Source of the DNA: Corynebacterium sp. | GTDB taxonomy: Bacteria > Actinomycetota > Actinomycetes > Mycobacteriales > Mycobacteriaceae | Reading direction: 5' to 3' | NCBI RefSeq assembly: GCF_030532325.1 | Contig: NZ_JAUNLS010000009.1 | Location: forward strand, 1 to 64,000 | Length of the DNA stretch: 64,000 nt | Shown: positions 1 to 64,000 of the stretch, piece by piece | Numbering within the stretch: the stretch's first letter is position 1 | Layout of the letters: each line of letters begins with the position of its first letter | Notes under the pieces: model-generated | The model's input: the letters and a program-made list of their open reading frames with translations, nothing else | The model's database searches: none | Told to the model about the DNA's origin: nothing | Position numbers and translations under genes: made by a program

Positions 1-172
1 TCGTGTATCTGGTCGGCCCGAAGTAGACCTGAGCTAAATGCACCAACTCTTCGGCTTCGCGCTTACTGCAGCCGGCCTCCTCCAACTGGGCGGCCGATAG
101 CCCGGCTGCGCCCTGGATGATGGCCATGCCCGCGGCCTGCGCGGCGAGATACGCCTCTAACTGTTCGTTCAT
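1..172 (-). CDS. Hypothetical protein, N-terminal fragment running off the left edge
   Basis: An open frame on the minus strand starts at an ATG (172-170) and runs out of the window; 57 residues are visible, beginning MNEQLEAYLAAQAAGMAI. The segment is helical and acidic, rich in Ala, Glu and Leu, with no signal peptide. I do not recognise the family. It reads away from the rlmB operon, with a 104-bp gap that holds the DnaA-box inverted repeat. The start is supported only by frame openness; no strong Shine-Dalgarno was seen. Confidence 0.55.
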   Translation of the reverse strand, partial: MNEQLEAYLAAQAAGMAIIQGAAGLSAAQLEEAGCSKREAEELVHLAQVYFGPTRYT

Positions 173-235
173 GACCCCGAGGCTAAAGACAGCCGTCAAG
201 CACGCACCAGAGAAAAATCTGCGCGAGAGGCAAAA

Positions 236-273
236 CTGTGGATAACTCACGCGATGTGCGGAGTTATCCACAG
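236..273 (-). terminator. Perfect 13-bp inverted repeat made of two DnaA boxes; probable terminator of the rlmB operon
   Basis: CTGTGGATAACTC (236-248) and GAGTTATCCACAG (261-273) are exact inverted copies separated by 12 nt. Each contains a consensus DnaA box TTATCCACA. The repeat lies 3 bp beyond the rlmB stop codon. On the minus strand the stem is followed by TTTTGCC, so it may be an intrinsic terminator. The stem is AT-richer than usual for this genome, and two perfect DnaA boxes are unlikely by chance, so a DnaA-binding role is the alternative. Confidence 0.6.
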
Positions 274-276
274 GGG

Positions 277-1227
277 CTAGTCGGCGGCCGCGCGCCGCTG
301 CCGCGCGAACTCCGAGAGCACCGCGCCCGCCGCGACGGAGGCGTTGAGGGACTCCACCCACGGGGTCATCGGGATCGACATGATGACATCGCAGTTCTCC
401 CGCACCAGGCGGGAAATCCCCTTGCCCTCGGAACCGATGACGATGACCACCGGGTCCGTACCGCCCTGGTAGGAATCCAGGGTGTGCTCCCCACCGGCGT
501 CCAGGCCCACCACCTGGTAGCCCGCCTTCTGAAACTCCTGCACGGTGCGCGTCACGTTGGTCACCCGGGCCACCGGCAGGCGCGCGGCCGTGCCCGCCGA
601 GGTACGCCAGGCCACCGCCGTCACCGAGGCCGAACGGCGCTCCGGAATGATCACGCCGTGGCCGCCAAAGGCCGCCACCGAGCGGATCACCGCGCCGAGG
701 TTGCGCGGGTCGGTGATGTTATCCAGCACCACGAACATGCCGGGCTCCTCCGACTCGCGCACGCGGTCCATCAGCTCGTGGACCTCCGCGTACTTGTAGG
801 GCGGAATCTGCAGCCCGATGCCCTGGTGCATGCCGTTGCCGGTCATGAGGTCCATCTCGTGGCGCGGGACCTCGAGGATGGGGATGTTGCGGGAGTTGGC
901 AATCGCCACGGCCTCCGAGAGGCGGTTATCGTTGCGGGTGCCCTGCACAATGTAGAGCGAGGTGGCCGGCACCTTGGCGTGCAGGCACTCCACCACGGGG
1001 TTGCGGCCCACGACCATCTCCGCGGTCTCCTTGACGTGGCGCCCGGAATCGCGGCGCTCGCGCAGCTTCTTCGCCTTGTGCTTGGCGTGGTAGATGCGGT
1101 CCTCCGCCTTAGGCGTGGGCCCCTTGCCCTGCAGGCCCTTGCGGATCTGCCCGCCGGAGCCCTTGGTGGCGCCCTTCTTGTTGCTCTTGCGCGGCCCTGC
1201 GCCGCCGCGCCCGTGAGTACGTGCCAT
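277..1227 (-). CDS. rlmB: 23S rRNA (guanosine-2'-O-)-methyltransferase, RlmB/TrmH family
   Basis: 316 residues. Predicted to transfer a methyl group from S-adenosylmethionine to a 2'-hydroxyl of guanosine in 23S rRNA. The first 65 residues are very basic (KSNKKGATKG, KHKAKKLRERR), the extension typical of actinobacterial members. A SpoU substrate-binding domain follows, then the knotted SPOUT domain with its three motifs: NITDPRNLGAVIRS, VIGSEGKGIS and IPMTPWVESLNASVA. It is the last gene of the minus-strand carD-ispD-ispF-cysS-rlmB cluster, 11 bp after cysS, with AAGGAAGAG before the ATG. The exact guanosine cannot be told from sequence. Confidence 0.92.
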   Translation of the reverse strand: MARTHGRGGAGPRKSNKKGATKGSGGQIRKGLQGKGPTPKAEDRIYHAKHKAKKLRERRDSGRHVKETAEMVVGRNPVVECLHAKVPATSLYIVQGTRNDNRLSEAVAIANSRNIPILEVPRHEMDLMTGNGMHQGIGLQIPPYKYAEVHELMDRVRESEEPGMFVVLDNITDPRNLGAVIRSVAAFGGHGVIIPERRSASVTAVAWRTSAGTAARLPVARVTNVTRTVQEFQKAGYQVVGLDAGGEHTLDSYQGGTDPVVIVIGSEGKGISRLVRENCDVIMSIPMTPWVESLNASVAAGAVLSEFARQRRAAAD

Positions 1228-1238
1228 GAAACTCTTCC

Positions 1239-2654
1239 TTAGTGCTTGTCCGCTAAGGACCAGGTAGGCCCGTCGGCGGTGTCGGTGATCGTGATGCCTG
1301 CGGCGGCGAGACGGTCACGGACGGCGTCCGCGGTGGCCCAGTCCTTCTCCGCGCGGGCGTGGGTGCGGCGTTCCAGCTCCGCCTGGACCAGTGCGTCCAG
1401 GGCTGCGTCCGCCATGCTTTCCGACGCCCCATCTTTCCACCCCTCATCCAAGGGATCAAAGCCCAGCACCGCGGCCATGGCGCGCACGGAGGAGGCGAGC
1501 TGGAGGGCGGTGGGGGCGTCGCCAAGCGAAAGTGCTTTGTTGCCCGCGCGGACGGTGTTGTGAATCTCCGCCAGCGCCTTGGGCACGGCGATGTCGTCGT
1601 TCATGGCCTCTTCGAAGGCGGACGTCCACTCGCCGATTTCGACGTCCTCGAACTTGGTGAGGAAGTCCTCGATGCGGCGGTAGCCCGCGGCGGCCTCGGT
1701 GAGTGCGGCCTCGGAGTACTCCAGCACCGAGCGGTAGTGCGCGGAGCCCAAGTAGTAGCGCAGCTCCACCGGGCGCACGAGCTCCAGCATGTTGTTAATG
1801 GAGAGCACGTTGCCCAGGGACTTCGACATCTTCTCCCCGGCCATGGTGACCCAGTGGTTGTGCATCCAGTAGTTGGCAAACTTGTCGCCCGCAGCGTGGG
1901 ACTGCGCCATCTCGTTCTCGTGGTGCGGGAACTGCAGGTCCAGCCCGCCGCAGTGGATGTCGAAGTTGGCGCCGAGGTAGTAGGTGGACATGGCCGAGCA
2001 CTCGAGATGCCAGCCGGGGCGCCCCCGGCCCCAAGGGGTGGGCCAGGAGGGCTCGCCAGGCTTGGCGGCCTTCCACAGGGCGAAGTCCTGGGGGCTGCGC
2101 TTGCCGCGCTTGAGGTCCTCGGGGTCCTCGCCCTGCTCCATCTCCTCGATGCGGTTGCCGGAGAGCGAGCCGTAGTCGGAGCCCTCGGCGGCGTTCCAGG
2201 CGGCCACGTCGAAGTAGACGGAGCCTTCGGCGGCGTAGGCAAAGTTGGCGTCGATAAGCCGCTGCATGTACTCGACCATCTGGGTGACAAAGCCCGTCGC
2301 GCGCGGCTCCACCGAGGGCGGCAGCACGCCGAGGGTGTTGTAGGCCTTGGTGAACTCGCGCTCGTAGGTGGAGACCCATTCCCACCAGGGGCGGCCGTTC
2401 TCGGCGGCCTTGGTGAGGATTTTATCGTCGATGTCGGTGACGTTGCGCACGAAGGCCACGTCCAGGCCCTGGGCCAGGAGCCAGCGGCGCAGGATGTCGA
2501 AGGCTACGCCGGAGCGCAGGTGTCCGATGTGGGGCTGGGCCTGCGGGGTGGCACCACACAGGTAGATGGACGCGTGTCCTTCCCGGACGGGCACGAACTC
2601 GCGCTGGGTACGGGTGGCGGTGTCAAAAATGCGTAAGCTACTCACCCGTCTCAT
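1239..2654 (-). CDS. cysS: Cysteinyl-tRNA synthetase
   Basis: 471 residues, class I aminoacyl-tRNA synthetase charging tRNA-Cys in the cytosol. Visible are the HIGH signature (PHIGHLRSG), the zinc-site segments [25 protein letters not shown], and the KMSKS loop ([10 protein letters not shown]), followed by the helical anticodon-binding domain. The frame is open well upstream, but the ATG at 2654 is chosen because it overlaps the ispF stop as ATGA, which implies translational coupling, and because homologues begin at [11 protein letters not shown] three codons later (2645) is an alternative start. Confidence 0.95.
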
Positions 2655-3130
2655 TCTAAAGGACGCCACACCACCGCCGTGGCCACCGCCGCGCGGCCTT
2701 CCTTGCGCCCGGTAAAGCCCAGGTGATCGGTGGTGGTGGCGGAGACGGAGACCGGCGCACCGAGGATTTCGCTGAGCACCTTCTCTGCCTCCTCGCGGCG
2801 CGGGCCCATCTTGGGGCTCTGCCCCACCAGCTGGGCGGCGGCGTTGCCGATGACAAAGCCGTGGGATTCCAGTAGCTCGCGGCACTCGCGCAGCAGGCGC
2901 TCGCCGGAGACGTTGTCGTATTCCTTGCGGCCCACGCCGACGAAGGAGCCGAGGTCGCCGAGGTTGGAGGCGGAGAGGAGGGCGTCGACAAGAGCGTGGC
3001 TGACCACGTCCCCGTCGGAGTGGCCCTCGCAGCCGTCGACGTCCTCGAAGAGCAAGCCAGCGATCCAGCAGGGCTTGCCGGGCTCGATCTGGTGGGCGTC
3101 GGTGGCAATGCCTACGCGCGGGATGATCAT
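2651..3130 (-). CDS. ispF: 2-C-methyl-D-erythritol 2,4-cyclodiphosphate synthase
   Basis: 159 residues, normal length. Catalyses the cyclisation step of the methylerythritol phosphate pathway to isoprenoid precursors. The metal ligands are visible as DAHQ near residue 9 and GHSDGDV near residue 37, with the conserved [11 protein letters not shown] segment near the C-terminus. The ATG at 3130 is chosen by homology and lies 22 bp after ispD. The stop overlaps the cysS start by 4 bp. ispD and ispF are adjacent but separate genes here, not the fused IspDF of some bacteria. Confidence 0.95.
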
Positions 3131-3152
3131 GGCGGGTTCCTTAGGGTCGAAC

Positions 3153-3911
3153 TTAGAGGTCAAGTGCGTTGTTATCGAGGATCGCGCTAGCCAGCGTGAG
3201 GTCGATGGGCGTGGTGATCTTGAAGGCGAGGGGATCCCCCTCCACGGTGCGCACGGGCACGCCGAACCATTCCATGAGGCTGGCGTCGTCGGTGGCGGTG
3301 AAGTCCTGCTGGCCAGAGAAGTAGGCCTGGTTGGCACGGGTGAGGGTGGCCAGGTCGAAGGCCTGCGGGGTTTGCACCGCGCGCAGCTGGGAGCGGTCCG
3401 GGGTGGAGACCACCACGCCGCCCTGGCTGGGAGATTTTGCGGCAGGGCGAACCACCTTGATGGTGTCCGCCACCGGCAGCACCGGGATGACGGCGGGCGC
3501 GCCCGCCAGCACGGCCTCGGCCACCCGCCGAATCATCGCAGGCGGGGTTAGCGCGCGGGCGGCGTCGTGAATGAGCACCACGGCATCGTCCACGCCCTGT
3601 GTGGCAGCGACCTGCAGCCCCGCCCACACAGAATCCGCGCGCTCGCCGCCACCGTGCACGAAGGTGATGGGCAGGCGGAGCTCGTCGAGGATGTCGCGGG
3701 CCAGGGCCTCCATCTCGGGGCTGACGGTGACCACGAGGCTATCGACAATCCCGGACTCTTCCATCGCGCGCGCGGAGCGCTCCAGCAGGGTGCGCCCGTG
3801 CAGGCCCACGTAGGCCTTGGGCACCTGCGCGCCTAGGCGCGTGCCCATCCCCGCGGCCGCGATGAGCGCGACGACGTGCTTTCTAGTCTTCGTCGTCGAA
3901 GGAGAGGTCAT
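3153..3911 (-). CDS. ispD: 2-C-methyl-D-erythritol 4-phosphate cytidylyltransferase
   Basis: 252 residues. Joins CTP and methylerythritol 4-phosphate in isoprenoid synthesis. The nucleotide-binding motif [10 protein letters not shown] and the following PKAY are at residues 18-33; DAARA, DTIK, QTPQAF and TDDAS are the other family signatures. The ATG at 3911 lies 29 bp inside the end of carD, and no clear Shine-Dalgarno precedes it, so its translation probably depends on ribosomes finishing carD. The carD-ispD-ispF order is conserved in mycobacteria and corynebacteria. Confidence 0.95.
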
Positions 3912-4467
3912 CGAGATCGATGTCGTTGTCCACGTCGGTGGTCACGGACTTGTCATCCACCAGGCCGGCGGCGCGGTGGCGCTCAATGGTGGCGTCGATT
4001 TCTTCCATCATGGTGTCGGCCTTCTTCTCATCGACCGGCTTGGCCAGCGCCAGCTCGCCGACGAGGATCTGGCGGGCCTTGGCCAGCATGCGCTTCTCGC
4101 CGGCGGAGAGCCCGCGGTCCTGATCGCGGCGCCAGAGATCGCGCACGACCTCGGCCACCTTGTTGATGTCGCCGGAGGCCAGGCGCTCCTGGTTGGCCTT
4201 GTAGCGGCGGGACCAGTTGCCGGCCTCTTCAACGTCAACCTCACGCAGCACGGAGAAGACCTTTTCCAGGCCCTCCTTGCCCACGACGTCGCGCACGCCA
4301 ACCATCTCGACGTTCTTGGAGGGCACGCGGACGACGAGGTCAGACTGGTTAATCTGAAGCACCAAGTACTCCAGGGTCTCGCCACCCATCTCACGGTTTT
4401 CGATTGCCGTAATCTTGGCTGCACCGTGGTGCGGGTAGACGACGACCTCTCCGACCTTAAATTCCAT
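3883..4467 (-). CDS. carD: CarD family RNA polymerase-binding transcription regulator
   Basis: 194 residues. Starts [19 protein letters not shown], the Tudor-like RNA-polymerase-interacting domain that binds the beta subunit. It is followed by the helical DNA-binding domain with the [12 protein letters not shown] segment that contacts the upstream edge of the promoter bubble. CarD stabilises open complexes, notably at rRNA promoters. The C-terminus is an acidic tail ([11 protein letters not shown]). ATG 4467 is preceded by AAAGGAG. It heads the minus-strand operon and diverges from lpqE. Confidence 0.95.
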
Positions 4468-4514
4468 TGCCACTCCTTTGTGGATCCACTGGTGGGCGTA
4501 TATACAGGGGATCG

Positions 4515-4520
4515 ATTCTA
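4515..4520 (-). promoter_or_regulatory. Candidate -10 hexamer of the carD operon
   Basis: On the minus strand TAGAAT occurs 47 nt before the carD ATG, matching the sigma-A-like TANAAT consensus and giving a leader of roughly 40 nt that contains the AAAGGAG ribosome site. No convincing -35 is visible, as is common in corynebacteria. Confidence 0.4.
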
Positions 4521-4693
4521 GCATGGCGCGATCCGCGCAAAGCAGAGCCTCAGCCTGGCCGGGAAAGACTACCCCCGTACTACCCCGCCTGCTGTCCCAG
4601 GGGTTATCTGGAAACTGTGTACTTGCGCCCCAAAGGGACTAGGCTAAAGCGTTGATAAGCTTTGTGATCGCAATCTGATGGAGGACACTCAAA

Positions 4694-5281
4694 GTGCAGT
4701 CCCTGAAGTCCGCCGCCCGTCGCGGTGCCATTATGTCCGTTACCGCCCTCTCCGCGCTGGCGCTGGCTTCCTGCTCGGCAGGTCATGTAACCCAGACCTC
4801 GGACAAGGTTGCTGCGGTTGACGGCTCTTTTGCCAGCACCGAAGACGGCAAGGTGGCCGTCCGCGACGTCACCATTCAGGTCGAGCCGGACTCCGGCAAG
4901 ACCTCCCTGAAGTTCGCCGCAGTTAACTCCGGTTACGAGACCAGCGCTGTCACCCTGGATTCCGTCACTGTTGATGGCCAGGAGGTCGTCCTCACCGGCG
5001 CTACCCCGATTGCTCGTGATCAGTCCCTGGTGGCTGACTCCGCCGAGAACCTCGAGGCCATGCCGATGGACAAGAAGAACAAGAACGTCACCTACGTGAC
5101 CACCTCCCTGGAGAACCAGGACTTTGGCTACTCCGGCGCCCGCCCGGTGAAGTTCGAGTTCTCCAACGGCACCATCGAGTTCAACGCCCCGGTCTCCGCC
5201 ACCCCGCTGAAGTCCGGCCAGTTCAACCGTGACGCCACCTCCACCGAGGGCTACACCACTGAAAGCGCTCAGTCCCACTAA
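4694..5281 (+). CDS. lpqE: LpqE-like lipoprotein
   Basis: 195 residues, GTG start with GGAGGA 8 nt upstream. A basic n-region, a hydrophobic stretch and the lipobox LASC (Cys at about residue 27) mark a secreted, lipid-anchored protein. The mature part is beta-rich without enzymatic motifs. Its place between divergent carD and radA is exactly that of lpqE in Mycobacterium tuberculosis, which is the reason for the symbol; its biochemical role is not known to me. Confidence 0.8.
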   Translation: MQSLKSAARRGAIMSVTALSALALASCSAGHVTQTSDKVAAVDGSFASTEDGKVAVRDVTIQVEPDSGKTSLKFAAVNSGYETSAVTLDSVTVDGQEVVLTGATPIARDQSLVADSAENLEAMPMDKKNKNVTYVTTSLENQDFGYSGARPVKFEFSNGTIEFNAPVSATPLKSGQFNRDATSTEGYTTESAQSH

Positions 5282-5306
5282 GCCCCGCGCACCCGCACGC
5301 TTTTAT

Positions 5307-5349
5307 GCCCCCGCAGCAGCCAGCATCGGCGCTGTTCGGGGGCTCTTTT
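5307..5349 (+). terminator. Intrinsic terminator after lpqE
   Basis: GCCCCCG (5307-5313) pairs with CGGGGGC (5337-5343), with further pairing inside, followed by TCTTTTA. It sits between the lpqE stop and the radA promoter. Confidence 0.75.
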
Positions 5350-5373
5350 ACTGTCGATGTCCTGGCGGTGTCT

Positions 5374-5379
5374 TAGTCT
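5374..5379 (+). promoter_or_regulatory. -10 hexamer of radA, leaderless layout
   Basis: TAGTCT is followed by exactly 7 nt and then the radA ATG (5387), placing the transcription start at or next to the start codon. No Shine-Dalgarno is present. Confidence 0.5.
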
Positions 5380-5386
5380 TAGAGCC

Positions 5387-6763
5387 ATGGCTAAAAAGTC
5401 CCGTCCCGTCCACACCTGCTCCGAGTGCGGTTTTGTCTCCCCCAAGTGGCTCGGCCGCTGCCCCGAGTGCGGCTCGTGGGGCACGCTGCAGGAATCCGCG
5501 CCCGCGCCCACCGGCTCCGCCGCCCAGGCCGCGGTGAGCGGGCAACTGAGCAAGGGGCTGACCCCCACCAGCCCGGCGCAGCCCATCACCGCCGTGGCGG
5601 CCAGCGCCACCAGCAGCCTCACCACGGGCATCGGGGAGCTTGACCGAGTGCTGGGCCGCGGCATCGTGCCCGGCTCCGTGGTGCTCATGGCCGGGGAGCC
5701 GGGCGTGGGCAAGTCCACCCTGCTGCTGGAGGTGGCCTCCCGCTGGGCGCAGCTGGGGCGCACCGCGCTTTATGTGACCGCGGAGGAGTCCGCTGGCCAG
5801 GTCCGCGCCCGCGCGGAGCGCACCGGCGCGCTGCACGAGACCCTCTACCTAGCCGCGGAGTCCAACCTGGACGTGGTCTTCGGGCACGTCGAGCAGCTCA
5901 AGCCCAGCCTCATCATCGTGGACTCTGTGCAGACCATGCACGCCGCGGGCGTGGAGGGCGTGGCCGGCGGCGTGGCCCAGTCCCGGGCGGTGACCGCCGC
6001 GCTGACCACCCTGGCCAAGACCACGGGCATCCCGGTGCTGCTGGTGGGGCACGTGACCAAGGACGGCAACGTGGCAGGCCCCCGTGTACTGGAGCACCTG
6101 GTGGACGTGGTGCTCAACTTCGAGGGCGACCGCCAATCCTCCCTGCGCATGCTGCGCGGCATGAAGAATCGCTTCGGCGCCACCGATGAGGTGGGCTGCT
6201 TTGAGCAGACCTCTGCCGGTATCCGTGAGGTGGCGGATCCCTCCGGCCTCTTCCTCTCGCACCGCGGCAGCACCCCGGATGGCTCCGCGGTGACCGTGGC
6301 GATGGACGGCGTGCGCCCCATCCTGGCGGAGGTTCAAGCCCTCACGGTGGATCCGGTGGCCAAGAACCCGCGCCGCGTGGTCACGGGGCTGGATGCCAAC
6401 CGTGTGCCCATGGTGCTGGCCGTGTTGCAGGCCCGCGCGGGCCAGCGCACCAACGATAAAGACGCCTACGTGGCCACCGTCGGCGGCATGCGCATCGTGG
6501 AAACCGCCACCGATCTCGCCGTGGCGCTGGCCACGTGGTCCTCGCTGCACGAGAAACCGCTGCCGCCCAAGACGGTGGTCATCGGGGAGGTGGGCCTGGC
6601 AGGCGAGCTGCGCCGGGTGCCCAACCTGGACCGTCGGCTGGCGGAGGCCGCCCGCCTGGGGTATCGCCACGCCATCGTCCCCCGCGGCGAAGTCGAGGCA
6701 CCCGGCATCCGCGTGCAGCAGGTCTCCACGCTGGCAGAGGCCATTGCGGCGCTAGAGAGCTAG
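5387..6763 (+). CDS. radA: DNA repair protein RadA/Sms
   Basis: 458 residues. An ATPase that assists branch migration and processing of recombination intermediates. Order: a zinc finger with Cys 11, 14, 25 and 28; a RecA-like core with Walker A GEPGVGKST; the RadA-specific KNRFG motif (MKNRFGATDE); and a C-terminal Lon-protease-like domain without protease function. The ATG at 5387 is preferred over the upstream frame start because it fits the -10 box and the conserved MAKKSRPVHTC beginning. The stop is only 3 bp from the stop of the convergent next gene; disA, which often follows radA, is absent. Confidence 0.95.
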   Translation: MAKKSRPVHTCSECGFVSPKWLGRCPECGSWGTLQESAPAPTGSAAQAAVSGQLSKGLTPTSPAQPITAVAASATSSLTTGIGELDRVLGRGIVPGSVVLMAGEPGVGKSTLLLEVASRWAQLGRTALYVTAEESAGQVRARAERTGALHETLYLAAESNLDVVFGHVEQLKPSLIIVDSVQTMHAAGVEGVAGGVAQSRAVTAALTTLAKTTGIPVLLVGHVTKDGNVAGPRVLEHLVDVVLNFEGDRQSSLRMLRGMKNRFGATDEVGCFEQTSAGIREVADPSGLFLSHRGSTPDGSAVTVAMDGVRPILAEVQALTVDPVAKNPRRVVTGLDANRVPMVLAVLQARAGQRTNDKDAYVATVGGMRIVETATDLAVALATWSSLHEKPLPPKTVVIGEVGLAGELRRVPNLDRRLAEAARLGYRHAIVPRGEVEAPGIRVQQVSTLAEAIAALES

Positions 6764-6766
6764 GCG

Positions 6767-7489
6767 CTAGTAAAGGTTGAAGGGGGTGGCATCGGAGTAG
6801 TTCTCCCCGATCACCGTGTGCAGGAAGTAATGGCCGGGCTCGGCCGGGGCGCGGTCGGTGCACTGGCCCTCCGCGGAGCGCAGGCGGGACCAATCGGCTT
6901 GGAAGCGGCGGGTCTCACCGGACTTGAAGGTCAGCTCCCCGGTCTGCACCGAGGGGTAGCAATCGGTATCGGCCCAGATGCGCTCGTTGGAGCCCATCTT
7001 GTAGACCTCAAAGCGCAGCTTCTGCTCATCGAGGTTGATCTGGCAATCCGCCGCGGTGGGGTTGAAGGCCTCCATGTAGAAGGAGGGGAGGTCCCCGGGC
7101 TGGAAGCCGTCCTGGCTGGTGCTGGCGACGATCTCTAGATCGTTGACGTCACAGGTGGTACGCGCCGGATCGATAGCCTTGGAGGGCTCAGCGGGCGTGC
7201 TCTCCGATTCGGAGGCGGCGGCCTCAGAAGACGACTCCGCCGCCTGCGTGGTGGAGGACTCGGCAGCCGTAGACGTCGTGGGCTGCGCGGAGGAGCTGGT
7301 CGGCGCGGCGGCCTGGGTGGAGGTCTCCGCGGCGGTCGGCGCGGCCTTTTCCTCCTTGCCACCGAAAAGCGCCACGGCCGCCACGATGAGCACTACAACG
7401 AGCACCAGCAGGGCCGCCAGCGCCGCCACGCGGCGGCGCACGTAGATTTCCTGCGGCAGCTTTTTGGGGTGTCGTTGCGGTTCAGTCAC
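6767..7489 (-). CDS. Membrane-anchored protein with Ser/Thr/Ala-rich linker (Rv3587c-like position)
   Basis: About 240 residues from a GTG at 7489; the frame is open to an ATG at 7528, but no ribosome site precedes that. One transmembrane segment (AALAALLVLVVVLIVAAVALF, near residues 20-40) is followed by roughly 80 residues of low-complexity Ser/Thr/Ala/Glu and a C-terminal extracellular domain with four cysteines that could form two disulphides. The location between radA and the carbonic anhydrase gene matches the conserved membrane protein of mycobacteria. Function unknown. Confidence 0.8.
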   Translation of the reverse strand: MTEPQRHPKKLPQEIYVRRRVAALAALLVLVVVLIVAAVALFGGKEEKAAPTAAETSTQAAAPTSSSAQPTTSTAAESSTTQAAESSSEAAASESESTPAEPSKAIDPARTTCDVNDLEIVASTSQDGFQPGDLPSFYMEAFNPTAADCQINLDEQKLRFEVYKMGSNERIWADTDCYPSVQTGELTFKSGETRRFQADWSRLRSAEGQCTDRAPAEPGHYFLHTVIGENYSDATPFNLY

Positions 7490-7550
7490 GCCCTTTAGTT
7501 TACGGGTGGCGCAGTGCATGGCCCGCACACACCGCGCCCGCGTGTCAAAA

Positions 7551-8177
7551 CTAGCTCACGCCGTGCAGCACCACGGTCTCCACCGCGGAATCCTCCAGGC
7601 GGTAGCGCAGGCCCACGACGCCGAGCGTGCCGGCGTCGAGAAGCCTGCGCGCGGCCGGGACACCGTCGATGATCTGGGAGACCGTCTGCTTGGTGTTCTC
7701 GCGCTCGAACTCCTCGCGGGAATCACGCCCGTCGCGGCGGGCGGCCAGCGCAGACACCGCGACCTGCTCGATGATCGGGCGCTGCAGGCCCGTGGGCAGG
7801 CCCATCTTCTCATCCAGGAAGTCCGCCGCCGCGCCCACCGCGCCGCAGCTCTGGTGACCCATGACCACCAGGAGGTTGGCGCTGAGGTTTTCCAGGGCGT
7901 AGTCCAGGGAGGCCATGACCGCCTGGTCCAGGATATGGCCGGCGGTGCGGATGACAAAGGCATCACCAAAGCCGATGTTAAAGACGTGCTCGATGGGCGC
8001 ACGGGAATCGGAGCAGGCCAGCACGATCACGCGCGGGTTCTGGCCCTTGGTCAGTGCGGCGCGCTGGCGCGCGTCCTGGTTGATAGAGAGAGGATTGCCG
8101 CTGACCAGGCGCTGGTTGCCCTCCTGGAGGGCCTCCCACACCTTCTGCGGATTTTGAGGTACATCACTAAGAGGCAT
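7551..8177 (-). CDS. Beta-carbonic anhydrase
   Basis: 208 residues, cytosolic. Interconverts CO2 and bicarbonate for carboxylases. The zinc ligands are visible as CSDSR (Cys, with the Asp-Arg dyad) and GHQSCGA (His and Cys). Its position between the membrane protein and divergent mutY matches canB of mycobacteria. The start is taken as ATG 8177 (MPLSDVPQ); an in-frame ATG at 8189 is possible. Only 42 bp separate it from mutY, so the two promoters must overlap. Confidence 0.93.
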   Translation of the reverse strand: MPLSDVPQNPQKVWEALQEGNQRLVSGNPLSINQDARQRAALTKGQNPRVIVLACSDSRAPIEHVFNIGFGDAFVIRTAGHILDQAVMASLDYALENLSANLLVVMGHQSCGAVGAAADFLDEKMGLPTGLQRPIIEQVAVSALAARRDGRDSREEFERENTKQTVSQIIDGVPAARRLLDAGTLGVVGLRYRLEDSAVETVVLHGVS

Positions 8178-8219
8178 AATGCCCAGCATAGTCCCCGTAC
8201 CCGTAGACTCTTTACACCG

Positions 8220-8984
8220 ATGGATACCCGCGCAATACTTGATTGGTTCGATGGCGCCGAGCGCCCCCTGCCCTGGCGGCGCCCCGGCACAAGCGCGTGG
8301 GGCGTGCTGCTCAGCGAGGTGATGAGCCAGCAGACCCCGGTCGCGCGCGTGGCCCCGGTATGGGAGGAATGGATGCACCGCTGGCCCACGCCCGCGGAGT
8401 TTGCGGCCGCCTCCCGCGCCGAGGTGCTGCGCGCCTGGGGCAAGCTGGGCTACCCGCGCCGCGCGCTGCGCCTGTGGGAGTGCGCGCGGGTCATTGGTGA
8501 GGGGCCGGTGCCGGAGGACGTCGACAAGCTGCTGGCCCTGCCCGGCGTTGGGGAGTACACCGCCCGCGCGGTGGCGTGTTTCCACTACGGGCACAACGTG
8601 CCGGTGGTCGATACCAACGTGCGCCGAGTGGTGGCCCGCGCCGAGCACGGCAACTTTCTTGCGCCCCAGCCCTCCAAGCGGGAGCTCGCCGAGGTCGAAG
8701 CCCTGCTGCCCGCGGAGAATGGGCCGCGTTTTTCCGCCGCCCTCATGGAGCTCGGGGCGCTGGTGTGCACCGCGAAGAATCCGGACTGTGCGGCCTGCCC
8801 CATCAAGGAATCCTGCGCGTGGCAGCTGGCCGGCTGCCCGGAGCCCAGCGAGGAGGAAGCTACCCGCGCGCGCAAGCGAGTGCAGAAGTTCGTGGGCACT
8901 GACCGGCAGGTGCGTGGCTTGCTTCTCGACGTCCTCCGCGGCACCGAGCACCCCGTGCCGCAGTCCGCCCTCGACGCGGTGTGA
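8220..8984 (+). CDS. mutY: A/G-specific adenine glycosylase MutY, shortened by an in-frame TGA
   Basis: Removes adenine mispaired with 8-oxoguanine. Visible are the catalytic Glu in LLSEVMSQQT, the helix-hairpin-helix LPGVGEYTARAV, the catalytic Asp in VVDTNVRR, and the iron-sulphur ligands C-X6-C-X2-C-X5-C (CTAKNPDCAACPIKESC). The frame stops at TGA 8982-8984 after 254 residues. Reading on in the same frame gives 31 further codons of plausible sequence (EDAAQRSRALASLLEDGLVE...) to TAG 9080. A TGG-to-TGA change would explain this. The catalytic and cluster domains are intact, so the product may still work; otherwise it is a recent pseudogene or a sequence error. Confidence 0.85.
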   Translation: MDTRAILDWFDGAERPLPWRRPGTSAWGVLLSEVMSQQTPVARVAPVWEEWMHRWPTPAEFAAASRAEVLRAWGKLGYPRRALRLWECARVIGEGPVPEDVDKLLALPGVGEYTARAVACFHYGHNVPVVDTNVRRVVARAEHGNFLAPQPSKRELAEVEALLPAENGPRFSAALMELGALVCTAKNPDCAACPIKESCAWQLAGCPEPSEEEATRARKRVQKFVGTDRQVRGLLLDVLRGTEHPVPQSALDAV

Positions 8985-9076
8985 GAGGACGCCGCGCAGC
9001 GCTCCCGGGCGCTGGCCTCGCTGCTTGAGGACGGCCTCGTGGAACAAAACTCCGCCGGCCTGTTCCACCTTCCCCA

Positions 9077-10372
9077 CTAGCTGGTGGTCTGGCGGTGGGA
9101 GAAATCGATGAGGTGGCCCAGCGCCCAGTCTTTATCGGTGAGCAGCCGGGCGAGGATGAGCCCGCAGCCGATGGCCAGCACCGCCATGCTGGCGGTGGCG
9201 AGATCGCTGACCGCCTGGTCCATGTCCCCGACGTTGAGGTGATAGACCGTGCGGAACATCGAGGTGCCCGGGATCATGATGACTGAGGCCGGCACCGTGG
9301 TGGTGATGCGCGGCAGGTGCGCGCTGCGCGCGGCCACCGCGCCGAGCAGGCCCACCACCAGGCCACCGATGAAGGCCGCGATGTAGTGGGTAAAGCCGGC
9401 CTCGATAAGCCCCAGGCGCACCATGTTGGCCACGGTGCCTACCGCCGCGGCCACCAGCACCATGCGCCGCGAGGAGTTAAAGAGGAAGGCAAATCCGGCG
9501 ATGCCCACGAAGCTGGCCACCGCGGCGGCGGCGAACCACTCGGGGCGCGGGTGGGCTGCGGCCGGGGTGGGCTCAAGATCCGTGAACCAGCTGACCACCG
9601 CCACGGAGAAGGTGGCGGCCACGATGACGGTCAGCGCGTAGGTCAGGCGCGAGAGGCCGGAATCGAAGTCGAAGCGCGCGAGGTCGATGATCGCAGAAAA
9701 CAGCGGGAAGCCCGGCACGAGGAAGAGCACCGCGGCGACGTAGCCGGAGGAAAACTCCGCTGGGTCCGCCAACTCGAGGGCGGCGAGGAGCTCCGTGGTG
9801 AAGAAATACAGCAGGCTGGCCACCGTCCCGGCGGCCACGATGCAGCCCAGTTGGTGCACGTGGCGGCGCTGCAGCCACCAGCGGGTGGCCTGCCCGCCGG
9901 CCGCGGCCAGCGCCACCAGTGCCACGGCGTAGGCCGGAAAGAAGTTGAGCACGGCAAAGGCCGCGCAGGCCACGGCGGCGGCCAACGCGAGCACCCAGCC
10001 GCTCCAGCGCTTGCGCACGTGGGACTCGATCTCGTCGAGCATACCGTCGATCTCCTCGGCGCTCATGCCGTAGTAGAGGTGACGGTGGGTGAGATCCTCG
10101 AGGGCTTCGATGCGGGAGGCATCGACAGCCGGCGAATGCTGCTGGGAGACGACCGTGCGGAAGTCGCGCCCGCGATGGAAGGTGCAGGTGATTTGGGTGA
10201 CGCCCACGTTGGCGTCGAGGCGGTCAAAGCCCAAGGCGCGCGCGGCGCGTTTCATGCCGCGCAGCACCCGGTAGCCGGACGTGCCTGCCCCCATGAGCAT
10301 CATGCCCAGGCGCAGGACGACGTCCGCTTCGTACCCCATACGAACATAGTCGGTGCTGGGGCGGGGGCTCAT
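9077..10372 (-). CDS. ThrE-family threonine/serine exporter
   Basis: 431 residues. The N-terminal 130 residues form the cytosolic ThrE domain (GAGTSGYRVLRGMKRAARALG). About ten hydrophobic segments follow, in two groups of five, corresponding to the ThrE and ThrE_2 membrane domains; VPGFPLFSAIIDL and IPGTSMFRTVYH are the matching signature segments. In C. glutamicum ThrE exports threonine and serine; substrate here is inferred. ATG 10372 overlaps the stop of the upstream small gene as ATGA. The end overlaps the tail of the interrupted mutY frame. Confidence 0.88.
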   Translation of the reverse strand: MSPRPSTDYVRMGYEADVVLRLGMMLMGAGTSGYRVLRGMKRAARALGFDRLDANVGVTQITCTFHRGRDFRTVVSQQHSPAVDASRIEALEDLTHRHLYYGMSAEEIDGMLDEIESHVRKRWSGWVLALAAAVACAAFAVLNFFPAYAVALVALAAAGGQATRWWLQRRHVHQLGCIVAAGTVASLLYFFTTELLAALELADPAEFSSGYVAAVLFLVPGFPLFSAIIDLARFDFDSGLSRLTYALTVIVAATFSVAVVSWFTDLEPTPAAAHPRPEWFAAAAVASFVGIAGFAFLFNSSRRMVLVAAAVGTVANMVRLGLIEAGFTHYIAAFIGGLVVGLLGAVAARSAHLPRITTTVPASVIMIPGTSMFRTVYHLNVGDMDQAVSDLATASMAVLAIGCGLILARLLTDKDWALGHLIDFSHRQTTS

Positions 10373-10542
10373 TTGCGCCAACGACCCCGAAAGGTCAGGC
10401 CACCGGGGAGGTTGACCCACACGCCGCCGCGGGAGTTGAAGGTCACCGGGCCGATCTTCTTAGACATCGAGGCGCCGGAGCCGGAGACGTTGACCCAGCT
10501 GTCTTTGCCGATCTTCTTGCGTTTCCGAAATTGCAAACCCAT
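10369..10542 (-). CDS. Small DUF4236-like protein
   Basis: 57 residues beginning MGLQFRKRKKIG, with alternating basic, Gly and Ser-rich beta segments (WVNVSGSGASMSKKIGPVTFNSRGGVWVNLPGG). The pattern resembles the short DUF4236 domain. No signal or membrane segment. Its stop overlaps the start of the ThrE-like gene by 4 bp, so the two are probably cotranslated. Function unknown. Confidence 0.7.
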   Translation of the reverse strand: MGLQFRKRKKIGKDSWVNVSGSGASMSKKIGPVTFNSRGGVWVNLPGGLTFRGRWRK

Positions 10543-10609
10543 GCAGGCCAGCATAGCGCAGGAGGGCCTGCCCACTCCGCATTCCAGCGTGCAGCGGCAC
10601 GCGGTGGGC

Positions 10610-10615
10610 TACTCT
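10610..10615 (+). promoter_or_regulatory. -10 hexamer of the lipase gene, leaderless layout
   Basis: TACTCT ends 8 nt before the ATG at 10624 and no Shine-Dalgarno is present, suggesting a leaderless transcript. Confidence 0.45.
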
Positions 10616-10623
10616 ATCGATTC

Positions 10624-11883
10624 ATGAAAGTTCTCTCACGCCTTCATTCTCTCCTTGCCGGCGCCTGTCTCAGCGCCGCTGTGGTGTGCTCACCCGCGCT
10701 GGCCAGCGCCCAAGCACCAGCCGCCGAGCCCGCGCCCGCTGCGCAGCCGGGCAGCGTGGTGGGCTCCTGGCCCACCAGCCACCCCGGGTCCAGCCGCGGG
10801 GTCACGGCCACCAAGATCCACTACGCCTCCACCCTCATGGACGGGCGCCCCACCACCGTCAGCGGGGTGGTCTTTGAGCCCTCCGCCCCGTGGTCCGGCC
10901 CCGGTGAGCGCCCCACCGTCGTCTTCGCGCCCGGCACCCGCGGCGCTGGTGACCAGTGCGCGCCCTCCAACGCCGGCGGGCAGACCAGCGGCTTCGCCCT
11001 GGGCCCGGCTAAGCAGCTGACCTATAACGCCAACTACGAGTACCCCTTCTTCCAGACCGCCGCGGAGCGCGGCATCCGCGTGGTGGTCACGGACTACATC
11101 GGTCTGGGCACGCCCGGCTACCACACCTACGTCAACCACATCGAGGAAGCACATGCGACTCTCGACGCCGCCCGCGCCGGCCTCCGCTTCGCCGGTGCCA
11201 GCCCGGATGCCCCGGTGGGCTTTGCCGGCTACTCGCAGGGTGGCGGCGCTGCCGCCGCGGCCGCGGAGTTCGCGGCCAGCTATGCGCCGGATCTCAACGT
11301 CAAGGGCACCTACGCTGGCGCCCCGCCGGCGGATCTCCACCAGGTCATGAAGGCGGTGGACGGCTCCGCGATTGCGCACGTGCTGGGCTACGCCGTCAAC
11401 GGCTACTCGGCGCGCAGCGCGGAGTTCTACAACGAGATCGTCCCGGAGATGAACGCCCGCGGGCGGCAGTTCCTCAACAGCGCCGCGCACGCCTGTGTCA
11501 GCGACTCCGCCGCCACGTGGGGTTTTACCCGCACCGAGCAGCTGACCAAGAGCGGCGAGTCCTTCTCTGCGCTTCTCAGCCGCAAGCCGACGGCCTCCCG
11601 CATGCTCGCCGAGCAAAAGCTGGGGCAGCATCCGCTCAACGCCCCGATGATGGTGGCCAACTCCCCGCACGATGATCTCATCCCCTACGAGCAGGCCCGC
11701 ATGATGGCCGGCGCCTACTGCGCGCAGGGCGGCACCGTGCTCTTTGAGGCGACCAACCCCGTGGACATCCTGCCCAAGACCGGCACCAACCACGCCGTGC
11801 CGATGTTCTCCTCCATGCCGCGCGGCCTGGACTACCTCATCGAGCGCTTCCACGACGTCCCCGCGCCCAGCAACTGCATGTAA
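10624..11883 (+). CDS. Secreted lipase (LIP family)
   Basis: 419 residues. A signal peptide (MKVLSRLHSLLAGACLSAAVV, cleavage likely after ALASA) precedes a Pro/Ala linker and an alpha/beta-hydrolase domain. The nucleophile elbow is GYSQGG, near residue 205; candidate Asp and His of the triad lie in SPHDDLIPYEQ and TNHAVP. The combination with a lid region and paired cysteines fits the secretory lipase family common in corynebacteria. It is expected to hydrolyse triacylglycerols or esters outside the cell. Divergent from the DUF4236-thrE pair; followed by a terminator shared with clpC. Confidence 0.88.
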   Translation: MKVLSRLHSLLAGACLSAAVVCSPALASAQAPAAEPAPAAQPGSVVGSWPTSHPGSSRGVTATKIHYASTLMDGRPTTVSGVVFEPSAPWSGPGERPTVVFAPGTRGAGDQCAPSNAGGQTSGFALGPAKQLTYNANYEYPFFQTAAERGIRVVVTDYIGLGTPGYHTYVNHIEEAHATLDAARAGLRFAGASPDAPVGFAGYSQGGGAAAAAAEFAASYAPDLNVKGTYAGAPPADLHQVMKAVDGSAIAHVLGYAVNGYSARSAEFYNEIVPEMNARGRQFLNSAAHACVSDSAATWGFTRTEQLTKSGESFSALLSRKPTASRMLAEQKLGQHPLNAPMMVANSPHDDLIPYEQARMMAGAYCAQGGTVLFEATNPVDILPKTGTNHAVPMFSSMPRGLDYLIERFHDVPAPSNCM

Positions 11884-11910
11884 TCAGCGCAGGCAACGCA
11901 GAAACGACGA

Positions 11911-11940
11911 AACGCCAGCTCCCCTTTCGGGTGCTGGCGT
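11911..11940. terminator. Stem-loop between convergent lipase and clpC genes
   Basis: ACGCCAGC and GCTGGCGT pair around an 11- to 13-nt loop. There is little T-tract on either side, so it may serve both strands weakly. Confidence 0.5.
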
Positions 11941-11977
11941 GTGTCTTAGCCGTGGGCCTCGACGGCAGGCGGGCTGC

Positions 11978-14728
11978 TTAGAGCGGCTGGCCTGCGCCGG
12001 CCGGCGGGGTGCCGCCGTCCTCCTCTCCAGACTCGCCCTTCTCGGGAACGTCAGGGCTTACGGTTTCGGGGCCGTTGCCGTCGGTGCCTTCGGGCCCCTC
12101 GGAGCCGTCGGTGACGGCCGGGGTGTCCTCGGTCTCGCGCACCTCGGTGTCCTCCAGCTCGGTGGCCTCATCGAAGGTTCCCTCCGGCAGCGGGCGCGGA
12201 CGCGGACTGAAGGTGAAGGTGGCCTTGGAGTTGTCCTTGGACTCGCCGTCCCAGTTCTCCACGTCCACGGTGATGATCTCGCCGGCACCGATCTCGCCGA
12301 AGAGGATCTTCTCCGACAAGGCGTCCTCGATCTCGCGCTGGATGGTGCGGCGCAGCGGGCGGGCACCCAGCACGGGGTCGAAACCGCGCTTGGCCAGCAG
12401 GTCCTTGGCCTTCTGGGTGAGCTCGATGCCCATGTCGCGCTCCGCCAGCTGCTTGGCCACGCGGCCGGTGAGCAGCTCGACCATCTGCACGATCTGCTCC
12501 TGGGTGAGCTGGTGGAAGACCACAATCTCATCGATACGGTTGAGGAACTCAGGGCGGAAGTGCTTCTTGAGCTCGTCGTGCACTTTGTTCTTCATGCGCT
12601 CGTACTGGGCGTCGGAGTCAGTCTCCGCGGAGCCGCTGAAGCCCAGGCCCACGGCCTTGGAGATGTCCTGGGTACCCAGGTTGGAGGTGAAGATGAGCAC
12701 GGTGTTCTTGAAGTCCACGATGCGGCCTTGGCCGTCGGTCAGGCGGCCGTCTTCCAGCACCTGCAGGAGGGTGTTGTAGATCTCCTTGTGGGCCTTCTCG
12801 ATCTCATCAAAGAGCACCACGGAGAAGGGCTTGCGGCGAACCTTCTCGGTGAGCTGGCCGCCCTCCTCGTAGCCCACGTATCCCGGAGGGGCACCGAAGA
12901 GACGGGAGGCAGTGAAGCGATCGTGGAACTCGCCCATATCGATCTGGATGAGGTCATCATCCGAGCCGAAGAGGAAGTTAGCCAGGGCCTTGGACAGCTC
13001 CGTCTTACCCACACCGGAGGGGCCAGCGAAGATGAAGGAACCGGAAGGACGGCGCGGATCCTTCAGGCCAGCGCGGGTGCGGCGGATAGCGCGGGAGACG
13101 GCGCGCACGGCCTCGTCCTGGCCAATGATGCGCTTGTGCAGCTCCTCCTCCATGTTGAGCAGGCGGGAGGATTCCTTCTCCGTGAGCTTGAGAACCGGGA
13201 TGCCGGTCCAGTGCGCGAGGACCTCAGCAATCTGATCCTCGCCAACCTCAGCGATCTCCTCGAGGTCACCGGAGCGCCAATGCTTTTCCTTCTCAGCGCG
13301 CTCCTCACCCAACTTGCGCTCCTTATCGCGCAGGCCGGCGGCCTTCTCGAAGTCCTGGGCGTCAATGGCTGCTTCCTTTTCCTTACGGACTTCCGCGATG
13401 CGGTCATCGACCTCACGCAGGCCCTCTGGGGCGGTCATGCGCTTGATGCGCATGCGGGCACCGGCCTCATCGAGCAGGTCCACGGCCTTATCCGGCAGGA
13501 AGCGATCATTGATGTAGCGATCAGACAGGGATGCCGCGGCCTTGAGTGCCTCATCGGTGTAGGAGACGCGGTGGTGTGCCTCGTACTTATCGCGCAGGCC
13601 CTTGAGGATGAGGATGGTGTCCTCCAAGGAGGGCTCCTCCACCTTGACCGGCTGGAAGCGGCGCTCCAGCGCGGCGTCCTTCTCAATGTGCTTGCGGTAC
13701 TCATCCAGGGTGGTGGCACCGATGGTCTGCAGCTCGCCGCGGGCCAGCTTGGGCTTGAGCAGCGAGGCGGCATCGATAGCGCCCTCGGCAGCACCCGCAC
13801 CCACCAGGGTGTGGATCTCATCGATGAAGAGGATGATGTCACCGCGCTGGTTAATCTCCTTGAGCACCTTCTTCAGGCGCTCCTCGAAGTCACCACGGTA
13901 GCGGGAGCCAGCCACCAAGGATCCCAGGTCAAGCGAGTACACCTGCTTGTCCTTGAGGGTCTCCGGGACCTTGCCGTTGACAATGTCCAGGGCCAGGCCC
14001 TCAACGACGGCGGTCTTACCCACGCCCGGCTCACCGATGAGCACGGGGTTGTTCTTGGTGCGGCGGGAGAGCACCTGCATGATGCGCTCGATTTCTGATT
14101 CGCGGCCCACGACCGGGTCCAGCTTGCCGTCACGGGCAGCCTGGGTGAGGTTGCGGCCAAACTGATCCAGCACCAGCGAGTTGGAGCGCTCGCCGCTGCC
14201 ACCGCCGGCGCCGCCGCGACCGGAAGCGGCGCCAGCGCCCACCGGGCCGCCACCCTGCTTCTGGTTTCCGCCATCGCCGTCACCACCGCCCTCGTAACCA
14301 GAGAGCAGCTGGATAACCTGCTGGCGCACGCGCGGCAGGTCCGCGCCGAGCTTGGTCAGCACCTGGGCAGCAACGCCCTCACCCTCACGGATGAGGCCGA
14401 GCAGCAGGAACTCGGTGCCGATGTACTTGTGGCCCATCTGCAGACCCTCACGCAGGGAGAGCTCCAGGACCTTCTTGGCGCGCGGGGTAAACGGGATGTG
14501 GCCGGTGTGCGGCTGGGATCCCTGGCCGATGATCTCCTCGACCTCACGGCGGACATCCTCCAACGAGATACCCATCGACTCCAGCGCCTTGGCTGCGACA
14601 CCTTCGCCCTCGTGGATCAGGCCCAGGAGGATGTGCTCGGTGCCAATGTAGTTGTGGTTAAGCATGCGTGCCTCTTCCTGCGCCAGAACAATGACGCGGC
14701 GGGCACGGTCAGTGAACCTCTCGAACAA
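11978..14728 (-). CDS. clpC: ATP-dependent Clp protease ATPase subunit ClpC
   Basis: 916 residues. A hexameric unfoldase feeding ClpP1P2. It has two ClpN repeats (residues 1-145), a glycine-rich linker, and NBD1 with Walker A GEPGVGKT and Walker B FIDEIH. A UVR-like coiled coil ([16 protein letters not shown]) follows, then NBD2 with GPSGVGKTE and FDEIEKAH. An acidic C-terminal tail of about 80 residues is longer than in many homologues. The start is TTG 14728 ([11 protein letters not shown]), preceded by AGAGG; homologues begin at exactly this residue and no ATG lies nearby. Regulated probably by ClgR (box at 14846). Confidence 0.95.
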
Positions 14729-14845
14729 TGCCTTTACCTCTTTCGCTACTAATGTGTCACCCACTCTAACGCGCAGCGCGGACATGCCATCCCAGGTTTT
14801 GCGCCCATTCCCGGCAAATACCCCGTTTACCCAGCTCAGGGCACT

Positions 14846-14862
14846 GTACGCCGGTAGCGAAC
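14846..14862 (-). promoter_or_regulatory. ClgR-like operator upstream of clpC
   Basis: GTACGCCGGTAGCGAAC closely fits the ClgR motif reported for C. glutamicum (CGCY-N3-RGCG core flanked by A/T), with one off-consensus position in the spacer. It lies about 118 bp before the clpC start. ClgR activates clpC and clpP1P2 in corynebacteria. The rest of the 268-bp spacer between clpC and the CAP gene shows no gene. Confidence 0.6.
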
Positions 14863-14996
14863 AGCCCCGATACCCCCATGCTTTACAATGGATGTGCTCT
14901 TTACTCTCCCCCACACCCTGTACCGCGGCTACCTCCCCGGCTCCCCCTCCGCGTGGTTTATGCCCCTGGACAGGGTGAGAACAAAACAGGAAACCC

Positions 14997-15542
14997 ATGC
15001 CCTCTATCAACTTCAATTTCCGCGATCTCCCCCAGATTCTCGGCGCCCTGCTGACTCTCATCATGCTCATCGTCGGCATCATCACCGGCACCAACGGCAT
15101 CAACAGCGACTCCTCGTTCACCCCGGACTCCAACAACTCCGCCCCAGAGTCCAATAATTCCACGACCACCCACCGGGTCACCCAGGCCGAGCTGATCGAC
15201 GCCCTCAATCGCTACCGCTCCCAGCACGGTCTGAGCCAGCTCAAGACTCTGCCAGCTCTGAACAATCTGGCGCAGGACTGGGCCAACCAGATGCGCGATA
15301 CCCAACGGCTTTCCCACCGCCCGGCCTTTGCTAACTACTACCCCAGCGGCTGGAGGAGCGCCGCCGAGAACGCGCTGCAGAACTACCAGGACGCTGATGC
15401 CAATGCTCTCATCCAGCAGTGGCACAACTCCCCCGGCCACCGCAGGAACATGCAGAACCCCAACAGCACGCACGTGGGCGTGGGCATTGCCTACGATTCC
15501 CAGGGCAAGGTGTGGGCTGTGCAGAACTTTGCGGAGTACTAA
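14997..15542 (+). CDS. Membrane-anchored CAP-domain protein
   Basis: 181 residues. An N-terminal hydrophobic segment (ILGALLTLIMLIVGIITG, residues 13-30) acts as signal anchor. A short Asn/Ser-rich linker precedes a CAP/SCP domain (RYRSQHGL, WANQMRDTQRLSHRP, AAENAL, WHNSPGHRRNM, HVGVGIAY), including the histidines of the CAP cavity. The domain is predicted to face the cell envelope; CAP proteins lack one common activity. AGGAAA lies before the ATG. Asn-rich and lower in GC than its neighbours. Confidence 0.85.
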   Translation: MPSINFNFRDLPQILGALLTLIMLIVGIITGTNGINSDSSFTPDSNNSAPESNNSTTTHRVTQAELIDALNRYRSQHGLSQLKTLPALNNLAQDWANQMRDTQRLSHRPAFANYYPSGWRSAAENALQNYQDADANALIQQWHNSPGHRRNMQNPNSTHVGVGIAYDSQGKVWAVQNFAEY

Positions 15543-15887
15543 ACCCGCGGCGCCCAGCCACCGTGTGACGATTTAAAGTCCCCGTACCCAACCCTCCCCC
15601 GCTTCCGGGCATTTCCCAGCGTGACGGTAGTAATCCATATTCCGTCACGGCTCTTCGCCTGATAATCGCGTAATCCGTACAAACGGGATTATATGATGTG
15701 GCAAGAGTCGAACTGCCAGCCCCTCCCGTTGAAGCGGGGGCGCCTTACATGGTCCTTGTGTCTAGGCCCAAGGGTGCCTTTCACGCTCGGCCGAAACGCG
15801 TCTTCCGCGAGGTACCGACTTTTCTTCAGTTTTCTTTTCCCTCTAGCTTTCCCGCTAGTTTCTCTCTAGCTTTGTTGCTCGGCTCTG
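15543..15887. other. 345-bp spacer with a hairpin and a tRNA-like arm
   Basis: No convincing gene. TAATCCGT (15671-15678) pairs with ACGGGATTA (15683-15691) as a possible terminator of the CAP gene. On the minus strand 15700-15719 reads like a tRNA T-arm (GGCAG-TTCGACT-CTTGCC, with one extra T), preceded by a C-rich hairpin, but no matching acceptor stem is found. Near 15830-15880 short CTAG-pyrimidine repeats occur. Confidence 0.4.
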
Positions 15888-16346
15888 TTAGAGCCCCTGG
15901 ACTTCCGTCAACCAGTTCTTCTGCTGAATGCGGGTGTCAAGCTTGCGGAAATCCCGGGAGAGCTGGTCGGCCTTCGCGTGCAGCTCCTTGACGTCGAGCA
16001 CCGAGATGTAGCGCAGCTCGTTGCGGGAGTAGCGGTCCTGCCGGGTGGAAGAGGCGGCGGCAAGCTCGGTGTAGAAGCGGCGGCGCTGGAGGAGGTTGTC
16101 GCGCTCAATGAGGGCGTCGGCAAGCGTGGCACCGTCGAACTCCGTGGCCGCGTTGGTGGCGTTGATGGCGCGCACCAGCTGGCGGTGCCGCTGATAGATG
16201 GCCTCAATCTCCTTGAGGAGGGCCTGCGGATCCTCCGCGGGCTCGTCGCCTTCCTGGATGCGGGCGGTCTGGCGCAGGCGCTCCTTGAGCTCGTGGATGC
16301 GGGCCTGCGCCTCGGCGCGCTCCGCCAATGCTTCTGCGAGATACAT
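15888..16346 (-). CDS. DIP1984 family protein
   Basis: 152 residues, strongly helical and charged (AEALAERAEAQARIHELKERL..., LLQRRRFYTELAAAS), with heptad spacing over much of its length, so a coiled-coil or helical-bundle cytosolic protein. The pattern matches the DIP1984 family named from Corynebacterium diphtheriae; function unknown. The start MYLAEALAERA at 16346 is chosen because a -10 hexamer lies 7 nt upstream; the frame is open further but without coding character. Confidence 0.8.
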   Translation of the reverse strand: MYLAEALAERAEAQARIHELKERLRQTARIQEGDEPAEDPQALLKEIEAIYQRHRQLVRAINATNAATEFDGATLADALIERDNLLQRRRFYTELAAASSTRQDRYSRNELRYISVLDVKELHAKADQLSRDFRKLDTRIQQKNWLTEVQGL

Positions 16347-16353
16347 GCCCCAT

Positions 16354-16359
16354 AGGTTA
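16354..16359 (-). promoter_or_regulatory. -10 hexamer of the DIP1984-family gene, leaderless layout
   Basis: On the minus strand TAACCT is followed by exactly 7 nt and the ATG at 16346. Confidence 0.5.
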
Positions 16360-16473
16360 ATTATTCGGATAAAAGCAGGCAATAGCCCCGCAATAAAGTT
16401 GCCTAGACCACTGTGACCTTTAAGATAGGTGCATTGACAAGCACTCATCTCTATCGCATGAAGGATGTAGCCC

Positions 16474-17907
16474 GTGACTTCCCTGCCCGAGTTTTTCCGC
16501 ACCCAGCACAACCTGAACCAGCGTGCGGTGCTCGATGAGTCCAACGAGTCCACACTCTTCCTCACGGAAAACCCCGCCGGCGAGCAGTTCCTCGTGGAGC
16601 TGTTCTCCCCGCAGACCCGCGGCGCACTGCAGCAGGCGCAGGCCGCCGGCCAGCTGCACCACCGCTACATTGCTCCCCTGGTGGGCACCGGCACCACCGC
16701 CCAGGGCCAGGAGTTCTTGGTGCGCCGCGCGCTGCCGGGTGAGCAGCTAGGCACGGTGCTCGGTGGGCTCAACCAGGAGGCGGCCACGGCGGTCTTCGGG
16801 CCGCTGGCCCAGGCGGTGGACTACCTGCTGGGGCAGAACCAGGCAGGGTTTGCCGCACATGCGCTCAACCCCAACCGCATCATCGTAACCAACCATCGCA
16901 CGGGCGCCTACCTGGCCAGCGCGGGCCCGGCCGGTGCGCAGCCGCAGCGCGCGGAAAAGTCCCAGGTGCTGGGCCAGTTTGCGCAGATCGTGCGCCGCGC
17001 CCACCCGCAGCTGGCGCAGCAGGAGTACTCCTCCGCCGGCGCGGTGCTCGACGCCCTGCGCGGCTCCCACCGGCCCAGCCAGCAGGACTACACCACCCAG
17101 CAGATCCCGCGCGTCAACGCCCCGGCCCCGCAGCCGCACGCCCAGCACCACTTCGGCTCCCCCAACCCGCAGCAAAACAACCAGTTCCAGCACAACCAGC
17201 AGAACCAGCAGCCGCAGCAATTCGGCGCGCCGCAGCAGGGCCCACAACAGCCCCCGCAGCAAGGCCCGCAGCCCGCGCCCCAGCAGGGCCCGCAGCAGCC
17301 GCCGCAACAACAGCCCCAGCAGTATGGCCCCAACCAGGGCTTCGGCTACGGCATGCCGCCGCAGCAGCAACAGCAACCGCAGCAACAGCCGCAACAGTTC
17401 CCGAACAACGGCGCTGAGGGCGGTCCGCAGAAGAAGTCCAACAAGGCCACTATCATCGCGCTGTGCGCGCTGCTAGCTGTCATCCTCATCGCCGGCGGCG
17501 GCACGGCGTGGTTCCTCAAGTCCCGCCCGGCCTGGAGCGACGAAGAGCAAGCGCTGGCGGATGCCTACCCGCAGCTGGTGGGCAACCGCAGCGGCGACAG
17601 CGGCTTTGGGGACACCACGTGCTCTTCCCGCGAGCCGGAAGCTGGCCAGGTGGCCAAGATTTCCTGCACGGGTGAGGACTTCAGCTACGCCATCGCCGGC
17701 TTTGCCAGCGTGGATGACCGCGACGCCGCCGTGCCCTCCTTCGACCCGGTCACCCTGGGCAACGACACCTGCGAGCTGGACAGCTACGAAATCGAGGGGG
17801 ATGAGCCCACCTACTTCATGGCCGTGGACGGCGAATCCGAGGCCTTCCTGGTGTGGGGCCCCGATGCGGAGAACGCCCGGCTGAACCTGCCGGTGTGCGG
17901 GGGCTAG
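16474..17907 (+). CDS. Membrane protein with degenerate kinase-like domain and Q/P-rich linker
   Basis: 477 residues, GTG start. Residues 1-190 resemble the fold pattern of a Ser/Thr protein kinase (FLVELFSP, HHRYIAPLVGTG, FLVRRALPGEQLGTVLG, GFAAHALNPNRIIVTNHRTGAYLA). However, they lack the HRD and DFG catalytic motifs and the glycine loop, so it is probably a pseudokinase. A Gln/Pro-rich stretch (about 200-310) precedes a transmembrane helix (IIALCALLAVILIAGGGTAWFL) and an extracellular domain with four cysteines. This is the topology of membrane receptor kinases. Function unknown; signalling or scaffolding is inferred. Confidence 0.75.
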   Translation: MTSLPEFFRTQHNLNQRAVLDESNESTLFLTENPAGEQFLVELFSPQTRGALQQAQAAGQLHHRYIAPLVGTGTTAQGQEFLVRRALPGEQLGTVLGGLNQEAATAVFGPLAQAVDYLLGQNQAGFAAHALNPNRIIVTNHRTGAYLASAGPAGAQPQRAEKSQVLGQFAQIVRRAHPQLAQQEYSSAGAVLDALRGSHRPSQQDYTTQQIPRVNAPAPQPHAQHHFGSPNPQQNNQFQHNQQNQQPQQFGAPQQGPQQPPQQGPQPAPQQGPQQPPQQQPQQYGPNQGFGYGMPPQQQQQPQQQPQQFPNNGAEGGPQKKSNKATIIALCALLAVILIAGGGTAWFLKSRPAWSDEEQALADAYPQLVGNRSGDSGFGDTTCSSREPEAGQVAKISCTGEDFSYAIAGFASVDDRDAAVPSFDPVTLGNDTCELDSYEIEGDEPTYFMAVDGESEAFLVWGPDAENARLNLPVCGG

Positions 17908-17937
17908 ACGCGTATCCGCACCTAGAAAATCACTCGC

Positions 17938-18802
17938 CTAGAAGATCACCACGGCCTGCTCGCCGTTGGTGCACATCCGGCGGCGCTCGGAATCCTTGGG
18001 CCAGCCCTCCAGCACCCCGGTGCGGCACTGCCAGGAGCCCTGCAGGCGCGAACCACCCGCGGCGTACTGGCTGGCCGCCTCGAGGCCGGCCGGGCAGTTG
18101 GTGCCCTCCGCCGCCGCGTAGACCCAGCCGTGCTCGTTGCCGCTCGGGGTGACTTCGCCGCACATGGTGCCGGGGCTGGCCTTGCCGGTGGAGTCGGGCT
18201 TTTGAGGGAAGGTATCCGAGTAGTACTCGCCGCCAGCGACCTTGAAGTGGTGGCCTTCGTAATTCACAGAGAAGGTGCCGTCTTTATCCGCCAGGAAGTC
18301 CTTGTCCCCGATGCGCACGGCCTCACCGGCGTTGAGCGTGATGTAGTCGACGGGCTCGCCGCCCATCTTCACCGAAGGGTAGAAGCCGCGGGATTCACTA
18401 AAGCCCACGGAGTTGGCGCGCCACTCCGGCAGGCCCACCTGGGGCACGTAGGGCGGATCGGCGTAGTCGACGTCGCAGATCGGGGCTTTCTCATTGGCCT
18501 GCACGAAGCAGCGCACGCGCCCGTCGGGGCTTTGAACTCCATAGGTGATGATGGTGGAGTGGGCCTTCGGCGCGACCTTAAAGCCATCCTTATCGCGCTC
18601 ACGGATCCCCGAGTCTCCCTCCGTGGGCCGAGGAGACTTGCTGTTGCTCGGCGCCGTGCTCTCCGAGGCCCCACCGCCGTGCCCGCTGCTCCCTGCCGCG
18701 AAGGAGGGTTCCTTTGCCCGTCTCAGCCGTAGGAGAAGGGGAACACCCCGCCAGCAGTGCTGCCGAGGTGAGAAGGGAGAGGAAAAGAGGGCGGTGTGTC
18801 AT
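17938..18802 (-). pseudogene. Secreted lipoprotein gene with a frameshift
   Basis: ATG 18802 begins MTHRPLFLSLLTSAALLAGC, a clear lipoprotein signal with lipobox LAGC; this frame ends at 18599. The rest of the gene lies in another frame: a Ser/Gly/Thr-rich linker (AGSSGHGGGASESTAPSNSK), then DKDGFKVAPKAHSTIITYGV and a domain with six or more cysteines ending VVIF at 17938. A one-base difference near 18720-18735 would join signal and domain into about 288 residues. Either a true frameshift mutation or a sequence error in the CCCCTTCTCC region. The long downstream frame is intact, which suggests a recent event. Not a family I can name. Confidence 0.7.
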
Positions 18803-18809
18803 ACCCTCA

Positions 18810-18815
18810 ATGGTA
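18810..18815 (-). promoter_or_regulatory. -10 hexamer of the lipoprotein gene, leaderless layout
   Basis: TACCAT on the minus strand is followed by 7 nt and the ATG at 18802; this also supports that start as the original one of the frameshifted gene. Confidence 0.45.
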
Positions 18816-18828
18816 GAGCGCCTAGCGC

Positions 18829-20406
18829 TTACTTGGCCTCCGGCTTGACCAACGGGAAGAGCACGGTCTCACGGATGCCCAGGCCGGTCAGGGCCATGAG
18901 CAGGCGGTCCATGCCCATGCCGGCGCCACCTGTCGGCGGCATGCCCTGCTCCATGGCGGCCAGGAAGTCCTCATCCAGGACCATGGCTTCCTCGTCACCG
19001 CCGGCGGCCAGGCGGGCCTGATCCTCGAAGCGCTCGCGCTGGATGACGGGATCGATGAGCTCGGAGTAGCCGGTGGCCAGCTCGAAGCCACGCACGTACA
19101 GATCCCACTTTTCGGTGACACCGGGCTGGGAGCGGTGCTGGCGGGTCAGCGGGGAGGTCTCCACCGGGAAGTTCTTGACAAAGATCGGCCCTTCCAGCTG
19201 ATCCTCACAGAGCAGCTCCCAGATCTCCTCCACCAGCTTGCCGTGGCCCCAGCCGCCGTCCTTCGGCACGTCCAGGCCGATGACCTTGGCAATGCCCTTG
19301 AGGGTCTCCACATCGGTATCGACGGTGACCTCCGGCTGGCCGGGGAACTTGCGGGCCAGGGCCTCGTTGAGGGAGGGGTACATCTCAATCTCCGGCCACT
19401 CCTCGCCGCCAAAGTCATACTCGGTGCCATCAGCCAGCGTCACGGTGTGGGAGCCAAAGACGTTGAGGGCCACGGCCTGGATGGCCTCACGGATGGTGCG
19501 AGCGATGTCGTTGTAATCACCCCAGGCCTCGTAGATCTCCAGCATGGCAAACTCCGGGGAGTGCGAGCGATCCACGCCCTCGTTGCGGAAGTTGCGGTTG
19601 ATCTCAAAGACGCGGTCCAGGCCGCCCACCACTGCCCTCTTGAGGTAGAGCTCGGGCGCGATGCGCAGGTAGAGGTCAATATCAAGCGCGTTGGAGTGGG
19701 TCACGAACGGACGCGCCGCCGCGCCGCCGTGCAGGGTCTGGAGCATCGGGGTCTCGATCTCCATGAAGTCCTTATCCTCCAAGTGGTGGCGCAGCGCGCG
19801 CATCACCTTGATGCGGGTCAGGGCGTTCTTGCGGGCATCCTCGCGCACGATGAGATCGTTGTAGCGCTGGCGCACGCGGGTCTCCTCGTTCATCTCGGCA
19901 AAGGAGACCGGCAGCGGGCGCAGCGCCTTGGAGGCCATGGTCCACGCGGAGGCCATGACGGAGAGCTCACCGCGGCGGGAGGCGATGACGCGGCCGCGCA
20001 CGGAGATGAAGTCACCGAGGTCAACGTCCGACTTCCAGGCGGCGAGGCGCTCCTCGCCAATTTCTGCCAGGGAGAGCATGGCCTGGACCTGGGTGCCGTC
20101 GCCGTCCTGCAGGGTGGCAAAGCACAGCTTGCCGGTGTTGCGCATGAAGATCAGGCGCCCGGCGATGGCCACCTCAACGTCAGTTTCTTCCCCGGCGCGC
20201 AGGTAGGTCACGCCTTCCTCGCCTGCCGGCTCCTCGCCCTCGGGTACCACCTGGAACTGCGCACGCAGATCCTTGAGTCCAATAGTGCGGTCGATGGTCA
20301 CCGGGTAGGCCTCGACGCCGGAGGCCAGCATGCGGTCGCGCTTCTCGCGGCGGATGCGCAGCTGCTCAGGGACGTCGTTTACTTCAGTATTCTTCTGCTC
20401 GCTCAC
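18829..20406 (-). CDS. lysS: Lysyl-tRNA synthetase (class II)
   Basis: 525 residues. An OB-fold anticodon-binding domain ([26 protein letters not shown]) is followed by the class II catalytic core with motif 2 ([17 protein letters not shown]) and motif 3 ([12 protein letters not shown]). It charges tRNA-Lys in the cytosol. The start is GTG 20406 ([17 protein letters not shown]), matching homologues. The frame is open upstream but no homology is visible there, and the -10 box sits 7 nt before the GTG. Confidence 0.95.
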
Positions 20407-20413
20407 GCAGACA

Positions 20414-20419
20414 AGGATA
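20414..20419 (-). promoter_or_regulatory. -10 hexamer of lysS, leaderless layout
   Basis: TATCCT on the minus strand, 7 nt before the GTG at 20406, with no ribosome site between. Confidence 0.5.
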
Positions 20420-20618
20420 ACGTATGCCGCGCTCACCGCGGTATTCAGCGTGAGCGTTGCGCCCGCGTGGGCTTCCACGCCCCTCCGCTGAGTGACACCA
20501 ACACCGACGCTGAGTTTCACGATCTGTTTACTTGCGCGCCACCCCTAGGCCACGAATGCGCAACATCGATGGGGTTGCCTAGGAAGGTCCCTTTCGGACT
20601 CCGTTAGGCATGCCTCCC

Positions 20619-20645
20619 CGCGGCCGGATTCTTCCTCCGGCCGCG
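20619..20645 (+). terminator. Perfect 10-bp GC-rich hairpin in the phoX leader region
   Basis: CGCGGCCGGA (20619-20628) and TCCGGCCGCG (20636-20645) form an exact stem around a 7-nt loop. A weaker pair GGTCC/GGACT lies just upstream. No plus-strand gene ends nearby: the region is the 286-bp spacer between divergent lysS and phoX. The hairpin ends 47 bp before the phoX ATG, and TCCTTGTGGG follows it. It may be a leader attenuator, a terminator of an unseen transcript, or a protein site. Confidence 0.5.
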
Positions 20646-20692
20646 TCCTTGTGGGGGCGCTAGGTTAACAATAGATTCTGGAGCACATCGTT

Positions 20693-22783
20693 ATGGCGCT
20701 TAAAGGCCGCAATCTCCTGTCCACCATGTTCTCTTCCTCCCGTTCCAGCCTGACCTGCACCTACAAGTGCGGCAACGCCTGCTTCGGCGAGTGTGACAAC
20801 ACCTCCGATAACGCCTACTTCGGTGACCAGTTCTCCCGCCGCAGCGCCCTGCGCGCCGGCGGCCTGAGCGTGGTCGCCGTGGGCGGTTCCTACGCCCTGG
20901 CCGCCTGCTCCTCCGCGGAGGAGACCACCCCGGGTGCCGCGACGTCGGCAGCAGCGGGCTCCGAGGGGGCCGCGGCAAGCGATGCGAAGTCCGCCGAGGG
21001 TATGAACTTCGAGCCGGTCAAGGCCAACACCGAGGACAAGGTGGTCATCCCCGCAGGCTACGAGCAGTCCGTGCTCATCGCCTGGGGCGACCCGGTGATC
21101 GAGGGCGCGCCGGAGTTCGACGTCAACAACCAGAAGGCCGCCGACGCCGAGCGCCAGTTCGGCTTCAACAATGACTTCGCCGGCCTCATCGAGCACCCGG
21201 AGGATAAGGACCGCCTGGTGTACGTGTGCTCCCACGAGTACACCACCGAGCCGATGATGTTCCCGGACTACGACCCCGATAACCCCACCGAGGAGCAGGT
21301 GAAGATCGGCTGGGCGGGCCACGGCCACACCATCCTGGAGGTCTCCAAAGTGGAGGGCACCGGCGAGCTCAAGCGCGAGTTCGGCCCGCTCAACCGCCGC
21401 ATCACCGCCACCACCCCATTCAAGCTCACGGGCCCGGCTAAGGGCTCCGACCTGGTCAAGACCAAGGAGGACCCCAAGGGAGAGACCGTCAAGGGCACCC
21501 TGAACAACTGCTCCGGCGGCATCACCCCGTGGAACACCATGCTCTCCGGCGAGGAGAACTTTGACCAGTACTTCGCTGCTGGCGACGTCAAGGATGAGCT
21601 GGCTAAGAAGTCCCTCAAGCGCTTCGGCATCAAGGACGAGGAGTCCCAGCGCAAGTGGGAGCGCTTTGACGAGCGCTTCGACGTGGCCAAGGAGCCCAAC
21701 GAGCCCAACCGCTTTGGCTGGATCGTGGAGATCAACCCGCTGGATCCGAACTCCACGCCGATCAAGCACACCGCGCTGGGCCGCTTCAAGCACGAGGCCG
21801 GCAACATCCACATCGCCGAGGACGGCACCGTGGTCTGCTACTCCGGCGATGACTCCCGCTTCGAGTACATCTACAAGTTCATCTCCACCAAGAAGTACGA
21901 GGAAGGCAACCTCGAGCACAACCTCACCATCCTGGATCACGGCACCCTCTACGTCGCGGTCATGGAGGGCAACTCCCCGGAGAAGGAGATCGATGGCTCC
22001 GGCGTGCTGCCCGAGGACGGCGCCTTCGACGGCTCCGGTAAGTGGGTCAAGCTGCTGACCTCCGATACGGAGAACAACAGGTTCGAGTCCCACGTGGACG
22101 GCATGAGCGCCGAGGAGGTCGCTGTGTTCACCCGCGAGGCCGCCGACAAGGTGGGTGCCACCAAGATGGACCGCCCGGAGGACATGGAGGTCCACCCGGA
22201 CACCCACAAGGTCTACGTTGCCCTCACCAACAACTCCTACCGCGGTGCTACCGGCGAGAACGCCGAGAAGAGCAAGGAGGGGCCGAAGGAGTGGGCACCC
22301 ATCAAGGAGAACAAGAACGGCATGGTCATGGAGATCGAGGATGACCACGCCGGTGAGAAGTTCACCTGGAATCTCTTCCTGGTCTGCGGCGATCCGGAGG
22401 AGGCCAACACCTACTTCGGCGGCTTTGACAAGTCCAAGGTCTCCCCGATTTCCTGCCCGGATAACCTGGCCTTTGATCAGCACCGCAACATGTGGATCTC
22501 CACCGACGGCAACGCGCTGGACTCCAACGACGGCCTCTACGCCGTGACCACCGAGGGCCCCACCCGCGGCGAGCTCAAGTGCTTCCTCACCGTCCCGGCC
22601 GGTGCCGAGACCTGTGGCCCGATCGTGGACAACGACCGCGTCATGGTCAACGTCCAGCACCCGGGCGAGGCTGACGACGCCGTCTTTGACAAGCCCACCT
22701 CCCACTGGCCCGACGGCGACGACACCACCCCGCGCCCGGCCGTGGTCGTGGTGTGGAACAAGAACGGCCAGATTGGCATGTAA
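20693..22783 (+). CDS. phoX: PhoX-family alkaline phosphatase, Tat-exported
   Basis: 696 residues. A cysteine-rich leader (CTYKCGNACFGEC, residues 22-34) typical of actinobacterial members precedes a twin-arginine motif (SRRSALRAGG) and a hydrophobic stretch ending AACSS. The export signal therefore lies unusually far in, and lipid attachment is possible. The body is the DUF839/PhoX beta-propeller with acidic metal-binding segments (ENFDQYFAAGD, GNIHIAEDGTVVCYSGDD, EDMEVHPDTHKVY). PhoX enzymes bind calcium and iron and release phosphate from organic esters outside the membrane. Phosphate-starvation control is likely but no PhoR box was identified. Confidence 0.88.
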   Translation: MALKGRNLLSTMFSSSRSSLTCTYKCGNACFGECDNTSDNAYFGDQFSRRSALRAGGLSVVAVGGSYALAACSSAEETTPGAATSAAAGSEGAAASDAKSAEGMNFEPVKANTEDKVVIPAGYEQSVLIAWGDPVIEGAPEFDVNNQKAADAERQFGFNNDFAGLIEHPEDKDRLVYVCSHEYTTEPMMFPDYDPDNPTEEQVKIGWAGHGHTILEVSKVEGTGELKREFGPLNRRITATTPFKLTGPAKGSDLVKTKEDPKGETVKGTLNNCSGGITPWNTMLSGEENFDQYFAAGDVKDELAKKSLKRFGIKDEESQRKWERFDERFDVAKEPNEPNRFGWIVEINPLDPNSTPIKHTALGRFKHEAGNIHIAEDGTVVCYSGDDSRFEYIYKFISTKKYEEGNLEHNLTILDHGTLYVAVMEGNSPEKEIDGSGVLPEDGAFDGSGKWVKLLTSDTENNRFESHVDGMSAEEVAVFTREAADKVGATKMDRPEDMEVHPDTHKVYVALTNNSYRGATGENAEKSKEGPKEWAPIKENKNGMVMEIEDDHAGEKFTWNLFLVCGDPEEANTYFGGFDKSKVSPISCPDNLAFDQHRNMWISTDGNALDSNDGLYAVTTEGPTRGELKCFLTVPAGAETCGPIVDNDRVMVNVQHPGEADDAVFDKPTSHWPDGDDTTPRPAVVVVWNKNGQIGM

Positions 22784-22865
22784 TTTCTCGCTTTTCTGAG
22801 AAATCTACTGTGAGCTATGGCATGCTCTGTGTGATTGTGATTTAAACCACCACACGGAGCGTGCC

Positions 22866-24572
22866 ATGAACTCTCTTATCCTCGTTTTCATCGGCGTGGC
22901 CATGATGGCCGCCGGCTATCTCTTGTATTCCCGCTTCCTTGCCAGCAAGGTCTTCCAGCTCTCCGAGGGCTACTCCACCCCGGCGCACACCATGGAAGAC
23001 GGCGTGGATTACGTCCCCACCAACAAGTACGTGCTGTGCGGGCACCACTTCACCTCCGTGGCGGGCGCGGCCCCCATCATCGGCCCGGCCGTCGCGGTGA
23101 TCTGGGGCTGGCTGCCCGCCTTCCTCTGGGTCACCCTCGGCACCGTCTTCATGGCCGGCATGCACGACCTGGGTGCGCTGTGGGCCTCCCAGCGCCACCG
23201 CGGCCAGTCCATTGGCTCGCTGTCCGGGCGCTACATCGGCAAGCGCGGGCGCAACCTCTTCCTGGTGGTCATCTTCCTGCTGCTGCTCATGGTCAACACG
23301 GCCTTCGCCGTGGTGATTTCCAACCTGCTCATCGCCACACCCTCGGCCGTGATCCCCACCTGGGGCGCCATCGCCGTGGCGCTGTGCGTGGGCCAGGCCA
23401 TCTATCGCTTCAACTGGAACCTGCCTCTGGTATCCGTGGTGGGCGTGGTGGCGCTCTACGCGCTCGTCGTCATCGGTGACCGCTTCCCGGTGGTCCTCCC
23501 GGAGACCGTCTTGGGTATTCCGGACAACGGCGTATGGATCATCCTGCTGTTCATCTACGCCTTCGCCGCCTCTCTGCTGCCGGTGTGGATGCTGCTGCAG
23601 CCGCGCGATTACATCAACGGCCTGCAGCTCTTCATCGGCCTGGCCATCCTTTATGGCTCCTTCCTCATCACCCGCCCGGAGATCACCGCCCCGGCGCTGC
23701 GCGAGGACGTCCCGGACGGCACCCCGTCCATCTTCCCGCTGCTCTTTGTCACCATCGCCTGCGGCGCCATCTCCGGTTTCCACGGTGTGGTGGCCTCCGG
23801 TACCTCCTCCAAGCAGCTGGACATGGAAAGCGACGCCCGCTTCGTGGGCTACTTCGGCGCCGTGGGTGAGGGTCTTTTGGCCTTGGGCACCATCGTGGCC
23901 ACCACCTCCGGTTACAAGACCATCGCCGAGTGGGAGCAGGTCTACTCCGAGTGGAATGCTGGCGGCGTCAACGCCTTCGTGGAGGGCGGCGGCCGCCTCA
24001 TCAACGAGGGCCTGGGCATCCCCACCTCCCTGTCCGCGACCATCCTGGCCACCATGGCGGTGCTCTTTGCGGCCACCACCATGGACTCCGGCGTGCGTCT
24101 GCAGCGCCTCGTGGTCCAGGAGATCGGCGAGATCATGGGCGTGCGCATCGGCGCGCTGCTGGCCACCTTCATCGCGGTGGGCGTGGCCTTCGCTCTTACC
24201 TTCTCCGCGGGCAGCGACGGCTCCGGCGGCATGACCATCTGGCCGCTGTTTGGCACCACCAACCAGCTCATGGCTGGGCTGAGCCTGGTCATCGTCGCCA
24301 TCATCCTCACCCACCTGCGCCGCCCCACCTGGCCGGTGGTGATCCCGCTGGTCTTTGTCACCGCCATGTCCCTGTGGGGCGCTGTGCTCCAGCTCAAGAC
24401 CTTCTACGCCTCCCAGAACTGGCTGCTGTTGGGCATGGACATCATCATCCTCATCGCCGCCATCTGGGTCATCGTCGAAGCCATCGGCGCCATGAGCCGT
24501 GCGCGCCGCGAGGAGCCGGTGGTGTGGTCCGATAGCGATACCGACGCTCCCCTGCCCGCCCATGTGGGATAG
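22866..24572 (+). CDS. cstA: CstA-family carbon starvation transporter
   Basis: 568 residues with about 15-16 hydrophobic segments. The family signatures are GHHFTSVAGAAPIIGPA near residue 58 and GFHGVVASGTSSKQLDMESDARFVGY in the centre. CstA and BtsT of E. coli import pyruvate, and CstA is also linked to peptide use; pyruvate or a related small acid is the likely substrate. GGAG is 6 nt before the ATG. The 3' end overlaps the next gene by 11 bp. A possible GlxR/CRP half-matched site lies at 22836-22851. Confidence 0.93.
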   Translation: MNSLILVFIGVAMMAAGYLLYSRFLASKVFQLSEGYSTPAHTMEDGVDYVPTNKYVLCGHHFTSVAGAAPIIGPAVAVIWGWLPAFLWVTLGTVFMAGMHDLGALWASQRHRGQSIGSLSGRYIGKRGRNLFLVVIFLLLLMVNTAFAVVISNLLIATPSAVIPTWGAIAVALCVGQAIYRFNWNLPLVSVVGVVALYALVVIGDRFPVVLPETVLGIPDNGVWIILLFIYAFAASLLPVWMLLQPRDYINGLQLFIGLAILYGSFLITRPEITAPALREDVPDGTPSIFPLLFVTIACGAISGFHGVVASGTSSKQLDMESDARFVGYFGAVGEGLLALGTIVATTSGYKTIAEWEQVYSEWNAGGVNAFVEGGGRLINEGLGIPTSLSATILATMAVLFAATTMDSGVRLQRLVVQEIGEIMGVRIGALLATFIAVGVAFALTFSAGSDGSGGMTIWPLFGTTNQLMAGLSLVIVAIILTHLRRPTWPVVIPLVFVTAMSLWGAVLQLKTFYASQNWLLLGMDIIILIAAIWVIVEAIGAMSRARREEPVVWSDSDTDAPLPAHVG

Positions 24573-24819
24573 GCTGCGCGCCCTCGGCAACGGCCTGGAG
24601 GAGTTCTACAAGGCGCCCTACCGCGCCACCTTCGCCCGCGCCCAGCGCGAGGAGGAGGATCTCTTCTTCCTCCTGGTCCTCTCCGAATCCCTCGGCATCC
24701 CCAACCCGGCCAGCTTCTACACCATGGAGCTTCTGCCCTTCATCTACGAGGATTTCCACGCCTGGCACACCCGCATGGGCATGGAGAAATCCCCCTTGGA
24801 AGGAATCTCATGCTGCTAG
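24562..24819 (+). CDS. Small protein ending in Cys-Cys, CstA-linked (cory-CC-star type)
   Basis: 85 residues, ATG 24562 within the end of cstA. It is a soluble helical protein (MWDRLRALGNGLEEFYKAPY..., EDLFFLLVLSESLGI, PFIYEDFHAWHTRMGM) whose last residues are Ile-Ser-Cys-Cys directly before the stop. The E. coli genes cstA and btsT are followed by YbdD and YjiX, also small and also ending in Cys-Cys and needed for transport; this gene holds the same place although overall sequence differs. Corynebacterial proteins with a terminal CC are known as the cory-CC-star family. Its last codons overlap the start of the ArsA-like gene. Confidence 0.85.
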   Translation: MWDRLRALGNGLEEFYKAPYRATFARAQREEEDLFFLLVLSESLGIPNPASFYTMELLPFIYEDFHAWHTRMGMEKSPLEGISCC

Positions 24820-25805
24820 CGCCCAGCCCCGTAATGTTCTTCGGCGGCAAGGGCGGGGTGGGCAAGACCACCCTAGCCACCGCCACTGCCCTCGCGCTGG
24901 CCGAGCAAGGCCACGAGGTCACGCTGGTCTCCACCGATCCGGCCCACAACCTGGGCCACCTATTTGGCACCACGCTTGGCGACGATCCCACGCCCCTCAC
25001 CCCGCACCTGCGCGCCATCGAGATCGATCCGCAGGCCGCCACCGAGGCGCACCTGGCGCAGGTGGGTGACTCGCTGCGCCGCTTCCTTCCCGAGCGCCTG
25101 CACGGCCAGGCCCGCAAGCACCTGGACCTGGCCCGCCAGTCCCCCGGCACCGCGGAGGCCGCGCTTGTGGAGCGCATCGCCACCTTGGTCAGTGAGCATG
25201 ACGCTGGCCAATCCGCAGCAGGCGGCTCCTACCTCATCTTCGACACCGCTCCCTCGGGGCACACCGCCCGGCTCATGGCGTTGCCGGAGATCATGGCCGC
25301 CTACACCGACGGCCTGCTGGCCCGGCGCGATAAGGCCGATAAGTTCGCCGACCTTGTCCAGGGCATGTCCACGTCCGGGCGTTCCTCCGGTGCGGCCACA
25401 GCCGCCGGCCCGGTGGAGCGACGCAACCAGGAGATTCGCTCCACCCTCTACGCTCGGCGCACCCGTTTTGAGCGCCTGCGCGCTGTTCTGTCCTCCGCGC
25501 AGACCACCTTCCATATTGTTCTCACCGCCGAGCGCCTGCCGGTGCTGGAGTCCACGGAGTTCTACCAGGAGCTCACCTCCCACGGCATCCGGGTGGGCTC
25601 GCTGCTCATCAATAGGCGCACTCCTGCCGAGGCCGGCGAGTTCCTCGCCGCCCGCCGCGCCGCCGAGGACTCCGCCCTAGAACTGCTGCGCTCGCGCCTA
25701 GAAGAGCTGCCACCCACCTCCGTGGTGGAAATCCCCTGGCTGCCCTATGAGGCCAGCAGCCTCGAGGCCTTGCGAGAGCTCAGCGCACGGGTCTGCGCGG
25801 GCTAG
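24810..25805 (+). CDS. ArsA/Get3-like P-loop ATPase
   Basis: 331 residues. It has the deviant Walker A KGGVGKTT at residues 14-21, switch I DPAHNLG, and switch II DTAPSGHT with the TA(P)-x-GHT signature of the ArsA/Get3 clan. The ATG at 24810 lies inside the terminal SCC-stop of the preceding gene in another frame (10-bp overlap), so translation is coupled. No arsenic genes are nearby. By context it probably serves CstA and the Cys-Cys protein, as the GTPase YjiA accompanies btsT-yjiX in E. coli. It ends in a 4-bp tail-to-tail overlap with the panE-like gene. Confidence 0.88.
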   Translation: MLLAPSPVMFFGGKGGVGKTTLATATALALAEQGHEVTLVSTDPAHNLGHLFGTTLGDDPTPLTPHLRAIEIDPQAATEAHLAQVGDSLRRFLPERLHGQARKHLDLARQSPGTAEAALVERIATLVSEHDAGQSAAGGSYLIFDTAPSGHTARLMALPEIMAAYTDGLLARRDKADKFADLVQGMSTSGRSSGAATAAGPVERRNQEIRSTLYARRTRFERLRAVLSSAQTTFHIVLTAERLPVLESTEFYQELTSHGIRVGSLLINRRTPAEAGEFLAARRAAEDSALELLRSRLEELPPTSVVEIPWLPYEASSLEALRELSARVCAG

Positions 25806-26755
25806 TCCCCGCGGGTGCGCAGCTGGGCCTCGAGGACATCCTGCGCGAAGTTGAAGAGCGGCGTGTCCACCCCACCACGCGCACCCATGCGGCGGATCGC
25901 ACCGACCTGCGCGTCCAGCTCGTTGGGCAGTCCGGCCTTGATGTCGCGCTGCATGGAGGTCGTCGCGCCCGGGTACTGCTTGCGGGCAAAGCCCAGCGTG
26001 CGCTCGACTTCATCCTCGCGCAGGCCCACGCCCAGGCTGCGCGCGGCGACGTCAACCTCGCGCATGAAGGCCTCCAGCTGGGCGGGGACTTCCTCCAGCA
26101 GGTAGCCCAAGGGCTTATCCACCACCGCGCCCAGGGCACCCGTGGTGGTGACGAACATGGCTTTAGCCCACACATCGGCGAGTGCGGCATCGTGGCATGT
26201 GCTCGTGGCCCCTGCCTGCGTGAGCGACGCGGCGAGTTCCTCGCCCACCTTATGCAGGGACTGCGGGGCGTTTTCAGAAAGAGGGCCAAAGCTCAGGGAG
26301 AAGGGCCCGGGGTTAAGCCGCACCGTGGCCGGGGCCTCGCGGGTGGCGTAGACCCTGGCCACGCCGGCCAGCACGTGATCCTCCCCAAACTCCTCGGCGG
26401 CCAGGTAGGGGATCTCCACCGAGTTGTGCGTGGTGACCACGGGGATTCCCGCCAGCGCCGCACGGTCTGCGGCACTGCCGAAGGTCTCGTTACCGGGCAA
26501 GGCCTTGGAGGCAATAATGGCCACGTCCAGCCCACCGAGAAGCTCCGCGGCCTCCGCGAATCCCTGCACCCCGGGGACCGCGACGGTCTCGGTCTTCTCC
26601 GCCTCACCCGTGGCATCTATGATGGTCACTCCAGTACTATTCAACGCCTCAAGCGTTGCCCCGCGCGCTAAGAAGGCCACCTCGTGGCCCGCTGCCTGAA
26701 GCCTTCCGCCAAAAGAAGCACCGATTGCGCCGGCACCCAAAATGCCAATCTTCAT
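25802..26755 (-). CDS. 2-dehydropantoate 2-reductase-like protein (ketopantoate reductase)
   Basis: 317 residues. The NADP-binding motif GAGAIGASFGG is at residues 7-17. The Rossmann domain (IIASKALPG, THNSVE) is followed by the all-helical C-terminal domain with the family lysine region (DVWAKAMFVTTTGALGA). It would reduce 2-dehydropantoate to pantoate, the step before panC, which lies 2.5 kb away on the same strand. However, ilvC can supply this activity in C. glutamicum and some paralogues act on other keto acids. A -10 box lies 6 nt before its ATG. Confidence 0.82.
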   Translation of the reverse strand: MKIGILGAGAIGASFGGRLQAAGHEVAFLARGATLEALNSTGVTIIDATGEAEKTETVAVPGVQGFAEAAELLGGLDVAIIASKALPGNETFGSAADRAALAGIPVVTTHNSVEIPYLAAEEFGEDHVLAGVARVYATREAPATVRLNPGPFSLSFGPLSENAPQSLHKVGEELAASLTQAGATSTCHDAALADVWAKAMFVTTTGALGAVVDKPLGYLLEEVPAQLEAFMREVDVAARSLGVGLREDEVERTLGFARKQYPGATTSMQRDIKAGLPNELDAQVGAIRRMGARGGVDTPLFNFAQDVLEAQLRTRGD

Positions 26756-26761
26756 ACAGCC

Positions 26762-26767
26762 AACCTA
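26762..26767 (-). promoter_or_regulatory. -10 hexamer of the panE-like gene, leaderless layout
   Basis: TAGGTT on the minus strand ends 6 nt before the ATG at 26755. Confidence 0.4.
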
Positions 26768-26786
26768 ACAGGAATGAGGGGGTCCA

Positions 26787-26818
26787 AGCGCTCACTCAAG
26801 CCAGCGCTCACTCAAGCC
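26787..26818 (+). repeat. Exact 16-bp tandem duplication
   Basis: AGCGCTCACTCAAGCC occurs twice head to tail (26787-26802 and 26803-26818), at the left border of the lower-GC island. Confidence 0.8.
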
Positions 26819-26924
26819 ATTGTCACCGCTAAGAAACCACAGGGATTGCCCCGGGTGCTGAAGTAACCGTTTCCCAGCTGAAGGTTCCAGGCATTACTCG
26901 CATCGATCGGCTGGAGAATTGCTA

Positions 26925-27242
26925 ATGAAGAAATTACGTGCTTTGGCGCTTACACTCGCTTTTCCTTCTGTAGTGTTGGCCCAGACGCAAGTCGCGCAGG
27001 CAGCGGGTGTTGTTAAAAATGAACTAGGCATGGTCACTATGAAATGCCAGGTAGTGGAGAATGTCCCCGGCAATCCTATTGTGGGCTTTGGCATAGGTAA
27101 CCATCCAACAGACCCTCATGCTGCCAAATCCGATGCAAATTTGTACGAAAGCAAGTTTAACAATGCCCATAAGAGGCATTGTTATCCTCAGCAGAAGTAC
27201 CGCCCGTCGGGCGCCTATGACACGAGTTGGAACCCTAAGTGA
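26925..27242 (+). CDS. Small secreted protein of unknown family
   Basis: 105 residues from ATG 26925, with GGAG 8 nt upstream (a TTG two codons earlier is less likely). A classical signal peptide (MKKLRALALTLAFPSVVLA, cleavage near AQAAG) leaves a mature basic peptide of about 77 residues. The mature part has two cysteines, many His/Asn/Lys/Tyr residues and no known motif. GC content is lower than in flanking genes. The stop overlaps the next start (TGATG). A secreted bacteriocin-like or enzyme-inhibitor role would fit the size and charge but is not demonstrated. Confidence 0.65.
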   Translation: MKKLRALALTLAFPSVVLAQTQVAQAAGVVKNELGMVTMKCQVVENVPGNPIVGFGIGNHPTDPHAAKSDANLYESKFNNAHKRHCYPQQKYRPSGAYDTSWNPK

Positions 27243-27634
27243 TGTCCGGAGAAGTCACCCTGACCAAGACCTATTTCCTTGCGAGAGAAGAGGATTTGCC
27301 TCGGTGTTATCAGCGCTATCTTGAACGAGTGGAGCGCGTGAAACAGTTCACGACCGTCTACCTGGTTGCTGATGTGGAGATTGATGAGTCGAATTCCGTT
27401 GTAAAAGAGAACTTGCTCCATGATCTCCAGGCTCAGAGTGATGAACCGGTTAACGAGGATGAATGGAATATGTATAGCTATTCCACCGCGTTAGGGACGA
27501 TCGATGAGCCTATTGAACCTGGGGCGGCTGTGTCTCGTTTATGGGAGGACATGCTTTTGACCGACGACGAGGAGTGGCCTCGGTCTTTTATCAGCTCTGT
27601 TGAATTTTCGTCGTTTATGTCACGGCCGCAGTAA
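27242..27634 (+). CDS. Acidic cytosolic protein, translationally coupled to the secreted protein
   Basis: 130 residues, rich in Asp and Glu, with no signal or membrane segment (MSGEVTLTKTYFLAREEDLPRCYQRYLERVERVKQF...). The start overlaps the preceding stop as TGATG. A basic secreted product followed at once by an acidic intracellular partner resembles a toxin/immunity order, but there is no homology I can name. A 96-bp gap follows. Confidence 0.6.
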   Translation: MSGEVTLTKTYFLAREEDLPRCYQRYLERVERVKQFTTVYLVADVEIDESNSVVKENLLHDLQAQSDEPVNEDEWNMYSYSTALGTIDEPIEPGAAVSRLWEDMLLTDDEEWPRSFISSVEFSSFMSRPQ

Positions 27635-27730
27635 CGGACCGGAAGCCGTGCAGCCCGGTGGTGAAGCTTAGTCAAGGGAGCCACGCTTCGCGGGTTGAGC
27701 TAAGCAGTCCGCTAGTAAGAAAGCGGCCTA

Positions 27731-28378
27731 TTGATTCTAGGCTGCATGTGCAATGACGGTACGTCTCAGTGGATCGAGGAATCTGCTCGCGACTCTTCGT
27801 CATATACCCTGGTAACGATGTCGCCCCATGGTGACGTGGTGGAAAAAGAATTCCGCATTCCGCCGCATCACGATGTGGTGACTGTGTCGAGCTATCTCGG
27901 TTGCGAACAAGAGGATTCCTTCCTTGTCCTGCAAGACACCTCCGATGAGACTACCGTAGCCACATTAGACAAAGAAAGCGCACTGCTCTCAGGAGATAGG
28001 AGAATCCTTGACTCGGTTCCCCTCAACTGGCTTGCCCGTAGCAGCTTCGTACGCGATGAAGAACTTTTTCAGTTCACTGACAAAGCACAGCTTGCGACAA
28101 TCGATTTCAAGAATTCCTCGGTGACGTACAGCGACGCACTGCTCCCTCCCCACCAGCGGACAGTCAACCTGACTTTTGATAACGATGAATTTTATGTTGT
28201 GTCTCAATCGCAGGACGGAGGACCTGAACTCGAGGTGCGCGCCTATTCGCTCGAATCTCCAACCTTGAAAGAAAAGGGAGAGAGGCTTGGCTCGATGAGC
28301 TCCTTGCTGGGGAATTCAGCCTCCTCTGCCCATCCCTATGTAATCCCGCTAGCTATCTACCCACGCGATCCTCGCTGA
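27731..28378 (+). CDS. Hypothetical protein, probably a lipoprotein lacking its signal start
   Basis: Up to 215 residues from a TTG at 27731. The frame upstream reads ...GLLILGCMCNDGTSQ, in which LILGC looks like the end of a lipoprotein signal, but a TAA at 27716 removes the n- and h-regions. The body has beta-strand periodicity typical of propeller-like lipoproteins (LVLQDTSDETTVATLDK, LFQFTDKAQLATIDF). It may be a 5'-truncated gene; an internal ATG (27746) is possible. Codon use is AT-richer than its neighbours. Confidence 0.45.
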   Translation: MILGCMCNDGTSQWIEESARDSSSYTLVTMSPHGDVVEKEFRIPPHHDVVTVSSYLGCEQEDSFLVLQDTSDETTVATLDKESALLSGDRRILDSVPLNWLARSSFVRDEELFQFTDKAQLATIDFKNSSVTYSDALLPPHQRTVNLTFDNDEFYVVSQSQDGGPELEVRAYSLESPTLKEKGERLGSMSSLLGNSASSAHPYVIPLAIYPRDPR

Positions 28379-28391
28379 TACTCCGCAGGTA

Positions 28392-29231
28392 CTACTCCTG
28401 CTCGCCGTGCTCTTCTCCGTAGCCCTCCAAGTTGCGGAAGCCAATCCCCAGCGGCACGCCCACGTTATCGGTCAGGCGCACGCCGCCCAGGGTGGCGGCC
28501 ACGAAAAGGCGCGCCTCTCCCTCGGCCGGAGGTTCGCCCAAGTCGCGCCCGCGCAGCTCCACGTACTCTGCTTCCACGCCGGCGGCGCGAAGCACCTCGG
28601 TGGCAACGCTGATGACCTGCTCCGCGCCGGCCTCAGCAGCGTAGGCGCCCGCGGTCAGCGCGGCGGACAAAGCGCTGGCCTGCTCGCGAGCCTCCGGGGC
28701 AACTTCAGCGTTGCGCAGGCTCATCACCAACCCATCGGGCATGCGCACAGGCGGAACCCCCTGCACGCGGGTTCCAATGTGCAAATCGGTGCAGGCCTGC
28801 TGCACGGCAACAAGCAGTTCGTAGTCCTTCTCCCCCATGATGAGATCACTAGGCCCCAGCGCGCAGACTAGGGAAATGATCCGGGTGAGGTCCTCGGTGA
28901 CGTCCTCCATGCCGTGATCGGGAGCCACAACCTTCGTGCGCGCAGCAGCGGGCGTATAGCGCCAGACAACGTCCACCCCGGCCTTCTCCAGTGCGGCGGT
29001 GTCCTCTTCTGCCATGTTCGCTGCTGCGGTTTCAGCGAGTTTCTCTGGGGTCTTTTCCGTGGGCACGGCGGCCACCACGACCGCCCCGCGGATGCGGCGC
29101 GCTGCCTGCAGCAGGGCCAGGTGCCCTGCGTGGATGGCGCGGCCGAGCGGCACCAGGACCACGCGCCTGCCTGTCTTGCGGTAGGCGCTGCCCACCATGC
29201 GGATGCGCTCGAGGTCATCAACTACATTCAT
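28392..29231 (-). CDS. panC: Pantoate--beta-alanine ligase (pantothenate synthetase)
   Basis: 279 residues. Joins pantoate and beta-alanine with ATP. The nucleotidyl-transferase HIGH-like motif appears as HAGHLALLQAAR (residues 34-45). GEKDYELLVAVQQ is the family's GxKDxxQ-type segment and MSLRNAEV its MSSRN-type region. Several usually invariant positions differ slightly from textbook PanC (for example GRAIHAGH where homologues have GxxHxGH, and SLRN where they have SSRN), so activity is likely but not certain. ATG 29231 overlaps the stop of the upstream gene as ATGA. Confidence 0.85.
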   Translation of the reverse strand: MNVVDDLERIRMVGSAYRKTGRRVVLVPLGRAIHAGHLALLQAARRIRGAVVVAAVPTEKTPEKLAETAAANMAEEDTAALEKAGVDVVWRYTPAAARTKVVAPDHGMEDVTEDLTRIISLVCALGPSDLIMGEKDYELLVAVQQACTDLHIGTRVQGVPPVRMPDGLVMSLRNAEVAPEAREQASALSAALTAGAYAAEAGAEQVISVATEVLRAAGVEAEYVELRGRDLGEPPAEGEARLFVAATLGGVRLTDNVGVPLGIGFRNLEGYGEEHGEQE

Positions 29232-29914
29232 CGGTTCTCCTCCTGCAGTGCCCACAGCTCAAGATCGTGCATCTGAAAAACTTCGCCCACCCGGCGTGCC
29301 ACGTCGCGGTAGGCGCGCCGCAAGCCTGGCTCCTCGATGCCGCGGAAGGCGGCGATGATATCGGCGCTGTCTCCCCACAGATGCGGGAAGGGCACCGCCG
29401 GATCCTCATCGAGACCGGTTTCGCGCACCGCGATGACGCTAAGCCGCAGCAGCATCGCTGCGTAGTAGATGCGCGCGGCGTGGGCGGGACGGGCGGCGTC
29501 GGCAAGCATGACGGCGGTGGCCTGGTTCTCCCCCAGGATAAGCTCGGCGATGGTCTCCCCCAGCTCGTCGAGCGTGCTCACCAGCCAGGTCTCCGCCCCA
29601 TTGGGAGCAAAGCCCGTCGGGGCGGCGGCAATGACCACGCAGCCGCGGGTCTCCAGCGGGTCGAGTACCTGCACCCCGCGGGAAAGGCAGGTGTGAATAA
29701 CGATGAGCCTGTCGTGAACGTGTGGCTCCACCGCGGAGATGCTGCGCTCGAGCTGCTGCTCGCCGACGCCCAAAATCAGGGCCTGGTATCCGTCAAGCTG
29801 CTGCGGATCCTCCAGCTCCTCCACGGTGTGGCCAGCACACTCCATGAGCTGGGCGAGCCCCATGCCTCCCGGGGTAAGGCCCAGCAGGGCAACGCGCATG
29901 CGAGGCGCTGGCAC
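29228..29914 (-). CDS. Rossmann-like / DUF2520 domain protein
   Basis: 228 residues. MRVALLGLTPGGMGLAQLMECAGH gives a dinucleotide-binding start near residue 6; a helical C-terminal half follows (HAARIYYAAMLLRLSVIAVRE). The order DUF2520 protein-panC is conserved in mycobacteria (Rv3603c-panC) and suggests a link to pantothenate synthesis. It starts at GTG 29914, immediately after the TAA of the upstream gene, with AAGGA 10 nt before; ATG 29899 is the alternative. Confidence 0.8.
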   Translation of the reverse strand: MPAPRMRVALLGLTPGGMGLAQLMECAGHTVEELEDPQQLDGYQALILGVGEQQLERSISAVEPHVHDRLIVIHTCLSRGVQVLDPLETRGCVVIAAAPTGFAPNGAETWLVSTLDELGETIAELILGENQATAVMLADAARPAHAARIYYAAMLLRLSVIAVRETGLDEDPAVPFPHLWGDSADIIAAFRGIEEPGLRRAYRDVARRVGEVFQMHDLELWALQEENR

Positions 29915-30979
29915 TTACTTGTTGTCCTTCCGCTTCTTCGCCTGCGCCAGAAGCTCCGCGACGGAAACAGCGCCCTCGCGCTTCTCGTCGCTGCGGCGGC
30001 GTCCCCGGGCCTGCGGCTGGCGGGGCTCCTCCTCCGGCGCGCGGTGGCGGTGGTGCTTGATGGGGGTATCGATGCCGCCCTGGTCCCACTTGACCGTCTG
30101 GAAGGAATCGGTGCTGAAGCTCGGGGCCTCTGCCGGTTGCGGTGCCGGCTGGGGCGCTGGCTTAGCTGCCGGCTGGGGTGCTGGCTCCTGACGCGGTGTC
30201 GGTTGCGCTGCAGGTTGGGCAGACTGGGCGGGCTGTGGCGCAGGCTGCGGTGTGGGCTGCGGTGTGGGCTCGGGCCGGCCGAACGGGGAGGCAGGGCTCT
30301 GTTGTTGCGGCGGCCGCGGCTGCTGAGATTGCTGCGGTTGTGGCGGCCGCTGCTTGTACTGCTGCTTCTGTTGCTGTTGCTGCTCCTGCTGGCGCATCTT
30401 CTCACTGATGATGCTATCCAGCGGGTTGTGCTGGTTGGTGGGCTGGCTGCCCAGGCGCCCGGCAATCGCGTCCGCGCTCGGCGCGCCGCTGGACTGCTGG
30501 GTGAAGTTGACATCCGGCTCCTCGGCGGCGGTGGCGTGGGTGGCGCGCTCCAGTTCCTGGATGCGGCGGGCCTCAGCGCGCAGGGCGGCGGGCTCGTACA
30601 CCCACTCGCGCCCGGAGAGCTCCTCCAGCTGGGAGCGAATGGAGGCCAGCTCGGTGCGGATCTGCGCCAGCACTTCGGCGTCAGCCACAGAACCGGAGGC
30701 CGCGGCGGTGGCGGCAGCAGCGCTGGCGTTGGCGGAAGCCGTTTCCTCCCAGTGCGCGCGCTCCACCTCGAGCATCTCCTGCGCCGACTGCGCCTGACGG
30801 CGGTAGCGCACCACGAGGAAGAAACCGAGCACCGCCGCCCACAGCGCAGCGATAAGCGCCAGCTTCAGCGCGCTGGCGGAGCCCGAAATAAGCATCACGA
30901 TGCTGGCGATCACCGCCAGGATGACAAGGACGATAAGCCCAATGGATCCGGCGTCGGTCTTGTTCTCGGAGCTGGTCAT
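29915..30979 (-). CDS. DUF6779-type membrane protein with Q/P-rich tail
   Basis: 354 residues. Two transmembrane helices (GLIVLVILAVIASIVMLISGS, ALIAALWAAVLGFFLVVRY) lie in the first 60 residues, then a coiled-coil segment (VLAQIRTELASIRSQLEELSG), then about 170 residues of Gln/Pro/Ala low complexity and a basic C-terminus (AELLAQAKKRKDNK). Position between DUF3180 and DUF2520 genes matches Rv3604c in mycobacteria. Function unknown; no enzyme motif. Confidence 0.8.
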   Translation of the reverse strand: MTSSENKTDAGSIGLIVLVILAVIASIVMLISGSASALKLALIAALWAAVLGFFLVVRYRRQAQSAQEMLEVERAHWEETASANASAAAATAAASGSVADAEVLAQIRTELASIRSQLEELSGREWVYEPAALRAEARRIQELERATHATAAEEPDVNFTQQSSGAPSADAIAGRLGSQPTNQHNPLDSIISEKMRQQEQQQQQKQQYKQRPPQPQQSQQPRPPQQQSPASPFGRPEPTPQPTPQPAPQPAQSAQPAAQPTPRQEPAPQPAAKPAPQPAPQPAEAPSFSTDSFQTVKWDQGGIDTPIKHHRHRAPEEEPRQPQARGRRRSDEKREGAVSVAELLAQAKKRKDNK

Positions 30980-30984
30980 GTTCC

Positions 30985-31458
30985 CTAACTTACCGCCTGG
31001 GAGCCGTCAGATGGAGGTGGGACCTCGCAGTGTCGCTCGAGCACCACGCCCGCAATGGCCATGGCCAGCCCGCCCAGCGCGGAGGTCACCACGCCGGTGA
31101 GGTCACTGGCCGCGGCCACCAGCTCGCTGGCCTTGGGCACCACGTAGACGGCCATGCCCGCGTAGGCGCCGCCCACGATGGTGCCCGTCCACGCCGAGGC
31201 CTTGCCCACCAGCATGAACTGCGCAATGGTCATGGGGTTCAGCTGCGAGGAATCCAGGCCGATGCCGTGCCCGTCCTCCTTGGCGGAGCGCACCTTGATG
31301 GTGAGGAAGACGCACACCACGGTCACCGCCCACAGGGAGACCGACACGGTGGCCGGGATGGCGATCATGGAGCCATAAAAGCGCGTGGTGAGGATGGCCG
31401 CGGCCGCCGCCACGAAGAGCCCGGTGGACACCAGCCAGCCAATCGAGGTCCGAGTCAT
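30985..31458 (-). CDS. DUF3180 family membrane protein
   Basis: 157 residues, four predicted transmembrane helices (GWLVSTGLFVAAAAAILTT, AIPATVSVSLWAVTVVCVF, TGTIVGGAYAGMAVYVV, VTSALGGLAMAIAGVVL), start MTRTSIGWLVS. The ATG at 31458 overlaps the folK stop by 4 bp, as does its counterpart Rv3605c after folK in mycobacteria. Role unknown; conservation beside folate genes suggests cotranscription, not necessarily shared function. Confidence 0.87.
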   Translation of the reverse strand: MTRTSIGWLVSTGLFVAAAAAILTTRFYGSMIAIPATVSVSLWAVTVVCVFLTIKVRSAKEDGHGIGLDSSQLNPMTIAQFMLVGKASAWTGTIVGGAYAGMAVYVVPKASELVAAASDLTGVVTSALGGLAMAIAGVVLERHCEVPPPSDGSQAVS

Positions 31459-31922
31459 AGCTGCCGCACCCCTTCGACGTCCTCCGGAGCAAGGGCGGCC
31501 ACCAGCGTGGCAACCGGGGTTCCAGCCAGCTCCGCCTGCGGATCCGCGGCCAGCCAGGGCACCAGCACAAAGGCGCGTTCGGCGGCGTAGGGGTGCGGCA
31601 CGGTCAGCTGCGGGTCGGCGGAGGTGTAGCCCTCGATGTCCACGATGTCGACGTCCAGAGTGCGCGGACCCCAGTGCCGGGCGCGCACGCGCTCCGCGGC
31701 GTTCTCCAGGGCCTGGCCCCGCTTGAGCAGCTCCAGCGGGGTGCACTCCACGTCCACGATGAGCACGGCGTTGAGGAACTCCTCTTGGTCCTCCACACCC
31801 CAGGGCTCGGTGGCGTAGATGGGCGAGGCCGCGACGGTCTCGGCGGCGAACTCGTCAAAGACGGTCTGCAGCAGCGCTCGGCGATCCTCCATGTTGGATC
31901 CGATGGAAAGTACCGCGCGCAT
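31455..31922 (-). CDS. folK: 6-hydroxymethyl-dihydropterin pyrophosphokinase
   Basis: 155 residues. Transfers pyrophosphate from ATP to 6-hydroxymethyl-7,8-dihydropterin. The signature SIGSNMEDR at the N-terminus and GPRTLDVDIV in the centre (the two metal-binding Asp) are clear, with VPHPYAAERAFVLVP following. Starts 2 bp after the folB stop. Confidence 0.95.
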   Translation of the reverse strand: MRAVLSIGSNMEDRRALLQTVFDEFAAETVAASPIYATEPWGVEDQEEFLNAVLIVDVECTPLELLKRGQALENAAERVRARHWGPRTLDVDIVDIEGYTSADPQLTVPHPYAAERAFVLVPWLAADPQAELAGTPVATLVAALAPEDVEGVRQL

Positions 31923-31924
31923 GC

Positions 31925-32293
31925 CTAGCCCATGCGCTTTCGGGAGCGGCGGGCCACAACGGCCACGTCGTGGAAGGTGCGCGGGATGGGCGCCTGCGGT
32001 TTGTGGATGCGCACCTCGACGGCATGTAGGAGGTCAAAGCGCTGCATGGCGGCCTCCGCCACCTCGTTGGCCACCGTCTCGATGAGGTCGCGGCCGGGGC
32101 CCTCGACGATGCCCGCGGCCAGCTCCGCCAGCTCGGCGTAGTTGACCGTCTTGTTCAGGTCATCGCCGGAGTCCTGAAAGTCCAGCCAGCAGGTCACGTC
32201 GACGATGAAAGGCTGGCCCTCGCGCTTTTCCTCGGCAAAGACGCCGTGGTAGCCAAAGCACTCCAGCCCGGTCAGTTCGATGCGATCAGCCAT
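31925..32293 (-). CDS. folB: Dihydroneopterin aldolase
   Basis: 122 residues, normal length. Converts dihydroneopterin to 6-hydroxymethyl-dihydropterin and glycolaldehyde. LECFGYHGVFAEEKREGQ holds the pterin-site Tyr-His-Gly and Glu; the RIHKP segment near residue 96 has the catalytic Lys. The start overlaps folP by 8 bp. Confidence 0.95.
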   Translation of the reverse strand: MADRIELTGLECFGYHGVFAEEKREGQPFIVDVTCWLDFQDSGDDLNKTVNYAELAELAAGIVEGPGRDLIETVANEVAEAAMQRFDLLHAVEVRIHKPQAPIPRTFHDVAVVARRSRKRMG

Positions 32294-33305
32294 GGTCTTC
32301 TCCTTCTGCAGCGGGTGTTGCCTGAGCGGGTGTTGCGTGGGAGGGCGTTGCGTGAGGGGCTGCTGCGTGTGCGCGGCCCAGCGCCGTGGAGGCCACCGTG
32401 CCGCCGTCGGCGCCGTTGGCGTAGCTGCCGGAGGCCTTCTCCCCGCCGCGGTAGTTAGCCCCGGCGTTCCAGGCCGCGGCCACGTCGACGGCGTCGCGGG
32501 AGACCCCCACCTCGTGCACGCGCACGCCCCACGCGCCCATCTGGGCGGAAATGGCGGTCACGGCCGCGGTGGCGGGATCCGCCAGCAACGGGCTGGACTC
32601 CGCCCCGCGGTCGGAGCGGATGGCGGCCAAGAAGCGTTTGCGGGAGGCACCTACCAGCAGCGGGAATTCGCCTGCCAGGAACTCCGGCAGCGCCTTGAGC
32701 AGCGCCCAGTTATCCTGCGGGGTCTTGGCAAAGCCCAGGCCCGGGTCCACCACGATGTTCTCGTGGCGCACGCCCGCCTGCAGGGCGGAATCGGCCAGGC
32801 GAGCCAGGGCCTCGTGGACGTCGCGCACCACGTCGCCGCCGTGGTCGGCGGCGCCGGCCGCACTGCCAAACTGCACGGTGCGCCAGTGCATGAGGCACAC
32901 GGGTACGCCTGCTTGGGCCATCGTGGAATACATCTGGGGATCCGCCAGGCCGCCGGAGACGTCGTTGATCATGTCCACGCCGGCCTCGGCCGCGGCGGCG
33001 GCCACGGAGGCGCGCATGGTGTCCACGGAGGTGCGGATGCCTTCCTCTTTCAGCGCCTTGATCACCGGCACCACGCGCTGGGCCTCGAGCTCGGCTGCGA
33101 CGCGCACCGCACCCGGGCGGGTGGACTCGCCGCCGACGTCGATCATGTCCGCGCCGGCGGCCACCAGCTCGCGGGCGTGGGCGAGGGCATCGTCGACGTT
33201 GATCCAGCGCCCGCCGTCGGAGAAGGAATCCTCGGTGACGTTGACGATTCCCATCACCAGCGTGCGCCCCGGCACGGTCAGTTCACTGAGCGTGCGTGCT
33301 TGCAT
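32286..33305 (-). CDS. folP: Dihydropteroate synthase with a repetitive C-terminal tail
   Basis: 339 residues. Condenses pterin pyrophosphate with p-aminobenzoate; sulfonamide target. Conserved loops are visible: MGIVNVTEDSFSDGG, DVGGESTRPGA, INDVSGG, DPGLGFAKT, SRKRFL and RVHEV. The enzyme proper ends near residue 295. A further 45 residues are low-complexity Ala/His/Thr/Pro (AAPHATPSHATPAQATPAAEGEDHG) coded by repeating CGCAACGCC-type units; such a tail is unusual. ATG 33305 is preferred over GTG 33308 because AGGAG is then 6 nt away; TAGTGATG links it to the folE stop. Confidence 0.95.
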   Translation of the reverse strand: MQARTLSELTVPGRTLVMGIVNVTEDSFSDGGRWINVDDALAHARELVAAGADMIDVGGESTRPGAVRVAAELEAQRVVPVIKALKEEGIRTSVDTMRASVAAAAAEAGVDMINDVSGGLADPQMYSTMAQAGVPVCLMHWRTVQFGSAAGAADHGGDVVRDVHEALARLADSALQAGVRHENIVVDPGLGFAKTPQDNWALLKALPEFLAGEFPLLVGASRKRFLAAIRSDRGAESSPLLADPATAAVTAISAQMGAWGVRVHEVGVSRDAVDVAAAWNAGANYRGGEKASGSYANGADGGTVASTALGRAHAAAPHATPSHATPAQATPAAEGEDHG

Positions 33306-33307
33306 CA

Positions 33308-33913
33308 CTAGCTCCTAATCAGACTCATGACCTCGGCGCGGGAGGCGGCGTTCTTCTTGAAGCCGCCGCGCACGGCTGAGGTGGTGGTGGTTGCGCCCGG
33401 CTTGCGGATGCCGCGCATGGCCATGCACAGGTGCTCGCACTCGATGACCACGATCACCGACTGCGCGTGGAGCACCTCCACGAGGGCGTCGGCGATCTGG
33501 GAGGTCAGGCGCTCCTGCACCTGCGGGCGCTTGGCGTACATGTCCGCGAGGCGGGCCAGCTTGGACAGCCCGGTGACGTGCCCGTCGGCGCCCGGAATGT
33601 AGCCGATGTGCGCGACGCCGTAGAAGGGCACCAGGTGGTGCTCGCAGGTGGAGTAAATCGGAATATCACGCACCAAGACCAGCTCCTGGTGCTCCTCGGC
33701 GAAGGTCTTGTGCAGCACCTCCGTGGGATCGGAGTGCAGGCCGGCGAAGACCTCCTTGTAGGCGCGCGCCACGCGGGCAGGTGTTTCGCGCAGGCCTTCG
33801 CGGTCAGGGTCCTCCCCCACCGCGATGAGCAGCTCACGCACGGCGGCCTCGGCGCGATCTTGGTCGAACTCGCGCTGGGCGGGGACGTGGTTGAGAGGGA
33901 ATTTATCGCTCAT
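33308..33913 (-). CDS. folE: GTP cyclohydrolase I
   Basis: 201 residues. First step of folate synthesis: GTP to dihydroneopterin triphosphate. Zinc ligands are seen in [10 protein letters not shown] and IECEHLCM; the GLSKLAR and [10 protein letters not shown] segments are conserved. [11 protein letters not shown] at 33913 is the start by homology and overlaps the ftsH end by 11 bp; the frame is open further upstream but that part is a shadow of ftsH. Confidence 0.95.
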
Positions 33914-36308
33914 TGGTGCCCCTTCCGGAGTACGGATTGTTCTGGTGCTCGTGCTCGCCCCAGCCGGGTGCTCCCCACTGGTAGTCATCCGGCTTGGAGT
34001 GGCGCCCACGCCGCTCCTGCGGAGTGGGATCGGCCGGGTAGGCGGCCTCGCCCGGGTGCGCGGAGGTGGACTCCGACTCAGCCTCGGCATCCTGTGCTGA
34101 AGTGCCACGGGCCACGGGAATCTCCTGAGTGGACTCGGTGCTCGGGCTGTTGTTTTTATCCTGGGAGCCCTTATCTTGTGCGCCCTTATCCTGCGCGCGC
34201 TGCTCCTGCGAGCCCTCGCCGAAGAAGGTGTTGCCCTTGCCGGAGTCCACGATGTCACCGGCGTGCTGGCCAAAGTTGAAGCCAATCTCGCGGCCGTTGT
34301 TATCCTCGCCGGCCAGGCGGCGCTCGCGGGCGGCACGGGAGGCGTCGAGAAGCGTCATGCGCTTCGGTAGCTCCTCGCCGCGCTCCTTGGCCAGCTCCAC
34401 CGGGGTCTTCACCGGCTCGCGGCCGGCCTGGCGCGGGAAGCGATCATCCTCGCCCGGGAAGACCTCAAAGGCCTCGCGCGGAGTGATGCCGTCGAAGATG
34501 GCCTCCAGGTCCGGGCGGCGCAGGGTCTCCTTCTCCAACAGGGCCTCCGCCAGCTTGTCCAGGTAATCGCGGTGATCCGCCAGGATGTCGTAGGCCTGCT
34601 GGTGGGCGCGGTCGAGCAGGTAGTGCATCTGCTCGTCGATGCGCGCGGCCACCGCGTCGGAGTACTCGATGCTGCCGCCGCCCATGCCGTAGCCGAAGGG
34701 ATCGCCCTGCTCCTTGCCGTACTTGATGGTGCCCAGCTGCGGGCTGAAGCCGTACTCGGTGAGCATGGAGCGCGCGATCTTGGTGGCGTTTTCGATATCG
34801 GAGGATGCGCCGGTAGTGGGGGCGCCAAAGACCAGCTCCTCCGCCGCACGCCCGCCCATGGCAAAGACGAGGCGGGAGAAGAGCTCGTCGCGGGTGTACA
34901 TGCCCTTGTCATCTTCCTGCGCGGTCATGGCGTGGCCGCCGGTGCGCCCGCGAGCCAGGATGGTGACCTTGTACACGCGCTCGATGTCCTTGAGCGCCCA
35001 CGCGGCCAGGGTGTGGCCGCCCTCGTGGTAGGCGGTGACCTTCTTCTCGTGCTCGGAGATGATCTTGCCCTGGCGGCGCGGGCCGCCCACGACGCGGTCG
35101 GTGGCCTCCTCGAGGGCGTCGTAGGTAATGACGTTGCCGCCGATGCGGGCGGTGAGCAGGGCGGCCTCGTTGAGCACGTTGGCCAGGTCCGCGCCGGACA
35201 TGCCGGCGGTGCGCTTGGCCAGTTGCGCCACGTCCACTTCCTTGGCCAGCGGCTTGTCCTTGGCGTGCACGCGCAGGATCTGCTCGCGGCCGGCCAGGTC
35301 CGGGTTGGTCACTGGGATCTGGCGGTCGAAGCGGCCCGGGCGCAGCAGGGCCGGGTCGAGGATGTCGGGGCGGTTGGTCGCCGCGATGAGGATGACGCCC
35401 TCGCGGTCGCCAAAGCCATCCATCTCCACGAGCAGCTGGTTGAGCGTTTGCTCGCGCTCGTCGTGCCCGCCGCCGGTGCCGGAGCCGCGCTGGCGGCCGA
35501 CGGCATCGATCTCATCGATGAAGATGATGCAGGGGCTGTTCTCTTTGGCCTGCTTGAAGAGATCACGCACGCGGGAGGCACCCACGCCGACGAACATCTC
35601 CACGAAGTCCGAGCCGGAGATGGAGTAGAAGGGCACGCCGGCCTCGCCGGCCACGGCGCGCGCCAGCAGGGTCTTACCGGTGCCAGGCGGGCCGTAGAGC
35701 AGCACGCCGCGCGGGATCTTCGCGCCGAGGGCGTGGTAGCGCTCCGGATCATCGAGGAAGTCCTTGATCTCCTGCAGCTCGTCCACGGCCTCGTCCGCGC
35801 CGGCGACGTCAGCAAAGGTGTTGGTGGGCATATCCTTGGTCAGCTCCTTGGCCTTGGAGCCGCCGATGCCGAACATGCCGCCGCCGGTCTGCATGCGTGT
35901 CATGAGCCAGAAGAGGAAGCCGAAGAGCAGGATCATCGGCAGCAGGAAGCTGATCAAGGAGCCCAGGAAGGATTCCTGGGTGACCTTAGTCTGGAACTTC
36001 TCCGCCCCGGAGTCCTTGACGGAGTTGAAGATCTGCTCGGAGGCACGCCCCGGATACTTGGCGATGATTTCCTCAACGCCCTCCTGCTTTTCCACCGTCA
36101 CGGGCTTCTTCAGAGTCAGGCGCAGCTGCTGCTCGCGGTCGTCGATCTGCGCCTCGGCGACGTTCTTATCCGCCAGCTGCTCGAGCGCCACGGAGGTGTC
36201 CACGTTCTTGAAGCTGCGGGCGTCGTTGCTAAAAAACGTGAAGGCATAAAGCCCGATGAGCACCAGGGCTGCAAGCGAGCCGTAACGAAGGAGGTTTTTG
36301 TTTTTCAT
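33903..36308 (-). CDS. ftsH: ATP-dependent zinc metalloprotease FtsH
   Basis: 801 residues. Two transmembrane helices (residues about 8-27 and 113-137) flank the periplasmic part. The AAA module has Walker A GPPGTGKT, Walker [12 protein letters not shown], the pore motif FVG, and the second region of homology. The zinc motif is HEGGH, with the third ligand downstream. The last 170 residues are hydrophilic and contain short repeats ([14 protein letters not shown]). It degrades membrane and some soluble proteins. ATG 36308 is preferred over the TTG one codon before; AGG lies 6 nt upstream. Confidence 0.96.
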
Positions 36309-36429
36309 CAATTACCTAGTTGGGATCCCTGTTGGTATTCCTATGTAGTCCTATGGCTGTAGTCCGGTGGCTGAATTCCTGTACCTGGACGTGCGTGAAG
36401 GTGGGAACACCTTGAAAGCCAATTACACC

Positions 36430-37017
36430 TTAATCGGTGCTGTAGACAGCCGGGCGCAGCGTTCCCACGTACGGAAGGGCGCGGTAGTGCTCCGCGTAAT
36501 CCAGGCCGTAGCCCACGACGAACTCGTTGGGGATGTCAAAGCCGACGTCAAAGAGATCGATCTCAGCCTTGATGACCTCCGGCTTGCGCAGAAGGGTGAC
36601 CACCTCCAGGGAGCGGGGGCGGCGGCCGTGCAGGTTGCGGATGAGCCAGGACAGGGTCAGGCCGGAGTCAATGATGTCCTCGACGATGAGGACGTCGCGG
36701 CCCTCAATGTCGCGGTCCAAGTCCTTCAGGATGCGCACCACGCCGGAAGACGAGGTGGCGTTGCCGTAGGAGGAGACCGCCATGAACTCCAGCTGGGAGG
36801 GGATGGACAGCTTGCGGGCGAAGTCCGTCAGGAAGAACACGGCGCCCTTGAGGACGCAGACCAGGATCAGCTCGTCCTCGGCGTCCTTGTACTTCTCGGA
36901 GACGCGGTCCGCCATCTCCTGGATGCGGGCCTGCAGCTCCTCCTCAGTGATAAGGACGGCTTCGAGGTCGTCGCCGTAGGGGTTAGTTGGGACGGTGAAA
37001 TCTTTCTTATCGTGCAC
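36430..37017 (-). CDS. hpt: Hypoxanthine phosphoribosyltransferase
   Basis: 195 residues, GTG start with AAAGGAG 7 nt upstream. Purine salvage: hypoxanthine or guanine plus PRPP to IMP or [14 protein letters not shown], the PRPP loop [14 protein letters not shown] and the late [18 protein letters not shown] segment are diagnostic. It follows tilS by 12 bp, as in most actinobacteria. A 120-bp gap separates it from ftsH. Confidence 0.95.
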
Positions 37018-37029
37018 GAGTGCGCTCCT

Positions 37030-38007
37030 TTAGTGGCCGGGCAATAGTGCCAGTTTGCCACCAACCCTGCATACTTCCAACCTTTGACCTAGGCCACGCG
37101 GCCCCGCCACCGCCACTGGGCCCTGGCCGTGCCAGTCGACGCAGAGTTTTTCCACCCCGCGGATGCTCTCCCGGCTGACCTCCACGCCGTGCTCGCGCAG
37201 CCAGGCCGCCAGCGCTCGCCGACGCCGCGGCTCCGGCATGGCCGCCAGCTCGGCGCAGTCATCGCAGGCCGCGGTGGTGAGGAAGGCGTTGTCCTGGGCG
37301 GCATCGGCAGCCGCCTGCGCCAGCGCCGGGACGGCATCGCCGCCGAGGATCTCCCCCAGCCGGGGCAGGATCTCCTGGCGCAGCGCCACCCGCCGGAAGC
37401 CGGGATCGGCGTTGTGGGGATCCTGCCAGGGCTTAAGGCCAAGCTCAGCGCAGGCGCCGAGGGTCTGGGCGCGGCGCACCTCCAGCAGCGGCCGCAGCAC
37501 CCGCGTGCCCTCCACCTCGGTGACGGGCAGCATGCCGGTCACCTGCCCGCGCAGGGCGGAGAGCAGCAGGGTCTCGGCCTGGTCCTCGGCGGTGTGCGCC
37601 ACGGCAACCTCCCTCAGTACGCCGTTATCAGGGCCGCTATCAGCACCACTGAGAAAGCACGCGAAGGCCCGGTAGCGCGCCCGCCGGGCGGCGGCCTCCA
37701 GGGACTCGCCCGCCCGGGCGTCCACCTCGACTCTCAGCACTCGCGCGCCAGCACCCAGGCTGCGGGCCTGCTCGGCGGCGCGCTCCGCCTGGGCGGCGGA
37801 CCCCTCCTGCAGGCCGTGATCCACGCACAGCGCGGTCACCTCGATGCCCTCTGCCACCAGGGCCGCGGTCAGCGCCAGGGAGTCCGCCCCGCCGGACAAC
37901 CCCACGGCCACACAGCCGAGATCGCGGGCAGAACAGAACTCGCGCACCGCCACCCGGCAGGCCAGAAAGTTGGGGGATACCCGCGGCCAGAAGGGTCTCA
38001 CCATCAT
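37030..38007 (-). CDS. tilS: tRNA(Ile)-lysidine synthetase
   Basis: 325 residues. Adds lysine to C34 of the CAU-anticodon tRNA-Ile. The PP-loop motif SGGADSLALT lies at residues 38-47, and the HTAEDQAETLLL segment is diagnostic. The protein ends after the central region without a large C-terminal substrate-binding domain, which is normal for short actinobacterial TilS. Two ATGs in tandem at the start; the first is taken. Confidence 0.92.
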   Translation of the reverse strand: MMVRPFWPRVSPNFLACRVAVREFCSARDLGCVAVGLSGGADSLALTAALVAEGIEVTALCVDHGLQEGSAAQAERAAEQARSLGAGARVLRVEVDARAGESLEAAARRARYRAFACFLSGADSGPDNGVLREVAVAHTAEDQAETLLLSALRGQVTGMLPVTEVEGTRVLRPLLEVRRAQTLGACAELGLKPWQDPHNADPGFRRVALRQEILPRLGEILGGDAVPALAQAAADAAQDNAFLTTAACDDCAELAAMPEPRRRRALAAWLREHGVEVSRESIRGVEKLCVDWHGQGPVAVAGPRGLGQRLEVCRVGGKLALLPGH

Positions 38008-38016
38008 TGCGCCTGC

Positions 38017-39306
38017 CTAGAACTCGTGGAGGGCGGCGGCCAGGGCGTCCTGCGCCGCGCGCGCGGAGTTGATCTCGCCGCCGTTGACCAGGAAGGTAAA
38101 GGCGTAGACCCGCCCGGAGGTGCCCTGCGCGGTGCCGGTCAGCGCCGAGACCCCCGTGAGCGTGCCCGTCTTGGCCTTGACAAAGCCGCGGGCGGGCGAG
38201 CCGGTGTAGCGCGTGTAGAGGGTGCCCTCGCCTCCGGCCAGCGGCAGGTAGCCCAGCAGCGGGCGCAGCGCATCCTGCTCGGCGGCCTGGACCATGATCT
38301 GGGTCAGCAGCGCCGGGGGAATGCGGTTGTCCACGGAGAGCCCGGAGTTATCGTGCAGGGTTACCCCACTGACGTCGAGACCGTGCTCGGTGAGAACCTC
38401 CAGGGTGGCCTGGGCGGCGCCGGTGAAGCTGGCCTCCTTGCCGCGGGCGATGGCCAGCTCGCGGCCGATGGCCTCAGCCATGACGTTATCGGAATCCTTC
38501 GCCGCCTCCTGGGCGCGCAGGGCCAGCGGCTCGGACTCCGTGCTGGCGATGACCTCCCCGCCCTTGGGCGCGGCGCCGGCCTCGGCCCGGGCACCAAGGC
38601 GCGCGGCCAGGGACTGTGCCGCGTCCACGGCCGGGGTGTGGGAACGAGGGACGTCACCAGTGGTCTGCCCGATGCGCCCGCCGTAGAGCATGAGCGGCTC
38701 CATGGGAGCCACGTAGCCGCCGTCGACGTTATCCGGCTCCCAGCCCGTGGCCTGGGCGGGCCCGGCCCACGCGCTGGTGTCCAGCAGAACCTTCTTCACC
38801 CCGGGCATGGCCTGCTTGATGTCCGCGGCGAAGGCGTCGAGGCGCTTCTCATCCATCCACACGTCCCCGCTGGCTTTGATGGCCACGGTGTCCTCGCTGG
38901 CGCGCATGGCCTCGGTGCGCAGGCGCTCGCCCTCGTCCAGGGCGTAGGTGGCCGCGGCCAGGGTAAGCACCTTAGTGGAGGATGCCGGGGTCAGCGGCTT
39001 AGTGGGCTGGCGCTCCCACAGGCTCTCCCCGGTGCTAGTGTCTGCCACTTGCGCGCCGAGGGTGGCCAAGTCCTTGGACTTCTCCTTGGCCACTGCGTCG
39101 AGGCGTGCTTTCAGCGCCTGCTTGTTCAGCTCGCCTTCCTCCGTTACCGGCACCACCGGGGTGGCGGGCTGGGCCGCAGCATAAGGCTGGCCGTGGTCCA
39201 GGCCCTCGTAGGCGCGTTGAACGGAAATGCCCAGGCCTGCGGCCGCCGCCACCGCGGCGGCGGTGACCACGGCTGCGGAGGTCCACCACACGTGCTTTGC
39301 TTTCAT
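38017..39306 (-). CDS. dacB: D-alanyl-D-alanine carboxypeptidase/endopeptidase, PBP4 (S13) family
   Basis: 429 residues. An N-terminal signal or anchor helix ([20 protein letters not shown]) is followed by the penicillin-binding domain with all three motifs: SSTK (near residue 109), SDN (near 270) and KTGT (near 380). It trims peptidoglycan stem peptides in the envelope. Order tilS-dacB-ppa is as in mycobacteria (Rv3625c-Rv3627c-ppa). Divergent from ppa. Confidence 0.93.
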
Positions 39307-39314
39307 CGCCTATC

Positions 39315-39320
39315 ACCCTA
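39315..39320 (-). promoter_or_regulatory. -10 hexamer of dacB, leaderless layout
   Basis: TAGGGT on the minus strand ends 8 nt before the ATG at 39306. Confidence 0.4.
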
Positions 39321-39389
39321 GCGCGGCCGGCAAGCGCTGTAGACTATGGGCGGCAATTGATCATTTACTTCCCATTGGAGGACATCGCT

Positions 39390-39863
39390 GTGAGCGTTGA
39401 AGTAACCATCGAGATCCCGAAGGGCTCCCGCAACAAGTACGAGGTGGACCACGAGACCGGCAAGGTCTACCTGGACCGCTACCTGTTCACCCCGATGGCC
39501 TATCCGGCTGATTACGGCTTCATCGACCACACCCTGGGTGAGGACGGCGATCCGCTCGACGCCCTCGTCATTCTCCCGGAGCCGGTCTTCCCGGGCGTGG
39601 TGGTTGAGGCTCGCATCCTCGGCGTGTTCAAGATGACCGACGAGGCCGGTGGCGACGACAAGCTGCTCGCCGTCATCGACGACCCGCGCTGGGAGCGCTA
39701 CCAGGACATCGACGATGTGGAGCAGCACATCAAGGACGAGATCGAGCACTTCTTTGTCCACTACAAGGACCTGGAGCCGAACAAGGAAGTCACCGGCTCC
39801 GGCTGGGGCGACAAGGCCGAGGCCGAGAAGATCTTGGAGGAAGCCAAGGCTCGCTTCAAGTAA
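39390..39863 (+). CDS. ppa: Inorganic pyrophosphatase (family I)
   Basis: 157 residues. Hydrolyses pyrophosphate to phosphate. The signature GDPLDALVI with its metal-binding aspartates is at residues 52-60, with YPADYGFI before and [12 protein letters not shown] after. GTG 39390 is the start, with GGAGG 8 nt upstream; it gives the conserved [19 protein letters not shown] beginning. Confidence 0.96.
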
Positions 39864-39879
39864 GCCAGCGCTAGCTGGC
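39864..39879 (+). terminator. Palindromic stem after ppa
   Basis: GCCAGC-GCTA-GCTGGC directly follows the ppa stop; a 6-bp stem without a clear T-tract, also covering the end of the convergent protease remnant. Confidence 0.4.
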
Positions 39880-40201
39880 GCAGGCCTGGCCCAGCCAGGC
39901 CTCCAGCTCTTCTAGGCGCGCGTCCGGTTCGATGGGGTCCTCTGCGAACTCCTCGCCGGTACGCGCCTTATCTTTTGCCGTGGTGAGCATGAGCGAGCGC
40001 CCGTCGGGGTAGTCGATGACCATGTTCGCCGAGGCATAGCCCGCGGTGGGCCCGCCGAAGCTGCGGGCTCACCCCGGCCACCATGGGGCCCATGTCCCCG
40101 CCGTCGTTGCCGCGCAGATCCACCACCGCGGCGCAGGCCTGTGGGTGGGAGGTCAGGCCATGGGCCACCAGCACGCCGAGGACCTGCAGCACGCGTTTCA
40201 T
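39871..40201 (-). pseudogene. Remnant of an S41-family (tail-specific) protease
   Basis: ATG 40201 opens a frame with VLGVLVAHGLTSHPQACAAVVDLRGNDGGDMGPMVAGVSP, the substrate-cleft region of S41 peptidases. It then jumps, with a frame change at about 40065, into SFGGPTAGYASANMVIDYPDGRSLMLTTAKDKARTGEEF, which belongs after the catalytic segment. The N-terminal part and the stretch between these two pieces, including the catalytic Ser loop, are missing. The result is about 110 codons in two frames, so a decayed gene shaped by deletion. Confidence 0.75.
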
Positions 40202-40220
40202 TGGTTCTCTAATCCTTCCT

Positions 40221-41627
40221 CTATTCTTTTCTTCTTCCATCCCGCAGCACATACCCGCGCAGCGGCTCCACGGCCAGCAGCGCCAGCAGCGTGGTGATCC
40301 ACCCGGCGGCCAGGAACCCCAGGGCCAGGAGGATACGGCCCAGGACGTCCACCTCCGCGCCCTCGGCACCGGCGAACATGACCATGCCCTGAAGCGCGCC
40401 CACCATGAAGCCCACGAGGCTCAGCGCCACCGCCGGGCCCAGGATTTCCAGCACGTTCACCTTGAGCATGAAGCGGCGGGAGATACCCATGAGATCTAGG
40501 GAGCGCAGCAGCTCGCCGTCCTCGAAGACGCCGCTGACCTGGCCCAGGAAGATGGACACCGCCACCACGATAAACCCGAAGGCGAGCGTGAGCAGCGCGC
40601 CCACGGAGAGATCGTGGAAGAGGGTAAACACGTAGTCCTCCTCGCGCATCGCCCGGGTCAGGCCGTCACTGCCCAGGGGCGCGCCCACCAGGTAGCCGGC
40701 CAGGAAGCCAAAGAAGGCGATGGCCGCCACGCGGCGCCACACCCGCCTGGAGTTCGCCGCCACCCGCTGGCAGGCCACCAGGTGCGCAGTGCCCGGGAAG
40801 TTCGCGGCCACCAGGGCGCCGGCCTGCAGGACGTACGGCCCCACCAGGTTGATGCTCATCACGATGACAAAGATGATGCCCACGAAGACGATCATCACGC
40901 CCATGCTGGCGCTGAAGCTGAAGGTGGTAAGCACCGCGGTGCCCAGCACCAGCACGCCGAGGAAGAGCCACAGGCGCCAGCGCTTGAGCGCCGAAGGCAC
41001 CTCGCGTCGCGCCACGCCCAGGGGGCTGACCCGCACGCGCTGCATGCCCGCGAAGGCGGCGAGCAGCGCGACAGCAAAGAGCACCGCCGCCACCAGCAGG
41101 TAGCCCCACCAGGGCAGGAGGATCTCCTGTAGCTGGATCCGGCGCTCCTGGAAGCTCAGGTGCGTGAGCGCCGGGGCCACGAGCACGCTGAGCAGCCCGC
41201 CCAGCACGATGCCCATGAGCGCTTGCACGCCGGTTTCCAACACCGTCATGCGCACCACGTCCCGCGAGCTCAGGCCCAAAAAGCGCAGCGTGGCCAGGCG
41301 GCGCTCGCGGCCGGAGGCCCCCAGCACCGCGGACTGCGCGGTGAGGCTAAACAGTGCTGGCAGCAGGAAGGCGCAGGCAAACAGCGCCAGGTAGAACCAG
41401 ATATAGAGGAAGCCCTCGATGTCGTTGTACAGCGCGGCCAGCCCGGGGTCGGCGTCCGCGGGGTGCTGGGCGCGGTTGAAGAACATCCACGTGCCGCCGG
41501 CCACGAGGAAGGCGATGGTCGAGCCCACCGTCAGGCTCACGATGGCCAGCAGGCTCACCAGCCCGGTGCCCGAGCGCGCGCGGATGGACTCACGGTGCAG
41601 ATCCAAGGTCAACACGGAGGTTCGCAT
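40221..41627 (-). CDS. ABC transporter permease, FtsX-like
   Basis: 468 residues with eight to ten hydrophobic segments. An N-terminal helix (LVSLLAIVSLTVGSTIAFLVAGG) is followed by a soluble loop and FtsX-like domains (LRFLGLSSRDVVRMTVLET and LLRSLDLMGISRRFMLKVNVLE, the repeated coupling segments). Preceded by GAGGAG; 15 bp after the ATPase gene. Together they form a LolD/MacB-like exporter or mechanotransmission complex. Confidence 0.85.
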   Translation of the reverse strand: MRTSVLTLDLHRESIRARSGTGLVSLLAIVSLTVGSTIAFLVAGGTWMFFNRAQHPADADPGLAALYNDIEGFLYIWFYLALFACAFLLPALFSLTAQSAVLGASGRERRLATLRFLGLSSRDVVRMTVLETGVQALMGIVLGGLLSVLVAPALTHLSFQERRIQLQEILLPWWGYLLVAAVLFAVALLAAFAGMQRVRVSPLGVARREVPSALKRWRLWLFLGVLVLGTAVLTTFSFSASMGVMIVFVGIIFVIVMSINLVGPYVLQAGALVAANFPGTAHLVACQRVAANSRRVWRRVAAIAFFGFLAGYLVGAPLGSDGLTRAMREEDYVFTLFHDLSVGALLTLAFGFIVVAVSIFLGQVSGVFEDGELLRSLDLMGISRRFMLKVNVLEILGPAVALSLVGFMVGALQGMVMFAGAEGAEVDVLGRILLALGFLAAGWITTLLALLAVEPLRGYVLRDGRRKE

Positions 41628-41642
41628 ACTCTCACTCCTCCC

Positions 41643-42329
41643 CTAGCCCTGCGCGTGCAGGCGCACGTCGTCGTGAATGATGCCGTCGCGGATCTCCACC
41701 CGGCGCTGCATCCAGTCCGCGACCTTCGGATCGTGGGTGACCATGACCAGGCTGGCGTCATTGTGGCGCACCACGGTGGTGAGCATCTGCATCACCTCGT
41801 GGCCGGTGGTCTGGTCGAGGGCGCCAGTGGGCTCGTCCGCGAAGACCACGGCCGGGTCCGCCGCCAGGGCGCGGGCGATGGCCACGCGCTGGGCCTGGCC
41901 GCCGGAGACCTCGCCGGGGCGCCTATCCGCCAGGGCTCCCAGCCCCAGCTGATCCAGCAGTTCCATGGCCTTGCGGCGGGCCTGCTTGCGGCCGCTGCCG
42001 GTGAGCATCGCGGGCAGGGCCACGTTGTCCAGGTTGCTCAGCTCCGGCAGCAGCTGGCCGTCCTGGAAGACAAAACCGAAGTGCTGCAGGCGGGTGCGGG
42101 AGCGGGCGGCGTCGCCAAGCGCGGAAAGCTCGGTATCCCCAAAGAAGACGCGGCCGTGGGTGGGCTGGAGAACCCCGGACATGCAGTGCAGCAGGGTGGA
42201 CTTGCCGGAGCCGGAGGGCCCCATGACCGCGACCATCTCGCCGGGGGCGATCTCCAGCGAGATTCCCGCCAGGACGGGCCCGGCGCCAAAGTCTTTGGTG
42301 ATGTCATGCAATGAGAGTGTCGTGTTCAT
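41643..42329 (-). CDS. ABC transporter ATP-binding protein (LolD/MacB type)
   Basis: 228 residues. Walker A GPSGSGKST, Q-loop FVFQDGQLLPELS, ABC signature VSGGQAQRVAIARAL, Walker B VVFADEPTGALD and the switch His (MVTHDP) are all intact. It partners the FtsX-like permease downstream. MNTTLSLHD at 42329 is taken as start; an ATG at 42338 is in frame. The divergent two-component genes begin 109 bp away. Confidence 0.9.
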   Translation of the reverse strand: MNTTLSLHDITKDFGAGPVLAGISLEIAPGEMVAVMGPSGSGKSTLLHCMSGVLQPTHGRVFFGDTELSALGDAARSRTRLQHFGFVFQDGQLLPELSNLDNVALPAMLTGSGRKQARRKAMELLDQLGLGALADRRPGEVSGGQAQRVAIARALAADPAVVFADEPTGALDQTTGHEVMQMLTTVVRHNDASLVMVTHDPKVADWMQRRVEIRDGIIHDDVRLHAQG

Positions 42330-42438
42330 GGTTCTCATTTCACGCTACCGCGCCCCGCAGCAACACAGCGCTGGCGATGCTCTTTGAGGTAGTGCTGGCA
42401 CTACCCTCGCGGAAGGGCTCGCCGGTTAAGGTGAAGGA

Positions 42439-43143
42439 GTGTTCTTTAAAAAGTCGCGCCCCACCACCAACCACGAGGAGCAGCAGGCGCAGATCATCGC
42501 CCAGCTCACCGCCTCCCGGCGCGCCATCGCAGATGCCTACGAGGTCGAGCGCGCCCGCATCGAACGCGACCTGCACGACGGCTGCCAGCAATACCTGGTA
42601 GCGGCCAGCATCAAGCTGGGCGAGGCCTCCCTCGACGCCACCGGCACCACCGCCGAGCTCATCGCCGCGGCCAAGGCGGATCTGGACGCCGGCCTGGCCT
42701 CCCTGCGCGCCACGGTGCACGGCATCCACCCGCAGGTGCTGCAGGATCACGGCCTGGTGGCCGCGCTGGCCGATACCGCCTCCTCCCTCAGCCCCCTCAT
42801 CAATGTGCATGCGCCCCACCCGCTGCCCGAGCTCTCCCCCAGCGTGCTGGCCGCCGGGTACTTCTTTGGCGTGGAGACCATGACCAACGCGCTCAAGCAC
42901 GCGCCGGGCGCGCCGGTGAGCGTGCTGCTCTCCACCGATGCCTCGCTGCACATCTCGGTGGTGGACGAGGGCCCCGGCGGCGCCACCATCGTGCCCGGCC
43001 ACGGACTGGCCGGCATGGTGGAGAGGCTCGACGCCTTCGGCGGTAGCGTGGAGGTCTCCTCGCCGCCGGGCGGGCCCACGCGGGTGAGCTGTTCAATTCC
43101 CCTACTACTGGAGCGCGGCCAATCGGGAGTAGCACATGACTAA
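42439..43143 (+). CDS. Soluble sensor histidine kinase
   Basis: 234 residues, GTG start. The HisKA_3 dimerisation segment ERARIERDLHDGCQQYL carries the phosphorylated His near residue 47. The ATPase domain has ETMTNALKHAPGA (N-box) and VVDEGPGGATIVPGHGLAGMVERL (G-boxes). No transmembrane or sensor domain precedes it, unlike most NarL-type kinases; only about 30 residues lie before the dimerisation helix. It overlaps the response regulator by 8 bp. Divergent from the ABC pair, which it may control or sense through. Confidence 0.88.
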   Translation: MFFKKSRPTTNHEEQQAQIIAQLTASRRAIADAYEVERARIERDLHDGCQQYLVAASIKLGEASLDATGTTAELIAAAKADLDAGLASLRATVHGIHPQVLQDHGLVAALADTASSLSPLINVHAPHPLPELSPSVLAAGYFFGVETMTNALKHAPGAPVSVLLSTDASLHISVVDEGPGGATIVPGHGLAGMVERLDAFGGSVEVSSPPGGPTRVSCSIPLLLERGQSGVAHD

Positions 43144-43801
43144 CTTGGACATCGTTATCGCTGATGACTCCGCCTTGCTGCGCGAGGGCGTGGCCGGGCT
43201 GCTGGAGCGCCGCGGGCACAACATCGTGGGGCATGCGGCCTCCGCCCCGGAGCTCATCGAGCTGGTCTCCACGCTAGGTGAGGCCGGCCAGCTTCCCGAC
43301 GTCCTCATCACCGACGTGCGCATGCCGCCCGGCATGAGCGACGACGGCCTCAAGGCCGCCGTGACCCTGCGCGATGCCTACCCGGACCTGGCCATCATGG
43401 TGCTCTCCCAGTACGTCGCCCCGGCCTACGCGGTGGAGCTCTTCGATTCCGCCGAGGCCGGCACCGGCTACCTGCTCAAGGACCGCGTCTCCGAGGTGGT
43501 GGACTTCCTGGGCAGCCTCGCCATGGTGGCCCAGGGCGGCACGGTCATCGATCCCAGCGTGGCCCAGGCGCTCATGCGCTCCGGGCGCAGCGGCCTGGGC
43601 GAGCTCACCCCGCGGGAAAAAGAGGTGCTCGAGCTCATGTCGCGCGGGCAGTCCAACAAGGAGATCGCCGCCAACCTGGTCCTTTCCGCCGCGGCGGTGG
43701 CCAAGCACGTCTCCAACATCTTTGCCAAGCTGCGGCTGGATCCCAGCGAGGACAACCGGCGGGTGAAGGCCATCTTGGAGTATCTGTCCGCCCGGCGCTA
43801 G
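43136..43801 (+). CDS. NarL/LuxR-family response regulator
   Basis: 221 residues. The receiver domain has the acidic pair DD at residues 10-11, the phospho-acceptor Asp in LITDVRMPP, and Lys in LLKDRV. The C-terminal LuxR helix-turn-helix is LTPREKEVLELMSRGQSNKEIAANL. Pairs with the preceding kinase; likely target is the divergent ABC operon. Confidence 0.93.
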   Translation: MTNLDIVIADDSALLREGVAGLLERRGHNIVGHAASAPELIELVSTLGEAGQLPDVLITDVRMPPGMSDDGLKAAVTLRDAYPDLAIMVLSQYVAPAYAVELFDSAEAGTGYLLKDRVSEVVDFLGSLAMVAQGGTVIDPSVAQALMRSGRSGLGELTPREKEVLELMSRGQSNKEIAANLVLSAAAVAKHVSNIFAKLRLDPSEDNRRVKAILEYLSARR

Positions 43802-43857
43802 CTCTTGTGCGGCTTTGAGGCCGCTGGCGGCAGCACACGCCAGCACCACACACCGCG

Positions 43858-43863
43858 TACCCT
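43858..43863 (+). promoter_or_regulatory. -10 hexamer of the rhodanese gene, leaderless layout
   Basis: TACCCT is followed by 7 nt and the ATG at 43871. Confidence 0.5.
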
Positions 43864-43870
43864 TGACCCC

Positions 43871-44173
43871 ATGAAGAACGTAGAACCCACCCACGTCCCC
43901 GAGGGCGCCCAGCTCATCGACGTCCGTGAAGACCACGAATGGAACACCGAGCACGCCCAAGGCGCCACCCACATCCCCATGCACCAGGTCGCTGACCGCC
44001 TCGACGAGATCGATCCGAGCAAGGACATCTACGTCATCTGCCTCGGCGGCGGGCGCAGCGCGAAGGTCTGCGAATACCTGGAGCTGACCCAAGGTTGGGA
44101 GACCAACAACGTCACCGGCGGCACGCAGGCGTGGAAAGACCAAGGTCTTCCCATGGTTTATCCGCAGCAGTAG
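43871..44173 (+). CDS. Single-domain rhodanese
   Basis: 100 residues. LIDVREDHEWNTEHAQGATHIPM and the active-site loop CLGGGRSAKV (Cys near residue 58) define a sulfurtransferase domain. The loop is CLGGGRS where the common form is C-x5-R, so the catalytic cysteine is present. The sulphur acceptor is not evident. Confidence 0.9.
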   Translation: MKNVEPTHVPEGAQLIDVREDHEWNTEHAQGATHIPMHQVADRLDEIDPSKDIYVICLGGGRSAKVCEYLELTQGWETNNVTGGTQAWKDQGLPMVYPQQ

Positions 44174-44198
44174 CCAATTAGTGGGAAGCCACCCATAA

Positions 44199-44228
44199 TT
44201 TACTTTTCTTACTGTGGGCGCGTAACCT
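44199..44228 (+). promoter_or_regulatory. Promoter of the marR-synthetase operon, leaderless layout
   Basis: TTTACT (44199-44204) and TAACCT (44223-44228) are 18 nt apart; the -10 is 7 nt before the ATG at 44236. Repression by the MarR product at this site would be the usual arrangement, but no clear palindrome was found. Confidence 0.5.
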
Positions 44229-44235
44229 ACTACGC

Positions 44236-44733
44236 ATGGCTTCTGCACACACTCATATCATTCCGACGGCGCTGCTCGAGTCGCCGTCCTTCCAACTCGA
44301 GCGCCTCCGCCGCCGCACCCGCGACGGCGTCGAGGCCGCCTTGGCCACCCGTCAGACCACCATCCGCGAGTACTGGGTGCTCACCTGCCTGGTGGCTGAC
44401 CAAGCCGCCTCCCAGACCGCACTGTCCTCCACCCTGGCCATTGACGCCTCCGACATGGTCCGGCTCATCGACTCCCTGGAGAACCGCTCCTGGGTCAAGC
44501 GCGAGCGCGATCCCAAGGATCGCCGCCGCCAGATAGTCGCCTCCACCAAGAAGGGCGTCAAGGCCCACAAGGAACTGGCCGGGCTCGTCGCGCAGGCAGA
44601 GGACGCCGCGCTGGATGAGTCCACCTCCAAGCAGCTCAAGCACCTGCGCAAGCTGGCCACCGCCATCATCGATGCCGATACGCCCGCCGACCCGGACAAC
44701 CCCGGCGAGAGCTCGGAGGCCCACGCGTCATGA
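44236..44733 (+). CDS. MarR-family transcriptional regulator
   Basis: 165 residues. The winged-helix segment TTIREYWVLTCLVADQAASQTALSSTLAIDASDMVRLIDSLENRSWVKRERDPKDRRRQIV matches the MarR recognition helix and wing (DPKDRR). Its last four bases overlap the start of the synthetase gene (ATGA), so it is probably the local regulator of that gene. Confidence 0.9.
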   Translation: MASAHTHIIPTALLESPSFQLERLRRRTRDGVEAALATRQTTIREYWVLTCLVADQAASQTALSSTLAIDASDMVRLIDSLENRSWVKRERDPKDRRRQIVASTKKGVKAHKELAGLVAQAEDAALDESTSKQLKHLRKLATAIIDADTPADPDNPGESSEAHAS

Positions 44734-47700
44734 GCGACGAAGAAGCACTTACTACGGTCCCGCCGCAGTACCTGCTCGGCCACGCCGCCCCGCCCACGCG
44801 CACACTGTGGGACATCATCACCACCACGGCGCAGACCTACCCCGATGCCGCCGCGCTTGACGACGGCGAAATCCTCACCTATTCAGAACTGATCACCGAG
44901 GTCAGCGCCCTGGCCGCCGAGCTGCGCCACAACGGCATCCGCCGCGGCGACAAGATCGGTGTGCGCATGACCTCCGGTAAGCGCGAGCTCTACCTGGCCA
45001 TTCTGGCCACCCTCGCCGCCGGCGCGGCCTACGTGCCGGTCGATGCCGACGATCCCGACGAGCGCGCCGAGATGGTCTTCGGCGAGGCCGAGATCGACGC
45101 CGTCTTTACCGACGAGGGCTTCCGCATGCTGCGCAGCTCCGAGCGCGCTGAGAACCCGGCGGACGCCGACATCGAGGGCCCACTGCCCGAGGACACCGCC
45201 TGGATCATCTTCACCTCCGGCTCCACCGGCAAGCCCAAGGGCGTGGCCGTCAGCCACCGCTCCGCGGCCGCCTTCGTGGACGCCGAGGCCGCCCTCTTCC
45301 TGGCGGATCACCCGCACGGCCCGCTGGGACCCGAGGACCGCGTGCTGGCCGGGCTTTCCGTGGCTTTCGACGCCTCCTGCGAGGAAATGTGGCTGGCCTG
45401 GGGCCACGGCGCCTGCCTGGTGCCCGCCCCGCGCTCGCTGGTGCGCTCCGGCATGGACTTGGGCCCCTGGCTCATCCGCCGCGACATCACGGTGGTCTCC
45501 ACCGTGCCGACCTTGGCCGGCCTGTGGCCAGCCGAGGCCCTGGACAACATCCGCCTGCTCATCGTCGGCGGCGAGGCCTGCTCGCAGGAGCTGGTTGACC
45601 GCCTCGCCACCGAGGAGCGCGAAATGTGGAACACGTACGGGCCCACCGAGGCCACCGTGGTGGCCTGCGCCCAGCACCTCAAGCCCGGCCACCCCGTCTC
45701 CATCGGCCTGCCGCTCAATGGGTGGGACCTGGTGGTCGTGGACAAGCAGGGTATCCCCGTGGCCCCCGGCGAGGTAGGCGAGCTGGTGATCGGCGGCGTG
45801 GGCCTGGCCCGCTACCTCGACCCGGCCAAGGACGCCGAGAAGTACGCGCCGCTGGAGTCGATGGGCTGGCAGCGCGCCTACCGCACCGGCGACCACGTGC
45901 GCCTGGAAGAGGACGGCCTCTACTTCGTGGGGCGCGTGGACGATCAGGTAAAGATCGGCGGCCGCCGCATCGAGCTCGGCGAGGTGGAAGCCAACGTCGC
46001 CGCGCTGCCCAACGTGTACAACTCCGCCGTGGCCGTGCAGAAGACCCCCGGCGGCGAGTCCGTACTGGTGGGCTACGTCTCCCTCGATGACCCCGAGGCC
46101 GGCTTCGACCACGAGGCCGCCCACGCCCGCCTGGCCGATACCATGCCGGCCGCCCTCGTGCCGCGCATCTGCGTCATGGAGGAGCTGCCCGTGCGCACCT
46201 CCGGCAAGGTGGATAAGAAGGCGCTGCCCTGGCCGCTGCCGGGCGTGGGCGTGGACGCCGCTGGCCTGAGCCCCACTGAGCAGTGGCTGGCGGAGCTGTG
46301 GGTGGAAACCCTCGGTGTCTCCGTGAGCGACGAAAACGCGGACTTCTTCTCCCTGGGCGGCACCTCCCTGGCCGCCGCGACCCTGGTGGGCCGCATCCGC
46401 GAGCGCTACCCCACCGTGGCCGTGCGCGATCTCTACGATCACCCGCGCCTGGGCTCCTTTGCGGAGCTCATCGGCGGTGCGGAGGAGCGCCCGGCCACCA
46501 ACGAGGCCCCCGCCCGTGAGGTCCGCAAGGTCTCCGGCGGCACCCGCCTGGCGCAGACGCTCATCCAGATCCCGACGATGACGCTGGCCGCCACCTCCTG
46601 GCTGGCCTGGCTGCTGCTGGGCTCCAACCTGGCCGCACTGGCGGGCATCGACTGGGCCCTGCACACGCCGTGGTGGGTGGTCATTGTCATGCTCCTCATC
46701 TTTGCCACCCCGATTGGCCGCATCCCCATCGGCGGCTTCGGCGCGCGGCTTATCACCGCCGGCATCACACCCGGCGAGTACCCGCGCGGCGGCGCGGTGC
46801 ACCTACGCATCTGGGCCGCCGAGCGCTGGGCGGATGCCTCCGGCTCGCGCTCCATCGCCGGGGCAACATGGGTGAACAACTACGCGCGTGCGCTCGGCGT
46901 GAAGATCGGCCGCGGCGTGGATCTGCACTCCCTGCCGCCGGTGACCGGCTTGCTCAAGCTGGGTGATCATGTGGCCATCGAGCCCGAGGTAGATCTCAGC
47001 GGCTACTGGCTCGACGGCGACATCCTGCGCGTGGGCCAGATCAAGATCGACGAGGGCGCGCGCATCGGTGCGCGCTCCACGCTGCTGCCGGGCACCCATG
47101 TGGGCAAGGACGCGCACGTCGAGGCCGGCTCCACGGTGACCGGCACCAAGAAGACCAAGGACCGCGCTCGCTGGTCTGGCTCCCCGGCCAAGAAGATTGG
47201 CCGCTCCAAGCACCGCTTCCCGGACACCCCGCCGAAGCGCCGCCCGTGGTGGGTGGCCATTTATGGCGCGACCTCCGTGCTCCTAGCCATCCAGCCCATC
47301 GTGGCGCTGGGCCTGGCTGCCCTGGTGGTCATTGCGCTCATCCAGGCCACCGGCGGCAACCCGCTGGTGGGCGCCATCTTCTTCGCCCCGCTGGGCGCGC
47401 TCGTGGCCTTTGCCTTCTACATGCTGCAGACCTGGCTGGGCGTGCGGATCCTCTCCCTGGGCGTGAAGCCGGGCGTGTTCCCGGTGCGCTCGGCGGCGGG
47501 CTGGCGCCTGTGGGCCATCGAGCGCCTCATGGACGAGGCCCGCACCCAGCTCTTCCCGCTCTACGCCTCCCAGCTCACCCCGGCGTGGTTCCGCTCGCTG
47601 GGCGCGAAGATTGGCAAGAACGCGGAGATTTCCACCGCGGTCATGGTGCCCAAGCTGGCGGAGGTCAAGGAGGGCGCGTTCCTGGCCGATGACACCCTCA

Positions 47701-48638
47701 TCGGCGGCTACGAGCTCGGCGGCGGCTGGATGCTCACCGGGGAGACCAAGGTGGGCAAGCGCTCCTTCGTGGGCAACTCCGGCATTACCGGCCCCGGGCG
47801 CAAGCTTTCCAAGAACTCGCTGGTGGCGGTGCTCTCCTCCACCCCGAAGAAGACCAAGTCCGGCGCGAACTGGTGGGGTTCCCCGCCGGAGCGCATGCGC
47901 CGCGTGGAGGCGCACGTTGACGGCGTGGAGGGCGAGTCCCTGACCTACAACCCGGGCTTCAAAGTCAAGGCCGCCCGCGGCGTGGTGGAGACCATGCGCC
48001 TGCTGGCGCCCATGACCTCCGCCATGCTGCTGGCCGGGACCCTTGGGGTGCTCTTCCTGCTTGTCGACGCCCTCGGGCTCGGCCTCGCCTGGCTGCTTTC
48101 CGGCCTGGTCCTCATGGCCACCGGCGCGGTGGCGATGGGCATCACGGTGCTGGTGAAGTGGATCTGCGTGGGCAAGCACGTGCCGGGGGATCACCCGCTG
48201 TGGTCTTCCTTCGTGTGGCTCAACGAGCTGCAGGACACCTTTGTGGAGGCCGTGGCCGCGCCGTGGTTCTTCACCCACAAGCTGGGCACGGGTGAGATCA
48301 ACCTGGGCCTGCGCGCGCTGGGCGTGCGTATTGGCGGCGGCGCGTGGATTGATTCCTACTGGTTCCCGGAGACCGACCTCTGCGCGGTGGGCACCGGCGC
48401 CACGGTGGGCCCGGGCACGGTGGTGCAAACGCACCTCTTCCAGGACCGCGTGATGAGCCTGGACACGGTCACCATCAGCGACGGCGCCACGCTGGCCGCG
48501 CACTCGGTGGCGCTGCCGGCCTCGCTCATCGGCTCCACCGCCACGGTGGGCCCGGGCTCGCTGGTCATGCGCGGTGACCGCGTGCCGCACGACTCGCTGT
48601 GGCAGGGCAACCCGATTGAGCCGTGGACACTGCCTTAG
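44730..48638 (+). CDS. Pls/PosA-family non-ribosomal peptide synthetase-like enzyme
   Basis: 1302 residues. An adenylation domain (about 25-510) has the core motifs IIFTSGSTGKPKGV, NTYGPTEATV, YRTGD and KIGGRRIELGE. A thiolation domain (about 515-590) carries the phosphopantetheine Ser in SLGGTSLAAA. From about residue 610 there are six transmembrane helices, in pairs, separating three soluble blocks with hexapeptide (left-handed beta-helix) repeats such as GARSTLLPGTHVGKDAHVEAGSTV. This is the architecture of epsilon-poly-L-lysine synthetase and related single-module enzymes that make homopoly-amino acids or isopeptides at the membrane. Product unknown. Confidence 0.9.
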   Translation: MSDEEALTTVPPQYLLGHAAPPTRTLWDIITTTAQTYPDAAALDDGEILTYSELITEVSALAAELRHNGIRRGDKIGVRMTSGKRELYLAILATLAAGAAYVPVDADDPDERAEMVFGEAEIDAVFTDEGFRMLRSSERAENPADADIEGPLPEDTAWIIFTSGSTGKPKGVAVSHRSAAAFVDAEAALFLADHPHGPLGPEDRVLAGLSVAFDASCEEMWLAWGHGACLVPAPRSLVRSGMDLGPWLIRRDITVVSTVPTLAGLWPAEALDNIRLLIVGGEACSQELVDRLATEEREMWNTYGPTEATVVACAQHLKPGHPVSIGLPLNGWDLVVVDKQGIPVAPGEVGELVIGGVGLARYLDPAKDAEKYAPLESMGWQRAYRTGDHVRLEEDGLYFVGRVDDQVKIGGRRIELGEVEANVAALPNVYNSAVAVQKTPGGESVLVGYVSLDDPEAGFDHEAAHARLADTMPAALVPRICVMEELPVRTSGKVDKKALPWPLPGVGVDAAGLSPTEQWLAELWVETLGVSVSDENADFFSLGGTSLAAATLVGRIRERYPTVAVRDLYDHPRLGSFAELIGGAEERPATNEAPAREVRKVSGGTRLAQTLIQIPTMTLAATSWLAWLLLGSNLAALAGIDWALHTPWWVVIVMLLIFATPIGRIPIGGFGARLITAGITPGEYPRGGAVHLRIWAAERWADASGSRSIAGATWVNNYARALGVKIGRGVDLHSLPPVTGLLKLGDHVAIEPEVDLSGYWLDGDILRVGQIKIDEGARIGARSTLLPGTHVGKDAHVEAGSTVTGTKKTKDRARWSGSPAKKIGRSKHRFPDTPPKRRPWWVAIYGATSVLLAIQPIVALGLAALVVIALIQATGGNPLVGAIFFAPLGALVAFAFYMLQTWLGVRILSLGVKPGVFPVRSAAGWRLWAIERLMDEARTQLFPLYASQLTPAWFRSLGAKIGKNAEISTAVMVPKLAEVKEGAFLADDTLIGGYELGGGWMLTGETKVGKRSFVGNSGITGPGRKLSKNSLVAVLSSTPKKTKSGANWWGSPPERMRRVEAHVDGVEGESLTYNPGFKVKAARGVVETMRLLAPMTSAMLLAGTLGVLFLLVDALGLGLAWLLSGLVLMATGAVAMGITVLVKWICVGKHVPGDHPLWSSFVWLNELQDTFVEAVAAPWFFTHKLGTGEINLGLRALGVRIGGGAWIDSYWFPETDLCAVGTGATVGPGTVVQTHLFQDRVMSLDTVTISDGATLAAHSVALPASLIGSTATVGPGSLVMRGDRVPHDSLWQGNPIEPWTLP

Positions 48639-48677
48639 GCCCCCGCGTCCCGGCCTACCGCGGCACAGTCGCCAGCA

Positions 48678-48723
48678 CCCCTGTTATGCATGTCAGATTA
48701 CGCACATGCATCACGGGGGTTTA
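48678..48723 (+). terminator. Strong stem-loop after the synthetase gene
   Basis: The arm at 48678-48693 pairs with 48704-48719 (core ATGCATGT/ACATGCAT, outer CCCC/GGGG; one mismatch) and is followed by TTT. It separates the synthetase from the small-peptide pair. The remaining spacer to 48859 shows no gene. Confidence 0.7.
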
Positions 48724-48859
48724 CCCGTTTTCCAGTCCTACCCCCGAATTTTGGTAGCTGGATAACTTGCCGCGAAAACCGTTTTCAGCCGTGTTAGCTT
48801 GGCCGGGAAACTTTGAACCGTTTCTCTTGTATTCACGTCCCACTAAGGAGCCGATTCAC

Positions 48860-48970
48860 ATGATCAGCTTGGCATTCTCCTCCTACGGCCTCTACAACGT
48901 CCTGCTGCGCCTGGGCCAGATTGCGCCGATTGCTCAGATCGACGACTTCATCCACTCCATCCACTTCTAA
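48860..48970 (+). CDS. 36-residue amphipathic peptide, first of a tandem pair
   Basis: Protein begins MISLAFSSYGLYNVLLRLG and ends IDDFIHSIHF. ATG 48860 is preceded by AAGGAG at 9 nt. It is hydrophobic with regularly spaced polar residues and no cleavable signal. The segment SSYGLYNVLLRLGQIAPIAQID aligns closely with the second peptide, so the pair arose by duplication. Size and location resemble the mycomembrane porins PorA/PorH, which are also secreted without signal peptides, but sequence similarity to them is slight. A PSM-like or toxin peptide is an alternative. Confidence 0.65.
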   Translation: MISLAFSSYGLYNVLLRLGQIAPIAQIDDFIHSIHF

Positions 48971-49012
48971 ACCCCGCACACTCTCTCACAACAGCACTCA
49001 AGGAGCATTAAC

Positions 49013-49162
49013 ATGGCAGCTTCCGCAGGAGCCATCATCGGCTACATCACCGCCACCATCTCCAGCCTGGTAAGCCTGGGACTTTCTTCCTTCGGCGTCT
49101 ACTCCTTCCTCTTGGAGACCGGCCACATGGCCCCGATTGCCTCCATCGAGGGCCTGTTCTAA
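49013..49162 (+). CDS. 49-residue amphipathic peptide, second of a tandem pair
   Basis: Protein begins MAASAGAIIGYITATISSLV; ATG 49013 has AAGGAG at 8 nt, 42 bp after the first peptide. The C-terminal half (SSFGVYSFLLETGHMAPIASIEG) is the copy shared with the first. The N-terminal half (MAASAGAIIGYI) recalls the start of PorA in this window (MATLSSSGIIGTL). Followed by a strong terminator, so the two peptides form one short transcript. Probably a mycomembrane-active or porin-like peptide; unproven. Confidence 0.65.
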   Translation: MAASAGAIIGYITATISSLVSLGLSSFGVYSFLLETGHMAPIASIEGLF

Positions 49163-49183
49163 TTGGCCTAAAAAATCGTCGAA

Positions 49184-49220
49184 GAGCGCTCCGCGTTATG
49201 CGGGGCGCTCTCTTTATGTT
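49184..49220 (+). terminator. Intrinsic terminator of the small-peptide operon
   Basis: GAGCGCTCCGC (49184-49194) pairs with GCGGGGCGCTC (49200-49210) with one G-T pair and a 5-nt loop, followed by TCTTTATGTTCTT. Confidence 0.85.
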
Positions 49221-49249
49221 CTTGAGTTTGGGGCGGGCCGGGACAATTT

Positions 49250-50944
49250 CTAGCGGCGGAAGTCCTGGTATTTCAGCATGGAGTGTGCCTTGAAGTCCCA
49301 GGCCTCGACGCGGATGCGGTCGGCAAAGACTTTGACGCGCAGGCCGGTGGCGGCGTCGTCAGGCAGCGTCTCCTCGTCGTGGTCGCCATCCGGCAGGTAG
49401 GCGTTAAGGATGGCGCCCGTGTTCACCACCGGGAACCCGGCCTTGCCCGCGGCACCGGTGCCGTCGAAGCGGTAGCGGCCCCACCAGTTGTTCTGCTCCA
49501 GCGAGGAGTGGCTGTGGCTGGTGAACATGATGAGGTTGGTGTACTTGCTCACCACGCGGGAAAGCGCCTCCAGATCCTCGAAGTCGTTCTGGTACCAGGC
49601 GGAGTGGGACATCGACACCGTCTGCGGCAGCAGCGGGTGGGTAAAGACCAGCGCGGTCACGCCCTTGCTTTCCCAGTAGGCCAGGCGCGCATCGAGCCAG
49701 CTCAGCTGCTCTTCGGACAGGCGCTGGAAGGGCTCTTTGCCTTCGCGGTCCACATCCGAGTAGTACTCGGTATTCACCGAAATGAGCGGCACGCCATCAA
49801 CGATTACCTCCTTCCACGGCTTGTCCTGCGGGCCATCCTGGCCGGCATTCTCAAGGAAGCGCTTGAGATAGGTCTCGGAGCCCTCGGGCCCGTACATCTC
49901 GTGGTTGCCGATGGTCCACAGCTCCGTGCCGGAGACATGCGGGACCTCAGCGTGGGCCGCCAGGAAGTCATCCCACTGCTGTTGGCTGCCGTTATCCACC
50001 AAGTCACCGTTGAGCACCAACGCGCCTGCGGGCTCCTCCATGGCGTTGAGCTGGCGCAGGGCCAGCGTGTAGTCCTCCGGATCCCCCTGGATATCGGAGA
50101 GCACATCGACGATGGCGCTAGGTTTGCCGCTCAGCTCCGGCAGCGGCTCGGTAACCTCGACGTTATCGACGGCCCACCACCAGTCCTTGTTGGAATCGAG
50201 GTACTCGAAGCTCACCTTCATCTCCCGCGCACCGGCAGGAACCTCCACCTCGAGGGCCTCGTGCTTGCTGAAGACGTCCTGGGAAAGCTCGAGCAGGGGG
50301 CGGCGCTCGCCGGTGTCGAACTCCGCGACGACCTCCGCGCGCTGGCCGGGCTTGCCCTGCCGGTAGTGGTGATCGAACTCGACGGTGAGGGTGTCGGTGG
50401 TGCGCGAGGAGACGTCGATAAGCGGAGTGCTCATGCGGGCATCCATGGAGTCGGTGCCGTTAAGCCGCTGGTGATTGCTCTCGATGATGGCGACGTTATC
50501 GTGGGCCTGGGTGAACCAGTGGCGCATGTCGGTGCCCACCGCCCACGTCCACTCGCGGATGGTGGACAGAGTCCAGCCCTTCCAGCGGGCCTCGCCGGAG
50601 GTCACGCCCTCGGTGGTGGAATCCCAGCCCTGGGGCAGCGCGTGGGTGAAACCGGTGGGGTTCTCCACGCCGTCAAAGTCCTCCGCAAACAGGACATGGC
50701 TGTGCGGGGACTCCGGCTGCTCCTCGCCCGGGCCCGGCCGGGAGGAGGCGTCATCGGAGCTGCCGTGCGTGCTGCCCTGCGAACTGTTCTGGGAGCTGCC
50801 GTGCGAGGAGAGCGCCGGGAGCGAGGAAGAGAAAGAGGAACCAAAGGTTAAAGACGACTGTGCGCTAGCGCCGGCCACGCCCGCTACCTGGGTAGCAAGG
50901 ACCGCGCCGAGCACCAGCGCACACATACGAGAATTTTTTGCCAT
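49250..50944 (-). CDS. Secreted calcineurin-like metallophosphatase
   Basis: 564 residues. A signal peptide (MCALVLGAVLATQVAGVAGASA) is followed by a Ser-rich linker, a carbohydrate-binding-like beta domain (residues 80-250, VLFAEDFDGVENPTGF...), and the metallophosphoesterase domain with SDIQGD, LNGDLVDNG, IGNHEMYG, FTHPLL and SHSHS. These are the metal-binding residues of the family. Expected to cleave phosphoesters outside the cell; with ppk2 just upstream it suggests a phosphate-related neighbourhood. Confidence 0.88.
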   Translation of the reverse strand: MAKNSRMCALVLGAVLATQVAGVAGASAQSSLTFGSSFSSSLPALSSHGSSQNSSQGSTHGSSDDASSRPGPGEEQPESPHSHVLFAEDFDGVENPTGFTHALPQGWDSTTEGVTSGEARWKGWTLSTIREWTWAVGTDMRHWFTQAHDNVAIIESNHQRLNGTDSMDARMSTPLIDVSSRTTDTLTVEFDHHYRQGKPGQRAEVVAEFDTGERRPLLELSQDVFSKHEALEVEVPAGAREMKVSFEYLDSNKDWWWAVDNVEVTEPLPELSGKPSAIVDVLSDIQGDPEDYTLALRQLNAMEEPAGALVLNGDLVDNGSQQQWDDFLAAHAEVPHVSGTELWTIGNHEMYGPEGSETYLKRFLENAGQDGPQDKPWKEVIVDGVPLISVNTEYYSDVDREGKEPFQRLSEEQLSWLDARLAYWESKGVTALVFTHPLLPQTVSMSHSAWYQNDFEDLEALSRVVSKYTNLIMFTSHSHSSLEQNNWWGRYRFDGTGAAGKAGFPVVNTGAILNAYLPDGDHDEETLPDDAATGLRVKVFADRIRVEAWDFKAHSMLKYQDFRR

Positions 50945-51023
50945 ACAGACATTGCAGAGGATCCACTGGTCACGCCAGTGACGCTGATATTAATTCTCGT
51001 TGAACAATCTGAGCTTAAGGGAA

Positions 51024-51923
51024 CTAGTCCCCAATCTGGTCACGGCCGCGCTTGACGATGTTCTCATCCGGCACGCCGACGACCTCATGATCCTTGTTGG
51101 TGTACTCAAACTTGGAGAGCACGTAGCGCATCGCGTTAATGCGGGCGCGCTTCTTGTCATTCGACTTAATGGTGATCCAGGGGGATTCCTCGGTGTCCGT
51201 GTAGCGGAACTGCTCCTCCTTGGCACGAGTGTAGTCATCCCACTTGTCCAGGGAGGCCAGGTCCATCGGGGAAAGCTTCCACTGGCGTACCGGGTCGATC
51301 TGGCGGATGGCGAAGCGGGTGCGCTGCTCCTTGCGGGTCACGGAGAACCACAGCTTGGTCAGCGAGATTCCGGAGCCCAGAATCATGTTCTCCAGCATTG
51401 GAACCTCACGCAGGAACTCCGCGTGCTGGGACTCGGTGCAAAAACCCATAACGCGCTCAACACCGGAGCGGTTGTACCAGGAGCGGTCGAAGAAGACGAT
51501 CTCACCGCCGGCCGGGAAGTGCTGAATGTAGCGCTGGAAGTACCACGACGTGGACTCGCGCGGGGAGGGCTTCTCCAACGCCACGGTGCGTGCACCGCGC
51601 GGGTTAAGGTGCTCGTTGAAGCGCTTGATGGTGCCGCCCTTGCCTGCGGCGTCACGGCCCTCGAAGAGAATAATGTGGCGCTGGCCAGTCTCCTTGGTCC
51701 AGTTCTGCCACTTCAGGAGCTCGATCTGCAGGGCGCGCTTGGTGGACTCGTACTCGTCGCGCGTCATGCGCTCCTCATAAGGGTAGTTCTCACGCCAGGT
51801 CTCGATGGGAGAACCATCCGGCATGATGAGCGCGGGGTCGTCCTCGTCGGAATCGTCGACGACGTAGCCGTCGGTCTTAGCAAGGTCGATCTCAGGAAGT
51901 TCGTCGTCTTTGATGTTAGCCAT
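51024..51923 (-). CDS. ppk2: Polyphosphate kinase 2
   Basis: 299 residues. Walker A FEGRDAAGKGGTIKR, Walker B-like VFFDRSWYNRSGVERVMGF and the lid Arg segment TRKEQRTRF define PPK2, which moves phosphate between polyphosphate and nucleoside diphosphates. Class I single-domain length. Its place beside porA/porH matches ppk2A in C. glutamicum. ATG 51923 fits homologues and has a -10 box 7 nt upstream. Confidence 0.94.
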   Translation of the reverse strand: MANIKDDELPEIDLAKTDGYVVDDSDEDDPALIMPDGSPIETWRENYPYEERMTRDEYESTKRALQIELLKWQNWTKETGQRHIILFEGRDAAGKGGTIKRFNEHLNPRGARTVALEKPSPRESTSWYFQRYIQHFPAGGEIVFFDRSWYNRSGVERVMGFCTESQHAEFLREVPMLENMILGSGISLTKLWFSVTRKEQRTRFAIRQIDPVRQWKLSPMDLASLDKWDDYTRAKEEQFRYTDTEESPWITIKSNDKKRARINAMRYVLSKFEYTNKDHEVVGVPDENIVKRGRDQIGD

Positions 51924-51930
51924 GGGGATA

Positions 51931-51936
51931 AGTTTA
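51931..51936 (-). promoter_or_regulatory. -10 hexamer of ppk2, leaderless layout
   Basis: TAAACT on the minus strand is followed by 7 nt and the ATG at 51923. Confidence 0.5.
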
Positions 51937-52060
51937 CTTGTGAACACTCACTCTGGCGGGGCAATAGCGCCCGCTTGCACGCAATTACCCCCGGTTTTTC
52001 CCACCCCATCGCACACCCGCTGCGCCCGCACGGCTAGTTCATCATCACAACTCCGGGTGA

Positions 52061-52126
52061 GTCTCCCAGCTTCAGAATCCACTCCGGATCTCCGCAATTA
52101 CGGCGGGGATTGTGGAGCTGGGAGAC
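52061..52126. repeat. Inverted repeat 1 in the ppk2-porA spacer
   Basis: GTCTCCCAGCT (52061-52071) and AGCTGGGAGAC (52116-52126) are exact inverted copies; AATCC/GGATT pairs further inside. The left arm and following bases resemble those of inverted repeat 3. Confidence 0.75.
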
Positions 52127-52215
52127 GCTCCCCGAGTTTTCCGGCTGCCGCAAGACTCCTCGCCCACCGCACGACGCACCTCAGCACAGCTGCACGCGGC
52201 GACCGCCCACACTCA

Positions 52216-52283
52216 CGGTACGTTTTGACGGCTAAGCCTCCAAAAGTCACGCTTTTTGAGGGCTTATATGCAAAAACGTACCG
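52216..52283. repeat. Inverted repeat 2 in the ppk2-porA spacer
   Basis: CGGTACGTTTT (52216-52226) and AAAACGTACCG (52273-52283) are exact; inside, TAAGCCTC and GAGGGCTTA pair imperfectly, giving a long extended hairpin. Confidence 0.75.
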
Positions 52284-52326
52284 CCAGCCCTCCCACTACG
52301 CGGCGGCGCAGGCTTCCCTCCCTGCT

Positions 52327-52403
52327 GTGTGGGCTCCCAGCTGCAAAATCCCCCTCGAAAACGCCCTCCGGGAGCCATCATTTTGCAGCTGGGAGCCCCA
52401 CAC
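52327..52403. repeat. Inverted repeat 3 in the ppk2-porA spacer
   Basis: The arm 52327-52349 (core GCTCCCAGCTGCAAAAT) pairs over 23 bases with 52380-52403, with a single extra C. This is the longest palindrome in the window. Confidence 0.85.
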
Positions 52404-52481
52404 TGAGATTCAGGCGGCTCAGCTCTCGAAGAGAAGGAGGACTAACCACCAAGAAGTCGCCGACTGCACTAAAACGAAAGA

Positions 52482-52505
52482 ACCCCGCTCCACGTGGAGC
52501 GGGGT
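52482..52505 (-). terminator. Terminator of the porH-porA operon
   Basis: A perfect 12-bp palindrome (ACCCCGCTCCAC and its complement, 52482-52505) lies 30 bp beyond the porA stop; on the minus strand TTCTTTCGTTTT follows. Confidence 0.85.
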
Positions 52506-52535
52506 CAAGCAGTTCTGCTTAGTGCAGCGTGCTTC

Positions 52536-52640
52536 TTAGAGCAGGCCGATCAGGTCAGCAGCGCCGCCGGCCATATCGCCGAGAGCGTAGAAGATGTTGA
52601 GCAGAGTGCCGATGATGCCGGAGGAAGACAGGGTTGCCAT
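52536..52640 (-). CDS. porA: Mycomembrane porin PorA
   Basis: 34 residues: begins MATLSSSGIIGTLLNIFYAL and ends AADLIGLL, the same C-terminal pattern as C. glutamicum PorA (...AVADLIGLLG). It is a single amphipathic helix without signal peptide. With PorH it forms the main cation-selective channel of the outer mycomembrane, and both are O-mycoloylated in C. glutamicum. Ser residues at 5-7 are available; the exact site is unknown. AAGGAG precedes the start. 52 bp after porH. Confidence 0.88.
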   Translation of the reverse strand: MATLSSSGIIGTLLNIFYALGDMAGGAADLIGLL

Positions 52641-52692
52641 TATATTTTCTCCTTAAAGGATGGTGGTCTTATTAGCTACGCAGAACGCGTAA

Positions 52693-52872
52693 TTAGTTGT
52701 TGGAGGACAGGTGAGCGAAGCCGGAAACGTTCGGCTTGACACCAGACTCGCCGGCCTGAACGGCACCGTCGATGGTGTCAAAGAGGCTAGCGAAGCCCTT
52801 GAAGATGTCCTTGAGGCCACCGACGAAGGTGGAGAAGTTGTCGAGCTGGTCGCCGATGAAAGACAGATCCAT
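52693..52872 (-). CDS. porH: Mycomembrane porin PorH
   Basis: 59 residues: begins MDLSFIGDQLDNFSTFVGG and contains DIFKGFASLFDTIDGAV; it ends HLSSNN. C. glutamicum PorH starts MDLSLLKETLGNYETFGGN and ends in serines, one of which carries the mycolate. The size, acidic helix and C-terminal Ser pair agree. AGGAGAT lies upstream of the ATG. Co-transcribed with porA, as in C. glutamicum. Confidence 0.88.
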   Translation of the reverse strand: MDLSFIGDQLDNFSTFVGGLKDIFKGFASLFDTIDGAVQAGESGVKPNVSGFAHLSSNN

Positions 52873-53147
52873 GGTGATCTCCTACTTGTGAAGTCCGGGA
52901 AATTTCTTGCCCAGAAGGTTTGCGATTTTGCAGACACCCTCAGCGGGCGTCACACGGAACATTGTGGCACACCCACGGAGAGTTTCAAACGGTATTTGTC
53001 ATGAATTTTTCAAGGCTCGTCACCGAACCGTGACCCGATTGAAACCGCGTGGTGATGTGATTCAGAACATGTTTGACGGCTGCGCTATGCCGTTTACCTG
53101 CAAAAATAAAATGTGTGGCTGCAGCCAAGAGGTTAAGACTAAATGAA

Positions 53148-53450
53148 CTACGTAACGAGCACATGGCACTTAGCGATTTTCACGGCCTCGATGCGAGGAA
53201 ATGGAACCGAAAGTTTTTCGAATCCAGGCTGATTTTTGCCCCCATCGGAGGGTGAAATGAGGCCTTCTGACGCCTTGACGTCCAGCACCCGGTCAGATGA
53301 AAGACAGACCTCGGCCAGAGGCCGGATAGCAAGCGTGGCGCCCTCAACACGCATATTTTCAGAAACCGGCAGGCCTGCGACACAGGGCATGACGGCCGCC
53401 ACGCGCCCCCTCCTGAACGCCTTGCGAATGCGCGTGACGAGTCTGTACAC
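53148..53450 (-). CDS. Doubtful small open frame upstream of porH
   Basis: 100 codons from a GTG, MYRLVTRIRKAFRRGRVAAVM..., basic at the N-terminus, with a mixed body (PVSENMRVEGATLAIRPLAEVCL). No good ribosome site. A longer frame overlaps it in another register, so coding is uncertain; listed because the amino-acid composition is plausible and the spacer is long. Confidence 0.25.
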   Translation of the reverse strand: MYRLVTRIRKAFRRGRVAAVMPCVAGLPVSENMRVEGATLAIRPLAEVCLSSDRVLDVKASEGLISPSDGGKNQPGFEKLSVPFPRIEAVKIAKCHVLVT

Positions 53451-53624
53451 GAACCTCGACGAGAAGCGCCAGTAGCGCGCTGGCGTGCAGGTTTAGTCCA
53501 GCGGGCGCTTAAGACCATGTAGGGACGAGTTAAAAGAAAGACACTCGCCGAGAGCACGAGTGGGGCGCGATGTGTGCCCGCAGTCGGGGTGTTTAGAAGG
53601 CGGAGGCGCCCCCAGGCACGCACA

Positions 53625-53672
53625 AGGCGCCTCCCCTGACAGTCAGCGTATGACTGCGCAAGGAAGGCGCCT
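53625..53672. repeat. Nested inverted repeat between groEL and porH
   Basis: AGGCGCCT occurs at 53625-53632 and 53665-53672 (each self-complementary), and between them CAGTC (53640-53644) pairs with GACTG (53652-53656). Confidence 0.6.
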
Positions 53673-53790
53673 GTGCACCAAAGTAACAGCCTACCCGCAC
53701 GCAGCGGGGCGTGGGGCGGGCTGCGGCTAGCCACGGGCCACCCGTGACAACGAGGGCCACGCGGCAGCCAGGGCCAGCGATGAAGTGGAC

Positions 53791-55582
<1,792 letters not shown>

Positions 55583-55670
55583 TGACCATCTTGGCACCGG
55601 CCGGTGGCGAGTGCAAGATGTGACGCGCACGCCTAAAGCGATCAGGGGGCCGACCGTGCGTCCCCACAGT

Positions 55671-55686
55671 GTGCAGCAAACTGCAC
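55671..55686 (+). promoter_or_regulatory. Palindrome a upstream of the ATPase gene
   Basis: GTGCAG-CAAA-CTGCAC, a perfect 6-bp inverted repeat with a 4-nt spacer, sharing TGCA half-sites with the next two. Confidence 0.6.
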
Positions 55687-55709
55687 AGATCCCGGAACAA
55701 CGGTCCGAG

Positions 55710-55727
55710 TTTGCAGTTTTCTGCAAA
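55710..55727 (+). promoter_or_regulatory. Palindrome b upstream of the ATPase gene
   Basis: TTTGCA-GTTTTC-TGCAAA: perfect inverted repeat with a 6-nt spacer. Confidence 0.65.
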
Positions 55728-55747
55728 GATTCTTCCGCTTTCCGCCA

Positions 55748-55769
55748 TCTTTGCATTAAAGTGCAAAGA
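55748..55769 (+). promoter_or_regulatory. Palindrome c at the start of the ATPase gene
   Basis: TCTTTGCA-TTAAAG-TGCAAAGA: perfect 8-bp arms, 6-nt spacer, ending one base before the ATG at 55771. A bound protein would cover the transcription start and the ribosome entry site. Confidence 0.7.
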
Positions 55770-55770
55770 C

Positions 55771-56985
55771 ATGAAGCTTGTGAGCCGCCAGCACCTCCTT
55801 GCCCAGCTCCACGCCTGGGATAGCGACCCCGCGCTTGACGATGCCATTCGGGTCATCACCGGAGTCCGCCGCTGCGGAAAGTCAAGCCTCCTGCGCCTCT
55901 ACGAGGACTCCCTCGACGGAGCGCACGTTCTCTCACTCAACTTCGAGCTGCTCTCCACGCAATCGCTGCGCGAGAGCAGCGCTTTCCACGCCGTCGTCAT
56001 GCAGGCTTACCGCGAGGAAGGCATCACCCATCTACTGATCGACGAAGTCCAGGAACTGGAAGATTGGGCGCGCACGGTCAACTCCCTGCGGGCAGAAACC
56101 GATCTCCGCATCCTGGTGACCGGTTCTAACGCCTCCATGTTTGCCGGCGAGGGAATGACCTACCTGGCCGGACGCTACGTCGAACTCGAGGTGCTACCGC
56201 TCAGCCTGGCGGAATTTCAGCGTTTTCGCGGCGAGGAGCTGCCCGCGGAGAGCGCCTATGCGCAGTGGATGAAGGGCACACTGCCCGCCGCCGCGCTCGC
56301 CACGGAGTCCTCCCACCCACAGCTGAACAATGCTGTCTTTGACTCCATTTTCACCCGGGACATCGCCATGCGCGGGGCCATTCAGGAACCCGCGGTGTTC
56401 CTGCGCGTAGCTCGCTTTGTCTTCGATAACGCGGGCTCGCCGCTGTCAGTTAATCGCATTGCTGGCACGCTCACCTCAGCGGGATTCAAAACGTCCAACC
56501 ACACCATTGAGCGCTATCTTCAGCTCATGGTGGACGCACACATGTTCTACGCGTGCCGCCCCTACGATCTGCGCGGCAGGGAGCACCTGCGCAGCCGCGG
56601 AAAGTTCTATTTTGTTGATCCCGGGCTGCGCGACGCCCTCCTCGGGGAACGCACCAGCAACAGCGGCCACGACCTGGAGAACATGGTCTATCTAGAACTG
56701 CGCCGCCGCGGTTACGCGGTCAGCGTCGCCCGCAGCGGGAACCAAGAAATTGACTTCATGGCCACCAAGGAGCAGCACACCACCTATATCCAGGTAGCAC
56801 TCAGCGCGCTCGATGAGGACACCTTGAAGCGGGAGCTTTCCGCTTTTGCTGGTGCGCCCACCGGAGCGCGCTGTGTGCTGATCACGTTCGACCGCCTGCC
56901 GCTCAACACCGGAGCGGTGGAACACCTCAACGCCGGAGATTTTCTCCTCGGCGCTGATTTGTTGCGTTCCTCGGCAGGCCTCTAG
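55771..56985 (+). CDS. AAA_14/DUF4143 ATP-binding protein
   Basis: 404 residues. Walker A GVRRCGKSSLL (residues 30-40), Walker B LLIDEVQELEDW and sensor-like LVTGSNASMFAGEG fit the AAA_14 domain. A winged-helix middle (VNRIAGTLTSAGFKTSNHTIERYLQLM) and a C-terminal DUF4143 nuclease-like domain follow (HDLENMVYLELRRRGYAVSVARSGNQEIDFMA, the GxxxxEIDF form of PD-(D/E)XK folds). These proteins are scattered across bacteria and archaea with unclear roles. Starts at ATG 55771, just behind palindrome c. Convergent with the OPT gene. Confidence 0.88.
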   Translation: MKLVSRQHLLAQLHAWDSDPALDDAIRVITGVRRCGKSSLLRLYEDSLDGAHVLSLNFELLSTQSLRESSAFHAVVMQAYREEGITHLLIDEVQELEDWARTVNSLRAETDLRILVTGSNASMFAGEGMTYLAGRYVELEVLPLSLAEFQRFRGEELPAESAYAQWMKGTLPAAALATESSHPQLNNAVFDSIFTRDIAMRGAIQEPAVFLRVARFVFDNAGSPLSVNRIAGTLTSAGFKTSNHTIERYLQLMVDAHMFYACRPYDLRGREHLRSRGKFYFVDPGLRDALLGERTSNSGHDLENMVYLELRRRGYAVSVARSGNQEIDFMATKEQHTTYIQVALSALDEDTLKRELSAFAGAPTGARCVLITFDRLPLNTGAVEHLNAGDFLLGADLLRSSAGL

Positions 56986-57008
56986 CCCGCCGAGCTTGAG
57001 TGTCTGGG

Positions 57009-59000
57009 CTAAGCCGCCGCCTCCTGCGGCTCGCTGGCCTTGCGGGTACGCGAGCGCGTCCAGCGGTAGACAAAGGCCACGCCGGCCACGAAGAGAACAA
57101 TGCCCAGCACGTTGGCGCTGGTGCCGCCCTCGAAGATCTCCAGCGGGTTCTCGCCACCGGAGGCCGCGATGATGGCGGCGTTGACCACACCGAAGAGCGA
57201 TTCACCCACCACCAGGCCGGTGGCCAGGAGGGTGCCCATGCGCTTGGCAAAGTCCGGGCTGGCCTGCTTGGCGGCCCACTTGTTGTAGAGGAAGCCCAGG
57301 AATGCGCCGATCGGAATGATGATGGTCAGCGAGGCCGGCAGGTACATACCCATGCCCACCGCCAGCGGGGAGAGCGAGTACTTGTCGGTGTACTTCTGCA
57401 GCAGCTCGTCGATGACGATGAGCACCGCGCCGATGCCAGCGCCGGTAAAGATCAGACCCCAGTCCAGGGAGCTATCAAAAATGCCCTGAGCCACCGAGGA
57501 CATCAGCGCGGCCTGCGGGGCGGCCAGGGCGTCCTCGCCGGCGCCCTCCATGCCAGCAAAGCCGAAGCCCTCGAGCATGACCTGCAGGATGGGCGGGATG
57601 ACGATGGAGCCAAAGAGCACGCCGATGATGAGTGCGACCTGCTGCTTCCACGGGGTCGCACCCACCAGCTGGCCGGTCTTGAGGTCCTGCAGGTTGTCGT
57701 TGGAGATGGTGGCAATACCGAAGACGATGGCCGCGGTGAACAGGGTGTAGGCCACTAGGGAGAGCGGGTCGGCGTCGCTGCCGCGGGTCACGGCGGCGAT
57801 GAGCAGCGAGGCGGCCAGCACCGCGATGATGCCCACGGAGGAAATCGGCGAGTTGGAGGCACCGATGAGGCCGGCCATGTAGCCGCACACCGAGGCGATG
57901 ATGAGGCCCACCAGCAGGGTGAAGATCACGGAGACAGCGATGAGCACGCCCATGTGCTGGTGGATGTCCGTGCCGGAGACGAAGTCCCACAGCAGCCAGG
58001 CAATCGGCAGCATGAGCAGGACGATGGTGCCGATGACGTAGGGGAAGGGGATGTCGCGCTCGGTGATGTCGACTTCCTGGCCGGCCTTGCGCTGGCGGGA
58101 AGAGGCCAGGGACTCCTTGATGCCCTTGGCAATGGGGCCGGCGATCTTGAGCAGCGTCCAGATGGCGGCAATCGCCATGGTGCCCACGCCGATGAAGCGG
58201 ATCTCGCTGGAGAAGACGGAGTCGACGGTGTCGGCCATGGTGGCGGCGTCGCCAATGAGCCCGGAGGTGTGCATCGGCAGCAGGAAGAAGTAGGAGATGA
58301 TAACGCCCACCAGCATGGCGATACCCACCGGCAGGCCCACGAGGTGGCCCACGCCCACCAGCGCCATGGACAGCGAGGTGCCCAGGGTGGTCGCACCCGA
58401 GCCGAGCTTGAAGTAGGCGGACACCGAGGAGGCGGCGGCCTTCATCGCGGCCAGCAGGGCCATCACCGCGGAGACGATGCCGCCGGCCAGGATGACGCGC
58501 AGGCCCTGGGCGTTCTCCTCGTGGCCTACGCCCTCCTCGCCGTTATCGTCGCCCACGCGCAGCACCTCGGCGGCGGCCACGCCCTCGGGGTACGGGAGAT
58601 CGGAGCCGGTAATCAGCGCGCGGCGCAGCGGGATGGAGTACATCACGCCGAGGATGCCGCCGATGGCGCACACCGCGGCGGTCTCCAGGAAGGAAAAACC
58701 CTGCCAGTAGCCCACCATCACCAGGCCGGGGAGGACAAAGATGATGGCGGAGAGGGTACCGGCGGCAGACGCGATGGTCTGCACGATGTTGTTTTCTTTG
58801 ATGTTGTGCCCGGAGAACTTGCGCAGCACCGCCATGGAGATGACTGCTGCCGGGATCGAGGTGGCAAAGGTCAGGCCCACCTTGAGGCCGAGGTAGACGT
58901 TTGCCGCGGTAAAGACCAAGGTAATCAGGCCACCGATGGCAACGCCCCGGAGGGTAAGTTCGCGCAGGTTGGCCGTGGAACCTGAGGCGGTATTCGCCAT
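57009..59000 (-). CDS. OPT-family oligopeptide transporter
   Basis: 663 residues with about 15-16 hydrophobic segments; AANVYLGLKVGLTFATSIPAAVISMA and DLPYPEGVAAAEVL are family signatures. Imports oligopeptides or metal-ligand complexes, probably proton-driven. AAAGGA precedes the ATG. It is divergent from an M20 dipeptidase, suggesting uptake and hydrolysis of small peptides. Confidence 0.92.
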   Translation of the reverse strand: MANTASGSTANLRELTLRGVAIGGLITLVFTAANVYLGLKVGLTFATSIPAAVISMAVLRKFSGHNIKENNIVQTIASAAGTLSAIIFVLPGLVMVGYWQGFSFLETAAVCAIGGILGVMYSIPLRRALITGSDLPYPEGVAAAEVLRVGDDNGEEGVGHEENAQGLRVILAGGIVSAVMALLAAMKAAASSVSAYFKLGSGATTLGTSLSMALVGVGHLVGLPVGIAMLVGVIISYFFLLPMHTSGLIGDAATMADTVDSVFSSEIRFIGVGTMAIAAIWTLLKIAGPIAKGIKESLASSRQRKAGQEVDITERDIPFPYVIGTIVLLMLPIAWLLWDFVSGTDIHQHMGVLIAVSVIFTLLVGLIIASVCGYMAGLIGASNSPISSVGIIAVLAASLLIAAVTRGSDADPLSLVAYTLFTAAIVFGIATISNDNLQDLKTGQLVGATPWKQQVALIIGVLFGSIVIPPILQVMLEGFGFAGMEGAGEDALAAPQAALMSSVAQGIFDSSLDWGLIFTGAGIGAVLIVIDELLQKYTDKYSLSPLAVGMGMYLPASLTIIIPIGAFLGFLYNKWAAKQASPDFAKRMGTLLATGLVVGESLFGVVNAAIIAASGGENPLEIFEGGTSANVLGIVLFVAGVAFVYRWTRSRTRKASEPQEAAA

Positions 59001-59153
59001 GTCAGGTCCTTTCTATTTTCTATTCGGAGAACATGAAAGCTGGCTATGCCCCGTATCGGGGATCACATGAATTCTATTCTTCGCACGGTAAATTACATAG
59101 TTTTACCCGCATTCTCAGTGCCCCGTGGGCCACGTCACGCCCAGCCCAACGGG

Positions 59154-59159
59154 TAAGTT
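59154..59159 (+). promoter_or_regulatory. -10 hexamer of the dipeptidase gene, leaderless layout
   Basis: TAAGTT is followed by exactly 7 nt and the ATG at 59167. Confidence 0.5.
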
Positions 59160-59166
59160 GGTGGGC

Positions 59167-60549
59167 ATGACTGCGATTTCTGATTTCATTTCCGCTGACC
59201 GCGATACCATCTTCCAGCAGCTCAAAGAGCTGGTCTCCTTCAACTCCGTGCACAACGAGCCGGGCCTGGAGGAAGAAACCGCCAAGGCCGCCCGCTGGGT
59301 CGAGTCCGCGCTCACCGAGGCCGGGCTGGAGACCCAGGCCATCGAGACCGCCGATGGCTCTACGGCCATCATCGGCACCCGCGCGGGCAAGGAGGGCGCC
59401 AAGACGGTGCTGCTCTACTCGCACTACGACGTGGTCCCGGCCGGCAACCCCGAGGCCTGGGATTCCGATCCCTTTACGCTGACCGAGCGCACCGACGCCG
59501 AAGGCACCACCCGCTGGTACGGCCGCGGCGCGGCGGACTGCAAGGGCAACGTGGCCATGCACCTGGCCGCCCTGCGCGCCCTGGAGGCCAACGGCGGCAC
59601 GGACCTCAACCTCACCGTGCTCATCGAGGGCTCCGAGGAGCGCGGCGGCGAGGGCCTGTCCGCCCTCATCGAGGAGCGCCCGGAGCTCTTTGCTGCCGAC
59701 GCCATCCTCATCGCCGACGCCGGCAACGCCGCGGTGGGCGTGCCCACGCTGACCACCTCCCTGCGCGGCGGCGCGCAGATCTACGTGCAGGTGGATACCC
59801 TGCGCGCCGGCGTGCACTCCGGCCAGTTCGGCGGCGCGGCTCCCGACGCCGTCAAGGCCCTCATGCGCACCCTGGATTCGCTGACGGACGAGTACGGCCG
59901 CACCACCATCGACGGTGTGGACTGCACCGGAACCTGGCCGCTGGCCGCCGGCCAGGACGCCGCCTACCCGGTGGAGACCTTCCGCCAAGACGCGCAGATG
60001 CTCGAGGGCACCGAAATCATGGGTGAGAAGGACCCGGCCGGCGCCACCGCCATCGCCGACATGATCTGGGCCCGCCCGGCCGTGACCGTCACCGGCTTTA
60101 CCTCCACCCCGGTAGCCGAGGCCGTCAACGCCGTGCCGGCCACCGCCTGCGCCAACATCAACCTGCGCACCCCGGCCACCATGGATCCGCGCAGCACCGC
60201 CGAGGCGCTGGCGGAGCACCTCAAGAAGCACGTCCCCTGGGGCGCGCAGATCACCGTGGAGATCCTGGAGGCCAACCGCGGCTTCGAGACGGACCCGGCC
60301 AAGCCGGCCGCGGCCCTGCTGGGCGAGTGCCTGGGCGAGGCCTTCGGCGCGGAGACCGCCTCCCAGGGCATGGGCGGCTCCATCCCGCTGACCGTGGAGC
60401 TGCAGGAGGCCCACCCCCAGGCGGAGATCGCGCTCTTCGGCGTAGAGGAGCCCAAGTGCACCATCCACTCCGCCAACGAGTCCGTGGATCCCACCGAGAT
60501 CCAGAAGATTGCCGCAGCTGAAGCACTGTTCCTGCAGCGCTACGCCTAG
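59167..60549 (+). CDS. M20-family dipeptidase
   Basis: 460 residues. Metal ligands are visible as LLYSHYDVVPAG (His and the following Asp), GRGAADCKGN (bridging Asp), the catalytic Glu pair in EGSEERGG, Asp in LIADAG, and a late His in CTIHSANES. The dimerisation domain lies between (LRGGAQIYVQVDTLRAGVHSG). Cleaves di- or small peptides in the cytosol. Next to the divergent OPT transporter. Confidence 0.93.
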   Translation: MTAISDFISADRDTIFQQLKELVSFNSVHNEPGLEEETAKAARWVESALTEAGLETQAIETADGSTAIIGTRAGKEGAKTVLLYSHYDVVPAGNPEAWDSDPFTLTERTDAEGTTRWYGRGAADCKGNVAMHLAALRALEANGGTDLNLTVLIEGSEERGGEGLSALIEERPELFAADAILIADAGNAAVGVPTLTTSLRGGAQIYVQVDTLRAGVHSGQFGGAAPDAVKALMRTLDSLTDEYGRTTIDGVDCTGTWPLAAGQDAAYPVETFRQDAQMLEGTEIMGEKDPAGATAIADMIWARPAVTVTGFTSTPVAEAVNAVPATACANINLRTPATMDPRSTAEALAEHLKKHVPWGAQITVEILEANRGFETDPAKPAAALLGECLGEAFGAETASQGMGGSIPLTVELQEAHPQAEIALFGVEEPKCTIHSANESVDPTEIQKIAAAEALFLQRYA

Positions 60550-60632
60550 TTCGGGCCCGGCGGCGCGGGCGGGAAAATCCGGCCTTTCGGATGACTGCAT
60601 TTTATGAAAAAGGTATGGTGACACCTATCCCG

Positions 60633-60692
60633 CCTGCGCAATGACCGCCTGCGCACCGAGCCCCTGCGCCTTGAGCCCCTGCGCGGTCACAG
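60633..60692 (+). repeat. Four 15-bp imperfect tandem repeats
   Basis: CCTGCGC recurs at 60633, 60648, 60663 and 60678, exactly 15 bp apart, each followed by a variable 8-base part. Five codons per unit, so it preserves a reading frame. Confidence 0.8.
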
Positions 60693-60715
60693 AAAATCGG
60701 AAAGGACGCGACTAG
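60641..60715 (+). CDS. Possible 24-residue Cys-containing leader peptide upstream of mrpA
   Basis: ATG 60641 opens MTACAPSPCALSPCAVTENR and stops at TAG 60713-60715, 6 nt before the mrpA GTG. The three cysteines come from the 15-bp repeats. mrpA has its only AAAGGA 15 nt away, inside this frame, so reinitiation after the leader could drive mrpA translation. No ribosome site is seen for the leader; a leaderless start is conceivable (TATCCC 9 nt before). Confidence 0.4.
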   Translation: MTACAPSPCALSPCAVTENRKGRD

Positions 60716-60721
60716 CCCACC

Positions 60722-63700
60722 GTGCTGATTCTGCTTAGTGCCCTCGTGCTCGCCACCCTCGCCGCGCCTTTCCTCATTTTCTTCCTCGGCAGGCCCGCCT
60801 TTGGTCTGCTGGCGCTGGTGCCCACCGCGGGCTTCGTGTGGATCCTGCAGCAATTCTTCACCGGGACCTTCCGCGGCGGCGGCGAGCTGCGCCGCCACAT
60901 TGGCTGGATGTCGGAGGCCAACCTCGACCTCACCTTCCGCATGGACGCGCTCTCCGGCCTGTTCAGCCTCATCATCCTGGGCGTGGGCACGCTGGTGCTG
61001 ATGTATTGCTGGGGGTATTTCAACCACTCGCCGCGGCGCCTGGCCATCTTCGGCGCGCAGATGGTGGGCTTTGCCGCCGCCATGTTTGGCCTGGTGGTGG
61101 CGGATAACTTCCTGCTGCTCTACGTCTTCTGGGAGATCACCTCGCTGCTCTCCTTCCTCCTGGTGAGCTACTACGGCGAGCGCGCCTCCTCCCGCCGCTC
61201 CGCGCAGCAGGCCCTCATGGTCACCGTGCTCGGCGGCCTCATCATGCTCATGGGCATCATCCTGCTGGGACGCCAGACCGGCGCGTGGACGCTCTCCGCG
61301 CTTGCCGATGTCCCGCACCTGGCCCAAGTCCCCCACGTCACCGTGGCCATCGTGCTCATCCTCTGCGGAGCGATGTCCAAGTCCGCCATCGCCCCGGCAC
61401 ACTTCTGGCTGCCGGGTGCCATGGCCGCCCCCACCCCGGTCTCGGCCTACCTGCACTCCGCGGCCATGGTCAAGGCCGGCATCTACCTTGTGGCCCGCCT
61501 GGCACCCTACGTCCACGAGGTCACCACCTGGCACCTCGTGGTGCTACCGCTGGGCACCTTCACCATGCTTCTGGGCGGCTGGATGGCGCTCAAGCAGCGC
61601 GACCTCAAGCTCATCCTGGCCTACGGCACCGTCTCCCAGCTGGGCTTCATCACCGCCAACGTGGCCGTGGGCTCGCGGGAGGCGCTGCAGGCCGGCCTGG
61701 CGCTGACCTTTGCGCACTCGCTGTTTAAGGCAGCGCTCTTCATGATCGTCGGCGCGATTGATCGCACGACGGGAACGAGGGACATCGCCAAGCTGGCAGG
61801 CCTCAAGCGCGCCCGGCCCGGGCTCTACGTGCTGGCCGTCATCGCCGGAATGTCCATGGCGGGCGTGCCGCCGCTCTTCGGTTTTGTGGCCAAGGAGGCC
61901 GCGCTCACCGCCATCCTGCACGAGGATCTGCTGGTAGGCATGCCGCAGCAGATGCTGCTGGTGGCCTGGGTGGCCGGCTCGGCGCTGACCATGGCCTACA
62001 CCCTGCGCTTCCTGTGGGGTGCTTTTGCCGATAAGGGCCAGGACGAGCCCTCGGAGGCCGTGGCGAAGATGCAGCCGGTCAACACCCTGCTGTGGCTGCC
62101 GCCGGCACTACTCACCGCCCTGACCATGCTCTTCGGCGTGTGGCCGGCGGGGCTCTCGGCGGCCATCAGCCAGCACCTGGACAACGTCTTCGGGGCCAGC
62201 CCCGCCGGCGCCCACGGGGAGCTTGCTCTCTGGCACGGCTGGGGCCTGCCGCTGCTGCTCACCGCGGTGATCATCGGCGCCGGTGTGTTGCTGCACTGGC
62301 AGCGCGAGCCGCTGGCCCGGGCGCAGTTTACCTACCCCGCGCTGGGCTCGGCGGACGCGGCGTACGACGCCATCATCGCCTACCTGCGCCGCCTGTCCAT
62401 GCTCACCACCGCCTCGACGCAGCGCGGCTCCCTGCAGTTCAACCTCTCCACCATCTTCGCCGTGCTCATGGTGCTGCCGGTGATCATGCTCATCGCCGGC
62501 GACCTCACCGACGTGCGCCTCATCGTGGCGGAGAACCCCTGGCAGGCCATTGCCGCCTTCATCATCATCGTTGCCGCGCTGGCCGCCACGGTGATGGATA
62601 ACCGCCTCTCCGGCATCATCATCGTGGGCATTACCGGCTACGCCATCGCCTTCATCTTTGCCCTGCACGGCGCGCCGGATCTGGCGCTGACCCAGCTGCT
62701 GGTGGAGACCATCGTCATGGTGCTTTTTATGCTGGTGCTGCGCCGCATGCCGGCCAACACCGAGTGGAAGCAGGACCCCAAGATGGGCCGCCTGCGCGCC
62801 TGGCTCTCCGTGGGCGTCGGCGTCACGGTCACCCTGGTGGCGATGTTTGCCATCAACGCCCGCCGCGCCGAGCCCATCTCCCAGTTCATGCCCCGGCTGG
62901 CCCAGGAGATCGGCCACGGCGCCAACACAGTCAACGTGCTGCTGGTGGATATCCGCGCCTGGGACACCTTCGGGGAAATCACCGTGCTCATCATCGCGGC
63001 CACCGGTATTGCCTCGCTCATCTTCCGCACCCAATCCTTCAGCCGCCAGTCCCGCCGCCCCACCCTGCGGGTCACGGGGCGGCGCTGGCTGGCCGCGGAC
63101 ATTGAGACCGAGCAGGCGCTCAACCGCTCGCTCATGGTGGACGTGACCACCCGCATGCTCTTCCCCTTCATGGTGGCGCTGTCCCTCTACTTCTTCTTCT
63201 CCGGCCACAACGCCCCGGGCGGCGGCTTCGCCGGCGGCCTGGTGGCCGCTCTGGCGCTGACCCTGCGCTACCTGGCCGGCGGCCGCGCGGAATTGGAGGA
63301 GGCCCTGCCTGTCGACGGCGGCCGCACCATGGGCGCCGGGCTGGTTTTGGCCTCCACCGCGGTGATTGTCCCGCTCTTCTTCAACCACCCGCCGCTGACC
63401 AGCGGCTACACCAAGGTCTCTGTGCCGCTGGTGGGCGATGTCTCGCTGCCCTCCGCGCTGGTCTTCGACGCCGGCGTCTACCTCATCGTGGTGGGCCTGG
63501 CGCTCTACGTGCTGCACTCGCTGGGCAGCAAGCTGGACATCGACGAGGAAGTGCGTAAGCAGCGCGCCCGCGACCGCGCCCGCTCGCTGGCCCGGCGCCA
63601 GCAGCGCGCCCGTGGTCAGCAGGTGGCCAACCCCCGGCCGGCCGCACAGACCGCCGCGACACAAAAACAATCAACACCCACGACACCCACGACCCCCACG

Positions 63701-63739
63701 ACCCCCACGACACCCACGACGCAGAAGGGAGACAACTGA
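60722..63739 (+). CDS. mrpA: Na+/H+ antiporter subunit A, with fused B domain
   Basis: 1005 residues, GTG start. Residues 1-600 form the NADH-dehydrogenase-5-like channel (FWEITSLLSFLLVSYY, KSAIAPAHFWLPGAMAAPTPVSAYLHSA, with conserved Glu and Lys). The MrpA-specific C-terminal helices follow, and from about residue 800 an MnhB-type domain (MLFPFMVALSLYFFFSGHNAPGGGFAGGLVAA). So subunits A and B are one chain. The tail is basic and ends in five Thr-Pro-Thr units. The complex exchanges Na+ for protons. TGATG overlap with mrpC. Confidence 0.93.
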   Translation: MLILLSALVLATLAAPFLIFFLGRPAFGLLALVPTAGFVWILQQFFTGTFRGGGELRRHIGWMSEANLDLTFRMDALSGLFSLIILGVGTLVLMYCWGYFNHSPRRLAIFGAQMVGFAAAMFGLVVADNFLLLYVFWEITSLLSFLLVSYYGERASSRRSAQQALMVTVLGGLIMLMGIILLGRQTGAWTLSALADVPHLAQVPHVTVAIVLILCGAMSKSAIAPAHFWLPGAMAAPTPVSAYLHSAAMVKAGIYLVARLAPYVHEVTTWHLVVLPLGTFTMLLGGWMALKQRDLKLILAYGTVSQLGFITANVAVGSREALQAGLALTFAHSLFKAALFMIVGAIDRTTGTRDIAKLAGLKRARPGLYVLAVIAGMSMAGVPPLFGFVAKEAALTAILHEDLLVGMPQQMLLVAWVAGSALTMAYTLRFLWGAFADKGQDEPSEAVAKMQPVNTLLWLPPALLTALTMLFGVWPAGLSAAISQHLDNVFGASPAGAHGELALWHGWGLPLLLTAVIIGAGVLLHWQREPLARAQFTYPALGSADAAYDAIIAYLRRLSMLTTASTQRGSLQFNLSTIFAVLMVLPVIMLIAGDLTDVRLIVAENPWQAIAAFIIIVAALAATVMDNRLSGIIIVGITGYAIAFIFALHGAPDLALTQLLVETIVMVLFMLVLRRMPANTEWKQDPKMGRLRAWLSVGVGVTVTLVAMFAINARRAEPISQFMPRLAQEIGHGANTVNVLLVDIRAWDTFGEITVLIIAATGIASLIFRTQSFSRQSRRPTLRVTGRRWLAADIETEQALNRSLMVDVTTRMLFPFMVALSLYFFFSGHNAPGGGFAGGLVAALALTLRYLAGGRAELEEALPVDGGRTMGAGLVLASTAVIVPLFFNHPPLTSGYTKVSVPLVGDVSLPSALVFDAGVYLIVVGLALYVLHSLGSKLDIDEEVRKQRARDRARSLARRQQRARGQQVANPRPAAQTAATQKQSTPTTPTTPTTPTTPTTQKGDN
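63674..63718 (+). repeat. Five 9-bp tandem repeats at the 3' end of mrpA
   Basis: ACMCCCACG (M is A or C) is repeated five times without interruption, coding Thr-Pro-Thr each time; such repeats vary in copy number by slippage. Confidence 0.85.
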
Positions 63740-64000
63740 TGGAAGCCAACCTGGTCCTCCTCCTCGCCGCCGGTGTGCTCTGCGGCGCGGGCGTCTACCT
63801 GCTGCTGGACCGCGCCATGACCAAGATGCTGCTGGGCATCTTGCTGCTGGGCAACGGTGCAAACCTCATCATGTTGCAGGCCGGCGGCGCCGCGGGCTCG
63901 CCGCCCATCGCTGGCCGCGCCACGGCCAACCACGGCGAACAGATGGCGGATCCGCTGGCCCAGGCCATGATCCTCACCGCGATTGTCATCTCCATGGCGC
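63739..64000 (+). CDS. mrpC: Na+/H+ antiporter subunit C, cut by the right edge
   Basis: 87 residues visible, beginning MEANLVLLLAAGVLCGAGVY. Three hydrophobic helices and the NuoK-like segments LLGNGANLIMLQAG and DPLAQAMILTAIVI identify MrpC. The ATG overlaps the mrpA stop (TGATG). The gene continues beyond the window. Confidence 0.92.
   Translation, partial: MEANLVLLLAAGVLCGAGVYLLLDRAMTKMLLGILLLGNGANLIMLQAGGAAGSPPIAGRATANHGEQMADPLAQAMILTAIVISMA

Follow-up and report, generated by a model that had tools for sequence, protein, structure and literature searches.

The window, a stretch of 64,000 nucleotides from a Corynebacterium sp. contig (NZ_JAUNLS010000009.1), carries on its forward strand a run of three overlapping genes. 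The first, cstA (22866..24572), encodes a CstA-family transporter of the short kind with 568 aa; it is followed by the gene for an 85-aa protein that ends in Ser-Cys-Cys (ISCC), CC-star or probable CstX (24562..24819), and by the gene for a single-domain Get3/ArsA-fold ATPase of 331 aa (24810..25805). The cstA and CC-star genes overlap by 11 bp (24562..24572) and the CC-star and ATPase genes by 10 bp (24810..24819), where ATGCTGCTAG reads Cys-Cys-stop in one frame and Met-Leu-Leu in another; the coordinates bear out both overlaps as given in a preliminary description of this DNA. The 11-bp figure holds because the ATG at 24562 is taken as the start of the CC-star ORF, which has its stop at 24817-24819; a program-made ORF list includes a further possible start, the GTG at 24499, giving 106 aa, and the NF041419 profile spans residues 7-85 of the 85-aa form. 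The ATPase ORF runs from the ATG at 24810 to its stop at 25805, and its start occupies the same -10 position in 36 of the 36 loci scanned (six from a survey of the order and 30 from among the 42 genomes of the genus that match). Together with the constant Cys-Cys end described below, this exceeds what chance would give. Promoter and terminator scans gave no signal above that of shuffled sequences.

CC-star is a member of NF041419 (132.7 bits against a cut-off of 80, profile positions 2-80 of 80), and in agreement with the name of that family, which refers to a C-terminal Cys-Cys-stop, the protein ends in Cys-Cys in all 137 loci. The final residues Cys84 and Cys85 (codons 24811..24816) and both histidines of His66-x-x-His69 (codons 24757..24768) are invariant in 81 aligned rows, and an HxxH lies near the C-terminal end in 137/137 loci. 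A Pfam search at E values up to 1 gave no match for the protein, to PF04328 or any other family; no sequence-related solved structure was found up to the same E value, and the AF2 model is poor (mean pLDDT 66). There is no evident transmembrane stretch, the highest 19-residue hydropathy mean being 1.39 among 123 sequences. Relatives that score under the cut-off are carried by Haloferax volcanii rings, and no relative of CC-star or YbdD was found on viral contigs. 'Halo-CC-star' is a name used by NCBI, and our search of the open-access literature returned no paper on it; what is accessible of an article on Haloferax volcanii CstA (PMC6104027) says nothing of partners.

The ATPase scores 203.6 bits against TIGR00345 (TRC40/GET3/ArsA ATPases, cut-off 135), and of three matches to this profile in its own genome it is the only one over the cut-off. 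It falls far below the arsenical pump-driving profile TIGR04291 (141.3 bits against 650). The predicted fold in the AF2 model is Get3-like, and residues 12-19 in the P-loop GGKGGVGKT (24843..24869), the SxDP Asp and the DTAPxGHT residues are invariant among 40 aligned ATPases; the SxDP Asp is Asp43 (24936..24938) of the switch-I-type motif STDPAHN, which we take to be the counterpart of Get3 D57. Profile and predicted fold agree with the earlier proposal of a P-loop NTPase of another class than that of the enterobacterial modules. The warning that the ArsA label would mislead is upheld as well. For the absence of arsenic genes that went with it, the search covered Acr3 (TIGR00832), which had no match across the whole genome. 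Our results show a non-arsenic class behind the label 'ArsA family ATPase' in annotations.

The transporter belongs to the CstA family (PF02554, 440.9 bits against a gathering cut-off of 27) and lies far below the cut-off of the 'pyruvate/proton symporter CstA' equivalog NF011590 (216.1 bits against 1188); no sequence-related solved structure was found for it at E up to 0.1. All CstA groups share C299, apart from a single one of 105 rows, and H306, and these residues are therefore uninformative on CC-star. HH60-61 is altered or gapped in four CstAs of doubled modules, described below, and kept in three partnerless CstAs; partnerless cstA genes were seen on two haloarchaeal plasmids and a Butyrivibrio plasmid, with no CC-star, YbdD or ATPase gene in the stretch seen.

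The co-occurrence of the three genes is obligate in the loci examined. All 42 genomes with CC-star, among the 121 searched, have the short CstA, CC-star and ATPase genes side by side, and neither a solitary CC-star nor a short CstA lacking CC-star was present in the 121. An ATPase gene follows CC-star in 137/137 loci and cstA precedes it in 134, the other three lying at contig ends. The genes are thus locked together, as had been proposed, and the small gene and ATPase gene often occurring apart from cstA, named beforehand as evidence against such a link, was looked for and not seen in these 121 genomes and 137 loci. Relatives of CC-star are encoded by at least 566 stretches; the best 80 of the 566, from a scan with a Bacillales sequence, all have the ATPase behind and are nearly all from Bacillales, although the name 'cory-CC-star' of NF041419 suggests Corynebacterium.

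The association itself is neither corynebacterial nor new, having been published in 2010, when operons of CstA, CstX (~90 aa) and a single-domain ArsA were described in bacteria and archaea (Castillo and Saier 2010, PMC2963123). The module in the window agrees with that set in gene order, gene sizes and the restriction of CstX to loci with CstA. Our equation of CC-star with CstX rests on context and size because the CstX sequences are absent from the text of that article as available to us; it is in keeping with the context and with genera found in both sets, such as Oceanobacillus. The accessible text gives CstX as missing in two of 26 CstA-ArsA pairs and shows two CstX for Thermococcus kodakarensis, with one ArsA listed, so that the copy numbers do not match in every case; the role of CstX as a linker was proposed there from co-evolution trees, and ATP-coupled transport is a proposal rather than a measurement (PMC2963123).

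The module with CC-star and that with YbdD replace each other, being nearly exclusive in two groups. Within the genus (n=121), 40 genomes have CC-star only, 36 YbdD only, two both and 43 neither (Fisher 1.2e-6, uncorrected for kinship); in another family (n=39) the corresponding counts are 8, 22, 0 and 9 (Fisher 4e-4, likewise uncorrected). Both modules occur in three genomes (G212 and G249 of the genus, and G485). This pattern points to comparable functions of CC-star and YbdD. Homology between the two proteins was sought with hhalign, using small alignments as well as, in local and global mode with reversed and shuffled controls, 123 CC-star and 28 DUF466 sequences, both sets picked by their tail patterns. 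Local comparison gave 17% over 9 columns (controls 0.2-3%), or 13% over 17 columns with the doubled CstX added, and global comparison 0.2% (reversed control 0.9%). No homology is detectable beyond the tail, which accords with the earlier claim that the small protein differs from YbdD/YjiX, and because only the tail aligns, common descent is neither shown nor excluded. A Klebsiella YbdD matched a zinc-finger protein weakly among solved structures (E 0.014).

The parallel that had been drawn with btsT-yjiX-yjiA stands for a transporter gene followed by that of a small Cys-Cys protein, and fails for the third gene in actinobacterial cstA-ybdD units, where no NTPase gene lies downstream in the seven scanned (three more are listed). 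In E. coli, CstA works with YbdD, the deletion of which cuts pyruvate uptake to 20%, and the part of the report available to us names no ATPase gene as part of the system (PMC5847655); ATP is therefore not intrinsic to CstA transport. The YbdD tail probably carries a terminal Sec in some units, for which we found 21 Sec-type DUF466 loci; in one actinobacterial family the DUF466 gene has Cys-Pro-TGA. Five of these 21 loci were compared with Rfam, none of them giving a SECIS family, and selA is not discriminating, because it is present in nine of 15 other genomes as well as in all five Sec-type genomes.

A divergent group of doubled modules encodes CstX and the ATPase twice each. In 3/3 of these the first ATPase keeps the catalytic Asp and the second has Asn in its place, an arrangement that a pairing of CstX with an ATPase dimer would predict. 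CstX of this branch lacks the Cys-Cys end as well as the aligned HxxH, and the tail is therefore dispensable for some CstX. The highest 19-residue hydropathy mean of the doubled CstX is 1.74 (8 sequences).

We propose that the cstA, CC-star (CstX) and ATPase genes encode one transport system made up of transporter, adaptor with a thiol tail and ATPase dimer, a reading that we hold in even balance between acceptance and doubt. CstA would be the membrane transporter, and CC-star a dedicated, small, helical cytosolic adaptor that forms a complex by holding a dimer of the Get3-fold ATPase to CstA. Opening and closing of the dimer with nucleotide would gate or energise uptake, with pyruvate or some related small acid or peptide as the substrate. 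The working end may be the flexible Cys-Cys tail, perhaps together with the His-x-x-His of the last helix, in contact with CstA or the ATPase through a thiol or metal-thiolate.

The ATPase may instead be an assembly or targeting factor that, like Get3, receives CstX or CstA and delivers it to the membrane, with no ATP used in transport and translational coupling serving the hand-over; we consider this unlikely, if still a serious contender. Get3/TRC40 chains rank first among the solved structures for the predicted fold, closely followed by ArsA, and within the genus the ATPase gene overlaps the small gene; both findings fit such a role. Against it, CC-star has no transmembrane stretch evident by hydropathy, the genes do not overlap in most Bacillales loci, and YbdD-type CstA has no such ATPase gene in the scanned loci. 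The CxxC motif, a feature of Get3 in eukaryotes and archaea, is moreover absent from all 40 aligned ATPases, that of the window included. A further alternative, which seems improbable to us, is that CstX is a small metal-binding subunit, with two His and two terminal Cys as ligands, and that the metal is loaded by the ATPase. Metal loading is a role proposed for YjiA-type GTPases, and on a Klebsiella plasmid a gene annotated as yjiA GTPase also follows that for YbdD/YjiX. Of 124 unique CstX tails, 115 have HxxH as well as Cys-Cys, and the remaining nine have neither Cys-Cys nor an aligned HxxH (one has an HEEH elsewhere, which the script counted). However, the rows from doubled modules group as a single clade in the CstA tree and therefore reflect one gain or loss of the two motifs, no Cys of the ATPase is conserved (at most 4/40 in any alignment column), and the YbdD tail can carry Sec, which would be unusual for a plain metal ligand.

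Two other explanations are refuted. The overlap at ATGCTGCTAG in every genus and order locus scanned might make the Cys pair seem a by-product of coding for the ATPase start. Among 83 loci from Bacillales and plasmids, however, 62 have no start in the ATPase frame that coincides with or precedes the CC-star stop, yet 83/83 end in Arg-Cys-Cys; the pair is thus not a by-product of overlap, and this view is scarcely credible. Nearly as implausible is independent assembly of the set in Corynebacterium, as the preliminary description had it, even though no relationship between CC-star and YbdD can be detected outside the tail. The three-gene unit is also found in Bacillales, other Actinomycetota and Alphaproteobacteria, and 19 CC-star CstAs from across phyla form one side of one branch in the CstA tree (support 100/100), in which the window CstA adjoins alphaproteobacterial rows.

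A broader reading, which we put forward tentatively and judge improbable as a whole though less so than the metal-binding subunit, is that CstX and DUF466 are unrelated and converged on a chalcogen-pair tail (Cys-Cys, Cys-Sec or Cys-Pro-Sec), that CstX couples this tail to a Get3-fold ATPase dimer to give an ATP-driven or ATP-gated CstA importer, and that the doubled dimer consists of a catalytic and a non-catalytic subunit, each with its own CstX, the thiol device having been discarded. If true, a secondary transporter would have been turned into an ATP-driven or ATP-gated importer. YbdD with a probable terminal Sec, and the doubled CstX without Cys beside one Asp-less ATPase, are natural experiments that make the role of the two-cysteine partner testable.

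Among known systems, the module in the window shares its family profile, P-loop, switch motifs and predicted fold with Get3/TRC40 and ArsA, but its ATPase group differs from Get3/TRC40 in lacking CxxC (40/40), and its ATPase has one domain where arsenical ArsA has two. Like CstA-YbdD and BtsT-YjiX-YjiA (PF04328/DUF466; NF033934 KCU-star), it combines a CstA-family transporter with a small Cys-Cys or Cys-Sec protein encoded next; the enterobacterial CstAs belong to a clade different from that of the CC-star CstAs, and YbdD-type units have a GTPase gene or, in the seven actinobacterial loci, no NTPase gene, whereas CC-star units have a Get3/ArsA-fold ATPase. The accessible text of Castillo and Saier (PMC2963123) calls the CstX of archaeal cluster 14 single-TMS; it mentions no Cys-Cys end or HxxH, makes no comparison with YbdD and has no example from corynebacteria. 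Their operons, as described there, are otherwise like the window module, with CstA, a ~90-aa CstX that never occurs without CstA and a ~330-aa single-domain ArsA homologue in one unit free of arsenic genes.

The window carries cstA (22866-24572), a gene for an 85-residue protein, CC-star (24562-24819), and a gene for an ATPase of the Get3/ArsA fold (24810-25805). The sequence bears out the preliminary description of three genes overlapping by 11 and 10 bases, with the small protein ending in Ser-Cys-Cys. We take the unit to comprise these three genes because a phoX-like gene (20693-22783) lies upstream of cstA and, at the other end, the last four bases of the ATPase gene (25802-25805) are shared with a convergent panE-like gene. 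CC-star matches the NCBIfam family NF041419 'cory-CC-star' at 132.7 bits (cut-off 80); the ATPase exceeds the cut-off of TIGR00345 (203.6 bits versus 135) and falls below that of the arsenical equivalog TIGR04291 (141.3 bits versus 650). CstA belongs to PF02554, yet scores far below the pyruvate-symporter equivalog. Beyond the window, the same genome (G000) holds a selA homologue (C12:2389-3648; 415 bits, above the cut-off), on the basis of which this organism may decode selenocysteine (Sec).

A survey of 121 genomes of the genus, taken to be Corynebacterium on the strength of the preliminary description and the name of the protein family, found CC-star in 42, CstA in 78, PF04328 (DUF466, the YbdD/YjiX family) in 38 and TIGR00345 matches above the cut-off in 45. 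When coordinates were joined across these genomes, a short CstA preceded and the ATPase followed every CC-star gene (42/42), and a long CstA preceded every PF04328 gene (38/38). An ATPase of this family occurs without CC-star in three genomes of the genus (G206, G211 and G275), each with two TIGR00345 matches adjoining within one frame of about 600 residues, as in two-domain ArsA. A scan of GTDB genomes gave at least 566 relatives of CC-star; the best 80 of these are nearly all Bacillales by title, with two titled Pseudomonas and Chryseobacterium, and have the ATPase at 80 of 80 loci and CstA at 78, the other two being contig ends. The unit is also present on alphaproteobacterial plasmids (Pseudochrobactrum, Paracoccus) and one Cytobacillus replicon, and 24 of 296 genomes of the phylum sample have CC-star matches at E 0.01, 17 of them, the window's own included, above the cut-off. 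In Cytobacillus spongiae a 95-residue ORF annotated as hypothetical (L048:5889-6176) lies between cstA and the CC-star gene.

Pooling gave 137 loci: 30 from the genus, 6 from the order, 3 from plasmids, 80 from GTDB, 17 from the phylum (one under the cut-off) and one further locus from f30, a family of Actinomycetota. A neighbourhood survey of the kind proposed in the preliminary description places the small gene and the ATPase with cstA at all but three contig-end loci (ATPase 137, CstA 134, Cys-Cys 137, HxxH, which is His66-x-x-His69 in the window's CC-star, 137), in samples that are non-independent and partly identical, the GTDB loci having been ordered by how closely they resemble a sequence from Bacillales. 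In its available text, the study of Castillo and Saier (2010; PMC2963123) describes CstA-ArsA associations from bacteria and archaea, 26 in all, of which 24 include CstX, a protein of about 90 residues never found without CstA; it argues for co-evolution, proposes that ATP hydrolysis of the ArsA type is linked to CstA transport through CstX, names Oceanobacillus, Bacillus, Thermobifida, Brevibacterium, haloarchaea and others as having CstA-containing clusters, and already records that in some organisms ArsA genes and CstX genes come in pairs. By context and size, CC-star is taken to be the bacterial CstX. Among the open-access papers listed for CstX, CstA and ArsA, none apart from that study contained CstX.

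A start codon for the ATPase falls on the Cys codons of CC-star at 36 of 36 scanned loci (30 genus, 6 order). At the 83 Bacillales and plasmid loci, the ATPase frame lacks a start codon up to the CC-star stop in 62 and has one in 21, within the last 12 bases in 12 of these. Since CC-star ends in Arg-Cys-Cys at all 83, including those where the overlapping start is missing, the Cys pair is evidently kept as a protein feature, independent of the overlap.

In a profile comparison of 123 CC-star and 28 DUF466 sequences only the last nine columns aligned, with a probability of 17% (shuffled and reversed controls, 0.2-3%), and in global mode the score for the same sequences was not above the reversed control; the comparison of CC-star with CstX from doubled modules (CstA with two CstX and two ATPases) gave 97% (E 1e-10). 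Within the genus, 40 of the 121 genomes have CC-star only, 36 PF04328 only, 2 both and 43 neither (Fisher 1.2e-6, uncorrected for kinship), and the 39 f30 genomes comprise 22 with PF04328, 8 with CC-star and none with both (Fisher 4e-4, likewise uncorrected). A further genome, G485, has both modules. Judged from these profiles and counts, CC-star is not recognisably YbdD but probably a stand-in for it, the two modules nearly excluding each other in the genus and in f30. No NTPase was found behind actinobacterial ybdD genes at the seven loci scanned of ten listed, where six of the downstream ORFs are on the opposite strand and one is trigger factor.

In a CstA tree built from 37 rows out of 105 collected, with GTDB rows thinned and two short rows removed, one branch with support of 100/100 sets 19 CC-star CstAs apart from the rest, and another, equally supported, does so for the 12 YbdD-type CstAs, Sec-type among them. 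The CstAs of the window and of genome G212 group with two alphaproteobacterial rows (100/100), apart from other actinobacterial rows, which points to the transfer of a ready-made cassette. Around the doubled and partnerless CstA rows several long branches come together, which makes the placement of these rows unsure.

Doubled modules were found at loci L184, L185, L186 and L187 (L184 contig-cut), in genomes G493, G526, G356 and, contig-cut, G353. Both of their CstX paralogues lack the Cys-Cys end and the aligned HxxH; a profile of the first 63 residues picked out 124 unique CstX tails, of which 115 show the two features together and 9 show neither, one of these nine with an unaligned HEEH. In all three complete modules the first ATPase retains SVDP, while the second has STNP replacing the Asp and TAN replacing TGH of switch II. 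This switch-I Asp we take to be the counterpart of Get3 D57, and D57N occurs in the title of a PDB entry matched to the ATPase fold. The doubled module would be accounted for by a split dimer in which a single site is live and each subunit has a CstX of its own. Most likely, CstX would hold the Get3-fold ATPase dimer to CstA, with its tail most likely acting as the working contact. Composition, linkage, invariance and replacement are established here; binding, ATP coupling, tail chemistry and substrate we infer.

For the YbdD family itself, the available text of PMC5847655 reports that deletion of E. coli ybdD reduces pyruvate uptake to 20%. Of the 22 PF04328 genes in f30 (L136, L141, L142, L144, L148 and L204-L220), all but L206 end in Arg-Cys-Pro-TGA with another stop codon directly behind it, and L206 ends in Arg-Cys-Pro-Cys-stop; the CC-star genes of the family retain Cys-Cys (8/8). 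CCGGTCGG, flanked by pairing bases, lies at most 45 bases from the double stop at 19 of the 21 loci, with CCGGTTCGG in one and CCGGGCGG in one instead, and as a control it was present at 1 of 12 Arg-Cys-Cys-ended DUF466 loci of the phylum sample. For the five f30 Sec-type loci compared with Rfam, no family matched. The Arg-Cys-Pro-TGA with its second stop, and the CCGGTCGG hairpin loop shortly downstream, suggest that these f30 DUF466 proteins have a C-terminal Cys-Pro-Sec, a variant of the Cys-Sec described for the ends of Campylobacterales DUF466 proteins in the available texts of PMC4607533, PMC13188914 and PMC9312934.
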